64,000 nt of DNA from Paramacrobiotus metropolitanus (taxonomy: Eukaryota; Tardigrada; Eutardigrada; Parachela; Macrobiotidae). Below are positions 1 to 64,000 of this stretch, piece by piece; the first letter of the stretch is position 1, and the number at the start of each line of letters is the position of its first letter. Where the stretch lies: contig NW_026570269.1 in NCBI RefSeq assembly GCF_019649055.1, positions 124,001 through 188,000 on the forward strand, in the 5' to 3' direction. Under the pieces are notes generated by a model that had not been told where the DNA came from, ran no database searches, and saw only the letters and a program-made list of their open reading frames with translations. The position numbers and the translations under genes were made by a program.

Positions 1-95
1 CAGAAGCTCTACCCGATGAAGTTGCACCATGTGTTATCATCTAAAAAGTGGCGCCCGATGAAGTTTAACCATGTTTTATCATCTCAAAAAATTGC
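1..95. repeat. two-copy tandem repeat, about 42 bp unit
   Basis: The motif CCCGATGAAGTT followed by ACCATG and TTATCATCT recurs at about positions 12 and 54, giving two imperfect copies of a unit of about 42 bp. The array may extend left of the window. Confidence 0.7.
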
Positions 96-99
96 ATGC

Positions 100-540
100 A
101 CCATCAGTAGCGACTCAGTTTTCACGTCAAACATGTAGGAAAGTTGAGAATCTCGTGTCGAGCAAGAAAATCTCAGAATGTCAAGGCACAGTTCAAGGAC
201 AGACAGGAATCAGACAGGTGGAATGTTATGCAGCATGTGGTAAGGATTGTGAGAATGCACCCGGCGTGGCGCCAAGCAAGACGGTAAGACAATAGGAATC
301 TTGAAATGTCGCGTCAAGCATGAAAGAAACTTGAGAATGTCGCGTCAGAGTCACAGGACAGATAATTAGGCAGCTGGAATGTTGAGATTGTCATATAAAG
401 CACGTGGGAAAGTAAAGAAGCGAAAGTGAGAATGCACCTGGTGCGGCGCCATGCACTTCGTAGCACAATAAGATTCTTGAGATTGTCGCGTCAAAGTTGA
501 AGGAGAGACAGTAATTAAACAGAGAGAATCTCAAAGAAAG
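100..540. repeat. degenerate long-period tandem repeat
   Basis: The core GTCGCGTCAA (with variants) followed by GAGAATGTC-like sequence occurs near 122, 309 and 486, so the period is about 177-187 bp. GAATGCACC followed by GCGGCGCCA-like sequence occurs near 255 and 431 with the same spacing. The copies have diverged. No gene is seen here; the short open frame at 71-295 is a by-product of the repeat. Confidence 0.6.
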
Positions 541-1064
541 AATTTGTGAACGACGCAAAGAAGGTATAACTTGGTGTAACTAAATGTATGCAGGGATGAA
601 AACTATGAGAAAGTGCGGAAAAAAGTACTTAACACGTACACATTCACTTACCGTATGGAGCCCTCCAGAATGCGGACACTTCTCTACTCCGCCAGCACTA
701 ACACGTGCTGTTCCGTGCCAGTCAATCAGTACAAGATGAGAAATAGTCCAAAATCAGTACCGATCCGAGTGCAAAATTAACAAAACGCGGACATCAACAA
801 TGATAACATTAAAATAAAACCCTTTCAAACGTGCAAACGATCTTTGCAGTTTCCAGCAAAACAACTTTCATAATGATAGCACACGATCACGCACGTTAAT
901 CCAGTTGTAGTGCTGCAGATATAATTCCTTAGATGGTGACTTACAGAAGTGAAAACTAAGAATGATGACTTGGAAAGTTTGACCTGTGCACTTGATCACA
1001 AGTCACTGCACATCTGGTTTAAAGTGGCATCGTAATATAATGTCAGCCAATACACTGTTGTACG

Positions 1065-1290
1065 CGGTGCATTATGGGCGGTATACAGATCAAACCGACC
1101 AATACGCTATTGTACACAGTACATGAACTGTACGCTATTCGTACACACCATCAGACCAAACTGATTTGTACGTATATACAGTACAGTGCACAGACCATAA
1201 TCCGCTATTCGTATACCCTCCAGTGCATGGGGGCGGTACTTAGGCCAAACCGACCAATAGGAGAGCCCGCTATTGTTACTACCATCAACC
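1065..1290. repeat. diverged direct repeat, about 154 bp period
   Basis: GGGCGGTA followed by CAAACCGACCAATA and a CGCTATTGT-type block appears near 1077 and again near 1231. Between the copies lie several short GTAC-rich repeats. It lies just downstream of the minus-strand gene ending at 1301. Confidence 0.5.
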
Positions 1291-1300
1291 GCTGTTGTTA

Positions 1301-1774
1301 CTACTTCTCTTCTCTGACCGGTCCATCATAGTCACCGTTATAATAGTAATAGTTTCCTTTGTATTTGGGATTATATGATGGAGTGTAACTTAATCCAACG
1401 TAGGGATTAATGAATGGCCACCAGGGAAAGAATGGGGGAACGCCAATACCATTGCCACCACCATAGCCGCCGCTACCGTAACCGCCCCCGTAACCCCCAC
1501 CTCCATAACCTCCACCGCCATATCCACCACCGTATGACACCACCACACCTGTACAGCATTACACAAATACTGTTTGCTGGTAAATTGGTAATGATCTGGT
1601 GAATTTCATTGCTCCAGTAATAAAAAGCAGACAGCAAAAGGTGGCATGAAAATATTATTAAAATTAGTAGAATAACTGAAGAACTTTAGGAATGTAATCT
1701 TGATTGTGAGAGACTTTCCATTACGTACCAAAAATGCAGGCGAGGGCTAATAAGGAATATCCTGTCCAGGGCAT
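1301..1774 (-). CDS. secreted Gly/Tyr-rich structural-type protein
   Basis: Two exons on the minus strand, 1774-1729 and 1548-1301, joined in phase 1 by a GTACGT...TACAG intron, give 97 residues. Residues 1-15 (MPWTGYSLLALACIF) look like a signal peptide core. The mature part starts near VVVSY, then runs through GGGYGGGGY repeats (about 20-45), a Trp/Pro block (PPFFPWWPF) and a Tyr-rich C-terminus ending DGPVREEK. A TATATAA motif on the minus strand near 1824-1818 lies about 45 bp upstream of the ATG. Composition suggests an extracellular matrix, cuticle, eggshell or antimicrobial glycine-rich peptide; none of these is proven. The gene at 13311 has the same layout: signal peptide, phase-1 intron, then a VVS-type start to exon 2. 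Low-complexity homology is weak evidence, so only the architecture is claimed. Confidence 0.7.
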
Positions 1775-3631
1775 TTTCAACACAAGTAATTCTTTCTCAG
1801 AATTTATGTGCTTAATTATATACTGAAATAAATCTTGGATCGACAGGAGTTCGGTACAGCAATGGAATACAATTGCGCAAATTAAAGAGAACGGATAAAG
1901 GTTAAAATCTGTGGGGATCCAATTGCACACAGCTGTTACTTGATATTCATATGTCTATGATCGATATTACTATAAGGAGATTGCGATTCTTCATCAAATT
2001 AAACAAACGAATATACTTTTACAGGGGATCCAGTTTGTAATCTAGCGTGCGACGAAAAAATGAAGAACGCCATCAACACGCTTTTATTATTATTTTTCAA
2101 TGCAGTGTGCACTGCGATTGCACAAGGCGACCGCAGTAAGAACGAAGCCGCAATGTTTTACTGTTTAAAAAACGAACTTGCCCTTGTTCCAAAATCAACG
2201 CACCCTGTTTAATATAATTACGGCCAAATTTTGATTTTGTAAGGTTATAATTAAAAGAGGACAATGTGCGATGCACCACGAACTTGTAAAATGGAGCATC
2301 GCGCATCAAAAGCTACTCGTAGCTAACTGATGCGACATTTCGCGGCGATCGCGACGCCGGCGATAACATTAGCGGTATTTCAACTCATGGTAGAAAACGC
2401 AGTAAAACGTTTACAACGTAATCTATTAAAATTAATAGTCTACAATGTGCCATAATGATGTCTTTTTCCTTTGCATGTTCCTTTACTAGTACATGTTCCT
2501 TTACGCGTTGTTTATAAAACTGCTATCTATATTACAGCATTATAAAATTATTACTGCATGTGGAGATAGTTACTTATCTCAAACCGGAAGCAGCACATTG
2601 AACTTTTCCCCACTCATAAACTGGTCTAAAACTTTCAAAAATATTCTTAACATATGCAGTTATATACAATGTCACCAGTGGTGATATTTCGTAACAATTC
2701 AAAGCAACACAAAGGAAATATCAGAAGGAATGGAAACCGTACGTTATGAGAGTTGCAGACGAAAACTGCGCGCTGTAGTACCATACATGCTGTGAAATTT
2801 GCACGGAGCAGTGCATTACCGGTGGTCGCTTTAATTAAAGTAATGGGGAAAACTCGATGACTGTTTAGTTCGAGATGATGGTTAGGTACCACCGTACCAG
2901 AAATCCGGTTAGACAATAACGTTTCTAGCGGTCAGCGTTGGAGGCTTGGAGCGTGTAGATCATATAATAATATACCACTACGGACGATCAGTTTCAGACC
3001 TTTTGAACATCTTTCGTATTCAGCGTTTCAAGTTCCGACATTTTCCCGTTCCCACATGGAAATAAGTACTGTACCTTCCGCGATGGCTTAGAATGATAAG
3101 TAAGCAGATACGAACAATACACAGGACTGACTGCCGACTGGTGAAGTTTGGAGGAGGGAGATTATGAAAATTAATGTACAATACATTGTGCAGTGGTTCT
3201 ACCGTACAGCAAGTACAGTATTGTTATCACTCACTCGTAAGAACCGTACACAGTGTTACACAATGGATCCCAAACCTGAAAATAATTGCAAATACAACGT
3301 TGTGCTAAACCCAAATAAATGATTTCTCTTCAAGATTATTCATTTTGCAATCAACTGTGCCGCCACGATGAAAATGCAAACAAGTCATCAAGCACGTTGG
3401 CAATTCCGGTCAAGCGAAAATCATCAGAAAACATTAAACTTCACAATTCGGATCAGCAGCTAAAAAAGAGAAACAAAACCGCTCAACACTGAAAACACAG
3501 CTTCTGGGAAAACAAAGATCGAACGCCGCGTAAAATGGAACGCACCGAACTAAGAGACAGCACTATTACCCGAACACATTCAGTTTGTTACTGTATGTAC
3601 ACTAGCCAAAAACGTACAGTACTACCCCCAT
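1775..3631. other. intergenic, no gene seen
   Basis: AT-rich sequence between two minus-strand genes. The open frames here (2097-2309, 2647-2916 and others) have no recognisable domain, no consistent splice structure and no codon bias. A short GC-rich patch lies at 2330-2370. Confidence 0.5.
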
Positions 3632-4905
3632 CTAATACCGATTCTTGGGATCACGGCCCTTGCCAGCATCCGAGTCCCTTCGCTGCTGCTGATCACGGGT
3701 CTGAGACTGTTGATCTCGGGATGTGGCATCATGGAGGGTCTGAGAGGCCTTGTCCTTCAGATCAGAGGCCTTATGCTTCACTTCCGCCGCCATATCCGCC
3801 GCTTTCTCTTTCACGTTCTCCCAGGCGTTGGCCGCTTTATCGGCAATACCACCGGGCTGTGAAAGAGATTCCTTCACGTTTTGTGCGGCATCCTTGGCCT
3901 TTGATAGCAGATCGTCACCGGCACCCTGGGCGCGATTGCCACCGGCCTCCGCTCGGTCTTTAGCATACTCGGCCTCACGGCCCACTTTCCGCTGGACATC
4001 CGCCGCACCAGCTTTGGTTTGGTCCCAGGCGGAGGCGGCTTTGTCCTTCAACTTGCCAGCTTCATGTTTCACTTCACCCTGTAGCCAAACGGTACTGTAC
4101 TCTGTACATTCTTACCCACTTGAAACTATATTCCTACCCACTTGTCTACTGTAGCGTGTAACATAAACTAAACTGTTTTAGCAAAATTAATGATCTACGT
4201 AACAGAAATACCATGCACTCCAACCAATACGTAATTCAACAGGATAAATCACAATGTCGAAGACTGTCTCGCGTCTTCCGTCGTTAACTTATTATTGTTA
4301 GAACCTTGATTTACACTGGTGAGAGCTTTACAGTGTTACGCTGACTTATAGAACTGGAAACCCGGAAAGAGATACTGTTTGAAAATTTTGGGCGTGCCGC
4401 TGACGCTACTTACAAATTAACAACTTAACATTGTAACGGTTTGAATGTACCTAACCGATGCATTACAGTATCAGAACGCAATCCCGAACCTTGGGCTTAC
4501 AGTTAAGTTATGAAAGGTAAAACAGAAAACAGTAGTTTACCGAAAACGGCAAACTACTTACAATTGTTATGAATTACCGACTGACGGTACTTACTGTACT
4601 TAAAAGTTTAAACCAGTCTAATGAGTCTATACTCTATAGATTTCTTTATGGACTATGCAGAGACACGTTATCGCCTCACTGAATACCAGCCAGCGAAATG
4701 TTTAAACGGTTCAGCAGACCTCGCATCTCACCTTAATATCTTTTGCTTCCGCCTTAACTTGTTCCCAGGAAGATTTGGCAGCATCCTTCGCGGAACCAGG
4801 ACTCTTCGGACCACTCGCATAGGTAGCAGCCTGGATCGCAGCGTACTGGTTGTTAACAGCCAACGCACGGCTGCATGCACGTCCTGCGCTACGGGCTACG
4901 AACAT
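3632..4905 (-). CDS. mitochondrial LEA-like (group 3) desiccation protein
   Basis: Two exons on the minus strand, 4905-4732 and 4078-3632, join in phase 0 (AAG|gtgaga ... ctacag|GGT) to give about 206 residues. The N-terminus starts at MFVARSAGRACSRALAV. It is rich in Arg, Ala and Ser and has no acidic residue in about the first 35, as expected of a mitochondrial presequence. From about residue 40 the protein is almost all Ala, Lys, Asp, Glu and Gln, with 11-mer-like amphipathic repeats such as KLKDKAASAWDQTKAGAADV, ADKAANAWENVKEKAADMA and KHKASDLKDKASQTLHDATS. It ends in a hydrophilic Gln/Arg/Asp tail. Group 3 LEA proteins are disordered when hydrated, fold into helices on drying and protect membranes and enzymes; mitochondrial forms are known in anhydrobiotic animals. 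The first in-frame ATG is at 4905; a frame continuing five codons upstream has only a TTG. Apolipoprotein-like coiled coils are an alternative, but the composition favours LEA. Confidence 0.78.
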
Positions 4906-6812
4906 TGTTGCAATTTGCAAACAGTTATGTTAAAGACAAGGCAAAAGACGCTCAAAACTTGAAGAAAGCTTTTGCGAATGATTTGAAATGAAAAGTTAAT
5001 GCACGCTCCGTACTCCTATTTATCCAGCACAAGACAGTCAATGATCATGCTCATGTGCGGTCTTACAGTCTTACTTCAGTACAGAAGGAACATTCCGCGG
5101 TGGTTGCCAACGAACTGAGGGGTAGACAGTAGACTACACCGTAATTCGGTCTGACAGGGAAAATCCCATGACGTTGCTCAATAGTGGAATTTCCAACAAC
5201 GTCAATGGATTTGGAAATCATTGTCGGCCATCATCGGGCCATGCTTCTCGATTCTCGAAATGGATACCCGATACTTCTCTTATCGTTCCATTTCCAATTA
5301 TCACACGAGTACTTCACTGTACTTATTGAAAGAGTCAGAAAGACCGAAAGGGCTGGGTTAAACACTGATGGCAACGTAGTCGCCCTGGTGCGGCGGATGT
5401 TTTGACAGTGTACAATACTTGGACTTGGAGTTTTGGATAGTCTGCGCGTTTTCTGTACGAGTATACGGTTAACCGTTTAAATAACATGCTTACGATAACA
5501 ATTTACGAATGTTTAGTTAGAATCGTTTCGTTAGAATGTTTACGGTAAATATCATATACAGTATTATTTTGTCAAAAGCTCATGACCCAAGACAAGTTTT
5601 TACCATGTTTACACTGGACTTCAAAAATCAAAATTATGTTTACACATCCATCCATGCGCATTAATTATTCAGCGCATATAATGCTAGCGCTGTGGCTGTA
5701 GCATCTTTATTCAATTATTCTTTATGAACTACACACTACACAGTACTAAGTCCTATTATTATTACGGACCTTTCGGGCACTGTTTATACGGCTAAGGCTA
5801 TTTTGCCGCGGTAAGAACAATATGCGGCACTATAGCTGGTTGGCTATTTTGCCGCAAAAACTGCGGCAAAATAGTCACTCCGAAATGTTAACATATGGGA
5901 TGTGACGTGCGTGCGTGCGTACGACGGCACTATCGCCTATCGCAGCAACACCCACGCGAACCGGACAGCGGCAAAGGCCGAGCAGAACAAAACCGGAACG
6001 CAACATCACTCAGTATAGTCTGTTTTTTCCTGTCGGGGTTGAGACACTGCTTCCTGTCGGGGTTGAGACACTGACGTTTTGCACCGAATGGACCATCTCT
6101 AGATCTAAGACTCTACTAATGCTACTCCATCTCAAAGCCCATTTTCGGTTTTTATGGTATCTTTACAGAATCATAAGTCCCGAGTTTTCGTTCACATCCA
6201 TAACACTGGTAGTACCAGTCTGGTACTGACGCTGAGAGTGACAAGTGACAAATACTCGGGAATCGGAGTGCTTCGGTAACCGGAACCAATCGGAAGCTTT
6301 TGAACCAGCCAATCTGTATAAGAATCTGTATGCACTATGCACTACGTATGTATTTGTATTGTATAATTAAACTGTTTAAGAATAAGAATGTATTCCAGCC
6401 TGTCAGTAAGGCAGTTTCAGGTAAAAAAATATGCTGATTTTTATTGTGTAATCAGTTTGCGTTCAATAAAAAGGTAATGATGCGTAAACGGTAAACTGAT
6501 TCCTAATAATTATCCTAAAGCCTAAAGGAGTCCATGACTCCATGCTGTCAGTAGGTTTTGGCCGTATCAGCTTTACATAGGCTGAGTACAATGCATGATC
6601 TGTAAGTATGTATAAACTATAAAGTACGATTCACATTCTATAATCCATTATTTTGCCCGTGGCCAGCATTCAGCCAACTTGGGTTTGTTTCAAACCTTTG
6701 CAAACAAACACCGATACGTCTGCAAGCCAGTGGAGGCACTTGAGGTGCAGGCACTTTATAAACGTTCCTCCAGACTTTTTCCATCTGATCTTTTCTTCTA
6801 ACGTCCGCAATC
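4906..6812. other. intergenic, promoter side of two divergent genes
   Basis: This gap holds the upstream regions of the minus-strand LEA-like gene and the plus-strand aminotransferase. No gene was recognised. Poly-purine and GTAC-rich stretches are common, and a 24-bp tandem duplication is listed separately. Confidence 0.5.
6027..6073. repeat. 24-bp tandem duplication
   Basis: Two back-to-back copies of TTCCTGTCGGGGTTGAGACA plus CTG are identical over at least 23 positions, which implies a recent duplication. Confidence 0.85.
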
Positions 6813-10110
<3,298 letters not shown>

Positions 10111-10763
10111 TAACGAGAGAACAACGCTTTAGTATTTATTTGTTTTTATTATTTTGGCTTCCGCGCTTTCATGGTATTCGATGGTTCTGACATTTTGTGA
10201 TGTGTTCTGGTTTTAATTAATTTTAATTTTGTTGTGACAGCTTGAATGCTAAGACGTGGATTTGCTCCAGGCAAGTGCCAAAAGGTGCTTTTATTTGCTT
10301 ACGAGTATAGTAAGTACTGTACTTGCGTAATTTAAAGTCGCGTATTTCTTATGTTTTCCCGGAACCGTGCTTAACGGTGGCGACGTGGCGTTATTCCTTC
10401 AATAAAGAAAGCGTTGCGCTTGATTAGATCTTAGAATTAGAGGCATACTTGCATATTTGGGTTAATTTTCCGAATTTTACGTTGATTGCTTACTGTAGGT
10501 TAATTACTACGGGTACTCGTACTGATTCGTATCCTTCGAAATTTAGATTAGGTACGCGTGGTAGGAAGGCTATTAGCTATTGGCTATCACCAATTCGTTC
10601 CTCGCCGGTCATGGGATAACAGTAACCAGAAAAACGCTTGAGAACGAACATACTGACGCTGCTGTTTATAGATACGACATGCTACGGTAGATGCACACCA
10701 CCCTCTCGGTTTTCGAAGGGTTAAGAAGAACAGTATTTACAGACCGTTTATGTAACGGTAAAT
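10111..10763. other. 3' region between convergent genes
   Basis: Contains the 3' UTR of the aminotransferase gene with an AATAAA poly(A) signal at 10401-10406, about 290 bases after the stop. No other gene is seen. Confidence 0.55.
10401..10406 (+). promoter_or_regulatory. candidate poly(A) signal of GOT1
   Basis: A canonical AATAAA hexamer downstream of the aminotransferase stop codon. Confidence 0.4.
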
Positions 10764-11453
10764 TCATACATTTCCTGCCACGACTGATGTTTTGGCCTTT
10801 GCCAGTTTTCTTTTATCAAGTGCTTTCGCAAATTGCATCAAAGAGAATTTCAGCACCTTCTTGCGATCATTCGCGTTCGACGCCTGGTTTTCGCTTTGGC
10901 CGGCATCACTACGGTCGTCGTCTTCTTCCTCCAGGACATCTTCCACTGTCTCCACCGTCGTAGTGGCCCCGCTAACCTCTCGAATACCCTTATCCTCATC
11001 TTTTCCCGTATCATCTTTTTTCTGTTGGTCCTTTGTTTTTCCCGTTATGGGATCCATGGGATTATTAACGGACTGCGGATGGAAATCCGCGGTCAGCGGT
11101 GTCGTGGTGCCGGTGGAAGCGGAAGCATCGGTGGTGGCTGGCACAACGGCTGCCGCTTTGGATTTACTTTTGCTATCAGGGCTGGAAGGGTTGATGGGGA
11201 TATTGAGGGGATCAAAATATCCCCCTGCAATGCCGGGATCAGGAACAGCGGCACCGATACCGGGACCGCCCAATGCCCAATAGGCGAATTCCACCGGATA
11301 CATCCAGGGGAAGATCAACTGACTGTTGCATAATGCTGACAACGGCAAAACAACAAAAACGAACACCAGTGATCCACAACCTAACTGTATTTACGTAATT
11401 TGCGTACCTGTTCCTACAAGCAGACATCCTAAAATATCCAGGACTCGGTGCAT
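10764..11453 (-). CDS. secreted low-complexity protein with Asp/Lys-rich tail
   Basis: An open frame on the minus strand runs from 11390 to the stop at 10764. It reads CGSLVFVVLPLSALCNSQ (hydrophobic, signal-like), an aromatic/Gly/Pro block (FPWMYPVEFAYWALGGPGIG), a Ser/Thr/Ala/Pro linker, an acidic stretch (DVLEEEDDDRSDAG) and a basic C-terminus. No in-frame ATG lies before the hydrophobic stretch within this frame. The nearest one at 11453 (MHRVLDILGCLLVGTG) is in the same frame but separated by one TAA at 11393-11391. Removing the 27 bases from 11407 to 11381, which start GT and end AG, would join two halves of one long hydrophobic signal region in frame, but 27 bases is very short for an animal intron. 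The start is therefore uncertain. Function unknown; it is likely an extracellular structural or mineral- or ion-binding type protein. Confidence 0.55.
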
Positions 11454-13240
11454 GACTTTGGTTGTTCGGAAGGAACGTCACACGATCTGGTGTCGACGTG
11501 TCGTTATCAGTGTGATCACCTTTACAATATGTAGTTTTAGCGCTAGTTGACCCGGACACAAGGCTAACTCTAATTATATCCAATTTGCATCCAGCAGTTT
11601 ACGGTACGTGCCTAGCTAACTTAAAAATATAAATTAAATCAACATACACCTCAATGAAAAGCACTTGCTCCACTCAAACACCACATTACTTTCCGCTAAC
11701 AATAAGAAACCGCTGTACATTAATTACAGTGTTCGTTCTTGAATTCGTTCGTCATCGTGTGCATTGACCATGGCCATGAACAAGTCCTAGATGGCTAGAT
11801 GAGCTCTGTACAAAATCAAAAATTGCAACTGCCGTGAAGATATCAACGAATGTGTTCGTTGCTCCGCAGAATTGAATTCCTTGGTTTAATGTCCCAGTAT
11901 GATTTGTGCACCAAATTTTATTTAAATATCTATATGTGTCCAACGGTAAGTGTGCCACTGTGCATCAGTGAAAAAGACACGAAAATATACTTTAGCGAAA
12001 TGAGCATACTGTTTTAGTTCAGCCCGTAAAATAATTATACGTTTAATACGATACCATTGATACGTACAATTCCGTTGTGGACGTACGTAGGTGAATGGCT
12101 TTCCTTATACTGCATGAACAAGCACAATTTGTAATGCAGTATTGTATACTTCTACTGCATTGTGCAATACAGTGATGTAATCAAGCAAACGCTTTTAGAT
12201 TAATTTTCGTTAAAAATATTAGGTGTGAAAAAATTTATATCTGCTGTCATGAGACATCAGATACGTACGAGACTAATACACGTACCCCAGTAGTCGTTGG
12301 AGCAGTTCTAGTTGTAACTTGTAAGTGACCACTGACCACTGGTTTCAGTTCACGAGGAACACAAACGGCTGATTCAAGGAACTAAAACAGTGCGCTATCT
12401 GAGCTTGCTAAAAAACCAGGGATGTGATACTGAAACTGTTTTTTGGAGGTTTTTAAAGTGGCATAGAGAGTTGACGATGGGATGCGCCGTATATGTTGAC
12501 ATACGGTCTGGAACCTACCGTCTCATGTGGCGGAAACAGCTGAAAATTAGGAATGAAGTGCATGATAAAGAGTATTAATTTTACGCATAAAGTGATGACC
12601 ATCCCACTAAATCGCATGAATCTGTACCTGTGCTGCAATCTAATAAGCCTTATGGCTTTTTTGCAGTATTTACCGGACTAATGTTATGCCCAATTCCACA
12701 TGCAATTAACTTGCAAGTATTATTAATTAGTTTCTACCTATGGTAGCAGCTGAGCGAGCGAGCAGTAGTTATTTGTCAACTTCCAAGCGGAATATTTTCC
12801 GATAAGTGGTGGTTTATCATAACGATCGTAATCAAAAATATCGTAATACTCGGATGTCTGCTACGCAAAGAAGTAAAATGTGTCTTCGGCGTTGCATCAG
12901 AACTTAAGTAACTTCGCAGTATGACACAAATGCCTCACAAAAAGCCTTTTAATGTGTCGTAAAAAAGCCGAAAATATTGGCATAATAAAGCGTTACATAT
13001 GTAATACGTCGCTGTTAACGTTAAATACAGTACCAACTATGAACACAATTATTTTGGCGCTACGCTACACCGTATCAATGTTTATACAGATTCAGTGAAG
13101 GATTAATAGGTAGTTCATTAGTTATTTAACATTTCATAATCAACCAATATAACAGCATCGTGTGAAAACACCTTCCGGTCTAAATTTACACCTGTAGAAT
13201 CCCAATTTATCTGCTGTCGTAACCGGCACTCTCATCGCTC
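11454..13240. other. intergenic, no gene seen
   Basis: AT-rich sequence between a minus-strand and a plus-strand secreted-protein gene, so it contains both promoters. Short open frames at 11752-11958 and 12390-12638 show no domain or splice support. Confidence 0.5.
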
Positions 13241-13244
13241 ACTT

Positions 13245-13258
13245 CCGTATATATATGG
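13245..13258 (+). promoter_or_regulatory. TATA box of Gly-rich secreted protein gene
   Basis: CGTATATATATGG sits about 55-65 bases before the ATG at 13311, leaving room for a start site near 13280 and a short 5' UTR. A strong TATA box fits a highly and conditionally expressed structural gene. Confidence 0.6.
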
Positions 13259-13310
13259 CGAGTTTTACAGTAGGTCTTCACAGTCGGTAAATCTTTCTGT
13301 AAAACTGAAA

Positions 13311-13963
13311 ATGACCGCAAAAGCGTTGATTTGTCTATTGATATCTGGCAGTGTGATTTCATCTGGTAAGTATTTAACACAAGTTCTCAGAAGTTAATTC
13401 AATGGACTGACAGCCTCGCTTATCTGCGTACGTTTGTTTATATTCAAATTATTTCTCACGTTTTTTGTGTTTAATGAAAATGCATAATGCTAGATAATCG
13501 TTTTTTAGTGGTGTCACAAGGCTGGGGCGGTGGTGGCGGCTTTGGTTACGGCGGGTTTGGACTGGGATTAGGCGGATGGGGATTAGGCTGGCCCGGTCTT
13601 TGGGGATTTGGAGGATGGCCGTTATGGGGCGGATTCGGAATGCCATGGTTTGACCCCCTGGGATCGTGGTTATTCGGTGGGGGTGGTGGTTTCGGAGGAG
13701 GCGGCTACGGAGGAGGCGGCGGCTACGGTGGAGGGGGAGGCGGTTACGGCGGTGGCGGCGGCGGTGACAGCTATGGTGGTGGCGGTGGTGGTAGTTACGG
13801 AGGAGGCGGTAACGCGTACGGTGGTGGGGCCGGAGCGGGAGGACCTGCTGGTCGTTCAGGAGCAGTTGCAGCCGGAAATGCCACAGCGGCCGGTGCAGCT
13901 GCAGCGGAAGTCATTCCACCTGGCGCGGTAGCCAACTCTTCGAATGCACTGTTGGGTGGATAA
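13311..13963 (+). CDS. secreted Gly-rich protein with Trp-rich core
   Basis: Two exons, 13311-13365 and 13509-13963, joined in phase 1 (TCTG|gtaagt ... tttttag|TG), give 169 residues. The signal peptide is MTAKALICLLISGSVISS, and the mature start is near VVSQGWGGG. Then come a Trp/Leu/Phe-Gly block (about residues 22-65, with WGLGWPGLWGFGGWPLWGG and MPWFDPL), a GGGGYGGGG array (about 65-125) and an Ala/Gly tail ending SSNALLGG. It is most likely an extracellular structural protein (cuticle, egg coat, silk- or adhesive-like); composition alone cannot choose. The exon layout and the VVS start of exon 2 match the gene at 1301-1774, so they may be distant paralogs. Open frames in other registers of the GGN-rich exon are artefacts. 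Confidence 0.75.
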
Positions 13964-16900
13964 AAGCTCAAAGCGTGATCTCGTCGGCAGGGTGTGCGTG
14001 CCGGTTATTGGGTAGTTTTCTTCGTGTGATATTTTTTTTGTCAAAGATTTTTTACTTTGTACACGTATAGCTCTTTTGGGGTGATACGTGTTTAATTATC
14101 TCGGCTGTGTACGTTTACCGGTTTGCGGCCGGCGATATCTGTATGGCTGTATGGAGCGTCCAAAGAATTCCATAAAATAAATAACTACATACCTATGCAA
14201 CAAAAATGTATGCTTTGCGGTTTGCCGGTCCGATAAGTACGACCCTTCATAATATTGAACCGATGCACTGAATATAATTATATAATATAGACATGTACCA
14301 TCGCCGGTGCTTTGCTGTAAACCATGAGTACGTAATAATAAGCATAATCGTATACCAAGTACACAGTGGCACTTCTTTGAGCACAAAAGGTGCTGCAGTT
14401 TTAGGTAGTTCGTTGACTACCATTTTGCAGGCGTTTGTCACATCCACAAATTCATGCAACTTTAATGTATTATTACGCAAGTATGTAATAAATTAGATAT
14501 GGTCTGACAGACATAGTTTATAGATTACGGTAGTTTTTGTACGCAAGTGTTTATGCACATAAACACTATGTAGAAGTGCTGCCTCCTGGCTATTAAAGGA
14601 CCTTGCTGCTTCATGAGCAGATGCTGCACTTTGCATACGATCATTATATAAATTAATAATTATAATAATACAGATGTTATTCCATACCAGACGTACTTAA
14701 GTGCCGCCCCAATAATAATAATATTTTAAGAACTGCACTGTATTCGGTTTTTTACTAGCTTTTTCTCGTATTTATTAATTTGCTTACTCGACATACTCAG
14801 TGTCATTATTTTTGCAAGTTTCTTAGGCTTCAACCCAACCCTCTTTCAGCTGCTTCTTGCAGCATTGCTACAAGTACTGTAAACGTTCCTACACTACAAT
14901 TTCCCGAGCACCGTGAAGGCCGGCTTTTCCAATTATAACACTTATAATTAAACTAGATTACTTTGTATTTTTGTAATTCACACTAAAGCTTAACGTATGC
15001 ACGCCATATTTTCAGTTGATTTAAAAGAACGCAGAGCAACTGCCAAATTCTTTAGTAAGTACAGTTAACCGTTGCCCAGCGAAGATCTGCTGATAACAGC
15101 GATACAAAATGGGTGTTTGCTACAAAATCAACTTCCAAAACATAAATATATTAGTTTTCGAACTGGTAATGTTGTTAGTTATTGGCTAGACTGCAGCGCT
15201 CCGGTCTACCAATAGTGCATGCGAACGTACTTTCCTATTATTAACGAGTAAGGTTTATGTACGATTGCATATGTTTAGACAACATGACCTTTTGCTCACT
15301 AGCTGTACTTACTGGTAGCCTGCTGTAATTCTGTTTTTTTATACAGTCTGCATACACTGTATACTATTATGTACTGATGTTCGCTGAACTGGGAGGCCTT
15401 CACTGCACTTCGGTCTATTAGCAAAGAGATTTCAATTTTTTTTGAAAACTGATCTACTTAAACTGCGACTGCACATACGCCGGTAAGCTGTCTTCGATCG
15501 GGGTGTTGATTGTTGTTGGTCCTGCGCGCATGCGCAGTAGCTAAAGGAGAAACAGCAAGACCTTGCAACCTTGCACTAACAATAAACACGCCGTTGACGG
15601 ATCTCGTCGGAGCACCTGCGGACTGGTTTCCTGTTTAGATTGCTCCTAATAGAATCTTTAATGCCGGAACTGAAATGCGCTGCCTCCGTTAGCGTGGCCA
15701 AATAATTTATTAACATTTTAACAACGTGCGTAATCCTGTTTTGCGCAGAAAGGAAATTGCTTGTAATTGAATAAATGTTTGTCCCAAAATTAGTTACATC
15801 CTCGTCGTGGCAGAAATTGCGTGACTGGCGGCTGTGTACTTTAGAATTTGTGTATACAGTAATATCATGGAAAATATGTACGATGGTATTGAACGAGTAA
15901 TACATATAAATATGTCGAGCATTTAGAATAATAAAACTGGCTAATGCTTGATTTTGTTCACTAAATAAGCAAGAGACGCTTGTCGTGCAAAAAAAATCGT
16001 GCGTAAATCCAGCGTACAGCGAAAAAAGTTATTTCTTTTACTGCCGGAAACGACTTGTTGTGTTATTTTAAATCGGAAAACTGGAGAACTGGAGGCGGGT
16101 TTTTGTAAAACGAACGAGTTACCATTATTTACTATAAGTATTGAAGATTATTTCGCAAAAATTTTATAAAAAGTAGCCAGTAAAGACGACCAAATATACC
16201 ACCGAAGTGACCGAACCTTCGAATATCCTAAAATAACGAAATCCGACTAATACTTGTACGTAAGTTAAAGTTATGTGTTGTATGAAATACGTAATGGTGT
16301 ATGAAATGATACGTACTGTTTTCGCACACTCTGTACTCCATGTATAAAGTACTACTCGTATAATGAAAACATAAAGATCACACAAGCAAGGCGGAACGGA
16401 ATGCCACCCAAACCGGCAGTAACGCAAATGCAGAACCGGCAACAAAGCGCTGTCGGAAGGAAATTGTCCCTTTTCAGCGCAACAAACAGATGATACACAA
16501 GCACATACACAAACTGATTCCTGAGCGCCCCCGTGTCCGACGCAGCAACAACTGGCCACCAGGCATGAGAAGGTTCATTAGCCGGAGTACACAGACTACA
16601 TGTGTAAGGAGAGAGAAAGACGTGACACGGCTATTTACCCATTGATTAAGGCACTGATAACATTAGCGCCCCCACCATCAGCAATCAGCTAATCAACGGC
16701 GCTCTTGATTGGCTGAATTGACTGATTTGTGACATGTTGCGTGGGGGCATTGTTGGTCATGGCTGACTGAATAAACATGCTGAGCGTGTGTCTCACAACT
16801 TCTGTATGTATGGATGGACTGGACTGCACAGATGAAGACAGCAGTGGCGCAGCAGTAATGGAATTTTGCAATTTTCCATTTTCAAAGAGAGCTCAGGCCG

Positions 16901-18420
16901 GGCAAGAAGCGGGATGGAAGTAAATTACCCTGTTCGGTCGGGTTAAAACGACGTTAGGGATGTAATTTGAAGTTTAATCGAAAATGTCACAAACTCAATT
17001 AATGTTCGTTGCTCGAATAAAATGGCCCGATAAACTTACTTATAAGGCTGGCGTCAGATGTTACTTTATTTACCTATCATTCCTGGAGAGAGGTTATGAA
17101 CTTACCACAGCCACCCAAATCCGTTCGAAGTTTATAAAACTTATGGTTTAGGCTGGTTAGTACAAGCAGAAGCAAACCGAATGTATGCTACTTATCGTTA
17201 GAATTGAGACACACTATTAATATAATTATGATTATGTCATTATGTCCTCAGCTGTATGAGCAAACGACTTAATATTAGTTAGATTCAACGCCCTGATGCA
17301 CCGCTCGGTTATTTATCTCCTTCTTTAGTCATTTCATGCAGAGTAGCCCATGTTTCGGACGGTAATTATTCTCGGTTTGTGAATGAGTTACTGTACCAAT
17401 CCCATTACTGTAACTGTGCCAATATAACGAGCGATTTCACACAAAAATGTAGTATCTCACCACTATAAATTTATAGTACTACTGAAAATTGATTCGCTTC
17501 GGTAGTAGTTGCATGAACTACTTCGCATTTGTCATTGAGCAAGATTTTTTGTGCAAGACAATGTTTATTTCGAAGCAGGCCGCTATGAAGTGGTAAATCA
17601 TAAATGTGCTGCTAGGAGGGAAATAACTTTATCATGGCGCTGCTTGTTCTGCTTATTCTGTTCTGTTGCTGTAATCTGTGATAAAATCAAAATCTGAAAC
17701 TACTCAACGCTTCGTGCTGAAAATAATAGATTAATTGTGTAAAATACACGAATGATTATAATCATTAGGTGTGTCGAAAAAAATTGCAAAGTATGAGAGC
17801 TTAATATGTACTCGTAGTTGTCATTAGTTGATGTCGTTGCAGGCATCCGAAATTCTGTGCTCTTCTTGTGCAATCAAAATTTTCATGTGTCGGACTGTCC
17901 AGTAAAACTTTTGGTTATACAAGCGCAAGCAACTTACGGTTAAAACTTAGGAGTTACTAGTTAGTGATTTAGGAAGCATAACGTATACACTACCAATAAC
18001 AACCGCTTTTCCGATTCGAGGCTACCAACAGGGTGAACGACTAGTCCGTTGTCGTAGTAGTACAGTACGTAAGTACAGCACTTTTACGTACATCCTGATG
18101 GTGCCACTGGTCGATCGCTTTAAAATGCACCACAATCATCGCTACAAACACCACTTTCCAGCAACCGCATAACACACTGTAACGTTGTCGTGTTCGAGTA
18201 ATGTCACGGCGGCACTTTATTTCTCATGTCGTTTTGACAACTCGGTAAAACCAGCATCCTGCGCCAGTTGATTACAACGAGCCACTACCGTTTACGAAAC
18301 AGTTCTGCAGCCTATCGATTAAAGGTCAAGTGCATACAAGATCTCTGTGTGCACCACTTTTTTCAGACTGCTGCTTGCACGTTTTTTAAAATCTTGTACT
18401 AAAAACGGTGAAATCATAAA
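13964..18420. other. long intergenic region upstream of Rx
   Basis: About 4.5 kb with no recognisable gene. It is AT-rich with scattered short inverted and GTAC-rich words. The minus-strand open frame at 16164-16559 and others lack domains. Given its position before an early developmental homeobox gene, it probably holds Rx regulatory DNA, but no element can be defined by eye. Confidence 0.45.
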
Positions 18421-21400
18421 ATGGCGCTTTCCGTACCGATGAACCTGCCTGGTCAGGGAAACGTTCCTTACTCCATTGACAGTATTTTGGGATTGCGATT
18501 GGCCAAACATGATTTAGTTCCTGCAACCTCCACCGAAGGTGTGTTCGTAGAATCGGCAGACTTGTACTTCTTCAGGAAGTTAATCCACAGTTACTACTTG
18601 AATGTTGAAGAAGCTGAGAAAAATTATTTGTGGCTTAATTTTTAAATATAATACATATACAAAAAATGCTTAAACACTTTCAGCTATCGGGAATTCGAAT
18701 CAACGAAAGAAGCACTGCGTGGATCGCGAAAAGTGCATAGTGGACTCAGATGATGAAAGTTTGTACTCGGATCTCAGTACGAAAGCACAAGAAGCTCCAA
18801 AATTTCCAGGGAAGTCGCGTATTGATTCGGTCTCGTCGCGGCATCCAGCAGCATCACATAAAGCCTCGAAATCCAGTAAAAAACACCGAAGAAACCGGAC
18901 AACGTTCACAACATATCAGTTACACGAACTGGAGCGAGCCTTTGATAAAAGTCATTATCCCGATGTGTATGCCAGGGAAGAACTGGCAAATCGTGTTTGT
19001 CTGCCCGAAGTGCGCGTCCAGGTAACTAGTAAATTATCTTTAAAGCCGAACGAACGTGCATCTGTAACGGTTTTTGTAATTCTGCTAAATCGCTACTTTA
19101 GTAGCGCCAGATTGCTGAAGTTGAGTGGCGTTTTTTAATCTGACAAGTGTCTTAATGATCTCTTATGAAGCTCATAGTGAACGGATGCAGCTTTTACAAC
19201 ATTTAAAAAGCGTCCTATACTGTATTGATGTAATTTGAAAGCAGTGACCAAAATCATACGTGAATTTTTTCCGTGGAAAAATCTTTAATTTTGTTGTTTT
19301 GAATTTGAATTCGGAATTCTCCTACGTACTGCACAAATAGAAGCACAACCGTTCGAGAATGCTGTTGTGATGCTATCTCATGATAATAGGTGTAAACTGT
19401 CTTGTCGATTTTATCGATATGACAGGAAAGTTCGACTAGTCGCGTCGCATTTATGAATTCTGAGCTGATACTACAAAATGCAATTTGTCGCGGCTGCCAC
19501 TGAAAAATATCGGATCATTATCGCTACTTTCCTTTGTATATGTTTCTTCAATCTTGCAACTTCATTTTTATAAAAATTTAGGGTACGTAAATACTTGTAT
19601 ATGAACTGTAAGACATTATATATTTCGTCTTTTAAAACCTACAGTGGAATTAGCTAATAGAGGTAGTCAGAATTTCAGAAACAGGATCGAAGCAGAGGGA
19701 GAGAAGATATAAATTCCATTGTAAACAAAGGTCACTGACATCCAAAATAACGATGGTTTGTCAAATTATTTGTAACTGCCTGCTTAATACTGTCATCCAG
19801 CTCTCACAATGTCTTTATAAATAGTGATTTACAGCAGCCTGAGTACAGCTAATTTAATCATATCTAACAATAGGTAAAGAAAAAACTGCCCGGAGAGCAA
19901 AAAACGGCTTAAGCAATTAATTGGTCACAACAGCCGCATCGAACAAGCACTTAACGCATTAGGGTAAGTGACGCCGGCTACGTCTGTTGAATATTTACAA
20001 AATCCACATACAGCTGAGTTAATCACGCAATGAAAAGGGCCGATAATGACAGGTCAGCACCTGTTATTGCATTGATGGTTGAATTATTAAAGCGACTAAT
20101 CGAATAGTTTACCTATTATCCGTGGCATTTTTGTACCACGTGGAATGATTAGTGGTTGGCGCGCGAGTGCCGGTACAGCATGGGTGACACATATTGTGCC
20201 CGAGTGACATTGATTCGTGTTGATGTTTCAATTATGGCTCGACCAAATGTCGTGATCTCACATGGGCAATACCCAAGCCGTACAGCGTGAAAATGTTCCC
20301 CCACTTAGAGCGCAAAGTTCGTGGGTAATCCACTCAGACAGTGAAGTAGTCAAATTCGTCATAGCTGACTGCGTTTGGATAATTGTGCAATAGCCTATTC
20401 AAAATTTTCACTCATCGTAGCTAATTTAACTCTCGTAACGCCCGTATAAATGTCCTCATATGACGTTTTACACGGAATGATCAGAGGACAAATGCAATTG
20501 CGGGTATGACCTTTGCATGGCATGTCATCATTAGACATTTGCAAGTAGAGAATGAATTAACATTCCAAGGACTTGTTATTTGTCAGTAGTTGTTATACCA
20601 TCGTGCAGTGCTGCTAGAGTACTAAGGTACTTCTTTATGGAAACGTTCGACGACACGAATCGCGTTTCCTTAACTGCTTACTGTACACAAAGTCGCAATA
20701 AAGGACTGGGTCTATGTAAAATTATAATTTTTGTAGTATCGCAAAAGCGTAGAGTTGTTTTATTTTTTTTAAATATGCTAGCTAATAGTCGGAATTTTTA
20801 ACATTTCAATTTCGAGGCTTTCGAACAAATGTAGTTAACTGTTAACCGAACTGGCTGTTAATTTTTATGGCTGGCTGCTGCTTATTGTGTTGATCGCCTA
20901 TCTAAAAATCAAATCAAATGTTCAAAGTAAAAAAGATTATTGTAGCGAACTGTATATTTTTAAATTGCATAAGGTTACAATGCCCGTTCAGGAAGCAAAA
21001 CTCGCTGTTCTTAGTTGTGGTGCTCCCTTATTTTCTGAACCAATACCAGAAAGCGCATAGTAACGGCCAGTACACAGTGCACTCATGGTTTTATTTCTGT
21101 TATCGTCTTAGGTCTGGTTCCAGAACCGTCGTGCAAAATGGCGCCGCCAGGAGAAGCTGGAGTCGCAGCATCTCAAATTCTCTCCCGATTTTCCGATGGG
21201 CTCATTCCGATCATCCCCGGCCAGTGCAGCGGGATTAGCTAACCATCTGCACGATCTCAATGCCGTGGCCAGCGGTATGGTGCCATTTCCTTTCGGCATC
21301 GCACCAGCTAATCCAAGCGATATCGCAGCGCCCTCTGCTGCGTCTAACACCGATGCTGCAACCCTGATGAATGTGGGCTCGGCCCGCAATCCCGTGGCAC

Positions 21401-21558
21401 TGCCGCATCTCAATGCTTTCTTTGCGGCTGGCTTCCCGGCGGGTTTTCCGGGTACAACCAGCTTTAATGAGGGAAGCGATGTTAGTTCCAGCATCCAAGT
21501 GCTGCGACGCAAGGCCAGGGAGCACGTTAACTTCATGTCGAAAGAGATTTTTTTGTGA
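18421..21558 (+). CDS. Rx: Rx/Rax retinal homeobox transcription factor
   Basis: Three exons, 18421-18538, 18684-19021 and 21112-21558, with matching phases, give 300 residues. Exon 1 carries an eh1/octapeptide repressor motif, YSIDSILGL (about residues 17-25), which binds Groucho corepressors. The paired-like homeodomain (about 95-155) reads [20 protein letters not shown], then [21 protein letters not shown] and [17 protein letters not shown], with Gln at position 50. The run [20 protein letters not shown] and the [22 protein letters not shown] end are diagnostic of Rx rather than Vsx, Arx or Otp. An OAR-type motif ([18 protein letters not shown]) lies near the C-terminus. The 2.1-kb intron splits the homeodomain between residues 46 and 47, as in many paired-like genes. 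Rx proteins specify eye and anterior brain. Homeobrain follows on the same strand 3.2 kb downstream. Confidence 0.9.
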
Positions 21559-24500
21559 ACTTTAATAATTATCGTACCGTTCTGTAATACTATTATAAAG
21601 GCAGATGTACAGCAGCACTGCTAATAATATCAAACAGAAATTTACGCACGCACATGGCGTGCGTACCAGGCTAATAATATTATGGATGGATGCAGTAGTG
21701 AAAATAATATCAATTACTATGTGGCAGCTATTGTTAAAGCAGTGCTGTTGTACAATATTTACAAGTTAGATAAACTTATAGACGACTACTGACAATTTGT
21801 CTGTTTATACACAAGCATTACGTATTAAGACGATAGTTCGTGTTTCTTTTTCTCGAATGGCATGTACAGATATTATATCTGATGTACCCAGAGTGAAAAT
21901 TGTAAATCACATACGAGCATATGTAAACGTTCGAACAAGTAAAGTTAAAATATACGAGGGTTGTCCAGAAAGAAATGGCACTTATCAGTAGTCAGTACAA
22001 AAGAAACTCCATAATATTTCGAATTAGTTTTTAAAAAAGTTAAAAGTTGTTAAACTTTTAAATATTTCGAATTAGTTTCTCGAATTAGTTTTTAAATTTA
22101 GTTTTATTCGTACAAGAGAAAGCGACTGTATTTGAAAAAGATATAAAACGAAATGATAAATGATAGGTACTCGTAGTGAAAATCCGCGCACTGTTTCTCA
22201 GCATTCATCATACACAAGGGATCATCTCATCTCACAATTTTACGAAATCAAGTTTCGTGCAAAGGATATGTATGTACCGAAACTGTTACAAAATTACAGC
22301 AAATAAGGAGTATTATTAACGTAAATAAAACCACATAATATCATTCTCGTTCAGCTAAACTGAAATTTCGCACAGGGAATAAAAAAAATCCTTCCTAAAA
22401 ATAATTATACTTTATCGGTAGCACTACAAGAGAAGCCCAAACTCATCTTGAAAGCTAATCCGTCGTAAATTACGTAATTAATAGGTATTTCATTGAGCAT
22501 GTGAAATCGTAAATAAGTACGCAAATACAATAAAGCGTCCTCGCTGCAAAGGCACTATTTGAACTAAACACATTGTAATGAATGTTAATAAATTATTATG
22601 GCCTAAAGGCATTTGACTCCCATTACATACAAGTACAGTACGAATTGCAATCAGCTGCCATTTCTCCAACTGCTGAACATAAAAAGCTGCTGTTTCCCTA
22701 GGGTAGTTAATACTTACGATTAATGCTGTAGTTTTACTCTGCATACTGTATAGTGGAGGTTTAAACATTCTTTACACACAGACAGCACTCATACGAGACA
22801 GAGACGGTTAAATCCTGGATAATCTTGTGTCAAGTATCCTATTCTTCTTAAGCAAAGAACATGCGTGAGCTTTTAATGGATTGGCAAAGAAATGTTTTGT
22901 CAAAAAGAAAAGATGTCAAGTTGATGGCTGAATAATAGATTAACTGACCATATGATTGCCTGTCTTAATTAGCGAGGCGGGGTCACTTTAGCCGTTATAC
23001 CTAGAAACCCGTTTGAAAAGCGAATACACAAAACTTCAACAGATAAATTCAGTACGTTACTTTAATGTACTGTAAGTGTATAAACTCAAGCAGAGAGAGC
23101 CTTGCGAAAAATTGCGAGACGAAAGTGGTGCTTTGCTTTAAAGCTCCCAGTATCCCACAGTGACAGTTTCGATTGCAATATTGAGCATTTTAATCGAAAA
23201 AAAATTGGTTTTGCTGGACAGCAAAACTGGCTTTTATAAATGGCATTAGCTATCCAGTAATCCTACATGCATATTTGCGCAACGGCGGCTATATCAAATA
23301 ATTACAATTAGCGTTCAATACGCTCCACTAGGCAAAATGCATATCAGGCCGGAAGTAAATAGACCCAAAGCAAATTAGAACTGCTCACGCAATGCGCACT
23401 GTACAAAGTAAATGTCCATTGGGAAGGGTCGCAGCCGTGCAACATGATCCAGTGGTCGTCTGTGAGCCGAGTCAGGCGCAGACTCTATTAGACCGGATAA
23501 TGGACTGGAGTGGATTAGCACACTTCAGTAATTAACAGTTGAACGGGTGCTAATGAGCCTAATCAACTACTCAATTAGCCTGGCCCTGACCCCAGCCAGC
23601 CACTAAATCCACTTAGACCCGACGCTGCTCTCACAATTCATTTGCCGGACTAATTTTCTTGTTGGGACTTCTTGTGTTTCACGGCGGATTTGCCTTCGGT
23701 ACACAATGACAGACTACGCCCAGTTCGTTTTAACAGCGAGATTCGAATAACACAGTAGAAAATGACGCGGGACTTATGCTTTGTTCACGTTGTTGCAACG
23801 TGATACAGAAAGAAAATATGACAAGGCAGTGTAATAAATAAATGGCGTTCAGTCTTTTGCCTTCTGTGCTTCTGTGCGCATTCTTGGGCTTGAATTTCGT
23901 TTTAGCAAAATTGTGCAGGAATTTAAAGTTGTTATCATTAAAGATTAATCAACCAAGAGAAACTTCCTGTGTTTGATGCCGAAGTTGATTAGTGCTGGTA
24001 TTTTGGCCCTGCTGGAACTAAATTAAATGTCGTCGTGGAAAAAGTGCAATATTAGCTGAATCGAGAATTAAATCGCTTTGCGCAGAGTACAATCAAAACA
24101 ACAGCATTTCTGCAGTAGCGCGCAGAAACTATTGTTTTCGTCTTTTACGGTTACATAGTCGGTTACTGCAGAATGCAGGTTGTGGTTTTCACACTCAAGC
24201 TTGCCAGTATATAAATTTGCCAGTATATACAGATAGATGGTTGTTGATTTCCGAAACAACGAGGCTGAGCAAATGGGTTGAATGCTGTACGTAGTACTGT
24301 ACTTGTACATACCGTACTTAATATTTATATAGACATTTTGCATTTTCATATAATATAGAGCTCTTCTGATTGGTTTATGCCAGACACGAATGTCATACTA
24401 CAGCAGAGTACTCCCGCCCTTTTCTCTCCACCCCATTCACCCGTCGGATCAGCCGCTGACCACTGTGTTGCCACTGCATGCTTGTTGACCTGAACGACTG

Positions 24501-24770
24501 CACCAGTTATCCAGTCGTTTAATTGACGATGACACTTGTTTGTCTGGCGTTGGTTGCACAGTAGTGGCTGATCAGTGCGAGTAATTGAAACTGACAAGTG
24601 GCTAATACAACATTGGGCTTCTCCTCGTGGCAAGCCGTTTCATTTTAACCTGCTGGCGAACAATCTTTTTTGTTGCAATTATTTTTGACAGCTGCTGATT
24701 ACATTTATTTGTTTGATTATTAGCGTTGTGCTGGCCAACAGTAGCAGTTGTCTATCTGGTTCCAGTCGCA
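21559..24770. other. Rx-hbn intergenic region
   Basis: About 3.2 kb with no gene. It contains diverged direct repeats of ATTTCGAATTAGTTT near 22015-22090. A patch at about 23460-23660 has several ATTA/TAAT homeodomain core sites within higher-GC sequence, so it is a candidate shared regulatory block for the two homeobox genes. Confidence 0.45.
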
Positions 24771-27700
24771 ATGGAGAAATGCGTTAAAAACTCTGGTGCG
24801 TTGTATTACAGTATTGCTAACATGTTGGATAACAGTGGACCGGAATCGGGAAAAACTAAAGGGCAGAAGAGCGCCGACAACGACAGTGGCGCACAACGTT
24901 GTACGAGCAACTGCAGGAAGATAGGTAAGTGTGAAACATCGCATTTTTTCGTACCTGTAATGTTAATAACTTGTCCAAAAGTTTATATGTTATGCTAGCC
25001 TAATATAATTTTTTTGTTGCGGCCATGAACAGATGACAAGTCACTGCCATCGGATAGCATCATCCACGGCAACATAGACGATGTCATGGAACTGGATGGC
25101 GACGATGGCGAGAAGTCCATCTCGGATGAGGTCAACTCGATTGATGAGCACAAAAACCGCGGAGGACGAAAGATTCGCCGCAGTCGTACCACCTTCACAA
25201 CATATCAATTGCATCAGCTGGAACGGGCGTTCGAGCGCACTCAGTATCCGGATGTGTTTACACGGGAGGAACTGGCCCTTCGACTGGATCTCAGCGAAGC
25301 ACGCGTTCAGGTAATGCAAAGGAAACATTAAGCAATAACACTATACGTATGGTACCCTAAAAACTTTAATAAATTTGATCAAATGAATAAGCACTATTAT
25401 TAAACAGACGTGCACCACATTTGGTAAAATAAAGGACATTGAATCGGAATTCGGAAGTACGCATCGAACAGAAGTTTACTTTTTTCGTGATCGCGTTGTG
25501 CCGTAATCTGTAACTTAAATGCTTACGTTATTAAAATGGCAATCAGGAGTACAAAAAATTTCGTAATCAGCTCTAATGCACTGCGGTTCTATAAAGAGCT
25601 TCTTAAATATTGAATTGTCCGACGAAATCTATGAGTATGTTGTTTTTGACAAAATTAACAAGGGCAAACGATTTGAAAAAGAGCGGTTTGCTATCGTTTC
25701 AGTTTGCACGAAATATGCTTCTGCTGGGTTGGGTTAGAAATTCTAAATCTTTAATAGTTGAGGATTAAAATCCATCTTGTCCAGCGCTAAAAGATTAGAT
25801 GTGACAGTGCAGCCTAAACGTGCAAATTAGCCCATTGAGCAGTCCAAACAGCCTCCCGCATCGTTCGCAGCGCCGCACCGGCGCGTCAGGCCGAACGGGA
25901 AAAATCTGTCCTTTTTCTGTCAGCATGCGTACGCTGGACATGGTATACAGTTCCTGTCTCTCTCACAAGCAGAATCGCGCGTCTGACCCCGTAGTGCAAT
26001 TAGGCCGCTCTGTCCGCAGCAACGGGTCAATTAAGTACCCGTTTTGCATGTTAATCACAGATAGGCCATCGGATTTAATTAGCTGCACAGCTGAATGGAC
26101 ATAACGATATCCTTGTAATCCCATCAATTAGCCCTTCGTTATTAATTATCCGATATTCATCTGTTATGGCAGCATAATTGGGCCGCGGTCCACTTGGGAT
26201 CGGGAAGAGGGCACCACTTGACAATTAGACAATATCCCGACAATCGGCATTTCCACTTAGTGCAGGACGCAAACGTGCGCAGTGCGCGCTTGTATTCAAG
26301 TGGAAAGATGTTCGGGCGTTTTTAATGAAAAAATTATTCATAATGGTCACGGTTAATGGCGGGAATCATTTCTCTCTTGTGGGAAAGTTCATCAGCGTAA
26401 ATTATCCTTAATCATATATTTTATCACAACCGTCCTTAGAAGGGACGTTCTCTAGAAAACAGAAGAATAAGCTAAGCTTGCAGTTTTTGACTAACTGGTA
26501 AGACTGCTGTCAGACTGGCCATATATGCTTATGCCATATGGTACTGCATTGGTTCTCTGGGTTAGTTGTATACTTGATTTGCATTTTGCAGTCTGAAACT
26601 GTGAATTTTTTAAATTATGCCATACGGCTAGTCCTGCCTTGGCAGTCGGCAGTATTACTGGCAACTTTTTTTAAAAAAAATCCATAGTCAGCTGCCAGTA
26701 CGATATAATATGAAAGTGTTTGAAAATTTGGGAAGTACAAAAACATGTGTCTCCCTGGGTGCATGAAGCCCAGTTCCATGCTTTGCACAAAGTTAGCGGA
26801 CATTAATTTTCTCGCGATTTGTTCAATAAAATCGACGCTAACCCAATTGAAAAGTTGGCAAGCGAGTTAATTGAACGGTTTAGGCAAGCGGGCGCATTTG
26901 GCCGTATAATGCACGAGTACTGTATTGTACGTCCCATGTGCCATATATAGGAAAATAATCATCCAATAAAATAAGCAATCAATTAAGCATGATATTGGCC
27001 CGGCATCGAACAAATAAAGTGCCAATTTCCGGTTTTTGCCTATTCAACCACAAGAAAATTGCCGTGGACGAATATTATCACGTTAATATAGACCGTTTGT
27101 GTGCTGCCAGTGGATTATTATATTATTAACCACAGAGATTAACCCAACAGCAAATCAGTCTTTTATTGTCCAATCCGGACATAACACCCGTGCATTTGAT
27201 TATTTACCACGGCCTCTTTTTTGTCTCTACGACACAAAGTGTGCTGCCGCATTTGATACGAGAAGTGCGCTCTGTGTAAATTTGATTTATTAAGCCGTTT
27301 TCATCGGGCATACATTATTTACAGCTGATGCGTACAACAGCCAAAATGCCGGCTTGGTCGTACAATGCCAGTGCACAGCCACCAATAATCTCTTGTTATG
27401 ACAATTTTTCGATCAATAGACAGACGAGAGAATAATGTCTCATGTTACACAAACTGAAAAGTGCCGCAGGTGCAAATCTGTCCAACTTTTCTGCGGCATC
27501 AAACATTGCGCTGACGTTTAATAAGCTGCGCTCAGTGAATGTCCCTAAAGGCGTCCTTTGTTACGGAACAAAATATCTGAACTGATCACTTACGCCGAAT
27601 ACAAAACGGAACAAGATATTGCCGGTTATACGCATGATATTGCTTTGTGCTAGCAGTTAGAAATTAGTTTAGTATCTGCAAAGGTAATAATTATGTCCAT

Positions 27701-28335
27701 GGTCAGTGTGCAGTAACCACCCGAGATTAGCTAACTGTAAGAAAAAGACAAGTTGTTGGTAGGTAAAAGCAACTTGTAAGAAACACAAGATAAGCAACCA
27801 GATTTTTTTCCAGCAATAAATATTGATTTCTAATCGATAGGTGTGGTTCCAAAATCGTAGAGCCAAATATCGCAAGCGGGAAAAAACAGTTACAGACATT
27901 CCACCCGGCGCTTTGGCCCCGCTCTTCCACCCCGGCCTTCCCCTTCCGGCCAACACCGCCAACCTTCCGCCGGACTACGCTTTGGCCAATCGTCCTCATG
28001 ATCTCTTTCCTTTCGCACATAAATTTCCAATGGGTGCACCCTTTGCCCCTCATCCCTTCCTTCCGGCCTTCCCCACCACTGAGGCCATGATGAAGAGCCA
28101 CCCATTTTTCGGAATGTTCTTCCCGGGGACCCTTCACCGAACGCCACTGCCACCACCCGGAACACTCCTTAACAAGGCGCCGGATGCTACGGGAGCGGAT
28201 GCGTTGAAAGTGCACAGTCTGGATGTGCTGCGTAGCAAAGCCAAGGAGCACAGCGCCAGCCTGGGCAGTGGGAAGGTGCATCGGCCGCGGCCGCAGACCG
28301 GCACACCAACTCTTAAATCAGAAGCCTATGCATGA
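24771..28335 (+). CDS. hbn: homeobrain paired-like homeobox transcription factor
   Basis: Three exons, 24771-24924, 25033-25310 and 27841-28335, with all phases consistent, give 308 residues. The N-terminus has a weak eh1-like YYSIANML and an acidic stretch ([20 protein letters not shown]). The homeodomain (about 95-155) reads [20 protein letters not shown], then [26 protein letters not shown] and [44 protein letters not shown] and LDLSEARVQ match homeobrain more closely than Arx/aristaless, which typically has RYRTTFTSYQLEELE. Position 50 is Gln. Residue 56 is Tyr where most relatives have Trp. The C-terminus is Pro/Phe/Ala-rich with an OAR motif ([15 protein letters not shown]). The homeodomain intron (2.5 kb) is at the same codon boundary as in Rx, supporting tandem origin. 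The known role is anterior brain patterning. AATAAA lies at 28421. Confidence 0.85.
25990..26235. promoter_or_regulatory. homeodomain core-site cluster in hbn intron 2
   Basis: Within about 250 bases of relatively GC-rich intron there are at least six AATTA-type cores: CAATTAG near 25997, 26125 and 26223, TCAATTAAG near 26028, TTAATTAG near 26075 and ATTAATTA near 26141. The density suggests an intronic enhancer bound by homeodomain proteins; no conservation test was possible. Confidence 0.35.
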
Positions 28336-28813
28336 TGCATCTAGACCGATTGTTTCAAGAGGAGTTTTAAGAATCTTAGATCTTTACGTAAAATGCAGTA
28401 AAACTGCACACGCATATACCAATAAAGTGACTTCTGTGTGTATACTATAATAATACCTTTGTGTTGTTTGTCCTCATTGTCAGAGCAATTTTTACTCGTA
28501 TTAAGGTTCGAGCATTAGACTTTTACCAGTTGACGATATTATAGTGTATCTATCATTACTTACGTATCAGCAGATTTATGCACTCCATATGGATGTCTTT
28601 CAAACTAAACGAGTTTTGCAATAAAGTAAAACATACGCGACGGATGGCTGCGATCATTGCAGTAGTGATTCCCTAGTTATCTTATATGACTACAAACAAC
28701 AAAAACTAATCGAATCAGTTTGGTCATTACACTAACCATCCGCCGGAAACGTTAACTTTATTGTATCAGTAAAATCGTTGAGCCCATAGAGAGCCCACAT
28801 GGCGTATGTCTTA
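28336..28813. other. 3' region of hbn
   Basis: Contains the hbn 3' UTR with a poly(A) hexamer at 28421-28426. Nothing else was seen before the MITE. Confidence 0.5.
28421..28426 (+). promoter_or_regulatory. candidate poly(A) signal of hbn
   Basis: AATAAA 86 bases after the hbn stop codon. Confidence 0.5.
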
Positions 28814-29524
28814 CCAGGGAACATAGGCATCCTCCAAATTCAGAAAATTTTCATTTTTTGTAAAAAGGTATTATACTATTGTAGTATGTCTAAAAAAATA
28901 TTTTCATCTGCCACCGTCAAGGGGGCGTGGCCAGATAACAATTAAAAATTTGCATACTATCACATACTGTGCAAAGTCAGTCAAGTGTTATTCGTAATTA
29001 TTATTATGTTAGCTTTTTACTGCAGCACCGTGGACTTTCACAGCTGTCGAGCAGGGATGTAAAAAAGGCCCACTTGCGGGGGCTCGTGCCGTTGCTGCCT
29101 TAGAGCATATTTTCGAAAATTTTTTATCGAATAGTGTTTTAAACAAAAAGCTGTGCGAAAAAAAGCTGTTTTCTACTTATAAGCAAATACGTGCTGTACT
29201 TCATAATCAGTTTTCGGAAGTGTGCACTCGCAGCAATGACAGGAGCCGCCGCAAGTGGGCCTCTTTCACATCACTACTCGACAGCTGCAAAAGTCCACGG
29301 TGATGCAGTAAAAACTTAACATAATAATAATTGCGATTTACTATTAACTTGTATTGCACTCCATTACACAGTATGGGATAGTATGTGAACTTTTAATTGT
29401 TATCTGGCTACGCCCCCTTGACGATGGCAGGTGAAAATATTTTTTTAAGCACACTACAATAGTATACTACCTTTTTGCAAAAAATGAAAATTTTCTGAAT
29501 TTGGAGGATGCCTATGTTCCCTGG
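28814..29524. mobile_element. 711-bp foldback MITE with TTA target duplication
   Basis: The two halves are long inverted repeats of one another, about 300 bp per arm. The left end CCAGGGAACATAGGCATCCT matches the reverse complement of the right end exactly for more than 40 bases, and the arms continue with scattered mismatches up to a 100-150 bp centre around 29110-29245. Both ends are flanked by TTA (28811-28813 and 29525-29527), a 3-bp duplication typical of PIF/Harbinger elements and Tourist-type MITEs. It encodes no transposase. The short open frame at 29501-29713 starts inside its right arm and is not a gene. Confidence 0.88.
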
Positions 29525-29527
29525 TTA

Positions 29528-32125
29528 GTTACAGTGCGGCTGTCACAACATCGTATTCAAAAGTGCAGAAGTATTTTAAAAACAGACGCATTTTCCCCCG
29601 AAAGGTTTTACCAAAGATACAAAATCAAGTTGTACAATAATAAAGAAGCAAGTCTGGTGGAAATTCTTGCAATAAATGAAAACTGGGGACGTCGCTTAGT
29701 GAGTCGTCTGTAAATGCCGTAGTTAATTAAAAATTATTATGTTGACCTTTAGCATTTCCGGTCTGATTGGGGACAAAAAGTTTGCCAGTGCGATTTGTTT
29801 GCGGAGAAAATGTATTAAATTTGTACAATAAGCCCTCGACTGAGCTGAATGTCAACAGTTTACTTAAGATGGTGAGGGTAAAATTGTTAATCTAGCAGGG
29901 AATTGGATGAATTGAAGGATGCTTGATCAAACTGATCGCGGAGACAATTTTCTGCTCCACTTACACACGCAGTAGCCAAACGCCATTTTAATTTCTGCCA
30001 TCCGGTCGGATGCCCATTTAAAGCAGGCAGACGCACGGCACACACTCCCGGCCAAATGTCTCCTTTATTGGCAGCATTGATTTTAATTCTAACTGCCAAT
30101 TATTTTTATTGCCCATTCACTGTGCACACTACGCCAAAAACGCGAGCTAGTGTCAATAATGTATTTGTTTATTAAAATAATCCGCCACTAGACTGGCCTT
30201 CCATAGTTTATCCATCTGAGTGACCTTTCCGTATATAAACCGTTGCACCGGCTAAAATGTGAAAACTTCATAATGGACGGTTCCATCTAATTGGAAATTC
30301 TAAAATAAGAATAGAAGCGGTTAATTGGATATCTACTGTATTTTAACAGTTTGTAGCGTTTAACAGGGCTTCCACTAATTTGTTTTTTCAAAATACGTGG
30401 CATTAAGAAAAATAAAATTGTTGCAAAAGAAAGTAAATAAAAATCCTGAAAAAGGTGTCCGAAAAAAAGAAAAAGTAAGCGGACAAATTCAGGATATTTC
30501 AATGCTATAGAAAGTTGAAGCTCCAGAAATGACATATGTGCTGGTACATAATCCCATCAGTGGTAATTTGTCAGCATCTTAAGGTTAGGTATGCTAATCG
30601 ATGGGGCGTTACCGCGTGATGGGAGTTGCCGGTTAGGATTTGGTATCTTTTGTTGTGGGAGATTATGAACCATACAGTACATTAGGTTATAATCGTGTTA
30701 AGTAATTTGTCAGTGCTTAATGGAAAGCTCGGGATAAACTGATTATGCTTGTGATGATTATCATTCGCTCTTAACTCAATGAATAGCACCTTTATGCCGT
30801 AGTAACACTAGATTATGGCCAACAGTGCCTCACTATACCTGCTTATAAGTGCAGCGAATTCCCAATGGCTGCTAATCCCGTTTGGCGCCAGACTCCCAGC
30901 TTCGGGATACACTGTAATTATGCGGCTTTTGCCGTTGTAATCAAGCAGGAAGCAACTTTCTTGTGACATATTTTCACCAACAGTTCACTTAATCGGAATA
31001 ATTCATCTGATTATCGCAAGTTTAACTACTTACATTCACAAGTTAGTATAAAAGATAAAATTTTGTACCTCCACCGATATTGAACTATCAAACTTTTTAT
31101 ATCGTAAAATCGTTCTGATTTCGTTTGAACGGTCCGAGTTATCTGCTTTTGCAAATGATTTTAGCGCTATTGAGAGACTCACCGCAGTAATATTCTGCGC
31201 AGCCCTATCGGTACTTATACTGCTTACTTCTAGAACTAGAGTAGTGGTTTGAATATGCAGTAATTGCATGATGCCGATGGTGAGTAGTGCGTTGCAGGCA
31301 CTGCAGTAAATAAGATAACGAATAAATGATAAAACTTAGGTATGGCTGGTATGGTACCGAATGAACCTTCATGATTTTCATAATGTTTTGGACAAAATAG
31401 CATGTAGGCCTTAAAAGTGGGCGCATCATATACAGATGATGAATATTATATCCCTCAAAACGTGTGGACAGTTTAACATAAACGAGTACATAGGTCGAAA
31501 TTTATTTTTTAACAAAAATACAAAGTCATGCCAAACATAGGTAGGCAGTTTGTGTTAATAAATTACTAACTTTGTTTGTAATGGAGTGGTTGGCTCATCA
31601 CCTTGCAGTTGTCAGTTTTGATGGTTGTGGCTGCCCACACGACTTCTTAAATTATATATGTGAAAATGCAAACAATCACTCTTGCTGAAATAAATTCAAA
31701 TAAATTAATTTGCTCAATTTTATTTCGAATGCCTTTTCCGTTTCGTAAAATTGACCTACTTAAATGACTTTCCTAATCGTTTCCGCTTAGCAACTTATAC
31801 GTACTGCAGAGGTGCGTGAGTGCGTGTGCATTTCGTGTTGGAGTAGAAACATCTTAAAAATCTTTGTCCTCTTTGCGGCTTGTACAATGTAGAATAAATA
31901 ACAAAGTTTGGAGCTTAAAGCATAATAATACGTACGCTTAAGAATTATCACCATGTGGCACCAAAATTATCGCAGAATCGTTTGTATGCTTTTCCAGCTG
32001 CATCGCGAAAGTTTTCCCAAAATATTAAAAAGTTACTGTTTATTTGCATACAGCTTGTGTTTATCCTGCTAAATTATTAATAAATTGCCGTCATATGATT
32101 ACAATTATAACGAAAAAACTACAAG
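29528..32125. other. intergenic, no gene seen
   Basis: AT-rich sequence between hbn and the tetraspan gene. Open frames at 30287-30535, 31036-31269 and 31205-31429 lack domains and splice support. Confidence 0.5.
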
Positions 32126-33957
32126 ATGGGACTGATTACTTCGTGTTTGGCGTTTGCTCGGAATGGGCTGGGACTGGAGCCAGTGTCAAATGCTCCCGCG
32201 TTTAATAACAGTAACATGCAGCCAGGAATGGTCAGTAACATTGATCCCGCGCGAATAATGGGAACACGCCCGCGAATATTACGGCATCGTTGTCGGATCA
32301 GGATTCTGCACAGCCTGATTATTGCTACGAGCGTTTGCGTGCTGATTGTGGACATCGCCGGTACAACGCGTGCAGCCTAAACTGCCGGATTCTTTAAAAA
32401 TAATAGTGGTAAAGCTACATATAATTTCCCCCTCAGTAGCATCTGTTCGTATTTTGATGCTTTGATTTGATTATGATAATTCGTTACGTTGCATTACGAA
32501 TACTATAATTATAGCTTTTAAATTAGTGAAATTCTCCAATGAAGTTAACGTGATTTTACCGTTTCCAGGATAATTCAAGTACTTTAATGGCTCGTTTCAG
32601 GGCGTGTCACGAGCGAGGACGATCCGATTTCTACAATGATGCCAGTACGTTAAGAACTTACAAGTACAGATTGTATACTCAGATTTAACCAATAAAACAA
32701 TTTATGAGGATAATAAATGTAATCAGAGCTATTTGTGCTGCGCAAATCTGATTGTCATACTCGATCACAGTGTTGTGAATTGGAAAATACAAAGTTTAAA
32801 TCTTTCTGTAATTGCAATCTTTCTTGCGCGGCGGTATACCGTAAGCATCTGATTAGTGATGTGAACTCAACAGGCCATTTGGATCGGTATTCCGGCCTGC
32901 ACCGCGGCCTCCTTCGGCATCTGCTCCATGTCGCGCTACACCACGCCCTATCGGCGGAAGTGTTTATTCACTGCCCAGTACGTGTTCTTCATATTCTGCT
33001 GTATGCTAATCATTGGACTGGGCATCTACATGGCCACAGAATTCCGATCGTATATGGACAAAGCCGAGTACATCAATCCTATCAATCCGGTAGTAAATAT
33101 GCAGGGAAATGCGACGGTTACCGCATTTCCGATGTCCATTTCTCTGCAACAGACCATCAACCGATCCCTCATCGTTATTCGCGCTGTGGAGTTGTCGTTC
33201 ATGATGCTCCTGCTGATCCTGTGCATTGTCAGTGCCTGCTTGGTCGGAAGGGAATTATGTCCGGAATGTGGATGCGATTGTGACTGCGACTGTGACGACG
33301 ATGACATGCGACCGGTGGCACCGGTTCAGCCACCGGCAGCCCAGCGCGCTGCACCCACTGGTAATTAACTATAGATATTTAAACAAGTCATAGCTATCAA
33401 AATAATATTCCCTCGAGATGATTCAAAAAACGATGCGCCCCCTACGGGTAGTTGGGTATCTTATTGCATGTTAAGGTGGGCAGCGAGGGAGTATTTGTTG
33501 CATGCGCAGCGAGGGAGTATTTGTTGCTAATATCGCAGCAATATTAAGTATTTTGTAAAATCAGTCAATTGTAAGCACTAACTAGTAAGCGGAATAATTA
33601 TTACCTAGCAGTTTTACAGACCAGTAATTAAAGATCGATTAACTGTATTGTAGGAGCCACATAGTGAAGCGGATTATGGAACACTAAAAATCTTGGACTT
33701 TTCCAGTGACCACGCCTGAATTTTATGAGTATTTCGGCCGGCAGCCCCAGTACATCACAGTGCCCACGGTGCCGGTCATCTCACAGCCGTTCATGGCGGA
33801 AGAGGCGAGGCATGAGTACTCTCATGCGGCTAATACTGGTTTGGAGCAAATCAGGCGCGCTACCGGCAAGTTGTTCCGCCGTGTGGATAAAGGTCCCGCG
33901 CCGACTGCGCCGCCACCGCCTTCCTATTCCGAAGCGACAAAGGAAACTCTGTATTGA
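32126..33957 (+). CDS. tetraspan membrane protein with PPxY tail
   Basis: Four exons, 32126-32360, 32601-32644, 32874-33360 and 33707-33957, with consistent phases, give 338 residues. Four hydrophobic segments are visible: about 60-79 (LHSLIIATSVCVLIVDIAG), about 95-112 (IWIGIPACTAASFGICSM), about 122-146 (FTAQYVFFIFCCMLIIGLGI) and about 190-212 (FMMLLLILCIVSACLVG). Between TM3 and TM4 is a loop of about 45 residues with two N-glycosylation sites (NAT and NRS). Both termini are probably cytoplasmic. After TM4 comes a striking ECGCDCDCDCDDDD Cys/Asp cluster, then a Pro/Ala-rich tail ending PPPPSYSEATKETLY, whose PPSY is a WW-domain (Nedd4-type) ligand. The topology resembles MS4A/CD20-like or MARVEL-like families, but no family signature was recognised. 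The 44-base exon 2 is inferred from phase and splice sites. Confidence 0.75.
33481..33527. repeat. 26-bp tandem duplication in tetraspan intron 3
   Basis: CAGCGAGGGAGTATTTGTTG occurs twice, starting at 33481 and 33507, within the last intron of the tetraspan gene. Confidence 0.8.
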
Positions 33958-35263
33958 CCTTCCGTCGCGTACATTCAACGGTTATCCCACTGATTTTCAG
34001 TGTGTTCACCGCGAACAACCATATTACCTGCTTTCAGAAAGGCCGATTTTGGATTTTAGTAAGGAGTTTTTACTGGGATTAATGTCTAGCTAGTGGAGTG
34101 TAGGACCGACCGAGCTCTGCCCGTACGTTAAACCAGTGAACTACAGTGCATAAGTGCATCATTGTTTTATAAAATGGGTTGTTGGCTCAAAACCGTATAC
34201 CGCGGAACCGGGCTCAACTTTTGCAGTGCCCGCCTAGCTTGGAGTGTTCATTTGGGAAAACCGAGCCGACAATCAGCAGCTGAAATTTAAAAAGTTGGCT
34301 ATTTTTTTGTTTTCGGATTAGAAATGCACCCTATACATATTAGAAAGTCAAAAAGCAGTAAAGGCAAAATGTGTGATAACTGCGCGTTCCTGTGCATTTT
34401 CCATAAGTTTTGCTTCGCTGTTCTTGTACAGTTGTACACTTGTTCTGTACTTACCTCAGTGCACCGTATGTACGTTAAAACTTGAAAATGCCCAAACCTA
34501 TTCAGTGCTCAAACTCAACTATCCATGCATAAGAAAGATTATCAAAAAGATTGAAAGCGACTGGAAAACATACAGAATTAGATTTTTAAAAACAAATACA
34601 GATACTCTTCAAAGTTCAAGGTACATGTATACTAGCTGTGTTTATGAGAGATATAACACGAGTATTTACAGCTACGAAGCAAAAGACCTACCGTAAGTTT
34701 CTAACTAAAACGCCACCTAGTGGTGGTTGCGTTATAGACAAACACTGGCATATGGTTTCCGCCACATCTGTGGTTCGTTAAAAGAATTGCTTTTGCTTCC
34801 TATTTTGGCGAAGTGACTTAAGTAAAGGCAGCGCGAAACTGCTGTGACGTCACGTTATAGAAAGTCAAAACTTCAAGATACAGGTTCGCGCATAAAAACA
34901 ACAAATTTTTCTGTTGCATTCTCTTTGCAAGCTTTGAAATCGCAGACGTTGATGTAATCACTAATGAACGTTATTTTACTGGACTTTTGTAGCTTGGACG
35001 TGTAATTTCTAGAACGATGCACATGCATGACTAATAAGAGCAAGCTAAATTGCTCTAATCGTTAGTGCGCTCATCTTGGGATCTTTGCGTGGTACGCTCG
35101 CTCGTTCCTGTTTGCAGTTTGAACGTTTTCAAATTGTGACTACGTAACACGTTTGATTAAAAGGACCAGCCTACACGTCCTGAGTCGACATTATTATCTG
35201 CGACGTGCATGGATTATCTTCTGATCGCTGTCAGTATTGGGATTTGTGTTCTCCAATATTGAA
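33958..35263. other. intergenic, promoter side of unc-45
   Basis: About 1.3 kb between the tetraspan gene and unc-45. No gene was recognised. Confidence 0.5.
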
Positions 35264-38200
35264 ATGGCTAACGGTGAACAGCCGCAGGACGCTAACACAG
35301 TAAAGGAGGCTGGGAATGCTGCTTTTAAAGCAGGCCAGTTCCAGGAGGCTCTGCGCCTGTACAGCTCCGCCTTTTCGCTCACCAGCAGCGATCAGCCCAA
35401 GGAACGATTGGCGATATTGAAAAATGAAGCTGCGTGTTACCTGAAACTACAGGACTATGACAACTGTGTCAAAGTAACTACTCAGGGTAAGCAAGGTACC
35501 TTGAGATTCGCACATAACGATTCACTTGTTGCGCTTTTTAAGTGGTTCTTTTCCGAAGGAATTCGTAAAAGTTGTTATGCTGTTCGTTTATGAGTGTGAA
35601 AAATAACGGGGAATCTTAATGGTTAAGGGTTTGACTCCGAAATCAATATAGAATTTGTGACAGGAGATTGTTTGAATCCTGACGGTTCAGGAAGTTACTT
35701 GATTTATTATTCTGGTGGCGGTGGATGAATTTTTATTTCTTTAATACGTGTAGCCCTGGATCTGAGTCCTAACGATCCCAAAGCGATGTTCAGACGTTGT
35801 CAGGCTCTGGAAGCACTGAACCGCATCGACGAAGCATACAAAGATGCTTTGCTTGTGGCTCATGCAGAACCAAAAGATGGGAATGTGCAGGAAACGGTGA
35901 TGAGACTGCACAGAACGCTGCAAGAACTGGTAAGAGCATAATTTACTGCTTCGCCGTTCGGTTCCAGCAACAGCAGTTGTAAGTAAAAGATGTATGCATT
36001 TTCACGATAATTTGAATATTGACTAAATGGCCTTTTTTGCTCCGTAAAACAGTGTGTTTTTCACTTTATTAGAAAACACAGGTTCGAGATAGCAATTTCA
36101 ATTTTTGCGCTTGATTTAAAAGTAATTTCGGGTTTTTCTGTATTATTTCGGTAATCATCTGATCGAGCGTTCACTGCTTTTTGTTGACTTTCTTCTGTTG
36201 GCCCCATGTAGAGCAAAAAGCAAGCTAGCACGGAGCAGCGCGTCACTGAAATGATGAAAATGTTCGGACCAGATGTGAAGGATGTGGAGAAGCGTCGTCA
36301 GGCAGCGAGCAATCTGATTGTGTTGGCGCGGGACAAGGCCGGAGCCGAAAAGCTCATGGAACGCAAGATTCCCGAGCAGTTTGTAAAGTTCCTGAAAGAT
36401 CCGTCGTTGGATAAAGAAGTCCGACTGTCGCTCGTTCGTGCACTGGGAGAGCTCTTCAAGGGCGATGTTACCAGGGTAAGAAATTACTGTTTTATCAGTG
36501 CTGTCATTTTTCTTTTACATGACATTCACGGATCGCAGTATAAATAACGGTGCTTAATCAGTTGTACTTTATTATTGTAGTGTCGTGAACTTCTGAGAAA
36601 GCGCATTGGTTTGCCACCGCTGTTGAATCTTTACAGCGTTGATAATGATGAGGTTGTTACCGCCGTTAGTGTAGCAGTAGAGAATGTCATACGAACCTTA
36701 TCAGGCTGGATTGACAAGGAAAAACCTGATCGCAAAATGATCCAAGGTTCGTAGTCATCCTTGATTGACCATTCTTGCTATCACGATTCATATTTTATAG
36801 TATATAGATATTAGTATCCTTTATAATAAAAGAATAAGAAGGTGCACAAAAATCGTGTCTGTCTCCCTTTTCTGGGCGACACGGTAAGCGAAACTTAGGT
36901 CTCTGTATATCATTCGATAACGCAAGGCGTGTAGATGAGCCCCAAAAAGTCAGTTTTATGAAAACCAAGCTATAACTGCCACCTCGAGTGCGAGAGGCTG
37001 TGCAAATGCAAACAATGCATTCGCTTACTTATTTCGCTATCAGGTTCGTTAGCACACCACAGTTCACAGCAGCCATTACCGTTATGACTCTGTAGTGATA
37101 GCCCTGAATCGGTAAATTTTCTAAAAAGTCATTTTCATATAGCAAATGAAGTTTAAAAAAGGCGATTTTGAAAGACTCCACAGTCAACTTGCTATCCCAT
37201 TACGAATGGCTCAAAACTCCATCGGCCTCCCAAAGTGGTTTGGTTCTGGCAGCTTTTAATAATCACTCGCAGGGTTACGGTGCCGTATTTTGCCAATTAC
37301 TAATAATTATTAGGATATCGATTTGTGTCCAATTAGTTCAAAATTTGTGCAAGGCCTTCCAAAGGGGACGCTGTTTTGTGGGGGGGGGGTGGGGTTTAAA
37401 GGGGTTGGGGATAGTATAAATTTGTTAAATTTGTCTGCTCCTTCAGAGCTTTAAATTCATGGCGAAACAAAGGATAACGGTATTTCGGGAATTCTGTCAT
37501 TGGGGGGACACACATTTGCAAAACACGGTTATAGTTAGGTAATTGGTCAGTGGGAATTAGTCGGTCAGCCATCTTGGAAAAATTTTACATTGGATTTTTT
37601 TTATTATTAAGCGTGGGCAACAGCGGCGGTCGAATACTGGAATCAGATTGTTATTACGGACAGTTTTGGAGTTCAAAATGGGGAAAATAGAGTCTGTATC
37701 TGTAGTAACAGTGAGCCGGGCGCGTGATCTACCGGCTCACAAGTCAAAAACACGGAAAAGTCGCAGTGGTAGCGAAAAATTTCGCTCCGAGCGCAATGCT
37801 TGGGCGAACGGCCCCTCCTGCTGTACAAAAATTTGAAAAGGAAAGGGTTGACCTAATTATTATATTGTTATAACTGTCATGAAAAATGTTGTGGCTTTTA
37901 ACGATTTTTATGAAAATTATCTATGAAATTTAAAATTCCATTAAGAACTGTATACCAGTGCCGAGTACGTAACCTTTGCGGAAATTAAACGACTGAATTT
38001 TGTTATAAATTCCAACGCTTTGGTCGAACATTCAAAAAGCTTGACGTAGAAACACGCCAATTTTGATTCTATTTTTTCGAATATTTTTTATATATGATTT
38101 CCTAACAAAAACAAAAGAAAACACGGGAAGTTGGACAATGACAGCTTTCGGCAGTGATTGTGGTAAAACAGTACTGTAGCGGGGCGCCCGCGCCGATCAG

Positions 38201-41200
38201 GAAAATGCGGCCGGCAATCGGGAGTGGCAGACGGGGTATCTTTGAATTTGTTTATGTAATATTCATTTACTGTATGTAGAACTAATAAGATGCACATGGA
38301 AACGGCAAATTTTGAGGGCAAACTTTCAAATTTCTATGCTTAACGTTATTCCGCACTCAGAGCCAACGAATCAACGAGACTTTAACCATTGAAACATTTG
38401 CCAATGCAAAAAAATTAAATTGCGCTAGGTTTAGCTCATTAAAATTACCTTTGCAATCGTTATTTTATAGTTTTGCGTTTAGTGATGAAAAGGTAATAAT
38501 CCTTCGCGGAGCTATTCCGCGCAATTTTGCGCGGGGTCTGCTAGTATTAGTATATTTTCATGGCATGTTTGTTCCATATTAGACCGTGCCAAAAAAGTTA
38601 GTTTGAAAAATTGAAGCCCCCTCCGAAATACAAGCCCATGCCCGTAATTGGAGCCCACCCCGTGAGGCGTTTGAAATATTTGTAACCCTGGGGCTCTAAT
38701 TCGATAATTACGGTAATCGATTATGTTTAATGTTGTTAATGAATATTGTAACTTTTTTTGAAGAAAACCAAGATGATATCGACCACACAATGGAATCGCT
38801 GGTCAGTCTCTCCGACCGTGCCGTTTTGTCGGCGGTGGGTCGTGATGCCGTTATTGATCTGATTTTGAAGAATATCCAGGAAAATCTGTCCCCCGGATTA
38901 GGCTGGACGTACCAGTTCATGGAACGCGACGGTATACAGAAATTTCTTAATGTCGCCGTGTATCAGCCAGGTGGAAGTGATTCCGATCTGCTGGTTACCA
39001 ATGAAACCCGCGTGCATATTGCCTTGGCGCTGCAGAAGATCTACGATGATTTGGATAGCGATAAGAAGCGGAATATTTTTAAAGAGAAATGCGAGCAGTT
39101 TGTCAGTTTACGACTAAACGATGCCGATCCCAAGGCGAAAATCCGGGCTGTACTAGCAGTTACGGCTCTTTTGCAAGGTATGGTAAAGATCTGTACTTGT
39201 GCCTTCCTTTAACTTGCTACATACCAGATCAAGTATTTATGTTATGGGAGTATGTATTTTTGTTAGAATTATACGAGTAAATTATTAATACACCGATGGC
39301 TGATTTTACAGGGCCTTTTGATGTGGGAAATTTCCTTTTGGGAACTAAAGGAATTCTGGAGTTACTGCTGGCCATGGCCAGTTCTGACGATGCTAATCAA
39401 CAGCTGGTAGCCGCGGAAGCTATGGTTCATGCCGCATCCAAAAAAGATAAATGTGCAGCCATTTTGGGGGATGGATTGCCACTGCTTAAGAAACTTGCTC
39501 AGTCACCTAACGACAATGTTCAGGTATGATGAAATTTGCCGGGCATAATTATTAACATATTTCCAGTTTCTGCTTTGAGCGGATTTTCTGTAAATAGTAA
39601 CAAAGTTCGCAGTATTGATGCTTTATTGACACTTATCAGTAATGTCATTGCGGTATTTAACACTATTAAAGTGTTTAAGTTAAGGTTTGAATCTACAGAT
39701 TAATACTTTTTTTCCGATGATTTTGCAGTCATAGCGTAGTGTAGTGACTGAAACCTTGATTGCCCATGCGAACTTGTACCGTCTAGCTATAGAAGTACTG
39801 CAGACGCTTAACAGTGATATGAGCTTTTTATAAATTTCAAATTTTTAAGATTTTTCTCAAATTTCATTGTATGGTTGTGGGTATAGAATCATTAGAATTC
39901 ACTTACGCAGGTGCGTGCTCTGGTTGGTTTATGCAAAGTGGGATCTTCTGGTGGTATCGACGCATCTAATCGCCCCTTGTCCAAAGAAATGATGGAAAAG
40001 TTGGCCGACGCTTGTCGAAAGTTCTTATTGAATGCCAGTAAGGATTTCGATCTGCGCCGATGGGCGGCAGAGGGATTAGCCTATCTGACGCTGGACGCCG
40101 ATGTTAAAGAATCTTTAATTGCCGACCGACCAGCGCTGCGAAGCCTGATTGATTTGGGCCGAACAGGAAATCAGAACGTCATCTACGGTGTAGTGTCTGT
40201 GTTTGCTAATTTGTGCAATGCCTACGAAAAACCAGAAGTCGTCCCGGAAATGAAGGAGCTGGCAAAGTTTGCTAAACAACACGTCCCCGTGGAACATCAA
40301 AAAGTAAACAGCAGCAAATCCTTATATTGTTGATACGTGATGGCAGATTAGGCTGGCTGTAGGTCTTTGGTGTTTCTATGATGATAAATCAAGTGCCAGT
40401 TCGAAACATTTTTGTTTGTGGTGTTTATCGTCGTATTTAAAGCAAAATAAAAATAATTTATATTTTCAAGCATTTATATTCTTGTGTTTTTACTTTTTAC
40501 AGGATTCGCCCGAATTTATTGCACAGCGAATCGCGGTGCTCGTTGATGAGGGTATCGGAAGCTCCTTGGTTGCTGTCAGCAAGTCAGAATCGAAAAACAT
40601 CCGGGAATTAATATCTCGGGTGTTCAACGGCATCGTGGAGAATAAAGATCATCGTGGCATGATGGTGCAACAGGGGGCTGCCAAAGTGCTGATCAAGCTA
40701 GCGTTGGATGGCACACCGGCCGGGAAGGAGCAGGCATCGCAAGCATTGGCCCGGATCGGCATCAGCATCAATCCAGAGATTGCCTTTCCCGGCCAGAGGT
40801 CCGCGGAAGTGGTGCGACCGTTGTTGAATTTATTGGATGTGGATAAAGGAGCATTGCAGAATTTTGAGGGATTGTTAGCGTTGACCAATCTGGCACAGCT
40901 TAGCGAGAGTGTTCGGTAAGTGCAACTCTAGAGGTTAATTCCTTCCGCGTGTTGTTAGTTACTGTAATCAGAACAGTCTTAATGAAGTCTGCCTGGTGCA
41001 TTTGTTTTTTTATTTGTTGATAATTGACCGTTGCTTATTGATTCCACTCGATTGATTGAAATAACATGCTGAGTGGTGAAATTGTGAAGAGCAGCGAATG
41101 TCATTGTCCAACCAGTTACTATTTTGTTACAGTGTTAATAAATATTTTGGTAATTTGTGCAGTGAATTTGTAAAATAATCGTTGCTGTGTAATTACAGGC

Positions 41201-42061
41201 AGCGTATTGTTAAAGATGGTGGATTAGCCAAAGTTGAGCATTATCTGTATGAGGAACATGAAATGTTGAAGCGGGCGGCCACGGAGTGTGTGTGCAACCT
41301 GATGTTGTCGCCAGATGTAAGTCATTTCTTCCGGGCGATTACTGCGCACTTTGAAACAGTTGGATGTTTTGTTCGTAGTTGCAAGACCTTTACATCAATG
41401 TGGAATCGGATCGTATCAAACTTTTGGTTTTATACTGCGGCGACGAAGACCCCGCTGTGGCACGAGCTGCTTCCGGCGCGTTGGCGATGTTGAGTCAAGA
41501 TCCCAAAGCCTGCGAAAAAATTATCAAGGTGATCATCGTAGCGGTCGTTTAACCTTGTTGACAGCGTTAAATGTAGCTTTATCTCTCAGCAGTTCATTCT
41601 GTGAACTTTCGAAAATGTTGAAATGTTTCTGAAAGTTGTTTTTTTGTCATTAATGGGTAGAGTACAGTAATTGGGACTGTTTAAAGAGAATTTTTCGGCT
41701 TTTCTGCGTTAATCTCATAATATAAAGCGTATTACGAGAAATGTGACACAATATTTGTTGCGTTTAGCCTAATTCGTGGCTGGAAATCATGAAGGAGAGT
41801 TCCATGTCCGACGATGTCGAACTGCGAGTGCGCATCCTGTTTATTTTGGGCAATTTGATTAAATTGAGCGATGATGCAGCCAAGGCCATTGCGAATTCTG
41901 AGTTGCTGGAAATACTGATGGCCACAGTGCAGCTAAAAGGCGTCGCCAATGAGAAATCCAAGAGCTTAGCGCTGGCTGCTTTGCGCGCTGCTCTCAAGAA
42001 GCAGCTAATTGCTCCCAATCCCGATCTGATGATTGCGGAAGAGGAGGAAGAAGAGGAGTGA
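35264..42061 (+). CDS. unc-45: UNC-45 myosin chaperone
   Basis: Eleven exons, 35264-35486, 35754-35929, 36212-36475, 36581-36746, 38764-39177, 39312-39523, 39911-40303, 40503-40915, 41199-41316, 41379-41528 and 41768-42061, join in frame to 940 residues, the usual length. Residues about 10-120 are three TPR repeats that bind Hsp90/Hsp70 (KEAGNAAFKAGQFQEALRLY, then NEAACYLKLQDYDNCVK, then KAMFRRCQALEALNRIDEAY). The rest is the helical armadillo-like central and UCS domains, with motifs such as EFIAQRIAVLVDEGIGSSLV and AAKVLIKLALDGTPAGKEQA; the UCS domain folds and stabilises the myosin motor. The C-terminus is a run of acidic residues. The single copy suggests the invertebrate form serving both muscle and non-muscle myosin. 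No frame break is present. Intron 4 (2.0 kb) holds a Helitron-like insertion, far longer than most other introns here. AATAAA lies at 42275. Confidence 0.96.
36817..38544 (+). mobile_element. non-autonomous Helitron-like element in unc-45 intron 4
   Basis: The right end has the Helitron signature. A near-perfect hairpin CCGCGCAATTTTGCGCGG (38517-38534) is followed by six bases, then CTAG at 38541-38544, then host T. A second overlapping hairpin (CGCGGA...TCCGCG) lies just before it. The proposed left end starts TCCTTTATAATAAAAGAAT after host A at 36816, as expected for insertion between A and T without target duplication. There are no terminal inverted repeats. No Rep/helicase frame is visible in the 1.7 kb, so it is non-autonomous. 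The short plus-strand frames at 37168-37419 and 37648-37836 have no recognised domain. The right end is more certain than the left. Confidence 0.7.
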
Positions 42062-42274
42062 ATGCGGCGATGGTTTTTTGCGTTTTTATTGTTTTATTCT
42101 CAATGTAGCTGCCTTAATTGCATGTTTGTGTGATAATGATGATTTGTACTTGTTTGTTCCTGGTGTACCTGTCTAGATCTGCTCTAGTCCTTTTTACCAC
42201 GGGTTGTACTGTCCGAGTCCCGGTTTTTGGTGTTCCTATATTGAGTGTTTTATGCTAAGTATATTTTTAGTGTA

Positions 42275-42280
42275 AATAAA
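42275..42280 (+). promoter_or_regulatory. candidate poly(A) signal of unc-45
   Basis: AATAAA 214 bases after the unc-45 stop, in T-rich sequence. Confidence 0.55.
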
Positions 42281-42609
42281 CTTGACAATGAATCGTCATG
42301 AAAATAGCTGTCTGCATAACAAAATTGAGCAGACACTTTAGTACTTATTCTAGCAGCAGGGCGAGCATTCATAATTTTTACCTTAACAGCTGTGTGAAAA
42401 TTTATTCGACATGAAAAAATTTATTAGACGTGACACCATAATGTAAAAAGAACTTTCTCATTAGGATACAAGTCATTTTATCAGAATCAGATTGATTATA
42501 TACTAAGCAGTAATTACGATGTCTTCAAGTACCTTGAAGTTGCTCGCGAATGTTTCGCAGGGCTGACGATGGATGCTCGCTCCCAAATGGTCAACGGAAA
42601 CCACTTCCG

Positions 42610-42666
42610 GAAGACTACGTTTGCAATACGTAGGAATGATTCCTTCGTATTTCAAACGTAGTCTTC
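42610..42666. repeat. 57-bp near-perfect hairpin
   Basis: The arms GAAGACTACGTTTG...CAAACGTAGTCTTC, AATACG...CGTATT and GGAAT...ATTCC pair with only single-base or two-base interruptions, making a stem of about 25 bp. It could be a small foldback element or a microRNA-like precursor. It lies about 550 bases downstream of unc-45. Confidence 0.75.
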
Positions 42667-42907
42667 TAATTAATGTGTATAGTGGATAAAGACGTAGTGG
42701 TCTTCAAGGTAGCGATGGAAAAATATCCTGTAATCTTACCCATGAATGTGCTTACAGTTGGGTTAAACGTACGAGTACTTCTTAAATAATGGTTCATGCA
42801 CCGATTCTAACACCACATCCCGTACCCAAAGGGTGCTATGCTAGATAGTAGATACTGCATTGATTCATTTTAAATTGCGGTAGGTATATAGTTTTACTTC
42901 ACCAAAA

Positions 42908-43114
42908 TTAGCCCAAATCGTTCCAGTCGTACACTGCCGTTTTTGCCGTGGTTCTTCTTTTCTGTACCGTATAATTATTGGCAACCTCGGAATCCAACCT
43001 CTTACTAATCGATCCAGCCGGCGCGGACGATAACATAACGTTATGGAGCGCGTTGGTTGTTGCTCCTAGTCCCGACAGGCAAAGCGTTTGTTGCTGGCTT
43101 TCTTCATTACTCAT
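42908..43114 (-). CDS. possible small hypothetical protein
   Basis: A 68-residue frame with a true ATG encodes a hydrophilic peptide with a Ser/Asn/Gln-rich N-terminus, a short basic segment (QKRRTTAKTA) and the end VYDWNDLG. The composition looks more protein-like than most short frames in the window. It has no signal peptide, no domain and no splice evidence, so it may equally be chance. Confidence 0.25.
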   Translation of the reverse strand: MSNEESQQQTLCLSGLGATTNALHNVMLSSAPAGSISKRLDSEVANNYTVQKRRTTAKTAVYDWNDLG

Positions 43115-43341
43115 GTCACTACTCTGACCGCTTTTTGGTGTTACAGTATTACCGCTTTTCGGGTGCTTTTATGGAATTTGTGAAAGGTCACGAATGTTCT
43201 CCCATAGTAAACAAAAGCCGTGCTAACTTGAAACTGTATTACGACGTATACGGCGATAACTTTTCTTTATGGGAAATATTTCTAATTCCAGTGTGAAGTA
43301 GTTGTAAACTAGCCTTTATCTGATAAAATCTTCACCTGCAA

Positions 43342-44156
43342 ATGGCCGGTGGTGGAGTGGCTGAACTGCAGTTTGTTGGATATGGTTGCGGTGGTCTGGC
43401 TTTGCTGATCATCGCTTTAGCTATTCCGAGTAAGTCCCAGTTTGCTGGTATGGATGGATCCTGTGGTTTGGATTTAGGGTACTTTTCAGTTGTCAGCTTC
43501 TAGAATTCTAAACTAAGGATCAAGAAGTTTACATTAATTAGAAGTTGGTAAAAGAGCATTTGCTTTCAAGCTGCTTGAACCTCAGAGTCACTAAAATCAC
43601 AACGGTTTTATCCTTTTTTTTGAAAAGCAATTAAAAAATGTAACCACATCGACATTTTCATTGTAGCAACATGCATTCTGCCGTATCACGAGTACGCCCT
43701 CCTGCATATCGTGAACTATACGCTGCCGCTGATACTTGTTGTTGCGTCACTCCGCGTGGCCTTCGCAGCACAGGATGGACTGGCCCTGAGCGTGGACGTC
43801 CGCCAGCTAATGCTGCGCATGACCTTTGCAATCGGTCTGATTGCCGTGTTTTTCTACGATGCCAGCCTCTGCAATCAGGTCCTGAACCAGGTTGCAAAAA
43901 AGACTGGGGTGATCTCCGTCCCTCGGATCAGCAGGTGTCCACGCTGTATTGGTTGTACACCTTCATCAACCTGTTCTACGAGGTCATCCGCTACGGCTTG
44001 ATGTTCGGACTGCTGATCGCGACGACCATCTGGATCCTGCGTACCCACAAGGTCGGCCCAGTGGAGGACACTGATGGTGGTGAAAGCGGACGAAATACTG
44101 CCATGTACAAGGTTGACAACGAACGTGTGAAGCTGAATGCTCCCGGATTGGCGTAG
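43342..44156 (+). CDS. four-TM protein, paralog A, with -1 frame break
   Basis: Two exons, 43342-43429 and 43667-44156, join in phase 1. The predicted protein has four hydrophobic helices: GCGGLALLIIALAIP, YTLPLILVVASLRVAFA, MTFAIGLIAVFFYDA and FYEVIRYGLMFGLLIATTIW. Before TM4 is the shared motif WGDLRPSDQQVSTLYWLYT, and the tail is short and hydrophilic. It is clearly related to the gene at 50898-52258: ILPYHEYALLH matches MLPYMDFAFLH, WGDLxPxDxQV matches, and the intron position is the same. The frame breaks at 43896-43902. The 5' part reads GTT GCA AAA AAG, while homology resumes one base back (AAA AAA GAC TGG). Either one A is missing from an A6 run, or the ribosome slips -1 on A AAA AAG. 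The corrected length is 192 residues. Family unknown, possibly lineage-specific; probably a plasma-membrane protein. Confidence 0.75.
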
Positions 44157-45767
44157 CGCAGAGGATAACGATGGTCTAGTACCTTATCACCGCAGTGGGG
44201 ATAGGCAGCCCCATAGACATTTTGTAACCCCTTATTTTTTTTTAATTCATTCATTATCTTTGTAGAATCTAGCAAGCTTATGCGTCTCTTTTAACGGTAT
44301 ATATACTTAAAACTCACCATAACTATACCGCTAATGATATCGTCTATCTTGTAATAACATTCGTGCCACCGTGCCAGCATGGTACACTTAAAATTGGACG
44401 TGTGCGTGTTGAATATTTGTACTTATATGTCGCTTTTTTAAAATTTTATTGTTTTTTCTGTTCTTGCGAATACTTGCATGAACACTGTGAAAGCGCTTAA
44501 GTTTACGTATTATGTTTCCAAAATACGGCGTTGCTTCTGAGTCTGGAAATACTGGCTAGTAGGGGTCAATACCCAACACTGCTCTTTGTTTAAGGGTTCT
44601 TATACCGACGTAGCATTAAAGAAATATGAGCACCAAGAATCTCACAACCACACGAAACATCAAAAACGAAAAAAATAATGTGCAGTGATGAGAAAGGTCA
44701 CACGAAAGCGATATAGCAATGCCAATGCTCAATGTTCAATTCAAAATAAAATAAGTCAATATGAGATTCAAAATAACAATCATATGAATAAGCCAATATG
44801 AGATTCAATATGATAAGAACATTAAAATATTATACGAGGGTACTTAAATAAATACTGCTTTTAAACTTTTATGGAATCCAAGATGCACACATTTAATCTA
44901 ATATTTTTAACGTACTATTTATACACTCCTTACGCATCTTTTGCGCTCGTACTCTGATTCAAAAGATAGAAACAAAAAATTAATAATGATGTAAAACTCG
45001 GCTCCGGCATGTGCGTCATTTTTAATTGTGAAAATTCGCATTATCGAGCAGTGCTCTGACTTATGCTGACTGCCACCGAGAGCGGGCAATGACCCGGCCA
45101 TGAGCCTACTGATACAGTTTTGGATGCTCTATTTAATAAAAATAATTACAGTCATATTTCTAGTTTCATATCGTATATACGATCCGCATTACTTATTTAA
45201 GTCCCCTCGTAGATACTTATAGATATATGGTTTTTGGTATTCCACAATTTAGACTTTCATCATTTAGACTTCCGCCGTCCGCGTCTGCTTCTACTCGAAA
45301 GAAGAAACAAGCAATGCGGCCGCCAACCCATTGATTACCACAAAAGTTTGGTTTGCACTTTGCACTTGCGTGCGGTTAAAATCGTGTGGTTAACTTGGAA
45401 AGGGAATGACGTAAGGGTCACGGAGGATTCACGTTGTGCCAAGGCGAGTACTCGTACAGTTACTACGGTCGCACAAACACAATAACTCTTTCGATCTGCC
45501 CTTACTCTACATTGATGTGTACCAACAAGATTTTATTAAATTTTGTGTACCGTATGCTTGGGCAAGGTGCATAAGGCTTGGGCATCTGATAACCCGGTTC
45601 TATTCGAGAAAAAATTAAATGCGCGGCAGTTATAACGAAACTGCAGCAACCAGCACAAAACCCAGAACTAATACATTTCTGCTGGCCATGGTTATTATAG
45701 ACTCTACAACAACAAGCAAATATGAACACAATGCAATAAACTCGGAGAACAGCTATAGTGGGAATTG

Positions 45768-45800
45768 GTAACGAGTTCTACTTTTTAACTGCTTTTAAAG
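45768..45800. repeat. 33-bp dispersed direct repeat, copy 1
   Basis: Starts GTAACGAGTTCTACTTTTTA and is identical over 33 bases to 47719-47751, about 1.95 kb away. The copies flank the deoxynucleoside kinase gene. They could be termini or long-repeat remnants of an element. Confidence 0.8.
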
Positions 45801-45801
45801 C

Positions 45802-45826
45802 CATTTAATGCTGAAAGCATTAAATG
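45802..45826. repeat. small perfect hairpin
   Basis: The 11-base arm CATTTAATGCT and its exact complement are separated by three bases, immediately after the 33-bp dispersed repeat. Confidence 0.75.
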
Positions 45827-45968
45827 TCGTTAACGCAGAGCTCTCGTAGTACTTAGCAACGAGACACGCATAAATCGGAGAGGGGTTCGATGTGTACCGC
45901 AAGTGCTCAGTACTTATTCATCGTAAAAACAACTGAACACTCAGACTTCGTAAAAATTTCGCGCAAGA

Positions 45969-46627
45969 ATGCGGCTTTTCTACATGGAAGGCAACATTGG
46001 CTCTGGAAAAACAACTCTTTTAAACCAGTTACTGAAACTGGGAGAGCGCGTGGTCTTTGAACCCGTTGAGCAGTGGCAAAATGCGAATGGGCGTAACCTT
46101 CTGAATGAATTTTATTTGAACCCCGCCCATGCTGGAGCGGATTTCCAGCGTGTTGCACTGCAGTCCTTGATCGAGAGAGAAAATTTATACAGTACTATCA
46201 TCAATACGGGAAAAACCACACATAACCGGATTTTCCTAGAGCGATCCCCATACAGTTCCGCCTGTATTTCGCTCGGATGGGATTCCGTGCAGGCTGGCTG
46301 CCTCAATCAGCGTTCGAGGAACTGCAGCGCACATACCGGCATTATGAGCGAACACGATCCCCGTCTGAACATCATATTCTTTACGTCCGGACAATGCCAG
46401 AAAACGCACTTGCCCGAATTCGTTCCCGTGGCTGTCCGGAGAAGACAAAAATTACGCAACAGTATATAGAGGATCTACACCACAACCACGAGCTTCTGTT
46501 TTTCTCACAGAAACCCCCCGGAATAGTTTCCGTTCACATGGTCAACAACGACGGCGATGTTGAACTACTTGCCGATACTGTGCAGAAGATCGTGGCGAAG
46601 CTAGCACCGTCAATGATAACCTCCTAA
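45969..46627 (+). CDS. dnk: deoxynucleoside kinase (dNK/TK2/dCK family), one frame break
   Basis: This intronless frame starts MRLFYMEGNIGSGKTTLL, the family P-loop GNIGSGKTT. EPVEQWQN (substrate-binding Glu and Trp), LERSPYSS (ERS motif) and the C-terminal LID-type RIRSRGCPEKTK followed by YIEDLHHNHE are all present. Enzymes of this family phosphorylate deoxynucleosides for salvage of dNTPs. The frame shifts at about 46259-46263: upstream ends SPYSS, and homology resumes as LYFARMGFRAGWLPQSAFEE one base off, consistent with loss of one C (GCCTG for GCCCTG). The corrected length is about 219 residues, compared with about 250 for insect dNK, because the C-terminal tail is short. No mitochondrial presequence is seen. 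Being intronless among intron-rich neighbours, it may be an old retrocopy. It lies between two tetraspan paralogs. Confidence 0.82.
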
Positions 46628-48042
46628 ACGGCCGTACAGTATAAACGTCATTTTCACTTATTCCTTCTAACCAGTCTTATGATTATAACTACTTAGTATT
46701 ATTATTATATCATCTTAACTCTCTGTTGTGGCTAACGTAGGAATTCTGTACTTAATTGGGTAATCGTTCGTATATTTCTTCCCATCAATTGCTTGTTCTT
46801 TTCCTTACACTGGCTGACCTTTAATGTTTATCAGGGAATTTATTTAACCGTACTAGTATTATTCTAGGCTTCCTCGAGTGGTAATCCGCAAATAGGATCT
46901 ACTAAAATTTTCTGTTTACGGTTAGCTCCTGGTATACGTTCGTTATTGTGTGGATTTCTTCCTTAATTCACTCGATCTTTACTTCTTTCACCGAAGATTT
47001 TACTGCAGCTTTCATATACACAATTCCTTAAAAAATTACCTTGCGAAATCTGAAATTTTCATTACGTACATTTCAAGTACAATACATCTTAATGACAGTC
47101 AATTCTCGTTAAGTCGTACTTATGTGTGTTTTCCCTCCTTTGTTTCTTATATCTTCAGTCGCCATGGCAGCGCATTATGGTATAAAATCTTTTCTATAAT
47201 ATACTTTATACTTAATGTATTTTTTAACAGTCGCTCAATATTTACAAAAAATAATTTAACCGTTTAATAAATTATTTCGTGCTGTCGTACGATTACAGTT
47301 CTATAGATATTTCGCTAGAACTACATAAATAACATGGTTAACATTTGTTATCAAAATTTTGTACAATTATTGACATATTGCAAAATACCTATGCCGCAAA
47401 TCTGCTTGAGCTAACGGTCTAAGATTCAAATCTGGGTTTAAATTTCAATGTGTAACGAGCGAGTCAGAATTATCCCACAAGTATACTTAGTACGATAATT
47501 CTTCTAAAAGGTACATCTAGTTACGGGCATCAGCCATCCACATACAAAAAAGTAATGCAAGTGCGAGTTCACTAACGATAAGTTGTGAGAAAATGCTATA
47601 TTGATTTCGGTGAATTTTCATAACAATACCGGCACGAAGAGTTGAGGCAGTACTCTTTTACCTTTATTTTTTTCCCCTTGTCTGTCTGCCTACTTTTAAC
47701 TAATACTAAATTAGCTGTGTAACGAGTTCTACTTTTTAACTGCTTTTAAAGTTCTTTAAAGTCAGGTCGGTCGACTGCTGTTTGATTTTAAAAGCGATTA
47801 CCATGAATTTCAGAGCAAAAACTGGTGACTTATGCACAGCAAAACAAAGCAGGAGAAACATGATCTTTTTTAAATTTTTAATGATTATCTGCAGACTGCA
47901 ATGACGCCGGTTAGGCGTTATCTCGAGGTTTCGTCAGATGCAGAACGTTCATCGCACTGCAGGACGCGTGTTTGATGTACGCACTTTGTAGCAATTTACG
48001 TCTGCAAGGTGACACGTCAGTTTTCTGTGATTGCAATCACTT
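46628..48042. other. intergenic, no gene seen
   Basis: Low-GC sequence. The open frame at 46950-47267 is Phe/Ser/Tyr-rich AT-bias noise. Contains copy 2 of the 33-bp repeat. Confidence 0.5.
47719..47751. repeat. 33-bp dispersed direct repeat, copy 2
   Basis: Identical to 45768-45800; the flanking sequences differ. Confidence 0.8.
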
Positions 48043-48621
48043 ACCCGGTTCTACGGCAAGCAGTTTTTTGACGTGCTTTAGACATCGTCGGAGCACAACA
48101 CGCCGTCTTTAGAACGGCATGTTTCAGTATACTTATGGAGCCCCTTTTTATGTACATTTTTACGTCTAAAATACATGGTCTACGGAACCATATTATGGCT
48201 TTTTGAAACTCAAAAAGCACCCATCCTAGGACATCTTTTGAATGAAGAAGACACGGGGTGCGGCTGATAATGTGAAAACTGTCTTAAAGGTCAGTAATAT
48301 TTTTATTTAAGATCAGCTCTGCAAATCTTTGCATATATTAAAGACTAGTAATGTGCAGTACTCAATTACTCATCCTCGTACAGCCACGGTATAAAGGAGT
48401 TCCCCGGTTCTATTCGCGAAAAAAGCGCCCATGTATTCTTCATCCAAAAGATGTCCTTTGGATGGGTGTTTTTTGAGTTTCAAAAAGCCATAATATAGTT
48501 CCGTAGACCAAGTATTTTAGACGTGAAAATGTACATAAAAAGTATACCGTTCTAAAGACGGCGTGTTGTGCTCCGACGATGTCTAAAGCACGTCAAAAAA
48601 TTGCTTGCCATAGAACCGGGT
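48043..48621. mobile_element. 579-bp foldback element
   Basis: A left arm (about 48043-48256) and right arm (about 48431-48621) are inverted copies. ACCCGGTTCTACGGCAAGC matches the reverse complement of the right end with few mismatches, followed by shared GACGTGCTTTAGACATCGTC, GGAGCACAACACGCCGTCTT and ACATCTTTTG blocks. The centre contains another CCCGGTTCTATTCGCGAAAA end-like sequence at 48402, and a related fragment lies at 45592, so several copies or a nested insertion may be present. No clear target duplication could be read. It encodes no protein. The arms are 90% or so identical by eye, indicating moderate age. Confidence 0.75.
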
Positions 48622-50897
48622 TCGGTATAAAGGATAAAGGAGATATTAATTTCTTATATACCTTGGTACAGCTATCAGTTAATGGTAAAGCTAACTGACT
48701 TGTTTGAATACTTAATACCTTGTGCCGCGAGTAAAAACAGGCGAGTAAAAATACCGTACTACGTATCCCGGATTTACTTCTTACGCATATTGATACACAT
48801 TTAACGCGCTAATGTTTAGCTAATACATAGCTATAATATTATAAACAATTAAATGACAGTATGGCTTCGTTCAATATTCTGAAAACTCAGCATTCTGAAA
48901 CCAGCTCCGGTTCCGTACTTGCTTGTAGCTGCAGAGTCGAGAAAATTTCTAAGACTTAATTTTACGTGACTTATAAATAAACATTTGCCGCAGAAATGAG
49001 AAACCATGTATTTGGTTTTACTTTGCTTTTTAGCACTTACATTTTGTTATTTTGAGATCGGTAAGCTGACAAACCCTAAACGTTGTGCTCGTAGCAAAGC
49101 ATACTATCTATACATCAAACCGAAATGGTCTTTGTATGCATGGCCGGCAAAGATGAAAGATGTGTGCTCTTCACAGCTAGTACCATGATCCTTCGTAAAT
49201 TGCTTCGTATTTCTATTAGTATCTAATACTTCTATTCCTGTATCCTTACCGGCACATACGGCAGGCGCATCCATAACCAGGTGTGTCTGTAGAACTAATA
49301 AATCGATTTCGACCAGCCTTGAAGCCACCGGTAGGATTATCTGTTGCTGTGCTGAAATCACAGTAATTTTGAATAATGGCAACACTCATTCAAACTTAAA
49401 AGCAATAAAAAAATTTAAACCTAAATTTACTTAAAAGCAATAAAGCGGTACTTAAAAAATTTACTTAAAAGCAATAAAGCGGTAATACATTTGTAGGCGA
49501 ATTTCCGAAACGTTGAAATGGTCTTACGAAAGATTTGTTAGAAAAAGATCCAATGTATCCCTTTTTTAGGGCTGAAAATTGTACTCGAACTGCGGCAATT
49601 TGTAACTTGCAATTTGGCGGTTTGTAATACAGTATTTCCATGTGGCGGCAGTTGTCTGGTAACCAATACTGGTTATACGATCGTTTCCAGAACTTCCGGT
49701 AGTGTTACCGCTTCCCGCTTAAAATTTGCATCTTTAGTTTCTGCAAGTTACAAGACAAGGAATTTTGTGTCTGAGCAGGTTGTGCACAAAAAAAATAATA
49801 TGTGAAAAAATATTATAATTACAGATTATTGTGAAAAAATATTCTATATTACAGATATATCTCGTCTGAGTTATAGTGGCTTCCGATCCGCTGTCTGGAT
49901 TGCAGCGTGAGTAAAAGTGCTCGAATGTATTTAAAATGCGCAAATTGTGTGGAAAAATACTTGCGCTCGAGAGTAATTGCAGGTGTAGATTGTTCCTTGT
50001 TGCTCTGGCTGACTTGTTGGATTACGATTTGGGATTATGATAATTTCTTCCGAGCTTGGAGTATGTGCAATCGCCTTTAATTATTACTGCAATTCGCTGA
50101 CATGCGAGTAATTCATCGTGGAAGCCGAAAGTGCAGTCATGTATGCCGTTTCCGATCAACATAGCGTTTGAATAACAAGATTAACGGTTTGCAATAATCA
50201 TCATACCCATATCCAGGAAAACAGCGTGCACCAGACCGAGCGCTTCCGGGATGGTAAGTTAATCGCATAAAAAGCCGGATGGACAGAAAAAGTGTCCTTT
50301 CCGCGGCCGACTTTTTGTACCGTCTGAGCCATTTTTGTAATTAGACCGTGCGATGTGGCGGAAGTGATACAACGCGCGCCTTTGCGTCGAAAACAAGCGT
50401 ATTCTCTGGATCACGGTAGAGTACATCCCGGAGCTCCGCTGCGGCTGCCTACATACCTTACAATACTGCCGGTGTTTAGCAAGATGTTGGGAGAAATTAA
50501 TAGATAACCAACCACAAGGAACGCCCACCGGCTCCCATCCGACAATGTAAAACAAGGAACTGAAGGAAGATCACCGTGCACACGTTATCGATTTCACCCA
50601 CCGCTAACCAGCTCCACTCATTCCTCGCCGAGCTGTGTGAATCTCAGGTGAATGAATCAGATTAATTTGTGAAATTGCACGATTAGACACTAGATCCTGT
50701 GGCACATATTTCGACACTGCACCATCTCTGCTCTTTGTCGTTAACTGCAGTTTCTCCCATCTAAAAGCATTTATTTTTAGTTTACTGATACTTTGGATAA
50801 TTGTAGGATATCGCAGTGCTATTGGTCGCAATACGGACACGATTTTCTAAACGTTGGTCACTGGGCTGATTGTCGAACCGACCAGTTAGACCACAAC
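48622..50897. other. intergenic, low-complexity repeats
   Basis: No gene was recognised. Short tandem arrays occur at 49385-49490 (AAATTTACTTAAAAGCAATA with AAGCGGTA) and 49795-49860 (GTGAAAAAATATT with ATTACAGAT). Confidence 0.5.
49385..49490. repeat. short tandem repeat, about 36 bp period
   Basis: TTTACTTAAAAGCAATAAAG followed by CGGTA appears twice, near 49426 and 49460, preceded by a partial copy with TTAAAAGCAATAAA. Confidence 0.65.
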
Positions 50898-52258
50898 ATG
50901 GTTCTAAAGGTCACTCGCATCGGGCTCCAGGAGCTAAGAGGAGTTGGATTTCTGCTGGCTGGTATGGGATTTGTCATCTTCGGCATGACCGTACCATGTA
51001 AGTAATTTCCATGGAGGTGCTTTCATTAATAATCTTTGTGGGCCTGTTCATGACACGTTGACGCATCACGCGTTGCCTGCGTTTAATACTGATTTATTTA
51101 CTACAGTGCACCACTACACAGTACACAGTTATAAACGGTGTACAAGTACATGGTACTATTGCGCATTTATGAAGTAGACAAGTACCACTCCAAGAAGACC
51201 TAATGCACGATTACGTGCATTGTCGACGCCAATTACCTTACTGATCCCAGAATGAGCATAATAATTATCACCTGGTTCTATACTTAAATCTGACCCTATT
51301 TTCGCTATGTATTCATGGTTTAATCCGTTGGCAAGCGTGAAGCACAACCATGCCGTGTGTGTGGTGTTTGCTATAACCGTTTTGTCATCTATCAATACTG
51401 TAAATAATTATTCTATGTGTAAATTTCTTTATCACAAAGAGTATTCTATATTAGCAGCAATATTTTTACGCATCGCTCTTATATTATACCACAATGATTA
51501 TTGCTTGATCGGACAGGGCTAGTGAAGCTGGTTCGTGTGGTATTAGTGACCGTATTACTCTTATTACATAGTTATGTACAATACTGCACTCGAAAGTTAA
51601 ATCGCAGCTAGCGCTGAATCTCAGAGATCATGTATGGTGTTTTTCAGTGACATGCATGCTGCCGTATATGGACTTCGCCTTCCTGCATGGCTACAGCTAT
51701 TTTATGGGCCTGCTCCTTATGTACGTTGGCTACTTAACCACGGTCACCGCCCGTGACATCGCCGCGAAATGGGACGCGATCCAGTCGCCGGACCAGCTGC
51801 GTCGTCTCATTGTGATCATGGTCGTGCCCTTTGCCCTGATCATGCTGGGATTCGGGGAGATGTACAAGTACGGCAAGGAAGACGGTGGTCTGCTTAACCA
51901 GGTGATGGGACAGATCCGCCGAAAGGAGTGGGGCGATCTCAGCCCTACGGATGGCCAGGTCACCGGGCTGGAGTGGATGTACACTATCAGTCATCTGAGC
52001 TTCATGGCTGCCCGTCTGGCGTTGGCTTTCGGGGTCATCCTCAGCACGGTCATCTGGATTAACGGGGCACAAAACGCCGCTGACGCCACCGCCGCGGCGC
52101 CGAACGCCGGCCGTCGCAGTGAGGATGCAGAGGTACGCGGAACGACGTCGACGTCGCGGGGGGAGGTTACATACCACGCCCAGACGGAGCGCGTGCGGAT
52201 GCTGCACTCCGATCCGCCGGCATACAATGCCAAGTTTATTGTGCATGAAGACGCGTGA
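50898..52258 (+). CDS. four-TM protein, paralog B
   Basis: Two exons, 50898-50997 and 51648-52258, joined in phase 1, give 236 residues with an intact frame. Four hydrophobic segments are GVGFLLAGMGFVIFGMTVP, SYFMGLLLMYVGYLTTV, LIVIMVVPFALIMLGFG and FMAARLALAFGVILSTVIWI. The signature WGDLSPTDGQVTGLEWMYT precedes TM4, as in paralog A at 43342. A cytoplasmic tail of about 70 residues is rich in Ala, Arg and Thr and contains DPPAYNA, a PPxY motif and possible WW-domain ligand that A lacks. Paralog identity is moderate and the intron is in the same place and phase, so this is an old tandem duplication later separated by the kinase gene and mobile DNA. Family and function unknown. Confidence 0.85.
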
Positions 52259-53247
52259 TGACGGTGCCGCCGTAATTAATATCATTATACATCGTTTTAC
52301 TGGCGATTCATTCATCGATTCATTCTTCAACATCTGAACTTCATTACAACGATTTCTACGTATTAGATTCGCGATATATCACTGATGGCTTGACAAACTT
52401 GTATGGACTTTTATATATTGAAATTACACATTAATACATTATTGCGTTGCGCTGCATGCCTGCGAAGGTTCCAGACAAATGGTGCTCACATTCTTGATTT
52501 ACGGTTGTGCACAGTAATTAGTTACTTCTGTTTTTGAGATTTTTTCATCGGATAATCAATAGATTCGGAATTTTTACTTCTGCGGAATTTTTGCGCAGCT
52601 GCTGGCATAGGTAAATGTAAATTTACCGAAAGTGCTTGTATACGGTACGCCGTGAATTCGATACAAGGCATGCTACAACGTATATAGGAATAAGCTGCTA
52701 CATCAAGCCTTTACTGCACGTTCTGACGCCTTCAGGAAATTAATTTGCAACAGTTTGCTTGGAATAAAGAAACCAATTTCATTCTTTCCAATCTCTCCAA
52801 TATCAGAAAATTCATCAGGGCGTATATAGATATGATGTACTATATACCGTTATGGCAGGTCCCCAGATGATTTTAATTGCTTTGTGTTGGCAGTATAGGC
52901 ACAAAAACTAGTTTTCAACTTTATAGAATGTGCAGTGTACGTGTGCATCCTGCGGAATTTACTCATAATAAGTAACAGTACGCCTTCCGATTAACCATAA
53001 GTAGTTTAAGCAAGACTGTACGTAAGACAAGGAGTTATTACTGTGGACGTTGCTGTTGTTCCTGCAGTTTAACAACAATAACCTCGAAGCAACAAACAGA
53101 TGCAGCCTTGAACTACTTCGTAAAACCCCAGAGTGAATAAAAACCGTCTGCTTTATTCGTGATAGCGTCAATTTTAATTATATTTATCGAAGTCACCCGT
53201 CACCAGCTAACTAAATAGCAAAACCACACATAGAATCAACTTTCAGG
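52259..53247. other. intergenic, no gene seen
   Basis: About 1 kb of AT-rich sequence between paralog B and the thyroglobulin-domain gene. No feature was recognised. Confidence 0.5.
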
Positions 53248-53792
53248 ATGCGCTATTTCATGATTTATGTGGGTGTCCTGTGCCTGACCGGAAGCTATGT
53301 TGCATCGAAGGAGTGCTTCAAAATGGCGCAGCTAAGCCTACCAGGAGCTGAAAACGAAAATAAAGACTTGAATGGTTGGAAGAATAGTGGACGCTGCTCC
53401 TGCCAGGAAGCAAAAAAAGAAGCCCAGAGGCGCAATGGTATGTGCCGGCCTTTAATCGGACACTGAACGAGAACGCCTTATTTAATTAGAAATAAAAAGC
53501 CGGTTATGATTGGAATTAGTAGATATTCATACCCCTTACAATACTCGTATACTTTACCAAGTATAAATTAAGCTGAACTAAAAAATTTGCAGCACCCGGC
53601 ACGTATATGCCGCAATGCGATTCCAAAGGGAAATTCAACAAACTGCAGTCCTGGGGTAGCACCGGTCAGTCATGGTGCGCCAATCCTGAAACCGGACAGC
53701 AGATCACGGCGTTCGCTAGCCCTGGAAAACCTCGCCCCAACTGCGCTCAGACAGTGAATCTGACCGTCAGATGCAAAAGCATGGACTGCTGA
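53248..53792 (+). CDS. secreted single-domain thyroglobulin type-1 protein
   Basis: Two exons, 53248-53437 and 53593-53792, joined in phase 1, give 129 residues. A signal peptide (MRYFMIYVGVLCLTGSYVAS) is followed by one thyroglobulin type-1 domain, recognised by PGTYMPQCDSKGKFNKLQ, GQSWCANPETGQQI and correctly spaced cysteines, with a C-terminal CKSMDC. The usual CWCV core is changed to SWCAN, so one canonical Cys is replaced by Ser. Such domains often inhibit cysteine proteases (cathepsins) or act as binding modules, and small secreted forms occur in many invertebrates. Inhibitory activity is inferred from the family, not shown. The intron falls between the first Cys region and the PGTY motif. 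Confidence 0.85.
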
Positions 53793-54580
53793 ATTCACTA
53801 CGTAAACACTATCTTCCGACTGTGGTATCCTGATCAGTGATTTATATGACGCTCTTGGGCTACCCAATAATGTTGTTATAATATTATGTACCACCGTACT
53901 CGTACCTACATAAATCTGCTTACAAATTCCTGGTATGTTATTTTCGGACATAGTATCATACTACAGTATGCATGTACAAGTACAATACTTGGGCGGGACT
54001 TTGCACGGACACAAAGGACTTTCCTTTGTTTAACGTAACGCAAAATTCACCAGCTTGTAAGAATAAGAAATGTGTTTGCATTTACAACGCGATATCATGA
54101 GGTAACAAATCGCCTTTTTTCCCCGTGTACTGTGTAAATACATGGGCGAAGGTCTAAAAGCTGAATAAGATATCCTTAAAAACTGGCGCTTTTCAAGAAA
54201 ATTTACTTAAAAAGCAGATGTTTATGATTCTGGGTTTACAGGTTGTTATTACATTCTGTGCACATTTCACAACAGGAAGCATTAAGATTCGTGAATACTT
54301 AGACACGCTGCGGTGGCGGTTACACGAGAGTGAGGAGACCAACCGAGAGCATACAACGATCGACTTATCTTTTACATATTGGTATAAGTTTTTTACTAGC
54401 CATCGGCTGCGAGCAGCGGCGGTGTAAACAACAGAATAAATTAATTTCCATATACAGTATAACTTAAAGAGGTTGTCATTTCGCACAACTCACACAGAAA
54501 AACCGGAAACTGTACAAACTGCAAATTGTAAACTTAAAAAAAACAAAATTTGAAACGTTATTTATAACCGCTGAATCCAG
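53793..54580. other. region between convergent genes
   Basis: 3' flanks of the thyroglobulin-domain gene and of REV1. The short frames here (54218-54427 and others) have no support. Confidence 0.5.
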
Positions 54581-57500
54581 TTATTCAATGAAGCTTTCAA
54601 TAACCAGAGTGCTGCCAAAAAACTCTTCTCTGGATTTCATATGTACCTTCTCGCGCAGCTCTTCATACATGGCAATCCATCCATCCTTCTTTGCCCCGCT
54701 CAATCTGCCAATGACATTAAAACAAGATTTCATCACAGCGTCCACTTTGCAGAAATACTCATATTCCCATAATTCATCCACGAAACACATGATTGCATAG
54801 CGCAGGTCAGCATCCATGCATGACGATGCGCTCAGTTCGCCCAGCAGAGCCTGAACGTCGGCGTCGTCACTAACTCCAAACAACGTGCACGGCGTTCGGG
54901 ACGGTACCGTCTCTGTCATGGATAACTCCAGCACATCATCTCCCAGTTTCTCCTTGTGCTCCTCTTTGGGCTTTTCCGTTGGCTGGGATAAACTGGCTTT
55001 ACGAGTCTGAATAAAACCATCTAAGGAACGCTGGCCGGATATGACAGGTTTGATTTTTCGTCGCGAGTTCGTTCTCCGCACTACGGTCGTCTGGATCGGT
55101 TTTTTAGGTTTCGCCAGGGCAACGGCTCGCTTGACGCTCTCGTCCTGTTGTTGAGCTTGCCGCGGTGGATTTTCGTTCTTTTTCTGATAGACAACGAGGA
55201 TTTCATCCAGAATGTCCTCGGGCAAGCTGGTCAGCACGCTTGTGTCAACCTATTCACAAAAAACAGAGCACGAATTTTACAAAAACAAATTATCAGAGCA
55301 AAAATTCATCGCGCTTCTCCGGGTATAACCGCAAAATTAAATTGTAGGATTCAACAAAACACACGCAAATCTATAAAACTGTACGCAATATTACAAGCAG
55401 AAAAGCGATGGCTCGGGTTTATATTTGCCTAGTTTAGTAATAAAAAACGCAGCTACCCTGAAAACATAAAACAGGTCACCATAAACCGCCCAATGAATGC
55501 TGAAATTTCGAATATGATGTGACTTAAGAGAGTCGTCCATACCTGAGATGGACTGGGCAGCGCAATATTAACGCCTGACTTGAGCAAAGGAATCTCTTTG
55601 GGCGGTGTTTTTACCCGTAGACACATTTGCACCATCCCGCCATTTCTGAGCAATTCGGCAGGGATGCCTCTGACAGTCAATGGGACTATCTTTTGACCTT
55701 CCGCTTGAGTTGTCGTGACAGGAGCCAAATCTAAAGTCTGCTGTTTTGGTCCGCCAAACAACGCGCAACTCATAAAAGCAATTCTCCAAAAATTCCGGGG
55801 CACACACTGAATTCAGCTGCCAGGTTGCCCATATAATCCGCGGTGTGATTTTCGTCTTTTTTTCCTGTCGATAGCGAATAACGAACGGTTCATCCAGGTA
55901 GCACAGCGTTGCACCGTACATGGATGGCGGAAATTTTGTCATACCATACTCTTCTGGAATGTCGAAATAATTAAACCAGAACTTGCATTCAACATCATCC
56001 AGCATTTCTTTGAATACGGCCGCAGCCGGTCGGTCCAGGTCCGCTTTAGATTTGTCACAATGATCAGTGGCTTCTTTTTGATTGTTTGTCGAAGTTTTCG
56101 GCTGCGTTAACGGTACCTTGTTGCCTGAAGAACTGGAAGAATCGGAAATATTCGCCGAAGGCAACTCCGGGGCGCTAAGTTCTTTTTGGGATGTTATTGA
56201 TAGAATGGCTTCACTGATACTTTCCTCGCCGCAGCACAATTTCTTCAACAGCGTTTCGTTTAGCAGGATAGGTTTACGGTCACCAGCGCACGAACTTTTA
56301 TTCCTGCTATCCAAAACTAAAGCAAATCTGGCAGCCAAAATGCTCCACACACGGTCCCAGCCAACTTCCGTTACTAAGTCCAACGGTGCACCTGGTTTCT
56401 TAGATTCTACAACAGCTGGCATATCGACCGGCATTTTAGGAAATGGGTGCACCGTAATAACGGACTGCACTTCGTCTGCTGCGCTTGCCGGAGGAGCGCT
56501 TTCACCAGCTTCGTCAAAGCCCTGCAAAACAAAACATAATTATAAAACCTCTCAAAGCAGTCAAATAAACTGCTAATGCTTGATAATTATTACACAAGCA
56601 ATCTGTGCCACAAAATAATTCATAATACAACTCAGAGCAACAGCCACCGTGATATAAAAGGTTGTAATTATTACTTCATCATCGAGATCAGCCTCCAAAA
56701 ACATCGCCGGAGACCCTGGCAATGCACTGACATGATCCATCTCTCCACCGCGGCCAAATCGACCCTGACCTCCTTCGATGAATCCTGAATCTGATTTCTT
56801 GACTTCCGTCAAGCGGGTGATCATGATTCCAATCCCACGCACTTCCTTGACATCCACCGCACTTTTCTTAAACAAGGCAATCGTTTCACGTGCAACGACG
56901 TCCGCCGAATCGGATGCCTGGATCAATAGATTGTAGTCGCACGTAAAAAAGAGCCTACGATAGACGGTACGATATACAGTAGGCTCTTGCACGTCATCAC
57001 GGCGTACCCTTACCGGACCGTTTGACGATAGGACTGACGGTACAAGGCGGAGATATCGTGTGGCATACCGTTAAGCTCTGCGAAATAGCAACCGCTCAGG
57101 GTGGCGGTTGCAATGATTTGAACGGCTGAAGTTGCCAAAACCACGGAACTATGAATTGTTTTATGAAGTTCTGATGATTATTGATCAATGAGTGAAGTTA
57201 TTCAAAACTAAGACAAAATTCTAAGAAGTTTTTTGATACCAAGTGAGAGCAGTTTCTTCGAAAACAAACGAAACTGCAGCTTTTTGAATTTACCATGTAA
57301 AGCTTACGGAGCAGTTGGAACAAGCTCTTCACTGATACTCCGTAAGCGCCATGTGTTAACTGCAAATGACCATAGCGAAACTCACCAAAGTTCGAATCTA
57401 GCAGTTTTGGTACCAAAAACTAAGTTGAAGTTTCAATTCTAATCGGGTTTAGAGCTGAATGCTATAGAGGACTCACAAACGCGCTAAGGCTGAATGAAAT

Positions 57501-60391
57501 TTCCAAGTTTCACTTCGAAGGCAAGACTCGAGCGTATATCGTATACCGTTTGTGGCCGTTAAAAGTGCGACTACTCTGATTTCTCGACGATATGCTTGCG
57601 GTACAGTGTCCCACCGTATCGTATACCGGACCGTATATCGTAGCGGTGTGGCGACTACAATCTAATGACACAGACCGGTTGACGGCGTTGCAGTGTCCGC
57701 ACCCCATAAATTTGGGCGGCTCGAATGGTGCATCCGGATGGCGGACCAACAGTTTTAACGTGATTGTCTGCCCAATCACACCGGCCTGCTGCAGACGCCG
57801 TCGTACTTCCTGACCAAGCTCCTGCAGGAACTTTTCCATTTCATCGACGGTTTTCATACGAATTCCGTAGTTAACGTCGGCAGAAACCGACTTTCGAAGC
57901 AGTTTATTCTGGACTTCTCGATCGTCCATCCCTGCACAAAAACTATGATTTACTACTTTGTAGTGTTCCTACGTGGAAATACAAACACGCCAGTCATATC
58001 AGACTTACGCAAATCTAATTACGAAGACCTTTACAAAAATTTCAGAGCTTCATTCAGATTTTTTTTCTAAACAGTTGCTGTTTCACCAATTTGATACTTC
58101 CGCTGCTACTTTGTATATACTTAACAACCTTATGGAGTATTAAATAAACACTATCTATTAAACCACTATTATAGCAGGTTATTGTTTCCACAAGCCATGC
58201 AAATTTGGATCACACCTATACTCAAATTTCCACGCAGCGCTTTACGACCAGTATTATTACCACTGTAATATCTGGAATAAACTGAGCTTTTCATTGAATA
58301 AAGATGTTGTTAATCATCAAGCTCTGCGCCCGTGCTTGCATTTTTTCTACTGCAGTCCGATGATGAGTCTCGCTGTGTACCTCGTGCAAAATTGTAGAAT
58401 TTCTGCCCATTCTTTTTTCCAAATTCTTTTTGAAGCACATTCAAGCTGACTTTTCTTAGATCCCCACAAGTTTTCAGTTGCAAAGTTTGGAATTTCTCCG
58501 ATGCACTATAGCCGACACCTGGAAGATCGTCCACAGGAAAGTCGGCCATGAAAGCAGTAATTTCTTCGTCGGGAACATAACGGTGACCATTCGGTTTGGC
58601 CTTTTTCGTGGCTAAACGCGCGATTAACTGATTAGCCCCCAGTCCAGCCGATGCGTGGCAACCTGTTTAATAAGTACACGTATAAATAACTAACGCAAAT
58701 GCAATTATTCGCTCCCCTCCCGCGCTCACCAAATTGGATCTTTAATTTTTTAAATACAACAACAACAAAGCAAAACCGTTTTTCCATATACGAGTACTGC
58801 ACTATGCAAAGGACCAAACTCACCGGTTTTTTCGTAAATTCCTGAGCGCACAAAAGCAGCGAATTCCCCGGCGTTGCTTTAGTCTCCCGCAAAATATCCG
58901 TACAATTAACGATCATTTCATCACAGCTAACTGCTTCGATATCCAGTGTAAAACTGGCCATAATTTGGTAAAAGACGGTGGATATCGCTTTATACCTTTC
59001 GAACTCATACGGTATCGTCGCCAAATTTGGACACAGCTGCTTGGCCTTTCCAAGGTACATCCCATTCTTCAAACCCGCCTTTCTTGCTTCATAATTACAA
59101 GAAGACACCTCTGAACGGGAGTTGAACTCCTCATCGCCTTCGGACACCTTCCCGTGGCCGGTGCGGGCATGACAAACTGCAACAGGTTGACCGACCAGGT
59201 GCGGACGCGAAATAAGCCCGGCGGAGACGAAAAAACAGTCAAAGTCGATGTGCATGATAACCGTCGGGCAATCAACGGATTCACGGAAGCAGTACATTTC
59301 TCGCAGGCGCTGGCGACCGGAAAACGTTCGGTCGGAAGCTTGTTGGAGGCTGCGGACTAGCTCTTTAGATTCGGTCTTCCACATGGAGAGGTGGTGCAGA
59401 CGCGAACGGGCATAAAACTGCTGCAGATAATTCGCATCACCGGCTTTGTGAGCAACTGTTTCCTTTCTGGGATTTGCAACAATACTTCCAGGGACATCAT
59501 CAGTGCGGTTGCAAGTTTCCAAAGGTTCTGAAATACAAAAGATCATTTATTCGAATTTCTGAAATTCGTAATAATTTCAACAGGCAACAGTCATCTGAGT
59601 AACAAAAATTGGAGGCGTGGACACAAAGGATCCGTTATTTTAACGATTAACGTTCAAATACTGAAAATTACTTAATTTAAACTTCCAAATTAAAATTCAG
59701 GATAAAACAGCGTGGACCATTTACTACCGCCATGTAACAACGAATTTTTGATAATAAATCTTTAGGATTAATTTTACGAAATTACATTTAATCGAAATCT
59801 CAAACCTCTTGACAGAATCCGGAGAGTAGCAGCAGACTTACTTTTGGCACTTTCATCCTTTCGTGCATCCGCTTTCCCGCTGTTGGAAGCGCGCAGAGGA
59901 TCTGTTTTGGGGTACAGCTCAAAATCCTCCCACGGCAGCAGTCTGCCTTCCCTTACACTCGCCACAATCCACTCGGGTTTAACAACCTTTTCGTCGCGCA
60001 GCTGCCTGATTTTGGTAAACGGCAGATTAGTGGCCACAAGGTGTGTGGTGTTGGTACTCTGATACAAATGGAAGGTGCCTCCATGCAGCATCATAAGGCG
60101 CTTTAACTCGTCGGAGGGGGGACTGGTGATACCGTTAACAGCAATGGCGACTCCCTTGAAGATTTCACTAGCACCTTGCATTTGCGCGGCTGCCTTCGCG
60201 TAGTGCGCATCTCCGTGAAACTGATCCAGCAACTTGCGCTTCTTGGCAGCCATATAATCACTAAAATTCCCCCATCGATCATCCTCTTCGAAATCATCCT
60301 TCGCTCGTTTAGCGGGGGCATGGTTAGGTGCGAGATTGAAAATGTCGAAAAGACGCGGAGTTGCAGACGCCTTATCAGGCTGCTTGTTCAT
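54581..60391 (-). CDS. REV1: REV1 translesion DNA polymerase
   Basis: Minus-strand exons: 60391-59842, 59527-58824, 58662-58381, 57931 to about 57666, about 56926-56675, 56521-55543 and 55249-54581; about 1233 residues after correction. REV1 is the Y-family deoxycytidyl transferase that scaffolds translesion synthesis. Visible domains, in order, are an N-terminal BRCT (FKGVAIAVNGITSPPSDELK, then HLVATNL and KPEWIVASV), the palm with HIDFDCFFVSAG and catalytic AVSCDEM, SCNYEARKAGLKNGM, the finger/thumb (FPVDDLPGVG), the PAD (SADVNYGIR), a ubiquitin-binding UBM (VLTSLPEDILDEIL) and the C-terminal polymerase-binding domain. The frame breaks twice. Near 58827-58832 an A6 run needs seven A to splice in phase (KKTGCHASAGLG). 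Near 55788-55800 one extra base is present. A TIR element separates exons 4 and 5 within the PAD. The ATG at 60391 is used because the upstream in-frame codon is GTG. Confidence 0.93.
56928..57663. mobile_element. TIR element splitting REV1 exons 4 and 5
   Basis: AGATTGTAGTCGC at 56928-56940 is the exact inverse of GCGACTACAATCT at 57651-57663, and TA flanks the pair on both sides. Inside each end are further subterminal copies of TATACGGT and ATCGTACCGT-type words in both orientations. The 736-bp element contains no transposase frame. It fills nearly all of the intron between exons 4 and 5 of REV1. Removing it at the TA dinucleotides would leave VSLLIQASDSADVV in frame, or VSLIQASDS if the whole TTA...CTA block is removed. 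The obvious GT...CAG splice leaves a frameshift. The element class is uncertain (TA-flanked Tc1/mariner-like MITE or hAT-like). Confidence 0.7.
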
Positions 60392-61004
60392 GATCACGGG
60401 ATTCACAGCACGTTAAGTACTGAAGTGCCCGTTCGTCCAAGTCTCTCACATTTTGTATTTCTCAGCCTTTAAAAATTTAAACTTTAAACACATCAGGATG
60501 ACACACATCTAGAAAAAATTTATAAATATTTTGCACTAAAATATAAAAAACATTCGATTTAAACCAGATTTAAACCAGAAATAGAGTTTACTTTTTAAAA
60601 TTAAAACTTCACAAAATATGGAAACCTTTGACGAAAAGTCGAAAACTGGTATACTGTATCTGTACCGTGGTCCGTAACACAACTCGAAAAAGTGGAAAAA
60701 CCAAAACATTGCCGTTGCGTCGTTGCATTTTCATGTTTGTACGCGAACTGATAACATTTGTGACTGCCGTCTCAGGGGACTGCTATTGCTGCTTTGATCG
60801 GGCGGCTGCTTCACTGTAGCTGGTCTGGTTTCGGTTTGTGTTTTGCACTTTGCAGGAGCAGTTTTGGACAAAGAAACCTTGCGGTTAATTATGGTTCGAA
60901 ATTAGGGACTTCTGCGGTCCCCGAATTTTCTGATTCAATAATTTTCTGTGAGACAATAGCTCAAAGATTGTACGTAGTTACATGGTTGTGCGGTCTGCTT
61001 CCAA
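60392..61004. promoter_or_regulatory. divergent promoter region of REV1 and F-box gene
   Basis: About 610 bases separate the two divergent start codons. No TATA box stands out. The spacing fits a shared bidirectional promoter, but this is positional inference only. Confidence 0.35.
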
Positions 61005-63224
61005 ATGGTGAAAAACGATGTCTGGCGCTTGGGCGCCGTAGATGTTCAGCTGGAGGAGAATGGATTGGTCCAGCACGGAATAATTGCTGACTTGCTTTCC
61101 GACAAAAGTCTCGTGATCGATTTCGGGTACCCCGGTCACCATGCGGATGTGGTGTCTACTACAAAATGCCGAGATCACGGCCACATTGGCGACGTGGTTG
61201 TGGGAGAGTGTGTAAGCACACTGTTTCAGCGGTCCCCTGACCATCCGTGGTGCTGGTATCCAGCGAAGCTCCTGGCGTATGATAACCAAAAGGATGTCTA
61301 TGATAATGGCAATGAGCTGCAGTATGCGTTTGTAGAGATAGATGTCGACGGAGTGCTGGTGCGGGACGTCGTGCCGGCCGATAGAGTGGAGGTTGTGGGT
61401 GATGGGTTTCAGTCTGCGATGAAGAAATATCGTAAGCATACTATTGAACTGCCCGATGATCAAGAACTGAAATCGTTGATGTCCCATCCTCGATTCTGGA
61501 AGATGTGGAACCGTGAAGCAAAGGTTGGATGTGGAAAATATGATGCAGGAACTCTGACCTATATTGTTTTGGACACGAAAGCAATTACCACCACACAATG
61601 CGTAAGGATCGTAGAATTTGTCACTTTGTGGGTCACGGGATTGAACGGAATTTCCTGTGTCTGTATTGATATCGTCTCTTTAAATTTATCTACTTGTTAT
61701 AAAGTAATAAATATTGATGAACGTATCAATACAAACGTCGGCAAAATCTGATTTGCGTAAATTGACACAAATCCAGAATGTAGTGTACATCCTTCCGTAC
61801 TCGTACACAAACTGATTGAATAACTAAAACGGATTAAGTACTACTGTAATTCCCACGAAGAATTATGAATACAGAAATCGAAACGTGCGCAATACACGGT
61901 TTGATGATTTTTTTCTTTTTCTAGGTGGGTGTTTTTCAAACTGTGCGAAATACGTTATTCTCCAGATACGACTGGAAGAGGCCATGTCAGGAATCTTTGC
62001 CTACAGGTGCTGTAGCATCTTTGTAGGCACTCCGCGTTTTTTAGCCGAAAAATACTATTTTACTTCACTGTTAGGTGCGAAAAAGCTGAAGGCTGAAACG
62101 CCGGACACTGAGCAGGAGCCGGAGCAACACTCGGTCTTGAGCAATCTTATTTTTCCTTTGCTGCCGGATTTTTTTCGTGGACTTTTTGCATATCACGATA
62201 TAACACCCAACCTTGTACAGTTGGCGCGTGATTCCAGTCAAATGGTCTTTATGCTGCCGGAAATTCTTGTGGAAATCGTGTGCTATCTCGACGTAACTAA
62301 CCAACAGCGATCCCGTCGAGTTTGCACAACCTGGAATCGTCTGTTGATTTCCAGTTCTGTAGTGATCAAAGTTGAAGTCGACTTGAAAGTGTATACGGCT
62401 CCTGATTCGTATGACCGTGTATATCAGTATGAGAAGTTACCCTTGACTCTTCTTAAAATGGTCAACCAAAGGACCAGAGCGCTGATAATCACCGGACGGC
62501 TTTATGATAAATGGACGTATACGCCGTTTCGCGCGATCGTCGCCATGCTAAGAGCCATGAATGTGCGCGTTCCCATGATCGTCATTAACAAGCGCACAAT
62601 TTGGGCGAATGATCTTCTTGACTATTCCGATCCGCTGCGCGTAAGTTTCCGTTCAGGATGGCGAGACGTGTGTGGGAAGTTGGCGCTGATCGACGCTGAA
62701 GTACGCTCACTGATGGAATCGCAGGATCTTCTCAGCAAGGATTGCTATGGTTCGAGCGATCGCGTTCGCGAGAACTGTTTTGGAGTACAGCTGAAACCAG
62801 CAAACCTCGTAATCCGTACGATGGACACGGACTCCTTTTTGAATGAGTTAGATAGTTTGTGCCCGGAAATGAGTTCCCAAGATTTGCGTTCACTTCGTCT
62901 GCAGTGGAAAACAAGATCGAAAAGGGCGAGGAAAATTCTGCTGCAAGTAAGTGTACAATCCATTTGTAGACTTTGAATACTGCTGAGCAGCAAGACGTCA
63001 TTTGAGTGACGTTTAGCTACGTTAAATATTCAAGACTTACGCCAATCAAATCCAGTCGGCCAGTTTTATAACTATTTTTACTGTCAATGCAGGTATTGCA
63101 GAAGTGGCAGCTGGACGAGCCATTGTTAGCAGAACAGCACAAAGCGAACTTCAGATATCTCAAAGTGACCTCTCTGCGGAATATCACCTTGTATGCGCTG
63201 CAATATCGTCTCCGTCTCAGTTGA
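61005..63224 (+). CDS. F-box protein of uncharacterised family, one frame break
   Basis: Three exons, 61005-61601, 61925-62946 and 63093-63224, give about 583 residues if one base is restored. The N-terminal part (1-200) begins MVKNDVWRLGAVDVQLEENG and contains IADLLSDKSLVIDFGYPGHH; it matches no family recognised here. An F-box (about 305-345) reads FMLPEILVEIVCYLDVTNQQ, then SRRVCTTWNRLL, so the protein probably joins an SCF ubiquitin ligase through SKP1. The C-terminal region (PLTLLKMVNQRTRALIITGR and MNVRVPMIVINKR) lacks leucine-rich or WD repeats. At 62020-62022 the frame shifts: exon 2 opens as VGVFQTVRNTLFSRYDWKRP and ESLPTGAVAS, then homology-like frame FVGTPRFLAEKYYFTSLLG follows if the CTTTG run had one more T. 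Divergently placed to REV1. Probably a lineage-specific adaptor; substrate unknown. Confidence 0.72.
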
Positions 63225-64000
63225 TACTATGGTAGTTATGGAATTCCATGGGATGCATAGAAGTACGCTTTGTGCTCGAGATTAGGCAGTTGTTTCCGGA
63301 AGTCGACAACGAATGCACGGGCTTATGGGCACCGGCTAGCAGGTTCTCCGTTTCTGTTTAATTGTGACTGGGCAACTTAAAAATTACAGTTGTTCCGTGC
63401 TGTGAAAGGAATGCGTATGGCAGTAGACGGTAATAAGGGATTCCTCCTATAGAATCCGCTTTCTTGTCCCTGTACAACCAGATTGATTTCCAATATGAAC
63501 ATGCAGTGCCATGCGCTGACCGGACGAAAAATCAGCGACCTATGGATTATTTTTTTATATCGTACACAAAATGTATTGGCGACCGTTACAGACGGTCAAC
63601 GGATATGCCTGGTTAAGGGAAAACGGTATTGTAGCACTGAATATCTCTTGCTTCTTCGCACTGAGTTGGAATTTCGGAATGCTGTTTTCCCTGATTGCAA
63701 ATTTGTGATTAAACTTGGTCATTGCTAAATATTGTGCTGCCGAAAATAGGCTGTATTCAAATTCAGCAGTAGAATTTTGCTGCCATTGTTGTGTAAAGTA
63801 TTAGCCGCAGTGAACCGGTGGATCAGTTCGTCACGTATAGCATTGATTGGCTGGATAGTTTGTTCATTAGTTGACCTGTGAACCGCAGCAAACCCATAAA
63901 AAATCCAATAAATCTGCCAGTGTACGTTTCTGCGAAAACATTACCCATGATGAGCATATAAAAATCATTTCAAATTCAAGCTCACGGAAAACATCCAAGG
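63225..64000. other. 3' flank of F-box gene
   Basis: No further gene was recognised to the window end. The frame at 63483-63728 has no domain or splice support. Confidence 0.45.

Follow-up and report, generated by a model that had tools for sequence, protein, structure and literature searches.

We analysed a 64,000-nucleotide stretch of the Paramacrobiotus metropolitanus genome, referred to below as the window, which corresponds to C49:124001-188000 in an assembly that was searched over 169,799,020 bases on 533 contigs. Two complete paired-type (PRD-class) homeobox genes lie in it on the + strand, each read from the DNA with three predicted exons: Rx (18421-21558, 300 aa) and homeobrain (hbn; 24771-28335, 308 aa). 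A preliminary description of this DNA had placed two such genes 3.2 kb apart on the same strand; the strand is indeed shared, and the distance from the Rx stop codon to the hbn ATG is 3,212 bp. Each of the four introns begins with GT and ends with AG, and the two coding sequences run in frame to a stop. The features of the locus are as follows.

18421..18538, + strand: Rx exon 1, with the start codon and the octapeptide/eh1-like motif YSIDSILGL; GT donor at 18539
18684..19021, + strand: Rx exon 2, with a linker and homeodomain residues 1-46; homeodomain match at C49:142887-143024, 54.7 bits
21112..21558, + strand: Rx exon 3, with homeodomain residues 47-60, the C-terminal region, an OAR-like tail (by eye) and the stop
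21559..24770, no strand: Rx-hbn intergenic gap, single-copy, without Rfam or Pfam match; candidate shared regulatory region
24771..24924, + strand: hbn exon 1, with the start codon and a stretch that, by eye, weakly resembles an octapeptide
25033..25310, + strand: hbn exon 2, with an acidic linker and homeodomain residues 1-46; homeodomain match at C49:149176-149313, 57 bits
27841..28335, + strand: hbn exon 3, with homeodomain residues 47-60 (Tyr at position 56), a proline-rich region, an OAR-like tail (by eye) and the stop

In window coordinates, the genome-wide homeodomain search matches Rx at 18887-19024 and hbn at 25176-25313, both on the + strand. Compared with reference homeodomains, the Rx homeodomain is identical to fly Rx and human RAX at 55 of 60 positions, the next non-Rx family reaching 45/60, while the hbn homeodomain shares 54 of 60 positions with fly hbn, followed by ARX with 49/60. 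Val43 and Arg18-Ala19, described as traits of the Rx family (PMC2938728), are present in the Rx homeodomain of the window. When this homeodomain was searched against the PDB, 50 distinct sequences were returned at E<=1e-10, none of them named Rx or homeobrain; the matches come from related families (ALX4, aristaless, DUX4, PAX and others).

Upstream of the homeodomain, a clear eh1 motif had been claimed for Rx, and YSIDSILGL can be read by eye in exon 1. It appears to be octapeptide/eh1-like. Motifs of this kind are expected to recruit Groucho-type co-repressors. The octapeptide-like stretch near the start of homeobrain is, by eye, weaker than its Rx counterpart.

The intron described between homeodomain residues 46 and 47 is present in both genes. 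Listed earlier as support, it is not specific, being a general PRD-class trait: the homeodomain is left at the same place in 11 of the 12 other PRD-type homeodomain exons compared (L019, L022, L027, L028, L033, L035, L036, L038, L044, L045 and L070; the exception is L052), and the intron is therefore not a mark of the genes of the HRO cluster (hbn, Rx and orthopedia, otp). The exons compared were those with a YPD motif together with L045, with otp and the divergent insert-bearing homeodomains set aside. The OAR tails are likewise visible by eye in both genes and likewise general to the PRD class; they stay below what the Pfam OAR model reports: of 10 candidates that it scored genome-wide it gives three as matches, the Rx and hbn of the window not included.

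Rx and hbn are closely linked without intervening genes, as judged from Rfam and Pfam scans of the gap. At gathering thresholds, Rfam gave no RNA gene match between 17400 and 29000. Of eight ORFs of at least 75 aa that touch the gap, seven gave no Pfam match at 0.001 and the remaining one corresponds to hbn exon 1. The Pfam scan of the window took 150 of its 173 ORFs of at least 75 aa, and a second scan, resolved by ORF name, took 40 ORFs of the window.

Enrichment of TAAT-type sites was considered as a signal of shared regulation. Relative to first-order Markov controls, the gap contains 6 TAATTA sites (2.5 expected; reached in 7 of 200 controls), 4 TAATNN(N)ATTA dimers (0.3 expected; 0 of 200) and 78 TAAT cores (52 expected; 1 of 200), with TAATTG/CAATTA less raised (reached in 42 of 200). 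An equal TAAT dimer excess is seen 5' of Rx (0 of 200 controls). Among 304 overlapping tiles of the window, those overlapping the gap counted in, the dimer count of the gap is reached by 27, its TAATTA count by 45 and its core count by 4. Because tiles of the same window reach these counts and the gap is more AT-rich (0.617, against 0.583 for the median tile), the enrichment was dropped as evidence.

Phylogenetic placement of Rx and homeobrain

The genome-wide search gave 92 homeodomain matches. Letters were taken for 85 of them, two of the others being the window's own and five being weak matches that were skipped (C90:48637, C11:1592982, C17:48610, C16:60193 and C16:46825). The trees combined 13 PRD rows from this genome and the window pair with reference homeodomains, leaving out L070 (a Pitx-like fragment) and divergent insert-bearing homeodomains; at 60 columns they are shallow trees.

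In the 37-row tree, built with outgroups removed and complete otp homeodomains, Rx of the window groups with Rx_Dm, RAX_Hs and RAX2_Hs (100/99), hbn of the window groups with hbn_Dm, the single hbn reference (100/98), and the otp clade stands at 100/100. In an earlier tree of 39 rows, which included two ANTP-class outgroups and otp rows with gaps, the Rx group was not resolved and hbn stood at 89/91. Topology tests rejected a constraint of Rx to Arx/al (p-AU 0.002) and, weakly, one of hbn to Arx/al/L052 (p-AU 0.043). L052 is an al/Arx-like gene that sits separately on C18; it grouped with al_Dm in the 39-row tree (78/93) and was not resolved in the 37-row tree. Since this separate gene exists, hbn of the window is probably not this genome's Arx. 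Checked in this way by homeodomain phylogeny, the names first given to the two genes are supported, and the genes are the orthologues of Rx and hbn. By this orthology, they would encode PRD-class transcription factors of the embryonic head or anterior brain programme.

Orthopedia and other homeobox genes on separate contigs

Otp is duplicated in this genome, and both copies lie on contigs other than that of Rx and hbn. The homeodomain matches include two otp homeodomains, at C11:760692 (+), here otpA, and at C1:1197229 (-), here otpB. The fly Otp homeodomain, used as a query, finds both first exons, with 86% and 82% identity, and gives a 90% match to the last homeodomain part at C11:763740. 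The two copies are composed as follows.

C11:760.7-764.5 kb, + strand: otpA, with homeodomain parts 1 and 3, a middle exon of 15 residues between them, and an OAR tail
C1 near 1.197 Mb, - strand: otpB, with the same homeodomain parts, including the 15-residue middle exon, and an OAR-like tail

The tail of otpA passes the Pfam OAR model and that of otpB does not. A reading of the two copies as haplotypes of one gene was rejected. Pieces of 9.9 kb around each share one blastn match, of 117 bp at 81%, their tblastx matches fall at the homeodomain and tail pieces only, and a CAP_C gene 3' of otpA has no counterpart found in the 9.9-kb otpB piece. Because little is common outside the coding parts and the surroundings differ as far as read, otpA and otpB are two genes.

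The preliminary description had found no otp homeodomain in the window and had left three fates for the gene: moved away, lost, or beyond the left edge. Its absence from the window is confirmed and extends, at the sensitivity of the searches used, to the whole 1,043,520-base contig C49, where the otp query matches Rx and hbn alone, as PRD-class cross-matches. Apart from Rx and hbn, this contig has a single homeodomain match, a non-PRD one at 958635, and neither otp piece shows blastn similarity to the window at 1e-5. The gene has thus moved away, its copies being on C11 and C1, and has been duplicated on top of that; it is not lost, nor does it lie beyond the left edge within the 142 kb that C49 reaches to the left of Rx. 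To the right of hbn the contig extends about 891 kb, and the otp copies are at least 760 kb from the ends of their contigs. Given these distances, otp would be ~0.9 Mb or more from Rx even if C49 abutted C11 or C1.

An Isl-like homeodomain (41/48 to ISL1) is found at C2:788146, again on a contig other than that of Rx and hbn. Hox-like homeodomains are spread over five contigs (C172, C157, C108, C43 and C73) and are lab-, Hox3-, two Dfd/ftz- and AbdB-like. The Hox-like homeodomains seen here fit the reduced Hox set of other tardigrades, in which Hox genes are also widely dispersed (PMC5531438). The dispersal in other tardigrades and in this assembly shows that gene separation has been common.

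Comparison with HRO clusters and probable history of the pair

The HRO genes form a PRD-class homeobox cluster, which has been traced back to the common ancestor of cnidarians and bilaterians and which its authors describe as the first non-ANTP one to be reported (PMC2938728). Such clusters have been published for a cnidarian, insects and a limpet (PMC2938728) and for spiders (PMC10726417), so that the ancient hbn-Rx-otp linkage put forward for this locus, and its reading as a partial HRO cluster, fit the published data. In Nematostella vectensis and in Drosophila, Apis and Tribolium, hbn and Rx are likewise adjacent and have the intron at homeodomain position 46/47 (PMC2938728). The hbn and rx genes of Nematostella have three exons each, as here, with 3,437 nt between their stop codons compared with 3,212 bp from stop to ATG in the tardigrade (PMC2938728). 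Unlike the same-strand arrangement found here, hbn and Rx are on opposite strands in fly, bee, beetle, limpet and Nematostella, and the Nematostella and insect clusters include otp, whereas the tardigrade pair is without it (PMC2938728).

In the sea urchin Strongylocentrotus purpuratus, hbn and rx are linked and share a strand, and otp is found on another scaffold, much as in the tardigrade; the sea urchin gap is about 22 kb, compared with 3.2 kb here, and one otp locus is mentioned for the sea urchin, whereas otp is duplicated here (PMC2938728). The HRO+Isl clusters of spiders, scorpion and tick, in which Isl is consistently linked with HRO, contain the same gene families in variable order and orientation, and keep otp and Isl linked (PMC10726417), while in the tardigrade both otp and the Isl-like gene lie outside C49. 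HRO is broken too in another panarthropod, the sea spider P. litorale, where three pseudochromosomes carry one each of Hbn, Otp and Rax, Rax still with Isl, in contrast to Rx and hbn together in the tardigrade (PMC12220506). We found no report of a tardigrade HRO cluster in the literature searched, which covered few subscription papers. A tardigrade brain-gene study contains neither 'rax', 'retinal homeobox' nor 'homeobrain' (PMC6065069), a paper on NK genes contains no 'HRO' (PMC13088399), and the spider cluster paper mentions tardigrades once, on NK genes (PMC10726417).

We consider it highly probable that the Rx-hbn pair is the surviving H-R half of an ancient HRO cluster in a tardigrade. 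With otp on C11 and C1 and the Isl-like gene on C2, the pair can be read as the H-R remnant of an HRO(+Isl) cluster. From this one tardigrade genome we infer the ancestry of the Rx-hbn linkage, the developmental role of the two genes and the cause of the pair's retention. Rx and hbn would most likely have been adjacent since the ancestral cluster, one of them having been inverted relative to insects and Nematostella. Otp would have left the pair and been duplicated, its copies now being on C11 and C1, and the Isl-like gene, on C2, would have come to lie apart as well. The pair may be held by shared regulatory DNA, with the 3.2-kb gap and the two large introns inside the homeodomains as candidate sites, or simply by the short distance. 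As reasons for the adjacency, inertia and shared regulation are both possible.

Inertia alone, in which 3.2 kb is a short target for breakpoints and no regulation is shared, has in our judgement slightly less than an even chance. It agrees with the facts that no conserved element could be shown, that the TAAT-type counts of the gap are unexceptional against tiles of the same window, and that otp and the Isl-like gene became separated without gene loss; the dispersal of Hox genes in other tardigrades (PMC5531438), and over five contigs here, weighs against it. Rx and hbn may instead share regulation. In its strongest form, which we regard as rather doubtful, the tardigrade Rx-hbn pair would be an indivisible regulatory block within ~10 kb, each gene needing regulatory DNA in or beside the other. 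If this were true, the scattering of otp, Isl and the Hox genes would have followed once they no longer shared regulatory DNA in this way, and duplication away from the cluster may have been what released otp.

Secondary relinking, in which an earlier break-up of the cluster parted Rx and hbn and chance brought them together again, appears very improbable to us. In its favour, tardigrade gene order is much rearranged, and the shared strand differs from the arrangement in fly, bee, beetle, limpet and Nematostella (PMC2938728), a difference that local inversion of one gene explains. Against it, under a simple uniform model, the chance of one named pair falling within 6.3 kb in 169.8 Mb is ~7.4e-5, and linkage of Rx with hbn is also reported from cnidarians, insects, molluscs, spiders and sea urchin (PMC2938728, PMC10726417). 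An assembly misjoin between Rx and hbn, conceivable in a draft long-read assembly, is scarcely credible, as no gap or repeat points to one (the window has no N bases and the intergenic sequence matches itself alone in the genome) and many other animals have the two genes next to each other (PMC2938728).

The retained H-R half is, on good support, a known arrangement in a new taxon; otp, the partner missing from it, exists as two copies elsewhere in the genome, and the mechanism is unsurprising. Among panarthropods, tardigrades are a key lineage, and their Hox genes are scattered (PMC5531438). A surviving 10-kb Rx-hbn unit in such a lineage is useful for the history of the HRO cluster: it shows which part of HRO resists break-up and offers a small natural system in which the reason can be tested. 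Close linkage by itself does not set these two genes apart in this genome, since Dmbx-like and Pitx-like exons lie 6.6 kb apart on C119 and form another PRD pair that is about as close.

Neighbours of the pair and the hbn recognition helix

The Pfam-annotated features that flank the Rx and homeobrain (hbn) genes in the window are the following.

8219-10107, left of the pair: class I/II aminotransferase
35225-39209, right: TPR and UNC45-central domains, UNC45-like
45954-46466, right: deoxynucleoside kinase
57513-60412, minus strand, right: IMS/HhH/BRCT set, REV1-like
61828-62973, right: F-box ORF

Within hbn itself, the third exon (27841-28335) places Tyr at homeodomain position 56, the end of the recognition helix (RRAKYRKRE), whereas the fly hbn, Rx and Arx reference sequences have Trp at this position.

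Other linked homeodomains in the genome

Further groups of homeodomains each lie on one contig (C, contig; L, homeodomain match read as letters).

C119:293599 (+), Pitx-like exon (L070)
C119:300241 (-), Dmbx-like exon (L044)
C26:1156054, Msx-like (L008)
C26:1173856, bagpipe/NK3-like (L011)
C225:80055 and 98737, BarH-like (L004, L006)
C225:116141, HMX-like (L015)

With 6.6 kb between them and opposite orientations, the C119 exons, named by eye (Pitx-like) and by tree (Dmbx-like), form a further tight PRD-class pair. On C26 the two homeodomains are 18 kb apart, and on C225 the HMX-like homeodomain has two BarH-like ones close by; both groups are linked NK-type genes.

Hox-like homeodomains

Five Hox-like homeodomains occur one per contig on five different contigs: lab-like (C172, L017), Hox3-like (C157, L009), two Dfd/ftz-like (C108, L061; C43, L064) and AbdB-like (C73, L025). 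Among the 85 homeodomain matches of this genome that were read, no Antp-, Ubx-, abdA-, Scr- or pb-like homeodomain was recognised by eye.

A divergent homeodomain family

At least 11 matches in the genome (E ≤ 1e-6) belong to a divergent family with open frames of 121-292 aa; the family resembles either an expansion particular to this lineage or a gene carried by a mobile element (handles L020, L024, L037, L039, L040, L046, L048, L063, L066, L067).

C3:3052235
C17:1243205
C488:2114, 10017
C78:285597
C8:2145, 2420, 7373
C416:18127
C244:19814
C54:332940

Near the start of C8, two of these homeodomains are spaced 275 bp apart. Most members carry additional residues ahead of helix 3, for example ...DIIDAGEDDKRIQVWFKNRRSK.
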